A DNA stretch of 43,508 bases. Source: Bacteroidaceae bacterium (lineage in GTDB: Bacteria > Bacteroidota > Bacteroidia > Bacteroidales > Bacteroidaceae). Location: assembly GCA_017646665.1 (NCBI GenBank), contig JAGCMB010000003.1, positions 1 to 43,508 of the forward strand, read 5' to 3'. The position numbers were made by a program, and so were the translations under genes. The notes below the pieces were generated by a model, which worked only from the letters and a program-made list of their open reading frames with translations, was not told where the DNA came from and did no database searches. Positions 1-43,508 of the stretch are shown here, piece after piece (position 1 is the first letter of the stretch; every line of letters starts with the position of its first letter).

Positions 1-89
1 AATCGCTCACTGAGCTTGATGATTTGCTCGAGAGTCTGAATCTTTCGTTTGGAACAGATATTTCAAAATATAAATTAGACAAAGAATAA
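1..89 (+). CDS. rpoA: RNA polymerase alpha subunit, C-terminal end (partial)
   Basis: The first 89 bases read in frame from position 3 as the last 28 codons of a protein ending [19 protein letters not shown]..., closed by TAA at 87-89. This matches the C-terminal end of Bacteroides RpoA as I recall it: the alpha-CTD helix that follows the K-S-L-T-E-L motif, which contacts UP-element DNA and activators. The gene enters from outside the window, so its start is not visible. Only 2 bases separate it from rplQ, the classic order at the end of the S10/spc/alpha ribosomal-protein cluster. Confidence 0.9.
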
Positions 90-91
90 TT

Positions 92-574
92 ATGAGACAT
101 AAGAAATCTTTTAATCATTTGGGTCGTACTGCATCTCACAGAAACGCTATGCTTTCTAATATGGCAGTTTCGTTGATTATGCACAAAAGAATCACTACGA
201 CCCTTGCAAAGGCAAAGGAACTCAAGAAGTTCGTTGAGCCACTTATTACAAAGTCAAAAGACGATACAACAAACTCTCGTCGCGTAGTGTTCAGCAACCT
301 CCAGAGCAAGGAGGCCGTTACAGAGCTCTTCAAGGAGATTGCTGTAAAGGTAGCAGAGCGCCCAGGTGGTTACACACGCATCATCAAACTTGGTACACGT
401 TTGGGTGACGCAGCTCAGATGTGCTTTATCGAGCTTGTTGACTACAACGAGAATATGGCGAAGTCACAGACAAAGAAGACTCGTCGTCGTCGCTCTACAA
501 AGAAGGCTGACGCGCCTGTAGTAGAGGAGGCTGTTGTTGCAACAGGAGAGGCTACACCAACAGTTGCTGAATAA
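92..574 (+). CDS. rplQ: 50S ribosomal protein L17
   Basis: L17 is a 160-residue structural protein of the large ribosomal subunit that lies near the peptide exit tunnel. The start [20 protein letters not shown] is the universal L17 signature, followed by the [18 protein letters not shown] block and a conserved [17 protein letters not shown] segment. The body (about residues 1-120) is the normal family length. A roughly 40-residue tail is added: a basic cluster ([11 protein letters not shown]), then an Ala/Glu/Val/Pro-rich acidic end. Extended L17 tails are usual in Bacteroidetes. It begins 2 bases after the rpoA stop and is followed 25 bases later by a strong terminator, so it is the last gene of its operon. 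Confidence 0.97.
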
Positions 575-598
575 TAAAAATTACTTACTTAATAGATG

Positions 599-633
599 TG
601 AGAGGGTATCGTGAGATACCCTCTCATTTTTTT
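599..633 (+). terminator. Intrinsic terminator of the rpoA-rplQ operon
   Basis: A perfect 12-bp stem (TGAGAGGGTATC at 599-610 with GATACCCTCTCA at 615-626) encloses a GTGA loop and is followed by seven T residues at 627-633. It lies 25 bases past the rplQ stop and ends the ribosomal-protein transcript. Confidence 0.93.
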
Positions 634-805
634 GGAACTGAAATGTGAAAGCTGAAATGTGGGCTCGGTTGCAAAAGTTGGGGGATTTTAGGATTACCTC
701 CCAATTGTATTGTATTCTACTGCAGTCTTGAACCTTAATCGTTCATTAGCATTTTCTTTAGTCGTTCTATACGTTCTTTTCATAACTGAAAAGAACCAAA
801 AGGTT

Positions 806-1031
806 CCGGCACACGGAAAGTCCAGTCGGCCTCTTCTTTGTTCAGGAGTTGCAAGCAACATCCTTCAGTCGAAGAGTCCTTGCCACTTGAACCTTTCTGT
901 TGATTTTTGGGTGATGCGGACCTTCCTCAGTTAGTCACTCGCCAAGGCGAGCGCCTAACTAGCGGGCGAACATACCTCTCACTTAATCCAAAAATCACCA
1001 GGGTTCAAGTTGTGTCCTTTAACGGTGCCGG
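806..1031. repeat. Nested imperfect palindrome in a 694-bp gene-free gap
   Basis: No credible gene lies between 634 and 1327. The middle holds four nested inverted pairs around position 944: CCGGCAC 806-812 with GTGCCGG 1025-1031; ACTTGAACC 885-893 with GGTTCAAGT 1002-1010; TGATTTTTGG 901-910 with CCAAAAATCA 988-997; and an inner hairpin GTTAG...CTCGCC 930-943 with GGCGAG...CTAAC 946-959. A separate TCCGCC/GGCGGA hairpin sits at 1094-1108. The arms are separated by unpaired stretches, so this looks like a decayed palindromic intergenic element (MITE-like or a structured transcript). No terminal target duplication was identified. Confidence 0.55.
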
Positions 1032-1168
1032 TTTTTCTTTGATATTACCTCTGTACGCGTAAAAGCCCGATATGCTTGCCAATGAATAAATTCTCCGCCA
1101 AGGGCGGAAAGTTACGCGTAAGCAATTTCAAAAAAGTTAAAACTACAATCAATTCTATAAATCAATAG

Positions 1169-1178
1169 CCCCCCCCCC
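1169..1178. repeat. C10 homopolymer tract
   Basis: Ten consecutive C residues in an otherwise A/T-rich leader, about 150 bases upstream of nqrA and 110 bases upstream of the predicted -7 box. Tracts of this kind are prone to slippage. No gene is disrupted here. Confidence 0.7.
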
Positions 1179-1260
1179 AGACTTTGCAGGTGAGCCCTAT
1201 GAGTTTTATTATGGAAAAACCCGTAACAGACTGAAAAATATTAAAATATTTTAAAATTTC

Positions 1261-1294
1261 TTGTTACTAATACGGAAAATTTTCTCTAAATTTG
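1261..1294 (+). promoter_or_regulatory. Candidate promoter of the nqr operon
   Basis: TAAATTTG at 1287-1294 fits the Bacteroidetes -7 consensus TAnnTTTG. A TTG at 1261-1263 may be the -33 element, although the 23-base spacing is slightly longer than the usual 19-21. Transcription would begin near 1301, leaving a leader of about 27 bases before the nqrA ATG. Confidence 0.45.
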
Positions 1295-1327
1295 TGACGG
1301 ATAATGTACTAATGTAACTCAAATTAT

Positions 1328-2677
1328 ATGCACAGAGTCGTAAAAATTTCTAAGGGGTTGAATATCAATTTGAAAGGTGCTCCTGCTAAAGAATTTACAT
1401 CGGTTGACACGCCAAAGCTCTACGCTTTGATGCCGGCTGATTTTACACGTGTGACTCCAAAGGTTGTGGTAAAGCCTGAGGATGCCGTGAAGGCAGGTGA
1501 CGCTTTGTTCGTTGACAAGAGCAATCCTGAATTGCAATTTGTTTCGCCGGTGAGCGGAAAAGTTGTTGCGGTTAACCGCGGAGAGAGAAGACGCGTTCTT
1601 AGCGTAGTAGTTGAATCGGATGGCAAGTTCGAGTCGGTAGAGTACAAGGCACAAGATGTTCTTTCGCTTTCTTCTGACGAGATTAAGTCACATCTCCTCA
1701 AGGCCGGTTTGTTCGGTTTTATCCGTCAAAGACCTTACGATGTTATTGCCACTCCAAGTGATACACCTCGTGCCATCTATGTGTCGGCATTTGACTCAAA
1801 GCCACTTGCTGTGAACTTTGAGGTTGCGCTCAAAGGCAACGAGGAGGATTTTCAGGTAGGTCTTGACGCTTTGTCACGTATCGCTCCTGTTCATCTTGGC
1901 ATTTGCGCTTGTCAGCAGTCAACAGCCTTGACAGTGGCTAAGAATGTTACAACTACAATCTTTAAGGGACCACACCCTGCAGGTAATGTCGGTGTACAGA
2001 TAAACAAGACTGCTCCTGTGAACAAGGGTGAAATCGTTTGGACAATCGGTGCCGAGGAGGTGATTTTTATTGGACGTTTCTTCAATAAGGGTAAAATTGA
2101 TTTCACACGTACCATAGCTCTTGCCGGTAGCGAGGTTAAGAATCCTTCATACAGCAAGGTTGTTCTTGGTGCACAGCTCACAAATATCCTTGCAGGCCGT
2201 CTTGAGAGTAGATATGAGAATCGTATCATCGACGGTAACGTATTGACAGGTAAGAAAACCGTTGCAGACGGTTTCCTTGGTGCCTTCTCTACTGAGGTAA
2301 CTGTAATCCCTGAGATTGTAAACGATGCCGATTTGCTTGGTTGGGCAGCACCTCGTTTTGGCATGTACAGTACAAGCCGCAGCTATTTCAGCTGGTTGAT
2401 GCCTAAGCGCAAGTATACAATTGATGCACGTATCAAGGGTGGTGAACGTCATATGATTATGTCTAACGAGTACGATAAGGTGTTCCCAATGGATATCTAT
2501 CCAGAGTATCTGTTGAAGGCTATAATCACTGGTAACATCGATAAGATGGAGCAACTCGGTATCTACGAGGTGGCTCCCGAGGATTTCGCATTGTGTGAGT
2601 TTGTCGACTCTTCTAAGTTGGAGTTGCAGCGCATCGTTCGCGAAGGCCTTGACAAGCTTCGTGCTGAGATGTGCTAA
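1328..2677 (+). CDS. nqrA: Na+-translocating NADH:quinone reductase subunit A
   Basis: NqrA is the membrane-associated, cytoplasm-facing subunit of the six-subunit Na+-NQR pump, which couples NADH oxidation and quinone reduction to sodium export. At 449 residues it has the normal family length. The N-terminal KISKGLNINLKGAPAK block and the following region (residues about 30-110) form the biotinyl/barrel-sandwich-like fold typical of NqrA/RnfC. The AGNVGVQINKTAPVNKGEIVWTIG region is the conserved central block. There is no transmembrane segment, as expected. It is the first gene of a complete nqrABCDEF operon, preceded by a -7-like box, and nqrB follows after 41 bases. The identification rests on family sequence and on gene order. 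Confidence 0.96.
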   Translation: MHRVVKISKGLNINLKGAPAKEFTSVDTPKLYALMPADFTRVTPKVVVKPEDAVKAGDALFVDKSNPELQFVSPVSGKVVAVNRGERRRVLSVVVESDGKFESVEYKAQDVLSLSSDEIKSHLLKAGLFGFIRQRPYDVIATPSDTPRAIYVSAFDSKPLAVNFEVALKGNEEDFQVGLDALSRIAPVHLGICACQQSTALTVAKNVTTTIFKGPHPAGNVGVQINKTAPVNKGEIVWTIGAEEVIFIGRFFNKGKIDFTRTIALAGSEVKNPSYSKVVLGAQLTNILAGRLESRYENRIIDGNVLTGKKTVADGFLGAFSTEVTVIPEIVNDADLLGWAAPRFGMYSTSRSYFSWLMPKRKYTIDARIKGGERHMIMSNEYDKVFPMDIYPEYLLKAIITGNIDKMEQLGIYEVAPEDFALCEFVDSSKLELQRIVREGLDKLRAEMC

Positions 2678-2718
2678 TTATACGGGTTTAATTTCAATGC
2701 AAAATAAAATATAGTCGT

Positions 2719-3915
2719 ATGAAATTTTTGAGAAATTATATAGATAAAATTAAGCCAAACTTCGAAGAGGGTGGTAAGTTGCACGCTTTCCGTTCTTTGT
2801 TCGATGGCTTCGAAACATTCCTGTTCGTGCCTAACGACACATCGAAGAGTGGTGTTAATATTCACGATGCAATTGACAGCAAGCGTATTATGTCATTGGT
2901 TGTGATAGCTCTTATACCATCACTCCTGTTGGGTATGTACAATATCGGTTTGCAGAATGCAATTGCTGCCGGTACTGTTGAAACAACAACCTGGTTCAGT
3001 ATGTTCCTCTATGGTCTTGTTGTTACATTGCCAAAGATTGCTGTTGCCTACATAGTGGGTCTTGGAATTGAGTTTACTGTTGCTCAATGGAAAAAAGAGG
3101 AGATACACGAAGGCTTCCTTGTGTCAGGTATCCTCATTCCTATGATTGTGCCTGTAGGTTGTCCATTGTGGGTTCTTGCCCTTGCGACAGCGTTTGCTGT
3201 AATCTTCGCAAAAGAGGTATTCGGTGGTACAGGTATGAACATCGTCAATGTGGCACTCATTGCCCGTGCATTCATCTTCTTCGCTTATCCTCAGGTTATC
3301 TCTGGTGATAGTGTATGGGTTGCAACAGAGTCAATTTGTGGCTTGGGCTCAGATGTTACTGTTGACGGTTACACTTGTGCAACAGCATTGCAGAATGTTG
3401 CCAATGGTGCGGCTCCTGTAGGTGCTACCGGTGAGTTGTTGACATCATGCGATATGATTTTCGGCTTTATGCCCGGTTCAATCGGTGAAACAAGTGTTGT
3501 GGCAATTGCTCTTGGTGCTATGTTGCTCCTTTTCACAGGCGTGGCAAGCTGGAAGACAATGCTCAGCGTGTTTGTCGGTGGTATTGCAATGTCGCTTCTG
3601 TTCCAGCACACAATGCCGGAAAACCCAGTGGCTCAGATTCCTTTCTGGCAGCATATCATCCTTGGCGGTTTCTGCTTTGGTGCTGTATTTATGGCAACAG
3701 ACCCTGTTACATCGGCTCGTACCGAGGTGGGTAAATATATCTACGGTTTCGGTATCGGTGCAATGGCAATCCTGATTCGTGTGATGAACCCCGGTTATCC
3801 CGAAGGTATGATGCTCGCTATTTTGCTGATGAACGTGGTTGCTCCATTTATTGATTATTGCGTGGTGCAGTCAAACGTGAATGCCCGTGCTAAACGTGTA
3901 ACAAAAAAGAACTAA
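2719..3915 (+). CDS. nqrB: Na+-translocating NADH:quinone reductase subunit B
   Basis: NqrB is the polytopic subunit that carries a covalent FMN and forms much of the Na+ path and quinone site. The 398-residue protein starts FLRNYIDKIKPNFEEGGKLHAFRSLFDG, a Bacteroidetes NqrB N-terminus, and has about ten hydrophobic segments. The FMN acceptor is expected in a D-x-x-[ST]-G-A-T motif; here residues 216-222 read DGYTCAT, so Thr222 is the likely attachment site with Cys220 in the usual Gly position. This variation is unusual to my knowledge. ApbE, the flavin transferase that modifies this site, is not encoded in the window. It is separated from nqrC by 5 bases. Confidence 0.96.
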   Translation: MKFLRNYIDKIKPNFEEGGKLHAFRSLFDGFETFLFVPNDTSKSGVNIHDAIDSKRIMSLVVIALIPSLLLGMYNIGLQNAIAAGTVETTTWFSMFLYGLVVTLPKIAVAYIVGLGIEFTVAQWKKEEIHEGFLVSGILIPMIVPVGCPLWVLALATAFAVIFAKEVFGGTGMNIVNVALIARAFIFFAYPQVISGDSVWVATESICGLGSDVTVDGYTCATALQNVANGAAPVGATGELLTSCDMIFGFMPGSIGETSVVAIALGAMLLLFTGVASWKTMLSVFVGGIAMSLLFQHTMPENPVAQIPFWQHIILGGFCFGAVFMATDPVTSARTEVGKYIYGFGIGAMAILIRVMNPGYPEGMMLAILLMNVVAPFIDYCVVQSNVNARAKRVTKKN

Positions 3916-3920
3916 CAGAT

Positions 3921-4826
3921 ATGGCAGCAAAGAAATATGTTTGCAAAGTGTGCGGTTATGCACACGAAGGCAATGAGGCTCCTTCAGTGTGCCCATTGTG
4001 TAAGGCCGGTGCTTCGGAGTTTGAGGTTGTTAACGCACCAAAGAAAAAGGGCTTTGATACCAATAGCGATCTCTATGCCATCATCTATTCGGCTTTTGTA
4101 GTAGTTATTGTAGCTTTCTTGTTGGCAGGTGTGTCATCAGTGTTGAAACCAACACAGGATGCCAATATTGCACTTGATAAGAAAAAGCAGATTTTGGCAT
4201 CTCTCAACATCAAGAACGAACTTGATGTGGCTGCCAAGTATGACGAAGTCATCAAAAAAGAGCTTGTTATCAATGCCGAAGGTGTAGAGGTTGCTGACAA
4301 GGGCGGTTTTGATGTTAAGAACGAAGATGTAAATGAAAATAATCTCCCTCTTTATATTGCAGAGGTCAATAATGAGAAAAAATACATTATCCCAATGACC
4401 GGTAATGGTTTGTGGGGTGGTATCTGGGGTTACATAGCTCTTAACGCCGACTGCAACACCATTTATGGTGTATACTTCTCTCACGCAAGTGAAACACCAG
4501 GTCTTGGCGCTGAAATTGCGGCGGACAAGTTCCAGAATCAGTTTACAAAAGATAAGGATGGCAACAAAGTTGTGAAGATGGTGTATAACGAGAATGGCGA
4601 GGTTGCCCTTGAAGTCAAGAAGGGTAAAGGCGATGCCAATTATCACATCGATGCCGTGTCGGGCGCAACTCTCACCTGTAATGGTGTAGATGATATGTTC
4701 AAGAGAAAGCTTGCTCCTTATTATAACTATCTCAAGAACAATGCTCCTGTTGTTGAGGCACCAGTTGCCCAGGAGGAGAATGTTGAACCAGCAGCCGATG
4801 CTGCACAAGTTAATGTGGAGGAATAA
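3921..4826 (+). CDS. nqrC: NqrC with an N-terminal rubredoxin-like domain
   Basis: The C-terminal part is a standard NqrC: a single membrane helix (about residues 51-73), then a periplasmic FMN-binding domain with the flavinylation motif DAVSGAT (residues 244-250, Thr250 the FMN acceptor). The first 37 residues are extra. They contain CxxCGY at C8/C11 and CPLC at C24/C27 with a HEG...AP...CP...FE pattern, the iron-binding knuckles of a rubrerythrin-type rubredoxin domain. NqrC is normally anchored N-in, so this domain should face the cytoplasm, near NqrF and NqrA. The C-terminus ends in an acidic Ala/Pro/Glu tail of about 28 residues. The ATG at 3921 lies 5 bases after nqrB and reads continuously through both domains, so the fusion is not a frameshift artefact. 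Confidence 0.95.
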   Translation: MAAKKYVCKVCGYAHEGNEAPSVCPLCKAGASEFEVVNAPKKKGFDTNSDLYAIIYSAFVVVIVAFLLAGVSSVLKPTQDANIALDKKKQILASLNIKNELDVAAKYDEVIKKELVINAEGVEVADKGGFDVKNEDVNENNLPLYIAEVNNEKKYIIPMTGNGLWGGIWGYIALNADCNTIYGVYFSHASETPGLGAEIAADKFQNQFTKDKDGNKVVKMVYNENGEVALEVKKGKGDANYHIDAVSGATLTCNGVDDMFKRKLAPYYNYLKNNAPVVEAPVAQEENVEPAADAAQVNVEE

Positions 4827-4828
4827 TT

Positions 4829-5458
4829 ATGGGATTACTTTCAAAGAAAAATAAAGAGGCGCTCAATACTCCTCTTTTCAAGGAGAACCCTGTAACCGTT
4901 CAGGTGCTCGGTATCTGTTCTGCTTTGGCTGTTACAAGCAAACTTGAGCCTGCAATCGTTATGGGTCTTTCGGTGACAATTATCGTGGCTATGGCCAACG
5001 TAATTATCTCACTTATCCGTAACACAATTCCAATGCGTATCCGTATCATCGTTCAGTTGGTGGTTGTTGCTGCATTGGTGACATTGGTAAGTGAGGTTCT
5101 CAAGGCTTTTGCCTACGACGTGAGCGTTCAGCTTTCGGTTTATATCGGTCTTATCATTACCAACTGTATCCTTATGGGACGTCTTGAGGCATTTGCAATG
5201 CAGAACAAGCCTTGGCCATCGTTCCTCGACGGTATCGGTAACGGCGTAGGATATGCAATGATTCTTGTAATCGTGGCATTCTTCCGTGAGTTCTTCGGTA
5301 CAGGTGCACTTTTGGGCTTCCAGATTATTCCCGAGAGCTTCTATGAGGCCGGATATATGAACAACGGTCTTATGCTTATGACCCCTGCTGCATTCATCCT
5401 GATTGCTTGCATCGTGTGGTTCCAGAGAGCAAAAGATAAGAGTTTGCAAGAAAAATAA
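4829..5458 (+). CDS. nqrD: Na+-translocating NADH:quinone reductase subunit D
   Basis: NqrD is a 209-residue, six-helix membrane subunit that, with NqrE, holds an intramembrane iron-sulfur centre in the electron path across the membrane. The two conserved half-membrane cysteines are visible in GICSALAVT (Cys30) and TNCILMGR (Cys113). The body has the expected alternating hydrophobic helices and the usual length. It starts 2 bases after nqrC, and nqrE follows after 27 bases. RnfE is the close paralogue, but the surrounding nqrABC and nqrF genes settle the assignment. Confidence 0.96.
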   Translation: MGLLSKKNKEALNTPLFKENPVTVQVLGICSALAVTSKLEPAIVMGLSVTIIVAMANVIISLIRNTIPMRIRIIVQLVVVAALVTLVSEVLKAFAYDVSVQLSVYIGLIITNCILMGRLEAFAMQNKPWPSFLDGIGNGVGYAMILVIVAFFREFFGTGALLGFQIIPESFYEAGYMNNGLMLMTPAAFILIACIVWFQRAKDKSLQEK

Positions 5459-5485
5459 ATTAAGATACAGTAAAGAAAAATAGTT

Positions 5486-6109
5486 ATGGAACATTTCATT
5501 AGTTTACTTGTCCGTTCGGTTTTCGTGGACAATATGGTGTTTGCCTTTTTCTTGGGTATGTGTTCGTTCTTGGCTGTATCTAAGAGCGTTAAGACTGCCA
5601 TTGGACTTGGTGTTGCCGTGATATTCGTACAGGTGATTACATTGCCTGTCAACTATCTGTTGCAGACACAGGTGCTTGCTGCCGACGGTATCTTGGGTGT
5701 TGACCTTACATTCCTTGCGTTTATCCTCTTCATTGCGGTGATTGCAGGTATCGTTCAGCTTGTTGAGATGATTGTCGAGCGTTTCGCTCCTGCACTCTAT
5801 AGCCAGTTGGGTATTTTCCTCCCACTTATTGCCGTTAACTGTGCTATTATGGGTGGCTCACTCTTTATGCAGCAGCGCATCGGCTTGCCAGCCGACAGCT
5901 CACAGGCCATCACCTGCTTTGCCGATTCAATAGCATTTGCTATCGGTTCAGGTTTGGGTTGGATGATTGCTATTGTGCTGTTCGCGGCTATTCGTGAGAA
6001 AATGGAGTACAGCAATGTGCCAAAGCCACTCCGCGGTCTTGGTATTGCCTTCATCACAGTTGGTCTTATGGCAATGGCATTTATGTGCTTCTCTGGTATT
6101 AAAATGTAA
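5486..6109 (+). CDS. nqrE: Na+-translocating NADH:quinone reductase subunit E
   Basis: NqrE is the 207-residue partner of NqrD, with inverted topology and six predicted helices. It supplies the other two ligands of the intramembrane iron centre: Cys26 in [12 protein letters not shown] and Cys119 in AVNCAIMGG. The start [20 protein letters not shown] is characteristic. The downstream nqrF gene begins 12 bases after its stop. The paralogue RnfA is ruled out by the operon context. Confidence 0.96.
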
Positions 6110-6121
6110 TAAAGTAAGGAT

Positions 6122-7390
6122 ATGAATACACAATTGATATTATCAAGTATAGCCGTTTTCCTTGTTATCATCCTTTTGTTGGTGATTATCCTCTTGGTGG
6201 CAAAACGCTTTTTGCTTCCCGGCGGTAACATCAAGGTGAAGATTAACGGCGAGAAAGAGGTTGAGGTTGCTGCCGGTGGTGCATTGCTCGGTACACTTGC
6301 CGAGAACGGCATCTTCCTTCCTTCGGCTTGTGGTGGTAAGGGCTCTTGCGGTCAGTGCAAACTTCAGGTAACAGAGGGTGGTGGCGAGATTCTGCCATCA
6401 GAGACCAGTCACTTCACACGCAAGGAGCAGCAGGCTCACTGGCGTTTGGGTTGTCAGGTTAAGTGTAAGAACGATATGGAAATCAAGGTACCCGAGTCTG
6501 TTATGGGTGTCAAGGAGTGGGAGTGCGAGGTTATATCAAACAAGAACGTCGCAACCTTCATCAAGGAGTTTATCGTTGCATTGCCTCCGGGCGAGCACAT
6601 GGACTTCGTTCCTGGTTCATACGCGCAGATCAAGATTCCTGCATACGATATGACATACGACAAGGATATTGACAAGGCTCTTATTGGCGATGAGTACCTC
6701 CCCGCTTGGGAGAAGTTCGGTTTGCTCGGCCTCAAGTGCAAGAACACCGAGGAAACAATCCGTGCTTACTCTATGGCCAACTATCCGGCCGAGGGTGACC
6801 GCATCATGCTTACAGTGCGTATTGCAACACCTCCTTTCAAGGCCGACCGTTCTGGCTTTATGGATGTACCTTGCGGTATCGCATCTTCATACATCTTTAC
6901 ATTGAAACCCGGCGACAAGGTGATTATGAGTGGCCCTTATGGCGACTTCCACCCAATCTTCGATTCAAAGAAGGAGATGATGTGGGTAGGTGGTGGTGCC
7001 GGTATGGCTCCTTTGCGTGCTCAGATTATGCACATGACAAAGACCTTGAAGACAACCGACCGTGTGATGACTTACTTCTACGGTGCACGTGCGCTCAACG
7101 AGGTGTTCTACTTAGAGGACTTCCTGCAGCTTGAGAAGGAATTCCCCAACTTCACCTTCCACCTTGCGCTCGACCGTCCGGATCCTGCAGCTGATGCCGC
7201 AGGCGTTAAGTACACCGCAGGTTTTGTACATCAGGTTATCTATGAGACATACCTCAAGAATCACGAGGCTCCCGAGGATATCGAGTACTACATGTGTGGT
7301 CCTGGTCCAATGTCAAAGGCTGTTGTCAACATGCTTACCGACCTTGGTGTTGAGGAGAAGTCTATTATGTACGATAACTTCGGAGGTTAA
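6122..7390 (+). CDS. nqrF: Na+-translocating NADH:quinone reductase subunit F
   Basis: NqrF is the NADH dehydrogenase entry point of the pump. In order it has one N-terminal membrane helix (about residues 7-28), a plant-type 2Fe-2S ferredoxin domain with cysteines C70, C76, C79 and C111, an FAD domain with RAYSMANYP and the GPYGDFHP segment, and an NADH domain with GGGAGMAPLRAQ and YYMCGPGPM. It ends in the typical MYDNFGG, at 422 residues. Electrons pass NADH to FAD to 2Fe-2S and then to the membrane centre in NqrD/E and on to the NqrC and NqrB flavins. It is the last gene of the operon, followed within 20 bases by a strong terminator. Confidence 0.97.
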   Translation: MNTQLILSSIAVFLVIILLLVIILLVAKRFLLPGGNIKVKINGEKEVEVAAGGALLGTLAENGIFLPSACGGKGSCGQCKLQVTEGGGEILPSETSHFTRKEQQAHWRLGCQVKCKNDMEIKVPESVMGVKEWECEVISNKNVATFIKEFIVALPPGEHMDFVPGSYAQIKIPAYDMTYDKDIDKALIGDEYLPAWEKFGLLGLKCKNTEETIRAYSMANYPAEGDRIMLTVRIATPPFKADRSGFMDVPCGIASSYIFTLKPGDKVIMSGPYGDFHPIFDSKKEMMWVGGGAGMAPLRAQIMHMTKTLKTTDRVMTYFYGARALNEVFYLEDFLQLEKEFPNFTFHLALDRPDPAADAAGVKYTAGFVHQVIYETYLKNHEAPEDIEYYMCGPGPMSKAVVNMLTDLGVEEKSIMYDNFGG

Positions 7391-7410
7391 TTCCACAGAA
7401 CATATCTATC

Positions 7411-7443
7411 AAAAAAGCACCGTTCGTCGAACGGTGCTTTTTT
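7411..7443 (+). terminator. Intrinsic terminator of the nqr operon
   Basis: A 14-bp stem, AAAAAAGCACCGTT (7411-7424) with AACGGTGCTTTTTT (7430-7443), has a CGTCG loop. The T-rich 3' arm serves as the U tract. It lies 20 bases beyond the nqrF stop. Confidence 0.92.
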
Positions 7444-7507
7444 GCTTTTTGCGTTGTTGCTGTGAAAAATATTCAAGCAAGCTTGATGTTTCTCCCTTGT
7501 TTGTTGC

Positions 7508-7515
7508 TATATTTG
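7508..7515 (+). promoter_or_regulatory. Candidate -7 box upstream of the structured RNA
   Basis: TATATTTG matches the Bacteroidetes -7 consensus TAnnTTTG. A CTTG 22 bases upstream is a weak -33 candidate. Initiation about 7 bases downstream would give a transcript of roughly 235 bases ending at the terminator at 7751-7759. The distance to the first paired base of the RNA is about 90 bases, so a promoter closer to the RNA cannot be excluded. Confidence 0.3.
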
Positions 7516-7611
7516 CAATGTTGAATAAAAAATAACCGCTTATGATATAACCGCGTATTTGATTACGCACATTTTAAAAGACATATTAAATTAGCGTTGG
7601 CTTTACTGATT

Positions 7612-7759
7612 GTATTCTGAAACTTAGGAAATTTCATTTATCGCAATAAAAGTAAGGTTAATGCTCGTGTTTATATAACACGGGCTTAACCGTTATTCAT
7701 TGCGATGGGTATCCTAAGACCTCAGAATACGAGTAATGGTTTTGCTCGTGTTTTTTTTT
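7612..7759 (+). ncRNA. Rod-like structured RNA of unknown class, candidate 6S-like or Bacteroidales-1-like
   Basis: Four stems are nested in one rod. P1 is 9 bp, GTATTCTGA 7612-7620 with TCAGAATAC 7722-7730. P2 is TTAGGA 7624-7629 with TCCTAA 7712-7717. P3 is ATCGCAAT 7640-7647 with ATTGCGAT 7699-7706. The apical hairpin P4 pairs 7656-7671 with 7677-7691, with one bulged U and one G-U pair. Internal loops of 3x4, 10x5 and about 8x7 bases separate them. A short hairpin ending in nine T residues follows. No protein gene covers the stretch. The shape recalls 6S RNA and the Bacteroidales-1 motif, but I cannot confirm either; an attenuating leader of the downstream lipoprotein is the alternative. 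Confidence 0.6.
7729..7759 (+). terminator. Terminator at the 3' end of the structured RNA
   Basis: ACGAG (7729-7733) can pair with CTCGT (7745-7749), followed by G and nine T residues (7751-7759). The stem is only 5 bp, but the U tract is long. The first two bases of its 5' arm overlap the last two bases of stem P1 of the RNA, so the two helices stack or compete at that point. Confidence 0.6.
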
Positions 7760-7834
7760 GTGTCTTTTAAAACAAAACAGCTTGCATGTTTGTTATAAGT
7801 AAATTGATTTTGCAAAACCTAAAGACAACTCGAT

Positions 7835-8242
7835 ATGAAAATGAAGAATCTATTACGCGTAACACTCCTTTTATTGTCGCTTACTTTTTTTGTATCTTCT
7901 TGCTTTGAGTACGAATCCTATGCTTGGGAACCTTACAAAGGTTATGTGTGGAGCGCAGAGTGGGGCAATGACACCGTTTTTCTTGAACTGCTTTCGGGCA
8001 ACAATGTAACGTTCTATTCAAAGAATGGCACTATGCCACGTGCCAATGGCATGTACGAGACTCATCGTAAGAAGTTTCCTTTTAGCGATTTTTCTTTTGA
8101 AAGCGGTGCGGTCAAATATAATCTCCACTATGCGACTTATGATACAAATTTGTATATGGTGCTTTATGGCGATTCGCTCAACGTTGAATGTGATACGGCT
8201 TTTGTGGATTGGAGTAAAACGTTTACTCCTGTTAAGTATTAA
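7835..8242 (+). CDS. Small lipoprotein of unknown function
   Basis: The 135-residue product has a lysine-rich start, a hydrophobic stretch and a lipobox-like FVSSC ending in Cys23, so it is probably a lipoprotein anchored in the outer or inner membrane. The mature part is rich in Tyr, Trp and Phe, with short beta-prone segments (GYVWSAEWGNDTVFLELL, NVTFYSKNGTM), suggesting a small beta-barrel or lipocalin-like fold; I do not recognise the family. It begins about 75 bases after the U tract of the structured RNA and is convergent with xseB. A second ATG two codons in (7841) is an equally good start. Confidence 0.75.
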   Translation: MKMKNLLRVTLLLLSLTFFVSSCFEYESYAWEPYKGYVWSAEWGNDTVFLELLSGNNVTFYSKNGTMPRANGMYETHRKKFPFSDFSFESGAVKYNLHYATYDTNLYMVLYGDSLNVECDTAFVDWSKTFTPVKY

Positions 8243-8339
8243 ATGCTCACCGCATATATCAATCAGACTCTGTTTGAAACACTGTTGTCTGTGAGGTGCA
8301 ACTTTTGCGAAACTAGCTTTAACTCGTTTGCACAAACTT

Positions 8340-8534
8340 TTACATTTCAGTTCCCTCGCTCAGTGCCTTTATCTCCTCATCTACCTTGTACAACTTCTCA
8401 CGGCAGAAGTTTACAAGTTCCTGCGCCTCCTTCAGCAGTCCTGCCAACTCATCAATGTCAATTCTACCGTCTTGCACTTTTCCTACAATCTCCTCAAGGC
8501 GATTCATTGCCTCGGCGTATGTCATTTTTTTCAT
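8340..8534 (-). CDS. xseB: Exodeoxyribonuclease VII small subunit
   Basis: XseB is the 64-residue small subunit of exonuclease VII. It is almost wholly helical, with the family signature MTYAEAMNRLEEIVGKVQDGRIDIDEL...L.EA..L..FCREKL. Several copies wrap the helical extension of XseA and are needed for stable single-strand DNA exonuclease activity. It lies 11 bases downstream of xseA and is the last gene of the minus-strand unit mnmA-xseA-xseB. No convincing terminator was found between it and the convergent lipoprotein gene. Confidence 0.93.
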   Translation of the reverse strand: MKKMTYAEAMNRLEEIVGKVQDGRIDIDELAGLLKEAQELVNFCREKLYKVDEEIKALSEGTEM

Positions 8535-8545
8535 ATATGGTTCTT

Positions 8546-9721
8546 TTATTTTATTATACTTGTAAATGTTCCATTGGCAACGACTGTCTGTATTTCATCG
8601 CCCTCTTTCAATGCGCTTGCGTCGCGTACTATTTTGCCATTCTTGCGTGTTATGCTATATCCTAAAGATAGTATACGTTCTGGCGATGCAGCATCAATGC
8701 TTCTTTGGATTATATCGAGTCTATGTCGTTGTGCCTGTAAGTATAATGCTGTGTTTATAGGCAAATTTCCAACCAATGTCTCTATACATCTTTTTTCATT
8801 CTCGATACGTCTGTTGATTGCTGTAGCAATGCCATTTTGTAAATCAGAAAGCATCCCATCGTTGGCGAGCATAGCGTGGATGAGGAATTCCGCCGCTGCT
8901 GTCGGAGTCTTCGCGCTTGTGTTGGCAACAATGTCAAGCACGCTCTCGTCGCGCAAATGTCCTATTCCGGTTATGATGGGCAGTGGAAACTGTGCGCAGT
9001 TGTTGGCAAGGTTATATGTGTCAAAACATCCTAGGTCGCTTGTTGCACCGCCACCTCGAATGATGACAACAACATCCCAATTGTCTGCCTCTTCCGCTAT
9101 TTTATCAAGTGCTGCTATTATACCATCCCCGGCACTGTTGCCCTGCATTGGGGCCGGAAAAAGTCGGGGATAAAAGACAAAACCATATCTGTTATTTATC
9201 AACTGGTCGCAGAAATCTCCATATCCGGCAGCTGTTGCCGATGAAATGACTGCAATACGCTGTGCCAACAAAGGGAAATCAAGCTCTTTGTTGAGGTTTA
9301 TTACACCCTCTTCGGTAAGGCGTTTGATTATCAGTTGGCGTTGGCGTGCAATATCACCGATGGTGTATGCCGGTTCAATGTCGCACACATCAAGTGTGTA
9401 ACCATATAGTTCGTGGAAACCGACGGTTACCTGCAACAACACTTTCAGACCTGCTGCAAACGGCTGTCCTGTCTGTTCAAGGAAGTATGGGCGGAGCAGT
9501 GAGTATATACGTGCCCACACTGTTCCACGTGCCTTGGCAATCGTCTCTTGCGTGTTTTCGTCACGTTCTACCAACTCAATGTAACAATGTCCGGCTGCCG
9601 TTTCGCGCACTTCGCTCAACTCACCGGTAATCCAATAGCGTGATGGGAGAGTGTCAGCAATCGCGTTGCGCACAAGATTGTTGAGCGAGTATAGCGTTAT
9701 AGGAGTATCAACTTCATTCAT
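8546..9721 (-). CDS. xseA: Exodeoxyribonuclease VII large subunit
   Basis: XseA is the catalytic subunit of exonuclease VII, which degrades single-stranded DNA from both ends in repair and cleanup. The 391-residue protein has an N-terminal OB fold (residues about 8-110, with WITGELSEVRETAAGHCYIEL). The catalytic domain has RQRQLIIKRLTEEGVINLNK, IRGGGATSDLGCFD and GIGHLRDESVLD, containing the conserved Asp and His residues, then a helical region and a short C-terminal domain. It is shorter than the E. coli protein (about 456), mainly in the helical extension, as is usual in Bacteroidetes. Its start overlaps the end of mnmA by 8 bases, indicating translational coupling. Confidence 0.95.
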   Translation of the reverse strand: MNEVDTPITLYSLNNLVRNAIADTLPSRYWITGELSEVRETAAGHCYIELVERDENTQETIAKARGTVWARIYSLLRPYFLEQTGQPFAAGLKVLLQVTVGFHELYGYTLDVCDIEPAYTIGDIARQRQLIIKRLTEEGVINLNKELDFPLLAQRIAVISSATAAGYGDFCDQLINNRYGFVFYPRLFPAPMQGNSAGDGIIAALDKIAEEADNWDVVVIIRGGGATSDLGCFDTYNLANNCAQFPLPIITGIGHLRDESVLDIVANTSAKTPTAAAEFLIHAMLANDGMLSDLQNGIATAINRRIENEKRCIETLVGNLPINTALYLQAQRHRLDIIQRSIDAASPERILSLGYSITRKNGKIVRDASALKEGDEIQTVVANGTFTSIIK

Positions 9722-10841
9722 TATCTTTAGGTATCCATTGGTTTATTCCTCGCTGGTCGGCAATGAATGCGCCGCCAATAACAATATTGCCATCGTAGAA
9801 CACCGCCGATTGTCCCGGGGTGATTGCTTGCACCGGGCTGTGTAATTTCACCAACCAACGTCCATCGCCAGTGGCTATTGGTGCATTACATTCCACGGGG
9901 TGGCTGCGGTAACGTACCCTGACGCTGATTTTTTCAGGAATACCGTTTACCCATTCCGGGGCCTCTATTAACATATAACGGGTTGACAACTGTTCTTCAC
10001 TACCAAGCATAACCGTGTTCTTGGCTGCGTTGATTTTCAGTACATAAGCAGGGTAGCCCAAGGCTATGCCCAATCCTTTGCGTTGTCCAACCGTATAGAA
10101 AGGGTAACCACTGTGTTTGCCCAATGTGCGTCCTTCGCTGTCAACAAAAGTTCCGCTGCCAATGCGTGTGTCAATGTCTTGGATGTTTGAACGCAAGAAG
10201 TCGCGGTAGTCGCCGGGGATGAAACAGACCTCCATGCTCTCGCCATCCTTTGCCGCGCTCTGCAAACCGTTCTTTTTCAGATATTCAAGGACTTGTGGCT
10301 TCTCCCATCCGCCCAGCGGAAATATTACGCGCGACAGCTGCTGCTGTGTCAATCGCCACAAGAAATAACTTTGGTCTTTCTTGTCATCATCTCCTGTAAC
10401 GATATAATATTTTGCTTTGTTGTCCTCTCCAATCTCTTCCTTTATCTTTACATAGTGTCCCGTTGCTATTTTGCTGCATCCGAGTTTGTCGGCCCACTCT
10501 TCAAGTAGACGGAATTTTACTGTCGGATTGCAATTTACACAAGGATTGGGTGTCTTGCCATTCATATATGCTTCAATGAACGGCTCTATTACCAATTGGC
10601 GGAATTCATCGCGTACATCGGCTATATGGTGCGGTATTCCTAATCTTGCAGCCAATTCGGCTGCGTCTTTCGCTGCACGCAAGCCTGTGTCGCTTGTTAT
10701 GAGTGTAAGCCCCATCACCTTGTAACCCTGTTCAAGCAGCATACTACATACAGCAGTGCTGTCTATGCCGCCACTCATTCCCACAAGTACGCTTTTCTCT
10801 TCAAACATATTCTGCAATTTCATAAATTTATACAACGCCAT
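9714..10841 (-). CDS. mnmA: tRNA-specific 2-thiouridylase MnmA
   Basis: MnmA makes 2-thiouridine at the wobble position (U34) of tRNA-Lys, Glu and Gln, activating the base with ATP and using relayed sulfur. The PP-loop VGMSGGIDSTAV occurs at residues 20-31. The catalytic Cys lies in GKTPNPCVNCNPTVKF and the second Cys in GESMEVCFIP, followed by the GQRKGLGIALG block and a C-terminal beta-barrel. Start choice is uncertain: the family usually begins just before the PP-loop, so Met7 or Met12 (10808) may be the real start, and a TATAAATTTATG promoter-like stretch overlaps codons 3-7. It heads the mnmA-xseA-xseB unit and is divergent from the MATE exporter gene. Confidence 0.94.
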   Translation of the reverse strand: MALYKFMKLQNMFEEKSVLVGMSGGIDSTAVCSMLLEQGYKVMGLTLITSDTGLRAAKDAAELAARLGIPHHIADVRDEFRQLVIEPFIEAYMNGKTPNPCVNCNPTVKFRLLEEWADKLGCSKIATGHYVKIKEEIGEDNKAKYYIVTGDDDKKDQSYFLWRLTQQQLSRVIFPLGGWEKPQVLEYLKKNGLQSAAKDGESMEVCFIPGDYRDFLRSNIQDIDTRIGSGTFVDSEGRTLGKHSGYPFYTVGQRKGLGIALGYPAYVLKINAAKNTVMLGSEEQLSTRYMLIEAPEWVNGIPEKISVRVRYRSHPVECNAPIATGDGRWLVKLHSPVQAITPGQSAVFYDGNIVIGGAFIADQRGINQWIPKDNE

Positions 10842-10952
10842 ATTTGCAGTAAAAAAAAATGACTATTTTTGCAATATATTTTATGCAAGCGGCGCATAGT
10901 ATATACAAAGGTATATCTTTTTTGTTGCCACAGAACGATATTTACAAATTTT

Positions 10953-12329
10953 ATGAGCAATACGACGATAAAAAAAGTACCCACCGAGTTGGGAACGGAA
11001 AAGGTGGGCAGGCTGCTGATGCAATATGCCATTCCGGCAATCATTGCGCAGATAGCGGCATCACTCTATAATATGATTGACAGTGCCTTTATTGGGCATA
11101 TCCCAAATGTCGGGGCCGACGCCATATCGGGCCTTGCTACCACATTCCCATTCATGAACCTCTCTGTGGCCTTTGGTGCAATGGTAGGTGTGGGTGGTGC
11201 CACTCAGCTTTCGGTAAGATTGGGACAAAGGGATTATGATTCAGCAAAGAATATTCTTGGAAATCTTGTGACTCTGAATGTTCTCGTTGGTCTTATTTTT
11301 GCGGCAGTGTCGTTTGCATTCCTTGATGATATCCTGATATTCTTCGGTGCCAGTGAGAATACATTGCCTTATGCCCGTGACTATATGGAGGTTATTCTGC
11401 TCGGTAATGTGGTGACTCATCTCTATTTTGGAATAAATGCAACGCTGCGTGCCGCCGGACACCCCCAACAGGCTATGTATGCCACCATCCTGACAGTGGT
11501 GATGAATTTCGTTCTTACCCCTCTTTTAATCTTTGTTTTCGGTATGGGTATACGCGGTGCAGCCTTGGCTACCATTCTTGCGCAATGTATAACGCTTGTT
11601 TGGCAGGCAAAGATATTGAGCAATCCTAACGAACTGTTGCATCTGCAACGTGGTATATATAAACTCAAGGGGCATATCGTCAAGGGCATCTTGAGTATCG
11701 GTATGTCACCATTTCTCATAAACACCGCTGCTTGTATGGTAGTGATAATCATCAACAAGGGACTACGCAACAATAGCGACAACGGCGACCTCTCGATAGC
11801 TGCCTATGGCATTTCTAATCGTATGCAGTTTATATTTGTGATGATTGTACTTGGTCTTACACAGGGTATGCAGCCTATCGTGGGCTATAATTATGGAGCC
11901 AAGCACCTTGACAGAGTGAAAAAAGCATTGGTGCAAACGATACTTTGGGCAACACTGGTGACAACTGTCGGCTTTGCCGTGTGTGAGTTTATCCCCGGTG
12001 TCGTGTCGCGTATCTTCACAACAGAACCAGCACTCATAGAGAAGGCTTCGTGGGCAATGCGTGTAATGTCGGTCTTTATGCCTGTCATTGGTTTCCAGAT
12101 TGTTACAACCAATTTCTTCCAGAGCATAGGTAAAGTGAATAAATCAATATTCCTCTCCCTTACCCGACAGGTGCTGATGCTGATACCGCTGTTGTTGATA
12201 TTGCCACACTATCTCGACGAAAGAGGAGTATGGTACAGTATGCCTATATCGGATATGGTGGCTGCAATGCTTACAGTCATAATGCTTATTGTGCAGTTCA
12301 GAGAGTGGAAACGTGAAAAAACAATTTGA
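10953..12329 (+). CDS. MATE family multidrug/Na+ efflux transporter
   Basis: This is a 458-residue, twelve-helix membrane protein with two MatE repeats, each opening with a characteristic block (MQYAIPAIIAQIAASLYNMIDSAFIG and the later SIGMSPFLINTAACMVVIIIN). Family members export cationic drugs or metabolites in exchange for Na+ or H+. The reading frame is open upstream to 10869, but that segment is unlike the family and lies in the promoter region. The start MSNTTIKKVPTELGTEKVG at 10953 fits Bacteroidetes MATE proteins. Downstream, the kinase-like gene begins 7 bases after the stop. The substrate cannot be told from the sequence. Confidence 0.92.
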   Translation: MSNTTIKKVPTELGTEKVGRLLMQYAIPAIIAQIAASLYNMIDSAFIGHIPNVGADAISGLATTFPFMNLSVAFGAMVGVGGATQLSVRLGQRDYDSAKNILGNLVTLNVLVGLIFAAVSFAFLDDILIFFGASENTLPYARDYMEVILLGNVVTHLYFGINATLRAAGHPQQAMYATILTVVMNFVLTPLLIFVFGMGIRGAALATILAQCITLVWQAKILSNPNELLHLQRGIYKLKGHIVKGILSIGMSPFLINTAACMVVIIINKGLRNNSDNGDLSIAAYGISNRMQFIFVMIVLGLTQGMQPIVGYNYGAKHLDRVKKALVQTILWATLVTTVGFAVCEFIPGVVSRIFTTEPALIEKASWAMRVMSVFMPVIGFQIVTTNFFQSIGKVNKSIFLSLTRQVLMLIPLLLILPHYLDERGVWYSMPISDMVAAMLTVIMLIVQFREWKREKTI

Positions 12330-12336
12330 ATACGGT

Positions 12337-12957
12337 ATGAATAATTTTGTAATAACCATAGGCCGTCAACTTGGTAGCGGTGGCAAAGAAATAGCTGAGA
12401 TGCTCGCAAAGGAATTGGGTATCAAACTCTATGACAAGACTCTTTTGCAAGAGGCTTCACGTGAGAGCGGCATTGACGCTACGGTATTCGAAATGGCTGA
12501 TGAACGTGAATCGAGCTCTGTATTCGGTAGCCTGTTCAGCATCCACGGCTCTATATCTGAATATATGCTTGGAGAGAGTTATCTCGATAGCAATAAACTC
12601 TTTGAAATACAGAGTGAAGCAATACGTAACATTGCCGATAATGAAAACTGCATTATTGTAGGACGTTGTGCCGAATATGTGCTGCGTGACCACCCTGCAA
12701 TGGTGAGCATCTTTATTACAGCCGACCACAACGACCGTGTCAATCGCATAATGCGCAGTGAAGGTCTTGCCCATGAGGCTGCAGCCGAGTTTGTGGAGAA
12801 AGGCGACAAGAAACGCCGTTCATATCACGACTATTATGCCACCACACACTGGGGTGAGGCACGTTGCTACGATGTCTGTGTGAACTCCTCGCGTTTGGGA
12901 CTTGATGGAACGGTTGCATTTCTCAAGCAGTTTGTAAAGACACACTTTGGAATATGA
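12337..12957 (+). CDS. Cytidylate kinase-like family protein
   Basis: The 206-residue protein begins NNFVITIGRQLGSGGKEIA, a variant P-loop (GRQLGSGGKE) typical of the cytidylate-kinase-like family. It continues with LYDKTLLQEASRESG, CIIVGRCAEYVLRD and a KKRRSYHDYYATTHWG lid-like segment. Such proteins resemble CMP kinase but lack a proven substrate, and Bacteroidetes encode them in addition to true Cmk. The start at 12337 is preferred over the upstream in-frame ATG at 12289, which lies inside the MATE gene. Its stop overlaps the next start by 4 bases (ATGA), so the two are translationally coupled. Confidence 0.85.
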   Translation: MNNFVITIGRQLGSGGKEIAEMLAKELGIKLYDKTLLQEASRESGIDATVFEMADERESSSVFGSLFSIHGSISEYMLGESYLDSNKLFEIQSEAIRNIADNENCIIVGRCAEYVLRDHPAMVSIFITADHNDRVNRIMRSEGLAHEAAAEFVEKGDKKRRSYHDYYATTHWGEARCYDVCVNSSRLGLDGTVAFLKQFVKTHFGI

Positions 12958-13442
12958 AACGTATAGGCATCCTCTCCGACACGCACGGCTATTGGGATGA
13001 TAAGTACCTTTTTTATTTTGCAGATTGTGACGAGGTGTGGCACGCGGGTGACATTGGTACTCCAATCATTATAGAACTCCTTGAGAAACATTGTACAGTG
13101 CGTGCGGTGTGTGGAAATATAGATGGTGGCGACTTGAACCGACGTTTTAGCAAAGTGCTGCGTTTTAAAGTAGAGGAGTGTGACGTCCTGATGACACACA
13201 TCGGAGGTTATCCGGGTAAGTATGCTCCGACGATACGCAAGGAGATATACAGCGAAAAGCCCAACCTGTTTGTTGCCGGACATTCTCATATCCTTAAAGT
13301 AATGTATGACAGGACACTTGATTGTCTGCACGTGAATCCCGGAGCGGCCGGCAAACAGGGCTGGCAGCAGGTGCGTACGCTCGTAAAACTGACAATCGAC
13401 GGCAAGGATATAAAAAATCTTGAAGTGATAGAACTCTCCTGA
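12954..13442 (+). CDS. YfcE/MJ0936-type metallophosphoesterase
   Basis: The 162-residue protein carries the calcineurin-like phosphoesterase motifs in order: GILSDTHG (residues 5-12), HAGDIG, GNIDGG, a TH in LMTHIGGYPG, and GHSHILKV. Together these ligate two metal ions. Small single-domain members such as YfcE hydrolyse phosphodiesters in vitro, with physiological substrates usually unknown. The ATGA overlap with the kinase-like gene suggests that they are made together. No signal peptide is present, so it is cytoplasmic. Confidence 0.9.
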   Translation: MKRIGILSDTHGYWDDKYLFYFADCDEVWHAGDIGTPIIIELLEKHCTVRAVCGNIDGGDLNRRFSKVLRFKVEECDVLMTHIGGYPGKYAPTIRKEIYSEKPNLFVAGHSHILKVMYDRTLDCLHVNPGAAGKQGWQQVRTLVKLTIDGKDIKNLEVIELS

Positions 13443-13508
13443 TGAATTGTTGTGCAGGACAGTGACAATGAAGTGATGATAAAATTTTTTCGTCTGCAGC
13501 AAATTATT

Positions 13509-13516
13509 TATCTTCG
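13509..13516 (+). promoter_or_regulatory. Candidate -7 box upstream of ilvE
   Basis: TATCTTCG resembles the Bacteroidetes -7 element (TAnnTTTG, with one mismatch) and lies 36 bases before the ilvE ATG, in the 110-base gap after the phosphoesterase gene. No good -33 element was seen at the normal spacing. Confidence 0.35.
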
Positions 13517-13552
13517 CAAATCAGAATTTTGTAAATTAGATAATTATATAAA

Positions 13553-14569
13553 ATGGATATTATGGATTGGTCGAACATCGGTTTTGGATACAGAAAGACC
13601 AATGGCAACGTTCGTTGCCATTATAAAGACGGTGCTTGGGGTGCCGTTGAGGTTACTGCCGATGAGAATATAAACATCCATATGGCGGCAACTTGTCTGC
13701 ACTATGGACAGAGTGCTTTTGAAGGCTTGAAGGCTTTCCGAGGCAAGGATGGCAAAATACGAATATTCCGACTGGATGCCAATGCTGAACGCTTGCAGAG
13801 TAGTTGTGACGGTATTCTTATGCCTCGTATCAGCGCGGAACTTTTCCGCGAGATGGTTACAAAAGTGGTATCATTGAACGAAGAATTTGTGCCTCCCTAT
13901 GAGAGCGGTGCGTCACTTTATATACGTCCACTCCTGATTGGAACAAGTGCACAGGTTGGAGTTAACCCGTCAAAGGAGTATCTCTTTGTGATATTTGTGA
14001 CTCCTGTAGGCCCCTATTTCAAGAAGGGATTTGCAGTGAATGATGTGGTTATTTATCGTCACTACGACCGTGCTGCGCCTTTCGGAACCGGACGCTTCAA
14101 GGTGGGTGGCAACTATGCTGCCGGAATGAAGGCGAGCTGTCAGGCTCATAGCGAGGGCTATGCGTGTGAGATGTATCTCGATGCAAAAGAGAAAAAGTAT
14201 GTCGATGAGTGTGGCGCAGCCAACTTCATAGGAATAAAAGGCAATAACTACGTTACACCACTTTCTACATCAATTCTTCCGTCAATAACCAATGACAGCC
14301 TGATGCGTCTTGCTGCCGATATGGGTATGATTGTTGAGCAACGCCAGATACCCGAGGAGGAGCTCGCTACTTTTGACGAAGCAGGTGCTTGTGGTACAGC
14401 TGCTGTCGTTTCTCCGATAGGCAGAATTGATGATGTTGAAAAGGGCGTGACTTATGTGATTTCAAAGGATGGCAAGCCGGGCCCGGTTCTGACAGAACTT
14501 TACACCCGTTTGCGTGCTATACAATATGGCGATGTTGCCGACCCTTATGGTTGGGTAACTGTTCTCTAA
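13553..14569 (+). CDS. ilvE: Branched-chain amino acid aminotransferase
   Basis: The enzyme is a PLP-dependent fold-type IV transaminase that interconverts Leu, Ile and Val with their 2-oxo acids. The 338-residue protein has [18 protein letters not shown] near residue 50, the [13 protein letters not shown] segment, the catalytic Lys in [13 protein letters not shown] and the cofactor-binding [12 protein letters not shown]. The end [13 protein letters not shown] is typical of the class II (mitochondrial-like) branched-chain enzyme. An alternative start is the ATG at 13562 ([10 protein letters not shown]). trmB follows after 16 bases, so ilvE may head a four-gene unit. Confidence 0.95.
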
Positions 14570-14585
14570 CAATAAGAGTATAGGT

Positions 14586-15344
14586 ATGGGAAAAGGAAAA
14601 CTGAAGAAATTTGCCGATATGGCAGCCTATTCTAACGTCATCGAGCATCCCTATTCAATGATTGATGATGTTGATTTCCCACTCAAGGGAAATTGGGGAC
14701 GTGACTTTTTTAAGAATGACAATCCGATAGTTCTAGAACTTGGTTGTGGCAGGGGAGAGTATACCGTAGCTCTTGCACGCCGCTTCCCCGATAAGAATTT
14801 CATCGGTGTTGATATAAAGGGTGCGCGTATGTGGACCGGTGCAACCGATGCTCTTGAATCGGGGCTTGTCAATGTAGGCTTCTTGCGTACCAATATCGAG
14901 ATTATTGACCGTCTTTTTGCAGCCGGCGAGGTGAGTGAGATTTGGCTCACATTCCCCGATCCGCAGATGAAAAAGCAGACCAAGCGTCTGACATCATCGC
15001 TTTTCCTGGCACGTTACAGAAACATTCTTTCTGCCGATGCCGTTGTGCACCTGAAGACCGATAGCAATTTTATGTTTACCTATACCAAATATATAACCGA
15101 TGTAAACAATTTGCCGATAGTTGAGTGTATTGACGATGTGCACGGTCAGGACGTGGTGAGCGATGTGTTGAAAATACGTACTTACTATGAATCGCAGTGG
15201 CTCTCACGCGGAATAACAATAAAATACATATCATTCAATTTACCGGCAAAGGAGCAGTACATTGAACCGGATGTGGAGATTGAAATGGATGAATACCGCA
15301 GCTATAACCGAAGCAAACGTAGCTGCCTTGAAACAAGCAAATAA
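14586..15344 (+). CDS. trmB: tRNA (guanine-N7-)-methyltransferase
   Basis: TrmB methylates N7 of G46 in the variable loop of tRNA using S-adenosylmethionine. The 252-residue protein shows the SAM-binding motif [16 protein letters not shown] (about residues 48-63), [10 protein letters not shown], the signature [18 protein letters not shown], and the [13 protein letters not shown] block. A Bacteroidetes-type N-terminal extension ([16 protein letters not shown]) precedes the fold. It begins 16 bases after ilvE and is followed after 6 bases by a Dabb-domain gene. Confidence 0.95.
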
Positions 15345-15350
15345 AAAATT

Positions 15351-15653
15351 ATGTTCAAGCATATTGTAATGTGGCGCTTTGTTGATGGCGCAAATGGAAA
15401 AAGCAAGTTGCAGCACGCCCTTTGGGTCAAGGAGCATCTTGAGGCTCTTGTGGGTGTAATTCCTGAGATTAAATCGTTGGAGGTCGGCATCAATGTGTGC
15501 GTTGCAGGAACTGCTTACGATGCAGTGTTGGTGTCGGCTTTTGAGGATGCTGATGCAATGGAGCGTTATAAAGTGCATCCGGCTCACGTAGAGGTCGCAT
15601 CATACTTTAAAGGCATAACCGAAGGACGTGCCGAAGCCGACTATGTAATCTGA
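15351..15653 (+). CDS. Dabb-family (stress-responsive A/B barrel) protein
   Basis: The 100-residue protein begins MFKHIVMWRFVDGANGKSK and contains VIPEIKSLEVGINV and YKVHPAHVEVASYFKG. These are the marks of the dimeric alpha-beta barrel (Dabb) domain first noted in a plant stress protein. The conserved histidines and the HP.H motif are present. No reaction can be assigned; fungal and bacterial relatives range from enzymes to proteins of unknown role. It sits 6 bases after trmB and 99 bases before mrp. Confidence 0.88.
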   Translation: MFKHIVMWRFVDGANGKSKLQHALWVKEHLEALVGVIPEIKSLEVGINVCVAGTAYDAVLVSAFEDADAMERYKVHPAHVEVASYFKGITEGRAEADYVI

Positions 15654-15748
15654 AAACTGAAAACTGAAGGCGGAAAGCTGAATGTTGAAAACGGAAAGCT
15701 CGCTTAAACGCAGCTTTCACCTTTAACTTTTCACCTTTCACTTTTAAT
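15652..15748. repeat. CTGAAAA/TTTTCA low-complexity inverted region with hairpin
   Basis: Right at the stop of the Dabb gene the sequence becomes a run of CTGAAAA-like units (15652-15690). It is mirrored after a hairpin by CTTTCAC/CTTTTCAC units (15714-15745). The central hairpin pairs GAAAGCT 15694-15700 and GC 15702-15703 with GC 15710-15711 and AGCTTTC 15712-15718. A related string (CTGAAATGTGAAAGCTGAAATG) lies at 639-660. It may act as a weak terminator or mRNA-stability element before mrp. Confidence 0.5.
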
Positions 15749-15752
15749 AATT

Positions 15753-16856
15753 ATGGCACTTTATCCAAAACTTATAATGGATGCACTTGAAAAGGTGCGT
15801 TATCCCGGTAATGGTAAAAACCTTGTAGAGGCCGGGATGGTCGATGACAATATTCGTATCGATGGTAACAAGGTAAGCTTTTCGCTGATATTTGACAAAC
15901 CTACAGATCCTTTCATCCGTTCTGTGGTGAAGTCGGCCGAGGCAGCAATACATCTTTATGTCGGTAAAGAGGTTGAGATTGAGGGGAACATCAGCGTCGT
16001 GAGTCGTCAGGCAATGCGTCCCGAAGTCGGTAAATTTCTGCCACAGGTGAAGAATGTGATTGCAGTGTCATCGGGAAAGGGCGGAGTCGGAAAATCCACC
16101 GTTTCTGCAAATCTTGCTATCGCTTTGGCTCGTTTGGGCTACAAGGTGGGTTTGCTCGATGCCGATATTTTTGGACCTTCAATCCCCAAGATGTTCAGTG
16201 TGGAAGATGCTCGCCCTTATAGTGAGAACATTGATGGTCGTGACCTTATCCAGCCAATAGAGAAATATGGAGTAAAACTGCTTTCAATAGGTTTTTTCGT
16301 AGACCCTGAGCAGGCAATTCTGTGGCGTGGCGGTATGGCAAGCAATGCCTTGAAACAGCTTATTGCCGATGCCAATTGGGGCGACCTTGACTATTTCTTG
16401 ATAGATTTGCCTCCGGGTACAAGTGATATTCATCTCACCATTGTGCAATGTCTTGCTTTGACAGGTGCAGTTGTTGTAACAACACCACAGGAGGTTGCTT
16501 TGGCTGCTGCGATAAAGGGCGTGGATATGTTTGTCAACGACAAGGTGTCTGTCCCCATTCTTGGCCTTGTCGAGAATATGGCTTGGTTTACTCCTGCTGA
16601 ACTGCCCGACAACAGATACTATATTTTTGGCAAGGAGGGTGGTAAACGTATGGCAGAAACTTATGGAATTCCTCTTATTGGTCAAATACCGCTCGTTCAG
16701 AGTATTTGTGAGAGTGGTGACGCCGGAATACCTGTGGCAATGAAAGCGGACACTCCCGATGGCCAAGCCTTTTTGCAGGTAGCCGCTTCGCTTGTTGAAC
16801 AGACCAATAGACGCAATGCAGACTTGCCCGAAACAAAGATTGTAGGAACAAAATGA
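15753..16856 (+). CDS. mrp: Mrp/ApbC/NBP35-type iron-sulfur cluster carrier ATPase
   Basis: This P-loop ATPase is thought to bind and deliver Fe-S clusters. The 367-residue protein has an N-terminal MIP18/DUF59-type domain (about residues 1-85), then a deviant Walker A SSGKGGVGKSTVSANLA, a Walker B-like DYFLIDLPPGTSD, and QEVALAAAIKGVDMF. The CxxC pair that many Mrp proteins carry after ENMxWF is missing: the protein reads ENMAWFTPAELPDNRYYIFG. As far as I recall, other Bacteroidetes homologues share this. Cluster binding here must use other ligands or may be lost. It ends inside a bidirectional terminator. Confidence 0.92.
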   Translation: MALYPKLIMDALEKVRYPGNGKNLVEAGMVDDNIRIDGNKVSFSLIFDKPTDPFIRSVVKSAEAAIHLYVGKEVEIEGNISVVSRQAMRPEVGKFLPQVKNVIAVSSGKGGVGKSTVSANLAIALARLGYKVGLLDADIFGPSIPKMFSVEDARPYSENIDGRDLIQPIEKYGVKLLSIGFFVDPEQAILWRGGMASNALKQLIADANWGDLDYFLIDLPPGTSDIHLTIVQCLALTGAVVVTTPQEVALAAAIKGVDMFVNDKVSVPILGLVENMAWFTPAELPDNRYYIFGKEGGKRMAETYGIPLIGQIPLVQSICESGDAGIPVAMKADTPDGQAFLQVAASLVEQTNRRNADLPETKIVGTK

Positions 16857-16894
16857 TAAAAAAATCAGCAGCGTTCGCTGCTGATTTTTTTATC
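16855..16894. terminator. Bidirectional terminator between mrp and the minus-strand lpxK unit
   Basis: A stem of up to 19 bp (16855-16873 with 16876-16894, core AATCAGCAGCG/CGCTGCTGATT) is flanked by seven A and seven T residues, so it can stop transcripts from either side. The last two bases of the mrp stop codon (16854-16856) are part of the stem, and the minus-strand gene ends at 16893, also inside it. Confidence 0.92.
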
Positions 16895-17114
16895 ATTTGA
16901 ATCTTTCGACTTGGAAATAGAAGTATATTGCAGCCGCAATCAGGAGCAGACCGATTGTCCCGTAAATCCATCGCGCTCCATTTCGCCCGAACTTCTTTAC
17001 TGCAAAACGGCAATTGTCGGCGGTGAAAAACCAATCCTGGTTGAACAACGAAGCAAACAGGGCAATTACACCCGTCAACAGGAATATTCCCTGAACAATG
17101 TTGTGCAATATCAT
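16893..17114 (-). CDS. Small two-helix membrane protein, Imm17-like
   Basis: The 73-residue protein has two hydrophobic helices (about residues 4-25 and 50-70) flanking a conserved-looking middle, NQDWFFTADNCRFAVKKFGRNGARWIYG. The WFF...FGRNGARWxYG pattern resembles the Imm17 family of two-helix proteins predicted as immunity proteins of polymorphic toxins. No toxin gene is present nearby, so a housekeeping membrane role is equally possible. The start MILHNIVQG at 17114 is preferred: it lies 4 bases after the thiL stop, while the longer open frame (to 17168) overlaps thiL and adds an unlikely basic leader. Confidence 0.75.
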   Translation of the reverse strand: MILHNIVQGIFLLTGVIALFASLFNQDWFFTADNCRFAVKKFGRNGARWIYGTIGLLLIAAAIYFYFQVERFK

Positions 17115-17118
17115 ATAC

Positions 17119-18156
17119 TTATTTTTCCAGTGGTGTCCAGCCTTGAGCCTTGAGCTGCATCTCAACACCGTCGCGAGTGATGAGGGCCAGTCCCATAGTG
17201 TCGCTTACGATATGTCCGATAACCCGTACATCCTTCATTGCAGCAACTTTCTCGTGGTCGGCAATGGGTACTGTGAACAGCAGTTCATAGTCCTCGCCAC
17301 CTCCCAAAGCGCAGGTAATGACATTGAGGTTCAACTCCTCTGCCATTATTGCTGTTTGGTAATCTATGGGAATTCGTTCCTCATATATTCTGCAACCGAC
17401 GCCGCTCTGCTTGCAAATGTGCATAAGTTCGGACGCAAGACCATCACTGATGTCCATCATTGCAGTAGGCTTGACGTTCTCGTTGCGTAGTTTCTCAATT
17501 ATCTCTTTGCGTGCCTCTGGCTTTAGCTGACGCTCAAGGATATATTCCTTGCCTGAAAAATCGGGCTGCATATCCTTGTCGGCTGTTGCTATCTTTTCGC
17601 GCTCAAGCAGTTGTAGCCCCATATAGGCTGCTCCCAAATTGCCGGTAACGCATATAAGGTCTGTCTCCTTTGCACCGCTTCTTTTGACAGATGTGCCTTT
17701 GGGTGCCGTTCCTGTTGCTGTGATGCTTATGGCAAGGCCTGTGAGTGACGAGGTTGTGTCGCCACCTACAATGTCCACACCATATTGTTCGCAGGCGAGT
17801 ATTATTCCGGAATACAACTCTTCAACATCTTCTATGCAGAACTTGCGGCTGATGCCGAGTGAAACGGTTATCTGCTTGGGTGTGCCGTTCATTGCATATA
17901 TATCCGAAATGTTTGCAATTACGGCTTTGTAACCAAGATGCTTTAGCGGAAAATATGTGAGGTCGAAATGCACACCCTCCATAAAAAGGTCGGTGCTTAT
18001 CAGGACTTCATCACTGTCGTCGAATTGTAGTATTGCTGCGTCGTCGCCAACACCCTTTATCGTTTCCTTGTTTATTGGTTTGATGTCCTTTGTCAATCGC
18101 TCAATGAACCCGAATTCTCCAAGCGATGATATTTCGGTACGTTTTGTCGTGTTCAT
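17119..18156 (-). CDS. thiL: Thiamine-monophosphate kinase
   Basis: ThiL phosphorylates thiamine monophosphate with ATP to give thiamine diphosphate, the active coenzyme. The 345-residue protein shows the ATP-grasp-unrelated PurM/SelD fold markers: GVGDDAAIL near residue 37, STDLFMEGVHFDL, VGGDTTSS, VTGNLGAAYMG, and MDISDGLASEL. The opening SSLGEFGFIERLT is the family N-terminus. It sits 9 bases after pnp in a minus-strand unit lpxK-pnp-thiL-small membrane protein. No TPP riboswitch was seen in front of it, so thiamine does not obviously control it at this site. Confidence 0.95.
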   Translation of the reverse strand: MNTTKRTEISSLGEFGFIERLTKDIKPINKETIKGVGDDAAILQFDDSDEVLISTDLFMEGVHFDLTYFPLKHLGYKAVIANISDIYAMNGTPKQITVSLGISRKFCIEDVEELYSGIILACEQYGVDIVGGDTTSSLTGLAISITATGTAPKGTSVKRSGAKETDLICVTGNLGAAYMGLQLLEREKIATADKDMQPDFSGKEYILERQLKPEARKEIIEKLRNENVKPTAMMDISDGLASELMHICKQSGVGCRIYEERIPIDYQTAIMAEELNLNVITCALGGGEDYELLFTVPIADHEKVAAMKDVRVIGHIVSDTMGLALITRDGVEMQLKAQGWTPLEK

Positions 18157-18165
18157 ATCAATTGT

Positions 18166-18975
18166 TTATGCGCGGTTAATAATCTCGCGGAATATTGTTG
18201 TCATTTTGGGCTGTGCCTCATCTGCTGCTTTTTGAACCTCCTCGTGGCTGCACTCAACAACAATGCCCTCAACGCCAAGGTCTGTGATTACAGAGATACC
18301 AAACACGCGGATGCCGCAGTGACGGGCAACGATAACCTCGGGAACTGTTGACATACCCACTGCATCACCTCCCATACGATGGAACATACGGTACTCTGCC
18401 GGTGTTTCGAAAGTCGGGCCTTGTGTGCCAAGGTATACTCCTTCGACAATTCTGATTTCTTTCTCGGCTGCAATCTCCTTTGCCATAGCGATGAGGCTCT
18501 TGTCGTATGCGGCACTCATGTCGGGGAAACGGTCGCCATAAGGGATGTTCTTTCCGCGCAATGGGTGCTCGGGGAAGAAGTTGATGTGGTCGTTGATTAT
18601 CATCAGATCACCAATGATGAAGTCCGGGTTCATACCTCCGGCTGCGTTTGAAACAAAAAGTGTCTTTATGCCAAGTTCGCGCATGACGCGTACAGGGAAT
18701 GTTACCTCTTTCATTGAATAGCCTTCGTAGAAATGGAAACGTCCCTGCATTGCCATAATCTCCTTGTTGCCCAACTTACCAAAGATAAGTTTGCCCGAGT
18801 GGCCTTCCACTGTAGACAATGGGAAGTTTGGAATGTCTTTGTACTCAATCTCGTATTTGTCGGTTATCTCGTTGACAAGGCTACCAAGGCCGGTGCCGAG
18901 GATTATCGCTGTTTCGGGAGATGTTGTCATCTTGCCTCTGAGGAATTCAGCTGTTTCTTGAATTTTCTGTAACAT
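18166..18975 (-). CDS. Purine-nucleoside phosphorylase
   Basis: This is a family-2 (trimeric) purine nucleoside phosphorylase that splits inosine or guanosine with phosphate to base and ribose-1-phosphate in purine salvage. The 269-residue form beginning LQKIQETAEFLRGKM shows ILGTGLGSL, the phosphate-binding VEGHSGKL and QGRFHFYEGY, VSNAAGGMN, GTQGPTFETPAE and the base-binding VITDLGVEG. The frame is open 13 codons further upstream, but homologues start at this Met. With this start the gene overlaps the end of lpxK by 29 bases, suggesting coupled translation. Confidence 0.93.
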   Translation of the reverse strand: MLQKIQETAEFLRGKMTTSPETAIILGTGLGSLVNEITDKYEIEYKDIPNFPLSTVEGHSGKLIFGKLGNKEIMAMQGRFHFYEGYSMKEVTFPVRVMRELGIKTLFVSNAAGGMNPDFIIGDLMIINDHINFFPEHPLRGKNIPYGDRFPDMSAAYDKSLIAMAKEIAAEKEIRIVEGVYLGTQGPTFETPAEYRMFHRMGGDAVGMSTVPEVIVARHCGIRVFGISVITDLGVEGIVVECSHEEVQKAADEAQPKMTTIFREIINRA

Positions 18976-20008
18976 AGTCGTAAATATTTTTGTTAAACAA
19001 TTTGTCTTCTCCATCCAATATCTCTACCACAATTGGTATTGCGTATATATTGTTGCGTATGACTTGTGGCAGTTCTTTGCGATGCTTTATTCTTGTTGCA
19101 TCCTTCTCTGTAGTCACAATCATTGTGCTTCCGCTCTTAAGGAAACGCTCGGCGATGTCGTCAATTTCTGTATCGCTGAAATTGTGGTGGTCGCCATATT
19201 GCATAAGTTCAACTTTTGCACCGCGTCCTTCCATTTCGGCTTTCAAATGTTGTGGTTTTGCTATGCCGGTAACAAGTAGTATGCGGCTCTCCTTGTTTAT
19301 GGTAATATCTTGTATGGCTTCGTCGAACAGTGGGTATGGCTTGCCATAACGTACTGTCGAGAAATATACAGGAATATCCTTTTTCCTTTTTATGTAACAG
19401 CGGTGTCCTGCTTTCTGTTCACATGTAATATCCTTGCACTTGGTGAATATTACAATATCGGCGCGTTTAATTCCGGCAACGCCTTCTCGCAAACGCCCGA
19501 ACGGCAACACGTTGTCGTTGCATAGAGTGCGATTGCTGTCTATCAACAAGATGTTCAGACCGGCTTTTACATGGCGGTGCTGATATGCGTCGTCGAGCAG
19601 GATTGCCTGCAAATTTCTATTGTCTGCAGTTAGCTGTTCAATGCCGTTTACGCGTTTTTCGCATACGGCAACATCAATATCCTTGAATTTTTCCTTTATC
19701 TGGAATGGCTCGTCGCCAAGCTGTTCCATTGTTGAGCTTTTATCGGCTTTTATATATCCTTTGCTCTTGCGGCCGTAGCCCCTGCTCAGTACGGCTATCT
19801 GATATTTCTCTTTTAACAGCCTTACAATGTATTCAATGTGTGGAGTCTTACCTGTGCCACCAACAGAAATGTTCCCGACACAAATCGTCGGGATGTCAAA
19901 ACAACGGCTTTTGATTATTCCTGCATCAAAGGCCTTGTTTCTTGCAGCCATAATCCAATAATATGGATTGGCAATATCTGCCAGGGTACGCAAAATATTT
20001 CTTTTCAC
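18947..20008 (-). CDS. lpxK: Tetraacyldisaccharide 4'-kinase
   Basis: LpxK phosphorylates the 4' position of the lipid A disaccharide at the inner face of the cytoplasmic membrane. The 353-residue protein has a short N-terminal amphipathic or membrane-associated helix (PYYWIMAARNKAF), then the P-loop CVGNISVGGTGKTPHIEY (Walker A about residues 48-55), VLSRGYGRKSKG, LGDEPFQI, LLDDAYQHRHV and a Walker B-like ILLIDSNRTL. Its presence shows a Gram-negative organism with lipid A. It is the first gene of its unit; a TATTTTTG box on the minus strand (20046-20039) lies about 30 bases before the start. Confidence 0.95.
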   Translation of the reverse strand: MKRNILRTLADIANPYYWIMAARNKAFDAGIIKSRCFDIPTICVGNISVGGTGKTPHIEYIVRLLKEKYQIAVLSRGYGRKSKGYIKADKSSTMEQLGDEPFQIKEKFKDIDVAVCEKRVNGIEQLTADNRNLQAILLDDAYQHRHVKAGLNILLIDSNRTLCNDNVLPFGRLREGVAGIKRADIVIFTKCKDITCEQKAGHRCYIKRKKDIPVYFSTVRYGKPYPLFDEAIQDITINKESRILLVTGIAKPQHLKAEMEGRGAKVELMQYGDHHNFSDTEIDDIAERFLKSGSTMIVTTEKDATRIKHRKELPQVIRNNIYAIPIVVEILDGEDKLFNKNIYDYVTENSRNS

Positions 20009-20038
20009 AATGTATGTTTTTTACAGGCTACCTTTATG

Positions 20039-20046
20039 CAAAAATA
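20039..20046 (-). promoter_or_regulatory. Candidate -7 box of the lpxK unit
   Basis: Read on the minus strand, 20046-20039 is TATTTTTG, matching TAnnTTTG. Initiation just downstream would leave a leader of about 25 bases. No clear -33 element is present at the expected spacing. The rest of 20047-20169 is A/T-rich with no gene. Confidence 0.4.
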
Positions 20047-20169
20047 TAGAATTATTTATAAACGCCTGTTACCTTTTGTCAAAATTTCTCACTCTAATGG
20101 TTGCATTGTGTTAAAAAATCTTATAATTGTTGTTTTTTTACGAATGAGCCAATGATTTTTTAATAAATG

Positions 20170-20200
20170 TTTACCGATTCGAAAAAAAAAACTACTTTTG
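20170..20200 (+). promoter_or_regulatory. Promoter of tRNA-Ser (and possibly exbB)
   Basis: TTTA at 20170-20173, a 19-base spacer and TACTTTTG at 20193-20200 closely match the Bacteroidetes primary promoter (TTTG-N19-TAnnTTTG). The expected start near 20207 precedes the tRNA by about 64 bases. Confidence 0.65.
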
Positions 20201-20270
20201 TCGTGAAATAAAGTGTTGCATTGCAAAAAAAGTTGTAACTTGCAACCCGATTGGTGGTAGACTCTATTAG

Positions 20271-20358
20271 GGAAAGATGCTCGAGTGGTTGAAGAGGCAC
20301 GCCTGGAAAGCGTGTATACGCCAAAAGCGTATCGGGGGTTCGAATCCCCCTCTTTCCG
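20271..20358 (+). tRNA. tRNA-Ser (anticodon GGA)
   Basis: This is an 88-base class II tRNA. The acceptor stem GGAAAGA 20271-20277 pairs with TCTTTCC 20351-20357, with G as discriminator. The anticodon stem CACGC/GCGTG encloses loop CTGGAAA with anticodon GGA at 20305-20307. The long variable arm (TATACGCC...GCGTAT) is diagnostic of Ser, and the T loop GGTTCGAATCC is standard. The 3' CCA is not encoded. It reads UCC/UCU serine codons. Confidence 0.96.
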
Positions 20359-20408
20359 CAGTGTTTGAATGAATTAACTTAAAATATTAATCTAAAAAAT
20401 TAAACAAA

Positions 20409-21260
20409 ATGAAAAAGCTTTTTGCAATCGTTGCAATGTTGGGCTTGTTCGCTACAGCCCAAGTTTATGCTCAGGATGCAAATCCTGTAGCTACATCAGA
20501 GGATGCAGTTACCGCTATCAGCGATTCTATTCCAAATGATTCAATTCCAGTAGAGGCTCCAGCAGAAGAGACTGCTGCAGAAGAGGCTCCAGTTGAGGAG
20601 GCAGTTGTCGCAGAAGGTGGTATCCTTGGCGTACACAAAGGTTTGAAGACTAAGTTCATCGAGGGTGGTCCAGAGTTCATGGCGCTTGTATCAATCGCTT
20701 TGGTTATCGGTCTTGCTTTCTGTATTGAACGTATCATTTACCTTAGCCTTGCAAAGGTTAATTCTAAGAAGCTTATGGGCGCTATCGCTGATGCTCTTTC
20801 AAAGGGTGACGTTGAGGCTGCAAAGGAGATTTGCCGTAACACAGCTGGTCCTGTAGCTGCTATCTGCTATCAGGGTCTTCTCCGCATCGACGAGGGTCTT
20901 GACACTGTTGAGCGTTCAGTAGTATCTTACGGTAGCCTTCAGTCTTCAATGCTTGAGAAGGGTTGTTCTTGGATCACATTGTTCATCGCGATGGCTCCAT
21001 CACTCGGATTCTTGGGTACTGTGGTTGGTATGGTCATGGCGTTCGATGATATCCAGCGCGAGGGTGACATCTCTCCAACTATCGTTGCCGGTGGTATGAA
21101 GGTGGCTCTTATCACAACTATCTACGGTATTGTCGTTGCTCTTATCCTTCAGGTATTCTACAACTTTATCCTCACCAAGATTGAGTCTATCGTTGCCGAT
21201 ATGGAGGATTCTTCAATCACTTTGCTCGACTTGCTCACAAAGTACAACCTTAAGAAGTAA
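20409..21260 (+). CDS. exbB: MotA/TolQ/ExbB proton channel family protein with signal peptide
   Basis: ExbB forms the pentameric inner-membrane proton channel that, with ExbD, energises TonB-dependent outer-membrane transport. The 283-residue protein begins with a cleavable-looking signal peptide (MKKLFAIVAMLGLFATAQVYA). An Ala/Glu/Pro-rich periplasmic stretch (about residues 22-70) follows, then three membrane helices and the conserved MAPSLGFLGTVVGMVMAF and GGMKVALITTIYGIVVA pore blocks. A long pre-sequence of this sort is common in Bacteroidetes ExbB. Fifty bases separate it from tRNA-Ser with neither a terminator nor a clear promoter in between. Confidence 0.93.
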   Translation: MKKLFAIVAMLGLFATAQVYAQDANPVATSEDAVTAISDSIPNDSIPVEAPAEETAAEEAPVEEAVVAEGGILGVHKGLKTKFIEGGPEFMALVSIALVIGLAFCIERIIYLSLAKVNSKKLMGAIADALSKGDVEAAKEICRNTAGPVAAICYQGLLRIDEGLDTVERSVVSYGSLQSSMLEKGCSWITLFIAMAPSLGFLGTVVGMVMAFDDIQREGDISPTIVAGGMKVALITTIYGIVVALILQVFYNFILTKIESIVADMEDSSITLLDLLTKYNLKK

Positions 21261-21283
21261 TAACAGCTAAATAAATATCAATT

Positions 21284-21727
21284 ATGAAAGCTGAAAAATA
21301 TGCTAATTTGTCAAAGTTTGTCTTCTATGGATTTTCTGCTTTGATTATAGTGGTTTTCGCCCTTTTCTTCTGTGTGGGTGAACCATTGATGCTGGAGCAG
21401 ACATCAGAGGCTACGAATGAGACAACTATGTTGCCGTATCCAAAATTTACAGAACTTTCTTTGTATTTGTGTTACGCGATGTTTGTTGTATCTGTGCTGT
21501 TGGTTATTGTTTTCGAAACAGCCGCTGCTGTTAAAAATGTTATGTATAGCACAAAGGGTCTTGGTAAGAACTTGATTAAGGCTGTTGTAATCATTGTTGC
21601 AATATTGGCTCTCTATCTTGTTTCACCAACAAATGTAGACTTCTTGTTGTACTTGCAGTATGTTCTCTTTGGTATTACTGCATTGCTGATGATTGGAAGT
21701 ATGTTTATTTCAAAAATGCGTTCTTGA
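21284..21727 (+). CDS. Four-helix membrane protein between exbB and exbD
   Basis: The 147-residue product has four hydrophobic segments at about residues 11-31, 59-82, 95-113 and 118-143, short loops and no signal peptide. The first loop (GEPLMLEQTSEATNETTM) should face the periplasm if the N-terminus is inside. I do not recognise a named family. Its fixed place, 23 bases after exbB and 27 bases before the first exbD, suggests an accessory or assembly role for the proton-channel complex. Confidence 0.85.
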   Translation: MKAEKYANLSKFVFYGFSALIIVVFALFFCVGEPLMLEQTSEATNETTMLPYPKFTELSLYLCYAMFVVSVLLVIVFETAAAVKNVMYSTKGLGKNLIKAVVIIVAILALYLVSPTNVDFLLYLQYVLFGITALLMIGSMFISKMRS

Positions 21728-21754
21728 TTAACCCTTTTATAACAGAGTTAGATA

Positions 21755-22441
21755 ATGGGAAAAAGTAAAAGAAAAGTTCCGGGAATCAACGCCAGCTCAA
21801 CAGCGGATATCTCGTTCATTCTGCTCATCTTTTTCTTGGTCGTGACCTCAATGAACTCGAACTTTGGTTTGCAGGTTATGCTTCCAAACCCTCCTGATGA
21901 ACAACAGCAGGATGACCCCGAGGTTCATGAGCGCAACCTTTTGAAGGTGTACGTGAATATGGACAACGAGATAATGGTTACCGCCGGTAAGTTGAGGGAA
22001 GGTGAAAGACCGTTGATGCTCAAGGTTGACGAACTCGATGAATTGCGCGAGTTGGCCAAGGAGTTCATCACCGCAAATACCCCCGGTGGTAAAGTTAACG
22101 AAAACTATCCCGAGCCTAAGAAAAAGTTGGATACCATTACATATATTAACGAGGCAGGTCTTGAGATTAACTACCCCAATGGTGTTAGCAACATCGTAAG
22201 GAACAACCAGCACGTTATTACCTTGCAGACCGACCGTTCTACAAAGTACGAGGTTTACTTTAAGGTGCAGGAGGTGCTCTACAGCGCATACAACGAGTTG
22301 CGTGAGGAGTTTGCAAAGGAGGTTTATGGTGTTCAGGACCCAGAAAAGCAACTTACAGCAGACGAACTTGAATTGTGTCGTCGCCGTTATGTGAATATGA
22401 TTTCTGAGGCTCAACCTATTGAAATTGGTAAGAGAAAGTAA
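21755..22441 (+). CDS. exbD: Biopolymer transport protein ExbD/TolR (first copy)
   Basis: ExbD is a single-span protein whose conserved membrane Asp carries protons through the ExbB channel. The 228-residue protein shows INASSTADISFILLIFFLVVTSM with Asp18 as the channel residue. An unusually long periplasmic domain follows (about residues 40-228) and includes a Pro/Gln/Asp linker and an extra segment compared with the roughly 140-residue classical ExbD. The end ITLQTDRSTKYEVYFKVQEVL resembles the TolR/ExbD fold. The second copy starts 2 bases downstream, so the pair is probably co-translated and may form a heteromer. Confidence 0.92.
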   Translation: MGKSKRKVPGINASSTADISFILLIFFLVVTSMNSNFGLQVMLPNPPDEQQQDDPEVHERNLLKVYVNMDNEIMVTAGKLREGERPLMLKVDELDELRELAKEFITANTPGGKVNENYPEPKKKLDTITYINEAGLEINYPNGVSNIVRNNQHVITLQTDRSTKYEVYFKVQEVLYSAYNELREEFAKEVYGVQDPEKQLTADELELCRRRYVNMISEAQPIEIGKRK

Positions 22442-22443
22442 CT

Positions 22444-22917
22444 ATGAGTAAATTTAGCGACAAAGGAAAGGCAGAAATGCCTGAATTGAATACCTCGTCA
22501 TTGCCTGACTTGATTTTCTCAATTCTGTTCTTCTTTATGATTGTAACATCAATGCGTGAGCAGGAAGTAAAGGTACAGGTTGAGTTGCCAAAGGGTACTG
22601 AGTTGACGAAGTTGGAGCGCAAATCTGCGATAACAAATATCTACATCGGTACTCCTATGAATAACAAGGAGAGCCAGGAAGCCGGTATTCAGCTTAATGA
22701 CCGCCAGCTTTCACGTCGCGAGGTAAACAACCTCAAGGCGTATATCGTGGAAGAGAAGGAGCGCTTGGGTTCTAAGGCTGCTAAAATGAAAGTGGCTCTT
22801 AAGATTGACAATAATATCGATATGGGTCTTTTGTCCGATGTCAAGATGCAATTGCGTAAGGCTTATGCATTGCAGATTTTCTACTCGGCTAACGAGGAAA
22901 AGGCAAACGGAAAGTAA
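22444..22917 (+). CDS. exbD: Biopolymer transport protein ExbD/TolR (second copy)
   Basis: This 157-residue ExbD has the motif LNTSSLPDLIFSILFFFMIVTSMRE with Asp22 as the proton-carrying residue in a single helix (about residues 21-38). A periplasmic domain of normal length then contains VALKIDNNIDMGLLSDVKMQLRKA, the usual ExbD/TolR end. Two different ExbD genes behind one ExbB are typical of Bacteroidetes. It is the last gene of the cluster, with a terminator 20 bases past the stop. Confidence 0.93.
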   Translation: MSKFSDKGKAEMPELNTSSLPDLIFSILFFFMIVTSMREQEVKVQVELPKGTELTKLERKSAITNIYIGTPMNNKESQEAGIQLNDRQLSRREVNNLKAYIVEEKERLGSKAAKMKVALKIDNNIDMGLLSDVKMQLRKAYALQIFYSANEEKANGK

Positions 22918-22937
22918 ACCATTTGGATATTCGTGAT

Positions 22938-22973
22938 AAAAAAATAGCATCAACATTGTTGATGCTATTTTTT
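22938..22973. terminator. Bidirectional terminator between exbD and folA
   Basis: A 16-bp stem, 22939-22954 with 22958-22973 (core TAGCATCAAC/GTTGATGCTA), has an ATT loop. It is flanked by seven A residues on one side and six T residues on the other, so it can act on the exbD transcript and on the converging thyA-folA transcript. Confidence 0.9.
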
Positions 22974-23019
22974 ATTTGTATAAAATGCAGAATCTGTTAT
23001 TGACGGCCTTTGTCTTTGG

Positions 23020-23517
23020 TTATAGTTTTCTTTTTAAATATGTGACGAAACGGTAGTTGAACTCGTGCTTTTCGTCAATTGTGTGCTCTTCTGACTCAAT
23101 TGTTTCCCACTCGTTCTTGGCAAAGTCGGGGAAGAATGCATCGGCCTCTTGTGGCGTGTCGTCAATCTCAGTCAGGCATAAAATATCGGCAAGTGGGAGT
23201 GCGGTTCTGTACAACATTTCGCCACCAATGATATACACTATATCTTCATTGGTGCAGTTGGCGAGAGCCTCCTCTATGGAACTGAATGTTTCGCATCCTG
23301 GGAACTCCTTTTCTTTTCGCGATAGAACAATGTTGCGACGGTTTGGCAAGGCTCCCTTGGGTAACGAACGGAATGTATTGCTGCCCATAATTATGGTGTG
23401 CCCTGTCGTGAGCTCCTTGAAGCGTTTCAGGTCGTTAGGAAGCCAATATATGAGCTTGTTGCCAACACCGATGGCGTTGTTCTTTGCTATGGCTGCTATG
23501 AGTGCTAATTTGTACAT
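23020..23517 (-). CDS. folA: Dihydrofolate reductase
   Basis: The enzyme reduces dihydrofolate to tetrahydrofolate with NADPH, recycling the folate spent by thymidylate synthase. The 165-residue protein has the N-terminal LIAAIAKNNAIGVGNKLIYWLPNDL substrate loop with the catalytic acidic residue in WLPNDLKRFKELT, TIIMGSNTFRSLP, NIVLSRKE and the IYIIGGEMLY dinucleotide segment. It lies 9 bases downstream of thyA on the minus strand, the common thyA-folA pair. Length and motifs are those of the chromosomal, trimethoprim-sensitive type; resistance cannot be judged from sequence alone. Confidence 0.96.
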   Translation of the reverse strand: MYKLALIAAIAKNNAIGVGNKLIYWLPNDLKRFKELTTGHTIIMGSNTFRSLPKGALPNRRNIVLSRKEKEFPGCETFSSIEEALANCTNEDIVYIIGGEMLYRTALPLADILCLTEIDDTPQEADAFFPDFAKNEWETIESEEHTIDEKHEFNYRFVTYLKRKL

Positions 23518-23526
23518 AATGGTCTT

Positions 23527-24321
23527 TTATACGGCAACAACGCCCTTTATGTGTGGATGGGCATCGTAATCCTCGAGTGAAAAATCTTCAAATTTGAAAG
23601 AGAAAATATCTTTTACGTCCGGATTGATAACCATACGCGGCAATTTCTTTGGCTCGCGTGTGAGCTGTAGCTTTGCCTGCTCGATGTGGTTGAGATACAG
23701 GTGCGCGTCGCCAAGTGTGTGTATGAATTCGCCGGCCTTTAGACCAGTGACCTGAGCCATCATCTGCAAAAGGAGTGCGTATGATGCGATGTTGAAAGGC
23801 ACTCCAAGGAAACAATCGGCGCTTCTTTGATACAATTGAAGGCTCAACTTGCCGTCGGCAACGTAGAACTGGAACATCGCGTGGCATGGAGGTAGGTTCA
23901 TGTTTTTGATGTCGCCGACATTCCATGCGTTGACAATTATGCGGCGTGAATCGGGGTTGTGCTTGATTGTCTCGACCACCTCCTTTATCTGGTCGATATG
24001 CTCGCCGTTATACCCGGGCCAAGAGCGCCATTGGTAGCCGTAGATGTGTCCAAGGTCGCCGTTTTCATCGGCCCATTCATTCCAGATACGTACTCCATTC
24101 TCTTGAAGATACTTGACGTTGGTGTCGCCGTTCAGGAACCATAGCAACTCGTGTATGATAGATTTTAAATGCAACTTTTTTGTTGTCAGGCAGGGAAAGC
24201 CCTCTTCGAGGTTGAAGCGCATTTGATGTCCGAATACGCTGATTGTTCCTGTTCCTGTGCGGTCGTCTTTTTTAGAACCTTCTGTAAGGATTCTTTTAAG
24301 CAGATTGAGGTATTGTTTCAT
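23527..24321 (-). CDS. thyA: Thymidylate synthase
   Basis: ThyA methylates dUMP to dTMP using methylene-tetrahydrofolate, producing dihydrofolate. The 264-residue protein is exactly the E. coli length. The catalytic Cys146 lies in [12 protein letters not shown], with [16 protein letters not shown] near the start, the [11 protein letters not shown] block, [20 protein letters not shown], and the [10 protein letters not shown] end. It is upstream of folA, so both steps of dTMP synthesis are made together. A good -7 box (TATCTTTG, minus strand) lies 67 bases upstream, and a 7-bp hairpin falls in the leader. Confidence 0.97.
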
Positions 24322-24353
24322 ATCTTGTAGTTATTTTATCTCAAATGTGATGT

Positions 24354-24372
24354 GCAGGCCTTGTGGGCCTGC
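24354..24372 (-). other. Hairpin in the thyA leader
   Basis: GCAGGCC (24354-24360) and GGCCTGC (24366-24372) form a 7-bp G/C-rich stem with a five-base loop. If transcription starts near 24381, the hairpin sits at the extreme 5' end of the thyA mRNA, where it could protect it from decay. No U tract follows, so it is not a terminator. Confidence 0.45.
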
Positions 24373-24387
24373 AAGGTATTATATTCG

Positions 24388-24395
24388 CAAAGATA
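24388..24395 (-). promoter_or_regulatory. -7 box of thyA-folA
   Basis: On the minus strand 24395-24388 reads TATCTTTG, an exact match to TAnnTTTG. A start near 24381 leaves a leader of about 60 bases. A -33 element is not evident at the usual spacing. Confidence 0.5.
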
Positions 24396-24544
24396 AGCTT
24401 TCGTCTTAAATATTCCTATTATTGCCGGCGTTTTTCTGCTTGTGCTTACGGGGATATTTGTCTTTATGCACGTTTGGTTTGTCGGTGTGTATAAAAATAT
24501 ATTTTTTATCCGTTTGCTTATACGGGTTTTTGCGTGTTTTTTAC

Positions 24545-24552
24545 TATCTTTG
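24545..24552 (+). promoter_or_regulatory. -7 box of the rsmF-like gene
   Basis: TATCTTTG matches TAnnTTTG exactly and lies 57 bases upstream of the methyltransferase ATG. The -33 element is unclear, with TTTG strings 12 and 28 bases upstream. The rest of 24396-24544 is A/T-rich and holds no gene. Confidence 0.5.
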
Positions 24553-24609
24553 TCACGATAATGCCTTTTTGTGCACTGATAGTGTCTGGTTTTTATTTGG
24601 AGATGGGTT

Positions 24610-25962
24610 ATGGAACTGAATACTGTGTTTGTTGACAGGACGGAACTGCTTTTCGGAAAGGAAAGATTTGCCCGTTTTATGGAGGCTCTTGACAGCGAGC
24701 CTGTAGTCAGCATACGGTATAACGCGTTGAAAAATGCGTCAGATGATGATTTTGAAATGGTTCCTTGGACCGAGAATGGACGATATTTGCAAAAACGTCC
24801 GGTGTTTACGGCCGATCCGCTTTTCCACGCTGGATGCTATTATGTTCAAGAGGCATCGTCAATGTTCATTGAGCAGATTGTAAAACAATATGTTGATGCT
24901 CCCGTGCGGGCTCTCGACCTGTGTGCTGCTCCGGGTGGCAAGACAACCCATCTGTTGTCGCTCTTGCCACAGGGTAGTATGTTGGTGTCGAACGAGCCGG
25001 TTGCGCAACGTGCACAGGTGCTTGCCGAGAATGTTATCAAATGGGGAAATCCTTCGGCTGTCGTTACACGTAACGAACCGGCTGATTTCAGTGCTTTTGA
25101 GAATTTCTTCGATTTGGTGGTTGTCGATGCTCCTTGCTCGGGCGAGGGAATGTTCCGTAAGGATCAAGGTGCTGTGGAACAATGGAGCCTTTCGAATGTA
25201 GAGCATTGTGTGAAACGTCAAAAGCGCATCCTGACAGATATTTGGCCATCGTTGCGTCCGGGTGGAGTGGTGATATATAGCACTTGTACTTTCAATAGTG
25301 AAGAAAACGAGGAGTGTGTAGAGTGGATAGCGAATGAACTTGGAGCAACCCCGTTGAGCGTTGATTTTGGGGATGATTGGGGTGTGACCGGAGCACTTGT
25401 AGGTGATTTGCCTGTTTATCGTTTTTTACCTGGCTACACTGCCGGTGAGGGCTTTTTTATAGCCGTTTTGCGTAAGGATGGAGATGCTCCCTTGGCACAA
25501 CCGCGTCAACAGCGTTTTCAGCCGGTGGCATCAAAACTGAAGGCTGTCGTTGAGGGGTGGGTGGATAATCCTGCCGACTTTAATTTTGTGCAGCAGGGTG
25601 AAAGAGTGGTGGCTATGCCACGTGAACACACGAATGCCATGCTTGCCTTGCAGCAAAAAATGAGGGTGTTGCATTGTGCTTTGCCACTTGCCGATGTAAA
25701 GAACAACAAACTCTTGCCGTTGCATCAGTTGGCAATGAGTAATCTGCTCAATAAGGATGCTTTCTGCCGAGTGGAGCTTGAATGTGAAAGGGCACTCGCA
25801 TATCTGCATCGTGAGGCATTGAGCTTTGAACAGGCACCGGTAGGTTATTTGCTGCTCACATATAAGGGGGTACCTATTGGCTTTGCCAAGAATATTGGAA
25901 ACAGGGCAAACAATCTCTATCCGGCAGAATGGAGAATAAGAAAGAACCCTATAGAACTTTGA
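24610..25962 (+). CDS. rRNA (cytosine-5-)-methyltransferase, RsmF/NOP2/Sun family
   Basis: The enzyme methylates C5 of a cytosine in RNA, probably 16S rRNA. The 450-residue protein has the SAM motif RALDLCAAPGGKTTHLLSLLP (about residues 100-120). The first active-site Cys lies in DAPCSGEGMFRKD and the catalytic Cys in YSTCTFNSEENE. A C-terminal RsmF-like domain follows (residues about 300-450, with the LALQQKMRVLHCALPLADVKN and LHREAL...GYLLLTYKGVPIGFAKN blocks), as in E. coli RsmF, which modifies C1407. It heads a plus-strand series; dsbD-like follows after 22 bases. Confidence 0.92.
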   Translation: MELNTVFVDRTELLFGKERFARFMEALDSEPVVSIRYNALKNASDDDFEMVPWTENGRYLQKRPVFTADPLFHAGCYYVQEASSMFIEQIVKQYVDAPVRALDLCAAPGGKTTHLLSLLPQGSMLVSNEPVAQRAQVLAENVIKWGNPSAVVTRNEPADFSAFENFFDLVVVDAPCSGEGMFRKDQGAVEQWSLSNVEHCVKRQKRILTDIWPSLRPGGVVIYSTCTFNSEENEECVEWIANELGATPLSVDFGDDWGVTGALVGDLPVYRFLPGYTAGEGFFIAVLRKDGDAPLAQPRQQRFQPVASKLKAVVEGWVDNPADFNFVQQGERVVAMPREHTNAMLALQQKMRVLHCALPLADVKNNKLLPLHQLAMSNLLNKDAFCRVELECERALAYLHREALSFEQAPVGYLLLTYKGVPIGFAKNIGNRANNLYPAEWRIRKNPIEL

Positions 25963-25984
25963 AAAACAATAAAACAATATAGAA

Positions 25985-27871
25985 ATGAAGAAATTGATTT
26001 TGTCATTATTCCTGCTTGTAACAGCTTTGCAGGTGGGTGCGCAGGTGCCTGTTACCGTTTCAAAAACGATAACGCCCAATGGGTCTGAAATTGTAGTTGA
26101 ATTTGAAGCTGAGATTGCTCCTGGCTATTATATGTATTCAACAGATATTCCACAAGGTGGTCCTAAACCTACTTATCTGAAATTTAGTGAGCTCAAGGGT
26201 GCAGAACTCGTAGGTGTACTTGCTCCGGTTGAAGAACCTATGGTCAAGTACGAATCTGTATTCAATATGCAGGTGAAGTATTTTGAGGAGTTTGCTGCGT
26301 TTACACAAACACTGAAGATTACTGATGAGAATTTTGAGATTGATGGTACATTGCACTATCAGTCGTGCGGCGTAATGGGTTGTGTTCCCGGCCGTTATGA
26401 TTTTAAGATAACAAAAGACGATGTTGATGTTACAATTGTTCCCGCCGAGGCTGTTGTGGACGGTGCAGGAAAAGATTCCGAGGGTGAGTCTGACAGCTCT
26501 GACAGCTCAATATGGGTGACATTTGCCTTGGGTTTCGGTGGTGGTTTGTTGGCATTGCTCACACCTTGTGTATGGCCAATTATCCCTATGACCGTTAGCT
26601 TCTTCTTGAAACGTTCAAAGGGTAGAAAACAGGCAATCCGTGAGGCGTTGATATATGGCGCATCAATCGTTGTCATATATTTGTTGCTTGGTTTGGCAGT
26701 GACGCTGATTTTTGGTCCGGCAGCACTTAACGAACTTGCTACAAATGCTTTCTTTAATGTATTCTTCTTCCTTATGTTGCTTGTCTTTGGAGCTTCGTTC
26801 CTTGGAGGATTTGAAATCAAGTTGCCATCATCGTGGACAAATAAGGTTGATGCCAAGGCCAGTAGCACAACCGGTATCTTGAGTATCTTCCTTATGGCAT
26901 TTACATTGGCATTGGTATCATTCTCTTGTACAGGTCCAATCATTGGCTTCCTGCTTGTAGAGGCTGCGACATCGGGTGACCTTTTCGGTCCGGCTGTCGG
27001 TATGTTTGGTTTTGCCTTGTCATTGGCTTTGCCTTTTACACTTTTTGCCATATTCCCTTCACTGCTCAAGCAGACACCACGTTCCGGTGGTTGGATGAAT
27101 ACAATCAAGGTGGTTCTTGGATTTGTTGAGATTGCGTTCGCCTTGAAGTTCTTGTCAGTGGCCGACCTTACAAAGGGTTGGGGAATTCTTGACCGTGAAA
27201 CATTCCTTGCTTTGTGGATTGCGTTGTTCACTCTGCTTGGCTTGTATCTGTTGAAGATAATTCGTATGCCACACGATGATCCAAGTGACAAGACCACAAG
27301 CGTGAGCGGTTTCTTCGCTGCATTAGTGTCATTGGCATTTGCAATGTATATGGTACCTGGCTTGTGGGGTGCTCCTTGTAAGGCTGTCAGTGCTTTTGCA
27401 CCACCAATGCGTACACAGGATTTTAACCTCCACGACCAGTCATTTGAACCTCACACACACGATTATGACGAAGCTCTCAGAATGAGCCGTGAGCAGAACA
27501 AACCTATCTTCGTTGACTTTACCGGTCACGGATGTGTTAACTGCCGCGAGATGGAGGCTGCCGTATTGACTCAGGGCTATGTACTCAAGGAGTTGAACGA
27601 TAAGTTCATTGTTGTATCACTTTATGTTGATGACAGAACAGAACTGCCTGAGCCATTTATAGGAGAAGATGGTAACAAATATACCGAAGTGGGTGAAAAA
27701 TGGAGCTATTTGCAGGAGCAGAAATTCGGAGCCCTTTCTCAGCCCTTCTATGTTGTTGTTGATTCAGACGGACAACAGTTGGGTGGCTCGTTTGCATACA
27801 ACACAAATGTCGGAGAATTTATGGAGTTCCTGAAGAAAGGACTGAATGAGTTCAATAAAAAGGCTGAGTGA
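25985..27871 (+). CDS. dsbD: DsbD-like thiol:disulfide interchange protein
   Basis: DsbD moves electrons from cytoplasmic thioredoxin across the inner membrane to periplasmic or outer thiol proteins. The 628-residue protein has a signal peptide (MKKLILSLFLLVTALQVGAQ), an N-terminal alpha domain with a Cys128/Cys133 pair, and a CcdA-type core of about eight helices whose cysteines are C195 in LLTPCVWPI and C315 in SFSCTGPI. A C-terminal thioredoxin domain carries FTGHGCVNCREME (C517/C520). All three redox pairs needed for the relay are present. It is followed after 34 bases by the GH3 gene. Confidence 0.93.
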   Translation: MKKLILSLFLLVTALQVGAQVPVTVSKTITPNGSEIVVEFEAEIAPGYYMYSTDIPQGGPKPTYLKFSELKGAELVGVLAPVEEPMVKYESVFNMQVKYFEEFAAFTQTLKITDENFEIDGTLHYQSCGVMGCVPGRYDFKITKDDVDVTIVPAEAVVDGAGKDSEGESDSSDSSIWVTFALGFGGGLLALLTPCVWPIIPMTVSFFLKRSKGRKQAIREALIYGASIVVIYLLLGLAVTLIFGPAALNELATNAFFNVFFFLMLLVFGASFLGGFEIKLPSSWTNKVDAKASSTTGILSIFLMAFTLALVSFSCTGPIIGFLLVEAATSGDLFGPAVGMFGFALSLALPFTLFAIFPSLLKQTPRSGGWMNTIKVVLGFVEIAFALKFLSVADLTKGWGILDRETFLALWIALFTLLGLYLLKIIRMPHDDPSDKTTSVSGFFAALVSLAFAMYMVPGLWGAPCKAVSAFAPPMRTQDFNLHDQSFEPHTHDYDEALRMSREQNKPIFVDFTGHGCVNCREMEAAVLTQGYVLKELNDKFIVVSLYVDDRTELPEPFIGEDGNKYTEVGEKWSYLQEQKFGALSQPFYVVVDSDGQQLGGSFAYNTNVGEFMEFLKKGLNEFNKKAE

Positions 27872-27905
27872 TATTTATTGCATTATTAAATTAAATTAAA
27901 AAACA

Positions 27906-29414
27906 ATGGACATAACTCCTTTCACAAGACCTGTATTCACCAATAGGGTCAAGAAAATAGAGCGATATGCAACTCACACCGAGGAGATTCAGCGTAATGT
28001 ATTGAAACGCCTTATAAACGGAGCGTCGAATACAGAGTGGGGTATAAAGCATAACTATTCTGCCATAAAGCAGTATGAGCAGTTTGCCCAGTCGGTTGCC
28101 GTTCAGGATTATGAGAGCCTGAAAGGCGATATTGACCGTATGCGCCGTGGTGAGAAAGATGTGCTTTGGAAAGGAGGATGCAAGTGGTTTGCCAAGTCAT
28201 CGGGTACAACCAACGACAAGAGTAAGTTCATCCCGGTTACACCTGCCGGCTTGCAGAATGCACACTACAAGGGTGGTTTCGATGTTGTGGCTACATACAT
28301 AGCAAACAACCCTAAGAGTCGTCTTTTCTCGGGCAAGGCACTCATTTTGGGTGGCAGTCACTCTCCTAATTACAATTTACAGAACAGCCTTGTGGGTGAC
28401 TTGAGCGCAATTCTCATTGAAAATTGCAGCGCTTTCGTCAATATGATGCGCGTTCCAAAGAAAGAGATTGCTCTTTTGAGTGATTTTGAAGAGAAGATGG
28501 AGAGAATTGCCCGCACCACATATAACAAGAATGTCACAAACCTTTCGGGCGTGCCGTCGTGGATGATGGCTGTGCTGAAGCATATGCTCAACATCACCGG
28601 CAAGCAGAGCGTCGACGAGCTATGGCCTAATCTTGAGGTCTTTTTCCACGGTGGCGTAGCCTTTACTCCATACCGTGAACAGTATCATCAGCTCATACGC
28701 AACAGCAATATGAAGTATGTTGAGACATACAATGCCAGCGAGGGCTTCTTTGGTATTCAGAACGACCCATTGGACCCAGCAATGTTGTTGATGATTGATT
28801 ACGATGTTTTTTATGAATTCATACCATTCGAAGACCTTGACTCGCCCAATCCGCGCGTGTTGCCTTTGTGGGAGGTTGAAGTAGGCAAGAATTACGCTAT
28901 GCTGATATCTACATCGTGTGGTTTGTGGCGTTATATGATTGGTGACACTGTACGCTTTATGAGCAAAGACCCATACAAAATTGTTATTTCGGGTAGAACA
29001 AAGCACTTCATCAATGCATTTGGTGAGGAACTCATTGTTGAAAACGCCGAGAAGGGATTGCTCAAGGCTTGTAGCGAAACAGGTGCCAAAGTGCTCGACT
29101 ATACAGCTGCTCCTGTCTTTATGGATGCAAATGCACAGTGTCGTCACCAATGGCTGATTGAATTTGCCGAGCCTCCTTGTTCCGAGGAGAAATTCGTTGA
29201 AATTCTCGACCAGACACTTCAGCAGATAAACTCGGACTACGAGGCTAAACGTTATAAGAACAAGACAATGCAACAGCTTGAGCTTGTTGTCGCTCGCAAG
29301 AATCTTTTCAGCGATTGGCTCAAAAGTAAAGGAAAATTGGGCGGTCAGCACAAAGTGCCACGTTTGAGCAACAGCCGTCAATATATAGAAGAGCTTTTGG
29401 AAATGAACAAATAA
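27906..29414 (+). CDS. GH3 auxin-responsive-promoter family protein
   Basis: The 502-residue protein belongs to the GH3 branch of the adenylate-forming superfamily, best known from plants, where members join amino acids to hormones such as auxin and jasmonate. Visible motifs are the ATP-binding SSGTTNDKSKFIPVT near residue 98, YNASEGFFGIQ, GLWRYMIGDTVRF with the conserved Asp, and GRTKHFINAFGEELIVENAEKGL. All nucleotide-binding elements look intact, so an acyl-adenylating or acyl-amide synthetase activity is expected; the substrate in Bacteroidetes is not established. No signal peptide is present. The next gene begins on its stop codon (TAATG). Confidence 0.93.
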   Translation: MDITPFTRPVFTNRVKKIERYATHTEEIQRNVLKRLINGASNTEWGIKHNYSAIKQYEQFAQSVAVQDYESLKGDIDRMRRGEKDVLWKGGCKWFAKSSGTTNDKSKFIPVTPAGLQNAHYKGGFDVVATYIANNPKSRLFSGKALILGGSHSPNYNLQNSLVGDLSAILIENCSAFVNMMRVPKKEIALLSDFEEKMERIARTTYNKNVTNLSGVPSWMMAVLKHMLNITGKQSVDELWPNLEVFFHGGVAFTPYREQYHQLIRNSNMKYVETYNASEGFFGIQNDPLDPAMLLMIDYDVFYEFIPFEDLDSPNPRVLPLWEVEVGKNYAMLISTSCGLWRYMIGDTVRFMSKDPYKIVISGRTKHFINAFGEELIVENAEKGLLKACSETGAKVLDYTAAPVFMDANAQCRHQWLIEFAEPPCSEEKFVEILDQTLQQINSDYEAKRYKNKTMQQLELVVARKNLFSDWLKSKGKLGGQHKVPRLSNSRQYIEELLEMNK

Positions 29415-31336
29415 TGAAACTCAAAGAATTAGCAATGTCACTGTTGCTCGCACTTGTACTTGTTGCCTGTGCCAGCATTGGAACGCCGGATGGCGGTCCT
29501 TATGACGAGGAACCACCCGTTCTTCTCAAGGCTACACCTGTGCTGAATGCAACGGGTGTAAAGACTGCGAAAATATCGTTGGAGTTCGATGAGAATGTGA
29601 CATTGGAGAATGCCTTTGAGAATGTTGTCGTTTCTCCGCCGCAAATGCAGATGCCCGAAATCAAGAATAGTGGAAAAAAGGTAACGGTTGAACTTTTTGA
29701 TTCGTTGAAGCCTAATACAACCTACTCAATTGATTTTGGCAATGCCATTGTGGATAATAATGAGAGCAACCCGTACGAGAATTTTGCTTATGTGTTCTCG
29801 ACAGGTGAAAATGTTGATACGTTGGCCGTGTCAGGAACTGTGTTGACTGCCGCAGAGCTGGAGCCTGTCAAGGGAATGGTTGTCGGCTTGCACTCTTGCC
29901 TCGATGACAGCGCATTTACAAAAACGCCGTTTGAGCGTGTGTCGCGTACCGATTCTCGCGGACGTTTCACTATAAAAGGCATTGCTCCCGGCAAATACCG
30001 CGTGTATGCACTTTCCGACGCGAACCAGAATTTCCTTTTTGACCAGAAGAGCGAAGCTATTGCATATCTTTCTACAATCGTTGAGCCACACACCGCACCG
30101 GCAGTGCGTCCCGACACTATCTGGCGCGATAGTATAACAATTGATACCATACGTTTTGTCAATTATACACGTTTTATGCCCGATGATCTTGTGCTGCGTG
30201 TGTTCAAAGAGGATTTTGCATCCCAGTATTTGATAAAATATATCCGCGAGCCACATAACAAGCTCAAATTATTCTTTGCGGCACCCAATAATGAACTGCC
30301 TCTTCTCGAGGGGCTCGACTTTGATATGTCCGATGCCTATGTCCTTGAGAAAAGCGTGAAAATGGACACCTTGACATATTGGTTCAAGGATTCACTGCTT
30401 TATCGCAACGATACGTTGGCACTCAGGCTGTCATACAAGGCCGTTGAGGTATCAGGGGATTCTGTCGACAGGTGTGATACATTGTTCGTGTCGACCAAAA
30501 AACGTTGGGAGGCTGTCTTGAAGCAGCAGCAGAAAAACTATGAGGAGGATGTTAAGAATTTTATGCGTCAGGCAAAGAGGTCGCCTGATTATGACGAGAA
30601 TAATCCACCTGTTTACGTGCCAAAGACAAAAGTGTTGCCGGTGCGTTTCAGTGGTTCCTCTTCAATGGATATAAATGGCCGTTGCCATTTCTCTTTCGAA
30701 GAACCGTTACTCTCAATAGACACTTCGGCAATACATGTTTCGTTGAAGGTCGATACTCTTTGGGTACCTGTGGATATGGTATTCCTTCAGGATTCCACCA
30801 ATATCCGCAAGTATGATATCTTTGCAGAGTGGCGTCCCGAACAGACCTATATGGTCACTGCCGATTCTGCTGCTTTCAAAGGATTGTATGGAGGCGTCTC
30901 CGAGGCCTTCTCTCGCGAAATGACCTTCAAGTCACTCGATGAGTATGCTGTACTTTATGTGAATGTCACCGGTGTCGGAAACAATGGTATTCTGCAGTTG
31001 CTCGATGCTCGCGAGAATGTCGTAATGGAGGAAAAGACTGTAAATGGACGTTGTGCTTTCTATTTTATAAATCCGGGTACATACTATATGCGTCTGATTT
31101 TTGATGCAAATGGCAACGGTAAGTGGGATACCGGTAATTTTGAAAAGGGAATACAACCCGAGAATGTGTCTTATTACCATCATTCGCTCAATCTGAGGGC
31201 GTTCTTTGAATATACACAGGACGATTGGGATGTGAGTATGCCGCTCAATGAACAGAAACCATTGGAGATAACAAAGCAGAAACCCGATAAGGAGCGACGC
31301 AAGATGAACCGTAATGCAACACGTAATTTTAAATAG
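29414..31336 (+). CDS. Ig-like (Big_5/SbsA-type) domain lipoprotein
   Basis: The 640-residue protein has a lipoprotein signal with Cys19 in LVLVACASIG, followed by the common Bacteroidetes start GTPDGGPYDEEPPVLLKATP. An SbsA-type Ig-like domain (about residues 35-135) contains ISLEFDENVTL and LKPNTTYSIDFGNAIVDNNES. A carboxypeptidase-like beta sandwich region (VKGMVVGLHS...GRFTIKGIAPGKYRVYALSDANQN) comes next, then a beta-rich remainder ending in a basic tail. It is probably a periplasm- or surface-facing lipoprotein of the outer membrane; its function is unknown. It overlaps the GH3 gene by one base, and cysS follows after 32 bases. Confidence 0.85.
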   Translation: MKLKELAMSLLLALVLVACASIGTPDGGPYDEEPPVLLKATPVLNATGVKTAKISLEFDENVTLENAFENVVVSPPQMQMPEIKNSGKKVTVELFDSLKPNTTYSIDFGNAIVDNNESNPYENFAYVFSTGENVDTLAVSGTVLTAAELEPVKGMVVGLHSCLDDSAFTKTPFERVSRTDSRGRFTIKGIAPGKYRVYALSDANQNFLFDQKSEAIAYLSTIVEPHTAPAVRPDTIWRDSITIDTIRFVNYTRFMPDDLVLRVFKEDFASQYLIKYIREPHNKLKLFFAAPNNELPLLEGLDFDMSDAYVLEKSVKMDTLTYWFKDSLLYRNDTLALRLSYKAVEVSGDSVDRCDTLFVSTKKRWEAVLKQQQKNYEEDVKNFMRQAKRSPDYDENNPPVYVPKTKVLPVRFSGSSSMDINGRCHFSFEEPLLSIDTSAIHVSLKVDTLWVPVDMVFLQDSTNIRKYDIFAEWRPEQTYMVTADSAAFKGLYGGVSEAFSREMTFKSLDEYAVLYVNVTGVGNNGILQLLDARENVVMEEKTVNGRCAFYFINPGTYYMRLIFDANGNGKWDTGNFEKGIQPENVSYYHHSLNLRAFFEYTQDDWDVSMPLNEQKPLEITKQKPDKERRKMNRNATRNFK

Positions 31337-31368
31337 TGATATAAGAACCAGCATTAAATATTAAATAT

Positions 31369-32844
31369 ATGGAAAATAAATTTATGATATATAACACGCT
31401 CTCTCGCAAGAAAGAGCTGTTTGAGCCGTTGAATGCGCCTAACGTAGGGCTTTATGTCTGTGGCCCGACTGTTTATGGACCGGCACACCTTGGTCACGCC
31501 CGTCCTGCAATAACATTCGATGTCCTTTTCCGTTATTTGCAGAATCTTGGCTACAAAGTGCGTTACGTGCGTAATATTACCGATGTCGGTCATCTTGAAC
31601 ACGATGCCGACGAGGGCGAGGATAAGATAGCAAAGAAAGCACGTCTTGAGCAGATTGAACCTATGGAGGTCGTGCAACAATATACATTGCATTACCACAA
31701 GGTAATGGATGAGCTCAATGTCCTGCCACCCAGCATTGAACCACACGCATCGGGGCACATCATTGAACAGATAGAGTTGGTAAAGGAGATTCTTGATAAC
31801 GGTTTTGCTTATGAGAGCCAGGGATCGGTCTATTTTGATGTTGCCAAGTATGACAAGGCGCATAAGTATGGTATTCTCTCCGGCCGCAATCTCGACGATG
31901 TGTTGAACACTACACGCGAGCTCGATGGTCAGGACGAGAAACGTAATCCGGCCGATTTCGCTTTGTGGAAATGTGCGCAGCCCGAGCATATAATGCGTTG
32001 GCCGTCACCTTGGAGCAACGGCTTCCCCGGTTGGCATTGTGAGTGTACAGCTATGGGACGCAAGTATCTTGGTGAACAGTTCGATATACACGGTGGTGGT
32101 ATGGATTTGGTCTTCCCTCATCACGAATGTGAAATAGCGCAGGGTATGGCTGCTATGGGGCATCACGTAGTCAAGTACTGGATGCATAACAATATGATAA
32201 CAATCAATGGCACAAAAATGGGTAAGTCGTTGGGTAATTTCATTACCCTTGACGAATTCTTTACCGGCAGCCACAAACTGTTGTCACAGGCCTATACCCC
32301 AATGACCATACGTTTCTTCATCCTTCAGGCTCACTATCGCAGCACCGTAGATTTCAGCAACGAGGCTCTCTTGGCTGCCGAGAAGGGGTTGCAGCGTCTG
32401 CTTGAGGCGTATAAGACTCTTAAAGGCTTGACAGCGTCGGGCGAAACAAATGTCGATGTTAAGGATTTGCGCACCAAGTGCTACGATGCGATGAACGACG
32501 ATATGAACACAGCCCAGGTCATCTCGCATCTCTTCGATGCAACCCGCGCCATAAATCAGTTGGCCGACAAAAAGGCGACTATCAGCGAGGCCGATTTGGT
32601 TGAACTTAAAGAAACATTCCACCTCTTTACATTCAATATTCTTGGTCTGCGTGAGGAGCAGGGCTCAAACAGTGCTCGCGAAGAGGCGTTCGGCAAGGTT
32701 GTAGATATGCTTTTGCAGCAGCGTCAGATAGCAAAGGCGAACAAGGACTGGGCTACCAGTGACAAGATACGCGATGAACTTGCAGCTCTTGGCTTCGAGG
32801 TCAAGGATGGCAAGGATGGTGCAACCTGGAGATTAAACCGATAA
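31369..32844 (+). CDS. cysS: Cysteinyl-tRNA synthetase
   Basis: CysRS charges tRNA-Cys with cysteine. The 491-residue class I enzyme shows the zinc ligand Cys in [19 protein letters not shown] with the HIGH variant HLGH, a second Cys/His zinc set in [12 protein letters not shown] and HHECEIAQ, and the KMSKS variant KMGKSLGN. The C-terminal helical DALR-like domain (about residues 340-491) binds the tRNA. The ATG at 31369 starts [18 protein letters not shown]; another Met five codons later is possible. The gene is separated from a secreted M28 enzyme by only 6 bases. Confidence 0.97.
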
Positions 32845-32850
32845 AGAACA

Positions 32851-33882
32851 ATGTACAAAGTGTATATGCTTTTGATGGCGTTGCTGCTGGTTAATTGTGG
32901 CAGTGGAGCCAATGATAAGAAGGAGGTAAACGTTCAGCCCCATGTCCCTGCGTCGCAGGATAATGTGGCAATGGTTGCTGAACCTGTTGCCATTGTGCCG
33001 ATATTCGATGCTGACAGCGCATATAGCTTTGTGGCACGTCAAGTTGCTTTTGGCCCCCGTGTGCCGGGAACTGCTACACATCGCAAATGTGGAGATTTCC
33101 TCGTGAACAAATTGAAGTCGTACGGAGCAGACGTGCTTGTGCAGGAGGTCGGTCTTAAAGCATATAACGGCGACACGTTCATTGCCCGTAACATAATAGC
33201 TCAATTCCAGCCCGAAAAATCGGAGCGCATAATGCTGTGCGCCCATTGGGATTCACGCCCTTGGGCCGATTCGGACCCTGACAAGGCAAATCACTACAAG
33301 CCTGTTCCCGGAGCTAATGATGGCGGTAGCGGAGTAGGTGTCTTGCTTGAGATTGCACGCCAATTGTCAATGAACCCGACAGCTGTTGGAGTTGATATTA
33401 TCCTTTTTGATGCCGAGGATTATGGCCTTCACGAGAACGATGCCGAAACCTATGCTTCGAACAGACACTCATGGGCGTTGGGTTCGCAGTATTGGTCATA
33501 CTTCCCTCACACCTCCGGTTATAGTCCGCGATACGGAATATTGCTGGATATTGTAGGTGCTCCCAATTCGGTTTTCCATCACGAGTATTTCTCTATGCAC
33601 TATGCCGAAAATATAGTACATAAAGTGTGGCAATGGGCCCATAAAGCCGGCTATTCGGCCTATTTCATAAACGAAGAGGGCGGTGCCATAACAGACGACC
33701 ATCTTTATGTCAACAGTACAGCCGGAATACCCTGTATAGATATAATAAATTATGATCCAGAAAGTCCTAATGGCTTTGGTGCATACCATCATACATTAAA
33801 GGATGATATGGATTGGATTGATGTTGAAACACTGAAGGCTGTTGGTCAGACAGTGCTTACGGTAATTTATAACGAGAAATGA
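32851..33882 (+). CDS. M28-family glutaminyl-peptide cyclotransferase-like lipoprotein
   Basis: The 343-residue protein has a lipobox-like LLLVNCGSG with Cys16 and then the zinc-dependent fold of M28 peptidases and type II glutaminyl cyclases. In order it shows FGPRVPGTATHRKCG, LCAHWDSRPWADSD, PGANDGGSGVGVLLEIAR, LFDAEDYG, and the histidine-bearing TDDHLYVN and YHHTLKDDMD. The HWDSR, NDGGSG and DAEDYG pattern matches bacterial glutaminyl cyclases, which form N-terminal pyroglutamate on exported proteins. That step is general in Bacteroidetes, because many secreted proteins are left with an N-terminal Gln after signal cleavage. A generic aminopeptidase is the alternative. Confidence 0.88.
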   Translation: MYKVYMLLMALLLVNCGSGANDKKEVNVQPHVPASQDNVAMVAEPVAIVPIFDADSAYSFVARQVAFGPRVPGTATHRKCGDFLVNKLKSYGADVLVQEVGLKAYNGDTFIARNIIAQFQPEKSERIMLCAHWDSRPWADSDPDKANHYKPVPGANDGGSGVGVLLEIARQLSMNPTAVGVDIILFDAEDYGLHENDAETYASNRHSWALGSQYWSYFPHTSGYSPRYGILLDIVGAPNSVFHHEYFSMHYAENIVHKVWQWAHKAGYSAYFINEEGGAITDDHLYVNSTAGIPCIDIINYDPESPNGFGAYHHTLKDDMDWIDVETLKAVGQTVLTVIYNEK

Positions 33883-34304
33883 TGGCAACAATAAAAGAAA
33901 TACAGGATGAAATAATTGCGGAGTTCAGTGACTTTGATGATTGGCTCGACAGATATCAATTACTGATAGATTTGGGCACTGAACAAGAACCGTTGCCTGA
34001 TGAATACAAGACCGACAATAACCTTATTGAAGGCTGTCAGAGCCGTGTTTGGTTGCAGGCCGATTTTGTAGATGGAAAGGTTCTCTTTCGCGCAGAAAGC
34101 GATGCGCTGATTGTTAAAGGCATTGTGTCGTTGCTTATAAAAGTCTATTCGGGACACACCCCCGACGAGATACTTGATAATGAGCCCTATTTTGTTGAGG
34201 CTATAGGTCTTAAGGAACATTTGTCTCCAACCAGAAGCAATGGCCTTTTAGCAATGATAAAGCAAATGAAACTTTATGCATTGGTATTTAAAACAAAGGC
34301 TTGA
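33879..34304 (+). CDS. sufE: Cysteine desulfuration protein SufE
   Basis: SufE accepts persulfide sulfur from the cysteine desulfurase SufS and passes it to the SufBCD scaffold for Fe-S assembly. The 141-residue protein has the family length, IIAEFSDFDDWLDRYQLLIDLG, the acceptor Cys53 in LIEGCQSRVWL, and the SGHTPDEIL and LSPTRSNGLLAM blocks. The first ATG (33879) overlaps the preceding stop as ATGA; the ATG at 33882 is an equal candidate. No other suf gene is nearby. A 20-bp terminator stem follows directly. Confidence 0.95.
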   Translation: MMATIKEIQDEIIAEFSDFDDWLDRYQLLIDLGTEQEPLPDEYKTDNNLIEGCQSRVWLQADFVDGKVLFRAESDALIVKGIVSLLIKVYSGHTPDEILDNEPYFVEAIGLKEHLSPTRSNGLLAMIKQMKLYALVFKTKA

Positions 34305-34306
34305 TT

Positions 34307-34351
34307 AACAAAAACAGCGGCACTTCTTGATGAAGTGCCGCTGTTTTTGTT
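34307..34351. terminator. Bidirectional terminator between sufE and the TonB-C gene
   Basis: A perfect 20-bp stem (34307-34326 with 34332-34351, core ACAGCGGCACTTC/GAAGTGCCGCTGT) has a TTGAT loop and A-rich and T-rich outer arms. It separates the convergent sufE and tonB-like genes. Confidence 0.93.
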
Positions 34352-34356
34352 ATTGT

Positions 34357-34992
34357 TTATCTTCCGGGGCGGAAATTGAAGAATAGAATGTGGTCTATAC
34401 TCTGCGGGTCATCGCTGTCTGCTGCCGGATTCCATTTTGGCATCAGGTCGGCAACGCGCAAAGCCTCGGCATCCATATACACGTTACCGCTACTTTTTGA
34501 TATGGTTGCGCTGTGCGGAGTACCATCGGGGGCAATTGAAATTATTACCTCGACTCTTCCCCTTAAGCGTTCGCCCTTGCACTCTTTGGGGTATTTTTGG
34601 TTCTTTTTTACAAAATCTCTTATGGCAACGTTGCCGCCAGGGTAGCTCGGGTAGCTTACCGCCGGTCTTGAACTTGTTTTTGCCGGAACTTTACCGCTTT
34701 TTTTTGCAGAGTCCTTTATCTCCTGGACTGAGCTTTTGTTCCCTCTGTTAAAAGGTTTGTTGTCCACTGGAGATAAATCCTCTTTGATGTCGGTCTTTAA
34801 TTCCTTGTCAATGGATTTTATCTCCTTCTTCAATGGCTTTTCAAGAGGCTTGCTCTCGACGCTCTTGAAATCCATTTTTTTTATTTCCATCCTTGTCTTG
34901 ATTGAGTCGGATGGCGTGGCTGCAGAAATCTCTCTGGCAGTAACGCTGTTACATAACAATATTATTCCTGCAAAAAAGAATATTTTTTTCAT
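34357..34992 (-). CDS. Secreted TonB C-terminal domain protein
   Basis: The 211-residue protein starts MKKIFFFAGIILLCNSVTAREIS, a cleavable-looking signal peptide rather than the usual uncleaved TonB anchor. A charged middle rich in Lys and Asp follows (about residues 25-110), then a TonB_C domain (about residues 120-211) with GNVAIRDFVKKNQKYPKECK, GRVEVIISIAPDGTP and LRVADLMPKWNPA. Without a membrane anchor it may not transmit proton-motive force and might act as a periplasmic or structural relative of TonB. The frame is open 12 codons upstream, but that would overlap metY. It lies 10 bases after the metY-type gene. Confidence 0.85.
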   Translation of the reverse strand: MKKIFFFAGIILLCNSVTAREISAATPSDSIKTRMEIKKMDFKSVESKPLEKPLKKEIKSIDKELKTDIKEDLSPVDNKPFNRGNKSSVQEIKDSAKKSGKVPAKTSSRPAVSYPSYPGGNVAIRDFVKKNQKYPKECKGERLRGRVEVIISIAPDGTPHSATISKSSGNVYMDAEALRVADLMPKWNPAADSDDPQSIDHILFFNFRPGR

Positions 34993-35002
34993 AAATAATG
35001 TC

Positions 35003-36286
35003 TTATATAACCTGCAAAGCCTGTTCAATGTCTGCGATTATGTCCTCTGCGTCTTCAATTCCCACTGACAGACGGATTAAATCGGGGTCGATGCCAGCCT
35101 CAATGAGCTGTTCGTTGCTCAGCTGACGGTGTGTGTGGCTTGCAGGGTTCAGCACGCACGAACGTGCGTCGGCTACGTGTGTTACAATGGCTATAAACTT
35201 AAGGCTGTCCATGAAACGTATTGCATCCTCTTTGTCGCCTTCGACGGCAAAAGCCATAACTCCACAACCGCCGTTAGGAAGATACTTCTGTGCCAGGCCA
35301 TAGTATTTGCTGCTTGGCAAACCGCAATAATTAACCCATTTTACCTTTGGGTGTTTCTCGAGATATTCTGCTACCTTCTGTGCATTTTCGCAGTGGCGGG
35401 GCATACGCAAATGGAGTGTCTCGAGTCCCAGGTTTAGCAAGAAAGCGTTCTCGGGTGCCATCATTGCACCAAGGTCGCGCATAACCTGTGAAACCATTTT
35501 TGTTATGTAGGCTGCTTTGCCGAAATTCTTTGTATAGATAAGTCCGTGATAGCTGTCGTCGGGCTCGGTAAGACAGGTGAACCTGTCGTGCTGGGCCTCC
35601 CAATCGAAGTTTCCGCTGTCAATTACACAACCACCTACTGCAACGGCGTGGCCGTCCATATATTTTGTTGTCGAGTGTGTAACGATGTCGGCTCCCCATT
35701 CAATAGGTCGGCAGTTGACGGGTGTTGCAAATGTGTTGTCAATGATAAGGGGCACTCCGTTGCGATGAGCAATGTCGGCAAACTTCTCAATGTCGAGCAC
35801 GTTCACGCTTGGGTTCGATATTGTCTCGCCGAACAGTGCCTTGGTGTTAGGTCGGAACGCTTTCTCTATCTCCTCGGCAGGCGCATCAGCGTCTACAAAT
35901 GTAACCTCAATGCCCATCTTCTTGAGTGTTACGGCAAAAAGGTTGTATGTACCGCCGTATATAGTTGTTGCCGATACAAAGTGGTCGCCAGCCTGGCATA
36001 TGTTGAGTATGGCGTAGAAGTTCGCTGCCTGTCCCGATGATGTCATCACTGCGCCTACACCGCCTTCGAGTGCATTGATTTTTGCGCCTACCGCATCAAC
36101 GGTGGGGTTTTGCAGACGGCTATAGAAATAACCACTGTCTTCAAGGTCGAAAAGACGTGCCATCTGCTCACTGGTTTCGTATTTGAATGTAGTGCTTTGA
36201 AAAATTGGCAACACGCGCGATTCGCCTTTTTTAGGTTGCCATCCGCCTTGCACGCAGAGCGTACCTGTATTAAGTTTCTTTGTCAT
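35003..36286 (-). CDS. metY: O-acetylhomoserine/O-acetylserine sulfhydrylase (Cys/Met metabolism PLP enzyme)
   Basis: The enzyme replaces the acetyl group of O-acetylhomoserine with sulfide to make homocysteine for methionine synthesis. The 427-residue protein is of the long metY type. It shows TLCVQGGWQPKKGESRVLP, YFYSRLQNPTVDA, TSSGQAANFYAI, the PLP-phosphate and ring contacts around IIDNTFATPVNCRP, and the Schiff-base Lys in HSTTKYMDGHAVAVGG. The end LIRLSVGIEDAEDIIADIEQAL is typical. The start at 36286 is preferred over the open extension to 36310. A TATCTTCG box lies 38 bases upstream; no SAM riboswitch was seen. Confidence 0.93.
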   Translation of the reverse strand: MTKKLNTGTLCVQGGWQPKKGESRVLPIFQSTTFKYETSEQMARLFDLEDSGYFYSRLQNPTVDAVGAKINALEGGVGAVMTSSGQAANFYAILNICQAGDHFVSATTIYGGTYNLFAVTLKKMGIEVTFVDADAPAEEIEKAFRPNTKALFGETISNPSVNVLDIEKFADIAHRNGVPLIIDNTFATPVNCRPIEWGADIVTHSTTKYMDGHAVAVGGCVIDSGNFDWEAQHDRFTCLTEPDDSYHGLIYTKNFGKAAYITKMVSQVMRDLGAMMAPENAFLLNLGLETLHLRMPRHCENAQKVAEYLEKHPKVKWVNYCGLPSSKYYGLAQKYLPNGGCGVMAFAVEGDKEDAIRFMDSLKFIAIVTHVADARSCVLNPASHTHRQLSNEQLIEAGIDPDLIRLSVGIEDAEDIIADIEQALQVI

Positions 36287-36323
36287 ATTGTTCTGTTTTT
36301 TATCTATCATTTGACATATGTCG

Positions 36324-36331
36324 CGAAGATA
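36324..36331 (-). promoter_or_regulatory. Candidate -7 box of the metY-type gene
   Basis: On the minus strand 36331-36324 reads TATCTTCG, one mismatch from TAnnTTTG, and would give a leader of about 30 bases. No -33 element stands out. Confidence 0.35.
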
Positions 36332-36508
36332 CGAATAATCTCTCTAAAAATGATACAGAACATACTTTTTGTTATAGCAGTTTCTTGTCGGTGCTTTTTC
36401 GTGGGATGCAAGAGCCCCTATGTGCTACAAAAACAATTGTTTGTTTAAAATCTGTTCCCGGTTGTAAATAATTGCTGTTTTTTGGTTGTAAAAACGAGCG
36501 GAAATTTG
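36332..36508. other. Gene-free spacer between the metY and M60 promoters
   Basis: The divergent gap between metY (start 36286) and the M60 gene (start 36670) is about 380 bases. Apart from the two promoter candidates, it is A/T-rich with several TTTG strings. I see no gene, long hairpin or repeat in it. Confidence 0.5.
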
Positions 36509-36516
36509 TATTTTTG
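36486..36516 (+). promoter_or_regulatory. Promoter of the M60-like peptidase gene
   Basis: TTG (36486-36488), a 20-base spacer and TATTTTTG (36509-36516) fit the Bacteroidetes promoter pattern well. Initiation near 36523 gives a leader of about 147 bases before the ATG at 36670, long enough for regulation, though no riboswitch-like fold was recognised. Confidence 0.55.
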
Positions 36517-36669
36517 CATGTTTGTATGCTATTGTGTGGTAATAAGTTACGCATAAAAATACAAGTTTTTTCAAACCGCTTTCCGGGTGTTTTTTAAGTA
36601 ATGTAAATAATTGTTTAAAAGATCTCGGTTTGTAACGTGTTGAGTATAAATAAAAAACAAAATATAAAA

Positions 36670-39600
36670 ATGAAAAGAATTTTTACACATCTTTTTGTTG
36701 CTGTGCTGCTGATGTTGAGTACAACATCATGGGCGCAGTTGTCCTCTCTTGAGGTTGGACAAATTTATAGGTTCGAAAGTGCCAGGGGTGGTCGCTCGTT
36801 GAGGGCTAACGGTTTTGACGATGTGCATACCAAAACTACGGATCTCAATGACAAGGCTCAGGAGTGGTATGTGACCAAGGATGGCGATTACTATGTGTTG
36901 CGTAATGTTGCTTGCGGTAAGTACCTGAGAGGAACTTATTCTTATGGCGCAGCCTGGGGAATGACTGATGATTATTCATCTGCGTTAAATAAATTCCAGT
37001 TGTTGACTTCAAATTCCACCCTGAATACTTTGAAGACTAAAGATTCCGATGGTTACGGTCATATGCACGATGACAATAATGGTGATAATGGCGGCTATAA
37101 TGTGGTGGGGTGGCTTAATAACAATGACAACACCGGTTCGCATTGGACAATAACCAAGGTCGATTATACAGCAGAGCAGATAACCGAACTCCTTGAAATG
37201 GCACCGACAGTTGCAGAGGTTGCATCTTATTCTACTGCACTTAATGCGTTGTTTAATGATGGTGCAGGAGCTTGTGTTGCACCTAAACTTAGTTCGCTCA
37301 ATGCGGCAAAGGCGACCAGTGAATATAAGGCACTCCCAACCGGGTTGAAAACTATGGTCGATAAGGTGTATGGTGATGCTTGGGGTGAGGATAATGCCGA
37401 TGCAACAAAACAAGCGAACAACCTTAATTGGGATGCAGAATATGCCAAGAAATTCCGTGTGCAGATGTATGAGCCATACAGTATTGCAGGCGACATTACA
37501 TCGTGGCTTGGAATAAACTCTCACGCCAACAACGATAACCCTACAGGTATATATATGCCTGCTGCCGGCAATCTTTATGTAATGGTGGAAGGTGAAATAA
37601 AAGAGGGTGCAACATTGCGCATTGTCGATGGATATACAAACCGTCGAATAAACGGAACCACAACAGAGAGCGCTGTTGAGTTGAGACCGGGCTTGAATGT
37701 CATAAACTATACAGGAGCTACCGGAATGTTGTATATCTGCTACAATGTCGATACCTACAATCCCAACGGAGCAACACCTACCGAAAAGTTTCCTCGTAAA
37801 CTCTCTGAGTTTGCACCGTTGAAAATCCACATCGAGGGTGGTGCCATCAACGGTTTCTACAATGCCTGCGGCGACTTCCGCGCAACAACAGATACAGAGA
37901 ATCTTTGGAAGACATATACAGGTGCTAATGTTGATGCCGACGCCGATTGGGAATATATGGAAACTCGTGCCAACTTGAGCATATTGCCCATACTCGGCCA
38001 TCGTGAAATACTTCTTCTTCAATTGGAGGATGAACAGGGTGGTCGCGGTTTGCGCTCTTTGTTACCCGAGGCAATAAATTGCCCTTCTACTCCATACAGC
38101 TATGCTGAAACCTGGGCCGACTATGGCATGGGTTGTGACCCCTCAACCGGAAAAATCAACATTGTAATGGAGGCGTGGGACCGTATTTTCTACTCTCAGC
38201 TTGCAACAATGGGTCTTGTCAGCAACTCACAGATGAATAGAATCAACGCCCTCTATCCACGTTGGACAAAAGAGGGTGAGTGTGCCGAGATTTACAACTA
38301 TGGCAGTGCAACTATCAATAATGATACACAGACATATTTGGAGTTCTGCCAATACGTAGATTATAGCGAATATTTCAATCATCATGGTGTCATATTGGGT
38401 ACAAGCAGCGGTAATCCTTATGGTGGCGGCGACCACGTAGGTTATCCCATCGGTGGCTTCAGTGCAGCGGTCTATGACTTGCCTAATACAGCCGGTTCTA
38501 CTTGGGGACCTGCCCACGAGATTGGTCACCAGCATCAGGGACTTCTCACTTTGAATGGTCTTACCGAGGTTACAAATAACCTGTTTTCAAATATCTCTTT
38601 GTGGTATAAGGGTATGTCAACATCGCGCTACAATGGCAGTGACGGTTCATTGGAGAGTGTGTTGAATGCTTTCAACACTAACGGCAGTGACATATATACC
38701 AATAACATCTGGGCACTTACCCATCTATACTACCGTTTGTGGCTCTACTATCACTTGGCTGGTAATAACACACAGTTCTATCCACGTCTTTTCGAGCTTT
38801 TGCGTCAGAACCAGATGCAGAAGGGCTATAATGTGTCGGGTGATGTATCAACGTTGCACTTCTACAAACTAACTTGCCAGGCTGCCGGTGAGGACTTGAC
38901 CGAGTTCTTCCGTGCGCACGGCTACTTCTCTGTAATGGAGGACCGTTTTGTGGGCGACTATAGCAACTCTGTCTATAATGTTTCGCAGCAGATGATTGAC
39001 GATGCAATTGCATATGTCAAGGGGCAAGGCTATCCCGAGAATCTCTCGATACTGTTCATCAATGACGATGATGATACAGCTACTTATCTGCAGCACGACG
39101 GAGAAAATGCACGTGAAATATACGGCGAGACAAAGCCAAACTCCGATTTTGGTTCTGTAACCGATTTCATTGCCGGCAATGTGGCAACAACACCATACAC
39201 AGCAACGCTCAATAGTGACGGAACACTCACAATGAGCGGTGGCGAAGGCGGTGTCGGCTTCCTCATCGTCAACGAAAAGGGCGAGATTGTGTCATTCAGT
39301 AACAAATCTACTTTTGCATTGGGTGATGAGGCTATGGAAGCAATAATTTCGGGTAATGCAACAATCAAGTCTGTCGGTTCTGCAAGCAATGTAGTTGAAG
39401 CCGAGGTGGACCTCACTATATTGCAAAAGGAAGTACTTGGCGCTATGATATCAAAGGCACAGTCTATTGTTGATAAGGTTGATGATACATATACAAAGAT
39501 TGGCTATTTCAAGAAAGCAGCGGTTGCCGGCCTTGAAAGTTCTCTTGAATACGCCAAAGAGGTATATGCAGGTGCATCGGGCTATGAGGCCGCATACGAC

Positions 39601-42600
39601 CTTCTCTATGCCGAATATACAAAGGTGTTGGAGAACAAGGATGCTAAGATTCCTTTCAATCCATCACTTACCTATATTATAAAAAACAAGGCCTATTCAA
39701 GCGAAACAATGTGGGTGAATAGTTCCGGTGTTGTGCGCTCCGAGGGTGGTGTTGACCAGACAAGCAATGATGCAAGATGGAAGTTCGTGGAGACATCAAC
39801 AGCCGGTGTCTATAATATCCGTACTTTGAGCAACAAGTACATCCCTGCAGTGCAGCAGTCTGCTTCAATGAACGCTACAAGCGACAAAGCGGACAACGAT
39901 GCTCTTTACACATTGGAAGAGGTGGCTGATGGTGTCTGGGCAATCAAATTGTCACCTGCAGCCGGTTACAGGAATCTGCACTCGTCTTGGAGCAATGTGG
40001 TTGGTTGGGAGACCGGTGCCGATGCTTCTCGTTGGTATCTCACCGCTGTTGCTGCCGACCCGGTGATTGCTGACCTTGCCAATCTTGAGGTTTATATAAA
40101 TAAAACCGAGCAACTGCTTGATGAGGTAGTTGGTACTGTGACATATACCAAAGGCACACCGCTTTCATTGCAGACAACAACACAAAACAGTGCAGGCTAT
40201 CTTTGGTCAAATGCTCCGGAGGATTCCGAGGGTAGTATCAATTATCTGGTCGATGGAACAACCGGTGTTAATGCAAACTATTTCCACACCGAGTGGAGTA
40301 GTGAGCCACCATCGGGTTCTCACTATCTGGCTGTATATCTGGGCGAGGATAATGACCTCTCAAACTTTACATTCAGCCACACAACCCGTTCGGGAGCCAG
40401 TGCCGATTTCCCAAAGAGTGTAGATGTCTATGGTAGCAACGACAATGTTACCTACAAATATATCGGCTCGGCATCGGGTATGCCGCAGAGTGCCGGCACG
40501 GCTTGGGAGTTTGATGGAGTGATGCTCTCGTCATATAAATATCTGCGCTTCAATTATCACGCGAACCGTGGCTACTGGCACATGGCAGAGTTTGATATAA
40601 CACCTATCACCGATTTCACAGCAATAGTCAACGATACATACAACAGCACTGTCACTGTAGATGCCGTTACAGCAGCAATGAATGCTCTGCACAATGGAAA
40701 GAGAACCGCAAACAGCATATCGCCGACAAGCGGTGATATTGATGCTAAACTGCAGGCGCTGCAAAGTGCTTATAAAACATTGTATGGACAGTACGAGGCA
40801 ACAATAGATACCCGCAAGGCAACGCTTGCCCAATTGGCTGCCGAAACGGAGACACTTATGAATGGCGTGGGAACTGTTACTTTAGCGGTAGAAACTCCAA
40901 TCACCCTCACAACAAGCAATTTCTATTGTAATGCACCGTATATAGCATCGCAAAATGCTGATTATTCAGCAGAATATGTTTCTAAACTGACAGACAATAA
41001 CTCGGGAACATATCTGCATACTCGTTGGAATACCAATTCGGACGATGGTGACTATCACTACTTGCGTGTAGATGCGGGAGAAACAACTCCAATTGATTTG
41101 TTCTATTTTACCTATACTACTGCATCACGAAGCAAAAAGGATATGCCGCTCACAATGGTTGTTGAGGGTGCAAATGAGATAGATGCGTCAAATAGTACAA
41201 TAGATAATACATTTACTGAGATTGCGACACTGACACCGCTACCCGAAGTCCTGAATACGAATACCGTATATGAATCTTCTGTTCTGGGAAGTGCAGATAC
41301 AAAGTATCGCTATCTGCGCTTCAAAGTGACCGATATTACAGCCGATGAAGATGATAAAAACGGACACCCATTCTTTACAATGTCGGAATTCGGCTTGACA
41401 TCCGTTACCGAAGAGAATGTTACAGTGAACAATGCATACAAGAATTTTGTCACCGATGAATTGCTGCTCACAACAGTGCATACTACAAATTCATCAAAAT
41501 CAATGAGTACCAATGCTCTTGTTACAAGTGTACCTTTGCTCGATGCGCAGATTGCCGACCAGACAGCTGCAAAGGCTGCCCTTGAGGAGGCAATGGCAAA
41601 GGTTGTTGTTGATAAGACAGCCTTGCAATCACTCTATGACGATGCTTTGGCATTGTATGGCGAAATGTCTGAAGACGACGTTGTGAATGCCAACTATGCT
41701 CCATCGGCATTGACAAACGAGAAACTTGCAGAGGTAAAAACAGCCCTTGATGCTGCGAAGGACAAACTCGATAACAGCAATTCACAAAGCGAAATCGAAG
41801 ATGCAAGAACTGCTTTGCAGGCAAAATATGATGAACTGCTTGCCATTAAGGATGCGAACGTGGCAACAACTATTGACAAGAGCGAATTGAATACAGCAAT
41901 TGCCAATGCCAATGCTTTGATTGCTGCAATTGAGGCTAAGGGTGATGGATATTATGAATCAGTTGCAGGGTTTGGCCTTGCCGAATTATCATTTGCCTTG
42001 CAGAATGCAGAGACTGTTGTTAATCGTTTCTATCTCACAGAGGAGCAGTATACAGAAGCATTCACTCTGTTGAATAATTGCTACACAACAACAAACGGCA
42101 TTGTTGCTCTTGACTGCAACAGCGAGAACCGCAATAACCTTTCAACACTCATTGGCAACGTGAACGCTCTGCTTTCTACTATTGCAGTTGAGGGTGAAAA
42201 CACTCAGGCATTGCCTTTGCAGACGACAAATGCCAACGCTGATTTCTACATCAATCTTTCAGCAGTAGGTGACGGTAATGTGACAAATCTTATAGATAAG
42301 AATGCCGATGGCAGCTCAAACATTAATACTTATGTCGGTTCTGCTTGGGGTGGTACTATTGCTGATTATACACACTATGTACAAGTTGACTTGGGCGCAG
42401 ACTGCTCTTTGGACAAATTCTCATTTGACTACGCAACCCGTAACAGCGGTCATGACACAGAACGTCCTGTCAAAATAAAGATTCTTGGCAGCAATAATGG
42501 AACAGACTTCACAGAGGTTACTGTAATTGAAGAGGGTCTTGCCGAAGGTGCGGGCGAGAAGTCGGCATTGTTGTCGGTTGAACTCGGCAAGCATTACCGC

Positions 42601-43508
42601 TATATCCGCTTTGCGGTCAAGTCGGGTGTAAACTCATTCCACATGTCCGATTTCAACCTCTATACCAAGTTGTCGCATACACTCAAGGAGTACTATACGA
42701 CAGCCGAGGGGCTTGACCTTACAACATTGTGTCTTGCGCTTGACGAGGCAAAAGATGCAGCGGCCCGTTATATGACTGCAGAGCAGTGCACTGCTGTTTA
42801 TAATAAACTCGACGGTTGCTATACAACTGCAAATGCTATTGCAAGCAACGATTATAGCGACCGCGATGCGCTTGCTACTTTGAAAACCGCTGCAGATGCT
42901 CTTGTTGACGCTGTTGTAGCCATTGACGAGACCGAAACGGTGTTGGCATTGCAGGCAACAGATGCGAATGCTCCTTATTATATATATTGCAACGCGCCGG
43001 GTGCAACAAATAACTATGCAGGTGACAACTTGGGTGTTGCTGCATTGCTCGATGCTGATGAAGGTGGCGAACCTATTACCGCAACATTCCTGCACACTTC
43101 GTATGTCGCTGGTAGCCACGATGATGCCCTCGACCACTACTTGCGCGTTGATATGGGCGAGAGCAACCTCCTGTCGTTCAAGTTCCGTTATACTCCACGT
43201 ATCGGCAACACCGGCAATGCTCCATTGGTGATGCTCATTGAGGGTAGTAACGACTGTGTGAACTTTGAGGAGATTACAACACTCACCGATATGGCAACAA
43301 CATATCAGTCGGGTGAGATAACAAACGATAAAGCCTACCGCTACATCCGCTTCATGGTTAAGGAAACGCATAATCACAGCAAGTTTGATAACCATGAGTT
43401 CTTTGCAATGAGCCACTTTGAGATGACTGCTTGCAAGACTGTTACAATAAATCAGGAGTATGCATCGCCTAACTTGTCGGTTGATGTGGCTGCAAATGCT
43501 TATAACGA
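36670..43508 (+). CDS. Giant secreted M60-like (enhancin/mucinase-type) metallopeptidase, 3' end outside the window
   Basis: An uninterrupted frame of 2,279 codons runs off the window. In order: signal peptide (MKRIFTHLFVAVLLMLSTTSWA); a beta-trefoil-like module (about 28-165); the M60-like peptidase domain (about 250-800) with zinc motif HEIGH at residues 616-620 and Glu633 in NGLTEVTN as the likely third ligand; a second trefoil-like module (about 999-1127); and four discoidin/F5-8C-like modules (about 1158-1311, 1403-1578, 1845-2000 and 2091-2258) separated by helical spacers rich in Ala, Leu and Glu. M60-like enzymes of gut Bacteroides such as BT4244 attack mucin glycoproteins, so a host- or glycoprotein-directed, surface or secreted role is likely. 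A C-terminal sorting signal may lie beyond the window. Confidence 0.88.
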   Translation, partial: MKRIFTHLFVAVLLMLSTTSWAQLSSLEVGQIYRFESARGGRSLRANGFDDVHTKTTDLNDKAQEWYVTKDGDYYVLRNVACGKYLRGTYSYGAAWGMTDDYSSALNKFQLLTSNSTLNTLKTKDSDGYGHMHDDNNGDNGGYNVVGWLNNNDNTGSHWTITKVDYTAEQITELLEMAPTVAEVASYSTALNALFNDGAGACVAPKLSSLNAAKATSEYKALPTGLKTMVDKVYGDAWGEDNADATKQANNLNWDAEYAKKFRVQMYEPYSIAGDITSWLGINSHANNDNPTGIYMPAAGNLYVMVEGEIKEGATLRIVDGYTNRRINGTTTESAVELRPGLNVINYTGATGMLYICYNVDTYNPNGATPTEKFPRKLSEFAPLKIHIEGGAINGFYNACGDFRATTDTENLWKTYTGANVDADADWEYMETRANLSILPILGHREILLLQLEDEQGGRGLRSLLPEAINCPSTPYSYAETWADYGMGCDPSTGKINIVMEAWDRIFYSQLATMGLVSNSQMNRINALYPRWTKEGECAEIYNYGSATINNDTQTYLEFCQYVDYSEYFNHHGVILGTSSGNPYGGGDHVGYPIGGFSAAVYDLPNTAGSTWGPAHEIGHQHQGLLTLNGLTEVTNNLFSNISLWYKGMSTSRYNGSDGSLESVLNAFNTNGSDIYTNNIWALTHLYYRLWLYYHLAGNNTQFYPRLFELLRQNQMQKGYNVSGDVSTLHFYKLTCQAAGEDLTEFFRAHGYFSVMEDRFVGDYSNSVYNVSQQMIDDAIAYVKGQGYPENLSILFINDDDDTATYLQHDGENAREIYGETKPNSDFGSVTDFIAGNVATTPYTATLNSDGTLTMSGGEGGVGFLIVNEKGEIVSFSNKSTFALGDEAMEAIISGNATIKSVGSASNVVEAEVDLTILQKEVLGAMISKAQSIVDKVDDTYTKIGYFKKAAVAGLESSLEYAKEVYAGASGYEAAYDLLYAEYTKVLENKDAKIPFNPSLTYIIKNKAYSSETMWVNSSGVVRSEGGVDQTSNDARWKFVETSTAGVYNIRTLSNKYIPAVQQSASMNATSDKADNDALYTLEEVADGVWAIKLSPAAGYRNLHSSWSNVVGWETGADASRWYLTAVAADPVIADLANLEVYINKTEQLLDEVVGTVTYTKGTPLSLQTTTQNSAGYLWSNAPEDSEGSINYLVDGTTGVNANYFHTEWSSEPPSGSHYLAVYLGEDNDLSNFTFSHTTRSGASADFPKSVDVYGSNDNVTYKYIGSASGMPQSAGTAWEFDGVMLSSYKYLRFNYHANRGYWHMAEFDITPITDFTAIVNDTYNSTVTVDAVTAAMNALHNGKRTANSISPTSGDIDAKLQALQSAYKTLYGQYEATIDTRKATLAQLAAETETLMNGVGTVTLAVETPITLTTSNFYCNAPYIASQNADYSAEYVSKLTDNNSGTYLHTRWNTNSDDGDYHYLRVDAGETTPIDLFYFTYTTASRSKKDMPLTMVVEGANEIDASNSTIDNTFTEIATLTPLPEVLNTNTVYESSVLGSADTKYRYLRFKVTDITADEDDKNGHPFFTMSEFGLTSVTEENVTVNNAYKNFVTDELLLTTVHTTNSSKSMSTNALVTSVPLLDAQIADQTAAKAALEEAMAKVVVDKTALQSLYDDALALYGEMSEDDVVNANYAPSALTNEKLAEVKTALDAAKDKLDNSNSQSEIEDARTALQAKYDELLAIKDANVATTIDKSELNTAIANANALIAAIEAKGDGYYESVAGFGLAELSFALQNAETVVNRFYLTEEQYTEAFTLLNNCYTTTNGIVALDCNSENRNNLSTLIGNVNALLSTIAVEGENTQALPLQTTNANADFYINLSAVGDGNVTNLIDKNADGSSNINTYVGSAWGGTIADYTHYVQVDLGADCSLDKFSFDYATRNSGHDTERPVKIKILGSNNGTDFTEVTVIEEGLAEGAGEKSALLSVELGKHYRYIRFAVKSGVNSFHMSDFNLYTKLSHTLKEYYTTAEGLDLTTLCLALDEAKDAAARYMTAEQCTAVYNKLDGCYTTANAIASNDYSDRDALATLKTAADALVDAVVAIDETETVLALQATDANAPYYIYCNAPGATNNYAGDNLGVAALLDADEGGEPITATFLHTSYVAGSHDDALDHYLRVDMGESNLLSFKFRYTPRIGNTGNAPLVMLIEGSNDCVNFEEITTLTDMATTYQSGEITNDKAYRYIRFMVKETHNHSKFDNHEFFAMSHFEMTACKTVTINQEYASPNLSVDVAANAYN
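40144..43443 (+). repeat. Four diverged discoidin-like modules inside the M60 protein
   Basis: Four segments (about 40144-40605, 40877-41405, 42203-42669 and 42940-43443) share one plan. Each has a LxLQTTxxN opening, YxxNA, a variable-length insert with HTxW or similar, HYLRVDxGE, a FxYTTR-like strand, GSNDG or an equivalent, a Tyr-Arg-Tyr-[IL]-Arg-Phe strand, and MSEFxL at the end. They are too diverged at DNA level to be recent duplications. Helical linkers (for example 41536-41870) separate them. Confidence 0.65.

Follow-up and report, generated by a model that had tools for sequence, protein, structure and literature searches.

The window, by which we mean the whole stretch of 43,508 nucleotides that was analysed (contig JAGCMB010000003.1 of a Bacteroidaceae bacterium), carries a complete set of nqrABCDEF genes in one operon on the + strand (1328-7390), all six subunits scoring above their TIGRFAM cut-offs (Table 1). 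In gut Bacteroidales, such as Bacteroides fragilis and Prevotella bryantii, NQR is an NADH:quinone oxidoreductase, according to the passages of the literature available to us. Residue inspection showed that the ligands of the core pump clusters in NqrF and NqrD/E are all present. The terminator-like hairpin at the operon end has the longest stem of the seven hairpin sites found, as compared with a mean of 6.7 sites in shuffled sequence. Just 5′ of nqrA, at positions 1287-1294, the sequence TAAATTTG is similar to the consensus −7 element of Bacteroidetes promoters; inspection by eye of the region 5′ of nqrA yielded no convincing −33 element.

Table 1. Genes of the nqr operon, parts of NqrC and the terminal hairpin, in window coordinates
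Feature	Position	Strand	Evidence or remark
nqrA	1328..2677	+	TIGR01936, 511 bits
nqrB	2719..3915	+	TIGR01937, 465 bits
nqrC, 301 aa	3921..4826	+	TIGR01938, 201.1 bits (cut-off 144)
Rubredoxin-like Cys4 domain at the NqrC N-terminus, reverse-rubrerythrin type, residues 1-37	3921..4031	+	candidate ligands C8, C11, C24, C27
Linker with lysine run ahead of the membrane helix, residues 38-49	4032..4067	+	length differs among relatives; pLDDT 59 (residues 41-50)
NqrC membrane helix and linker helix, model helix 50-94	4068..4202	+	AF2; 8ad0 alignment
FMN domain, residues 150-272, periplasmic by homology	4368..4736	+	PF04205, 64.7 bits; TIGR01938; V. cholerae alignment
nqrD	4829..5458	+	TIGR01939, 299 bits; candidate [2Fe-2S] ligands C30, C113
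nqrE	5486..6109	+	TIGR01940, 279 bits; candidate [2Fe-2S] ligands C26, C119
nqrF	6122..7390	+	TIGR01941, 568 bits; [2Fe-2S] motif C70, C76, C79, C111
Terminator-like hairpin at the operon end, 16 pairs	7410..7444	+	hairpin search

The unusual part of this operon is the N-terminus of NqrC (MAAKKYVCKVCGYAHEGNEAPSVCPLCKAGASEFEVV). A sequence-only reading had pointed out two CxxC knuckles, C8/C11 and C24/C27, within its first 37 residues, and all four cysteines are indeed in place; moreover, residues 6-35 match the Pfam family RUBY_RBDX (PF21349) with 49.5 bits against a cut-off of 26.5 (2.8e-13), far beyond what chance would yield. The classical rubredoxin profile PF00301 stays below its cut-off (15.2 bits vs 23), covering the first 12 profile positions only. 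The remainder of the chain is an ordinary NqrC, as had also been noted: it is recognized by TIGR01938, its FMN_bind match spans residues 163-263, and the flavinylation motif SGATLT at residues 247-252 contains Thr250, which is aligned to T225 of V. cholerae and is the predicted site of FMN attachment. RBDX and FMN_bind are the only domains above Pfam cut-offs on this chain, and the scan revealed neither a diiron four-helix bundle nor any regulator, kinase or receiver domain. In the AF2 model of the whole NqrC, the N-terminal domain confidently adopts a rubredoxin-like fold, with rubrerythrins and rubredoxins as its structure matches. The 52 rows of the alignment behind the model were chosen by the Cys4 pattern, which makes the invariance of the cysteines therein partly circular. 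In the reading that we favour below, the Cys4 domain most likely binds one iron.

In the solved structures of V. cholerae NqrC (PDB 8ad0, 7xk3, 9u5g and others) there is no Cys4 domain before the helix. Their alignment begins only at residues 43-49 of the model, and later for soluble constructs: model residue 49 corresponds to residue 7 in 8ad0, and model residue 43 to residue 1 in 9u5g. The earlier statement that NqrC proteins known so far begin immediately ahead of the helix thus holds for the characterised NqrC that we examined, but not for Bacteroidales at large, where the fusion is common. The domain is situated on the N-terminal side of the helix, with a lysine run between the two, and homology places the FMN domain in the periplasm; the Cys4 domain should accordingly face the cytoplasm, where the first reading had placed it. 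The crystallised chain of P. distasonis NqrC (PDB 3lwx) comprises the soluble domain only; its source is P. distasonis ATCC 8503, 2010, as cited in the available part of PMC4767422. Since the nearest relatives of 3lwx among our loci (within the best 80 of 330) are all fused, the native protein is probably fused as well, and the construct was probably made without the domain; the literature passages at hand (PMC4767422) contain no discussion of it with regard to 3lwx. Na+-NQR is a well-known complex, and what appears to be new is the rubredoxin domain on NqrC, which is undescribed in the open-licence PubMed Central literature searched, including the accessible passages of PMC6560451, PMC10739449, PMC12174285, PMC7002350, PMC5210497, PMC7482061, PMC4348036, PMC4767422 and PMC5924567.

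We sought to determine whether the domain is made as part of NqrC, or bypassed by translation from an internal Met, as the sequence-only reading had allowed. The ATG of nqrC (3921) lies 5 nt past the nqrB stop, and no further in-frame Met occurs before residue 159, beyond the helix. Other start-like codons ahead of the helix (GTG10, GTG23 and TTG26) are all located within the Cys4 domain, and there are none between domain and helix. Among 68 fused rows, nqrC starts at a median of 7 nt after nqrB, with 64 of the 68 at 4-17 nt, and in view of this spacing and of the missing start between domain and helix we reject the internal-start reading. Computed over 11 sequences from the clade to which the window belongs, pN/pS was lowest in the helix (0.17), followed by the domain (0.23); the linker and the FMN part both gave 0.30, residues 76-150 gave 0.34 and the C-terminal tail 0.68. 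Because pS (0.59-0.83) is near saturation, these values rank the NqrC regions rather than measure the exact strength of selection. The cysteine codons of the domain vary solely between TGT and TGC in the same sequences. By these measures the Cys4 domain is under purifying selection, and the start position, the codons and pN/pS together indicate that, on this evidence, it is made as part of NqrC.

The domain had initially been described as having a rubrerythrin-type rubredoxin pattern. Its rubredoxin-like character stands, but it belongs with the reverse-rubrerythrin type rather than with the classical C-terminal type. Over 34 columns, 57 distinct main-form NqrC domains show a mean identity of 62.6% to the N-terminal domains of 21 reverse rubrerythrins, and of 47.4% to two classical C-terminal ones; the NqrC set (57 + 4 distinct sequences, three of them from one protein) was chosen by the Cys4 pattern, and the reverse-rubrerythrin comparators, all 21 of which contain both PF21349 and PF02915, by architecture. 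At residues 10, 26 and 29 the NqrC domains follow the reverse type with, for the most part, V, V/L and A (Val10, Leu26 and Ala29 in the window), vs N, A/S and H in the two classical ones. In classical rubrerythrin (1b71, 1ryt, 9fj2), Asn, Ala/Ser and His near the iron raise its potential, and we take N160, A176 and H179 of the D. vulgaris protein to be the residues with this role at the positions of V10, L26 and A29. By identity as well as by redox-site residues, the closest counterpart of the NqrC domain, at the sequence level, is the rubredoxin domain of reverse rubrerythrins, which is likewise N-terminal but is followed by a diiron four-helix bundle that NqrC lacks. The two also differ at positions 9 and 33: Lys9 is found in 51/57 main-form NqrC domains, as opposed to Thr in 19/21 reverse rubrerythrins, and Glu33 in 39/57, as opposed to Lys in 21/21, a signature consistent with a different partner surface. 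A divergent ribbon, CSQCGQ...CPICG, has kept the four cysteines and lost the HEG motif in a group within the window's family (loci L047, L051, L054, L056, L183 and L186-L188). In one genome, G094 (L178 / L185, G094:C18), three tandem Cys4 rubredoxin-like domains, seen as three PF21349 stretches, precede the NqrC helix.

These properties bear on the idea that the Cys4 domain holds Zn or Fe as a structural or docking element, transferring no electrons and serving to steady the cytoplasmic face or to recruit fumarate reductase, NqrF or other partners. Against it stand the high score in a family of electron carriers and the preservation of the redox-site residues of reverse rubrerythrins, and tandem triplication would suit a carrier and a docking element equally well; overall, we regard such a role as unlikely, though deserving serious attention.

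A survey of NqrC across Bacteroidales for the N-terminal Cys4 domain, as had been proposed, detected an NqrC match in 135 of the 151 genomes of the window's family, 16 having none. The domain is present in 48 and missing in 85, and two with partial NqrC (G019 and G129) were excluded from the fused/unfused contrast. In an order-wide draw, NqrC was matched in 130 of 159 genomes, and four alignments, one of them the window's, included the domain. Outside the order it was found in none of 56 class genomes with an NqrC match, and in none of 42 genomes other than the window's own in a phylum draw, seven of these 42 being shared with the class draw. It should be kept in mind that at all four levels the fusion state was called from the start of the alignment, so that domains on long linkers could escape. 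All four cysteines were present in each of the 36 fused family genomes, of the 48 called by alignment, whose NqrC sequence was inspected. Among the best 80 of 330 related places, the domain occurs in Parabacteroides chinchillae, P. bouchesdurhonensis, P. distasonis An897 and Segatella paludivivens DSM 17968, as well as Paraprevotella, Phocaeicola, Paludibacteraceae, Dysgonomonadaceae, Tidjanibacter and Alistipes records; the search patterns favour fused copies, and these are names rather than frequencies. Bacteroides finegoldii, B. faecis, Leyella stercorea and Prevotellamassilia timonensis are without the domain, and Prevotella bryantii NqrC is given a length of 210 aa in the accessible text of PMC6560451. 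The 48 fused genomes among the 135 with NqrC, together with the named cultured strains, rule out a unique oddity or an artefact of metagenome assembly. As far as the sequences go, the fusion is common in Bacteroidales and patchy rather than universal, with many relatives lacking it.

To follow its history, a FastTree phylogeny with a midpoint root was built from NqrB, NqrC without the domain, NqrD and NqrE. From 160 loci with B, C, D and E matches, eight near-copies or short rows were removed, and then four more (incomplete second copies of genomes already included, or an incomplete row), which left 148 rows; the 152-row tree gave the same count result. With gains and losses counted alike, the trait changes 15 times on this tree, 13 of these changes being forced by well supported branches, as compared with about 49 changes when labels are shuffled. 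The domain is therefore, on this phylogeny, inherited within clades, yet has often been gained or lost while NQR was kept, and even the sister pair L186 and L197 differs, the former with and the latter without it. Such repeated gain or loss with retention of NQR shows, to the extent that the tree is correct, that the domain is an accessory rather than a core part of the pump. The prevalence of Lys9 across families suggests a single origin of the module followed by many losses.

Menaquinone has a potential of about −74 mV. In the passages available, NADH is placed at −320 mV (PMC12174285), and the rubredoxin centres of the reverse rubrerythrin of C. difficile (Clostridioides difficile) were measured at +10 and −10 mV (PMC7482061). 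Transfer from NADH to a site near 0 mV would be downhill, and from there to menaquinone uphill, which favours an exit for electrons over an entry. The initial proposal of an extra one-electron carrier providing a side entry or exit would thus be retained in its exit half, while entry is disfavoured if the NqrC site resembles the reverse-rubrerythrin centres. According to the same partial source (PMC12174285), the flexible ferredoxin domain of NqrF hands electrons to NqrD/E on the cytoplasmic side. An iron site of NqrC near 0 mV, tethered beside this ferredoxin domain, could receive single electrons that NqrF draws from NADH, and the rubredoxin domain might then hand them on to soluble partners, rubrerythrins or rubredoxin being the most plausible; such a side exit would let NQR feed peroxide or O2 reduction without pumping Na+. 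We tentatively favour this reading, in which NQR bears on NqrC a cytoplasmic rubredoxin of the reverse-rubrerythrin type, near 0 mV, as an NADH-fed side exit to soluble acceptors, and we rate it at somewhat less than an even chance. In this model we infer the iron, its potential, the cytoplasmic location, the donor, the acceptor and the physiological role. If it is true, a redox site on the input side of NQR would enable the complex to route electrons elsewhere than to quinone.

To our knowledge, no rubredoxin domain is known in RSX, the RNF/NQR-type complex of E. coli. As a precedent, however, this relative of RNF is supposed to pass electrons to the cytoplasmic SoxR, an output different from that of NQR (PMC12174285, in the part available). 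The converse arrangement, in which the domain feeds the pump or carries electrons on-path from NqrF to the NqrD/E cluster, would be helped by its location on the correct side of the membrane, as judged by homology, and by a flexible linker; yet a centre near 0 mV, as in its relatives, would send electrons uphill to menaquinone, the NqrF and NqrD/E ligands are already complete, and NQR persists in many relatives that are devoid of the domain, all of which makes this arrangement very improbable. We likewise consider it rather improbable that the domain is an electron sink, which would hold the flavin and cluster of NqrF in the oxidised state and limit the accidental formation of superoxide or peroxide on entry of air. 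Autoxidation of NADH dehydrogenase has been made responsible for the residual O2 use of B. thetaiotaomicron vesicles in a paper (PMC5210497) whose accessible text also mentions a comparable earlier proposal for cluster N1a of complex I, but a one-electron store has little capacity unless its electron is passed on, in which case the idea merges with that of a side exit.

Candidate acceptors for the side exit exist. PF21349 proteins occur in 148/151 family genomes when NqrC copies are included, and after these are subtracted 47 of the 48 fused genomes clearly retain another copy, the doubtful one being G068, in which a lone weak match may be its own NqrC. The window's genome encodes a reverse rubrerythrin, and it is among the 124 of 151 family genomes with a rubredoxin (PF00301); unfused relatives possess the same kinds of acceptors as fused ones. 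As to the donor, we take Rubredoxin_C (PF18267) to be the C-terminal domain of the common NADH:rubredoxin reductases, and it was found in none of the 151 family genomes, while 4 of 14 control genomes were positive. The reductant of rubredoxin and rubrerythrin in this family was thus not identified by Rubredoxin_C homology, which makes an NQR branch attractive but not proven, as a reductase of another type could exist. The side exit is accordingly a candidate for the reductant of rubrerythrin in the window's family. It may be speculated further that NQR is branched in many Bacteroidales, acting both as a Na+ pump and as a membrane-bound NADH:rubredoxin reductase, that the NqrC rubredoxin is a main electron supply of rubrerythrin where the common reductase is absent, and that some species have extended it to three domains; this broader picture is possible, if doubtful. 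With fused NqrC in Parabacteroides, Paraprevotella, Segatella paludivivens and Phocaeicola-labelled genomes, and with close natural relatives devoid of the domain, the idea is directly testable.

Overall, gene co-occurrence gave no clear support for the proposed role. Other RBDX proteins number 2.23 per genome in fused vs 2.04 in unfused genomes (p = 0.12), the fused mean assuming that PF21349 did not count the divergent NqrC of seven genomes and falling to 2.08 if it did, and of 80 named loci (the best of 330) two had, by pattern, a rubrerythrin gene near nqr. Substitution of the fusion for cytochrome bd was rejected: cydA is present in 21/48 fused vs 59/85 unfused genomes (p = 0.005), but the difference is confounded by kinship and its sign is inconsistent within genera. 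Substitution for superoxide reductase was dismissed as well (13/48 vs 17/85, p = 0.39, no link). The idea that the fusion stands in for free rubredoxin faces a rubredoxin in 124 of the 151 family genomes, the window's included. The lack of a consistent association with cydA or superoxide reductase also weighs against the possibility that the domain senses redox state, oxygen or iron, so that oxidation or loss of its metal site would change NQR turnover or signal another protein. Such a sensor would adjoin the electron input module by homology, and a patchy spread among anaerobes would suit it; however, NqrC carries no regulator, kinase or receiver domain, and its linker, which differs among relatives, is modelled with low confidence. 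We consider a sensor improbable, though not to the point of dismissal.

Several minor observations were made along the way. Among the nine family-survey genomes with the window's genus code (g1), G067 is the sole one without an NqrC match and also the sole one with cydA. In two genomes of genus g9 (G094:C7 and G058:C7), a rubredoxin gene lies less than 1 kb upstream of cydA on the same strand. The C-terminal tail of NqrC beyond the FMN motif, which should be periplasmic, contains at least four cysteines in 16 of 148 cases (e.g. L183, L054, L182, L181, L063 and L017), with up to 44 in L054; these might bind metal or form disulfides. Within the window, a very long ORF (36637-43506), 2290 aa so far, runs off the end; a match to Peptidase_M60 falls within its first 788 residues. 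Finally, elsewhere in the window's genome, a 580-aa ORF (L002 / L202; G000:C34:950-2689, +) encodes a permease of the Xan_ur_permease family (PF00860, 151 bits), the C-terminus of which runs in frame into a piece of NqrC (43% identity to residues 71-194 of the window's protein) without SGAT; this ORF is present in 4 of 41 genomes of the genus, and pN/pS of its tail is 0.35-0.40 vs about 0.1 for the permease part.
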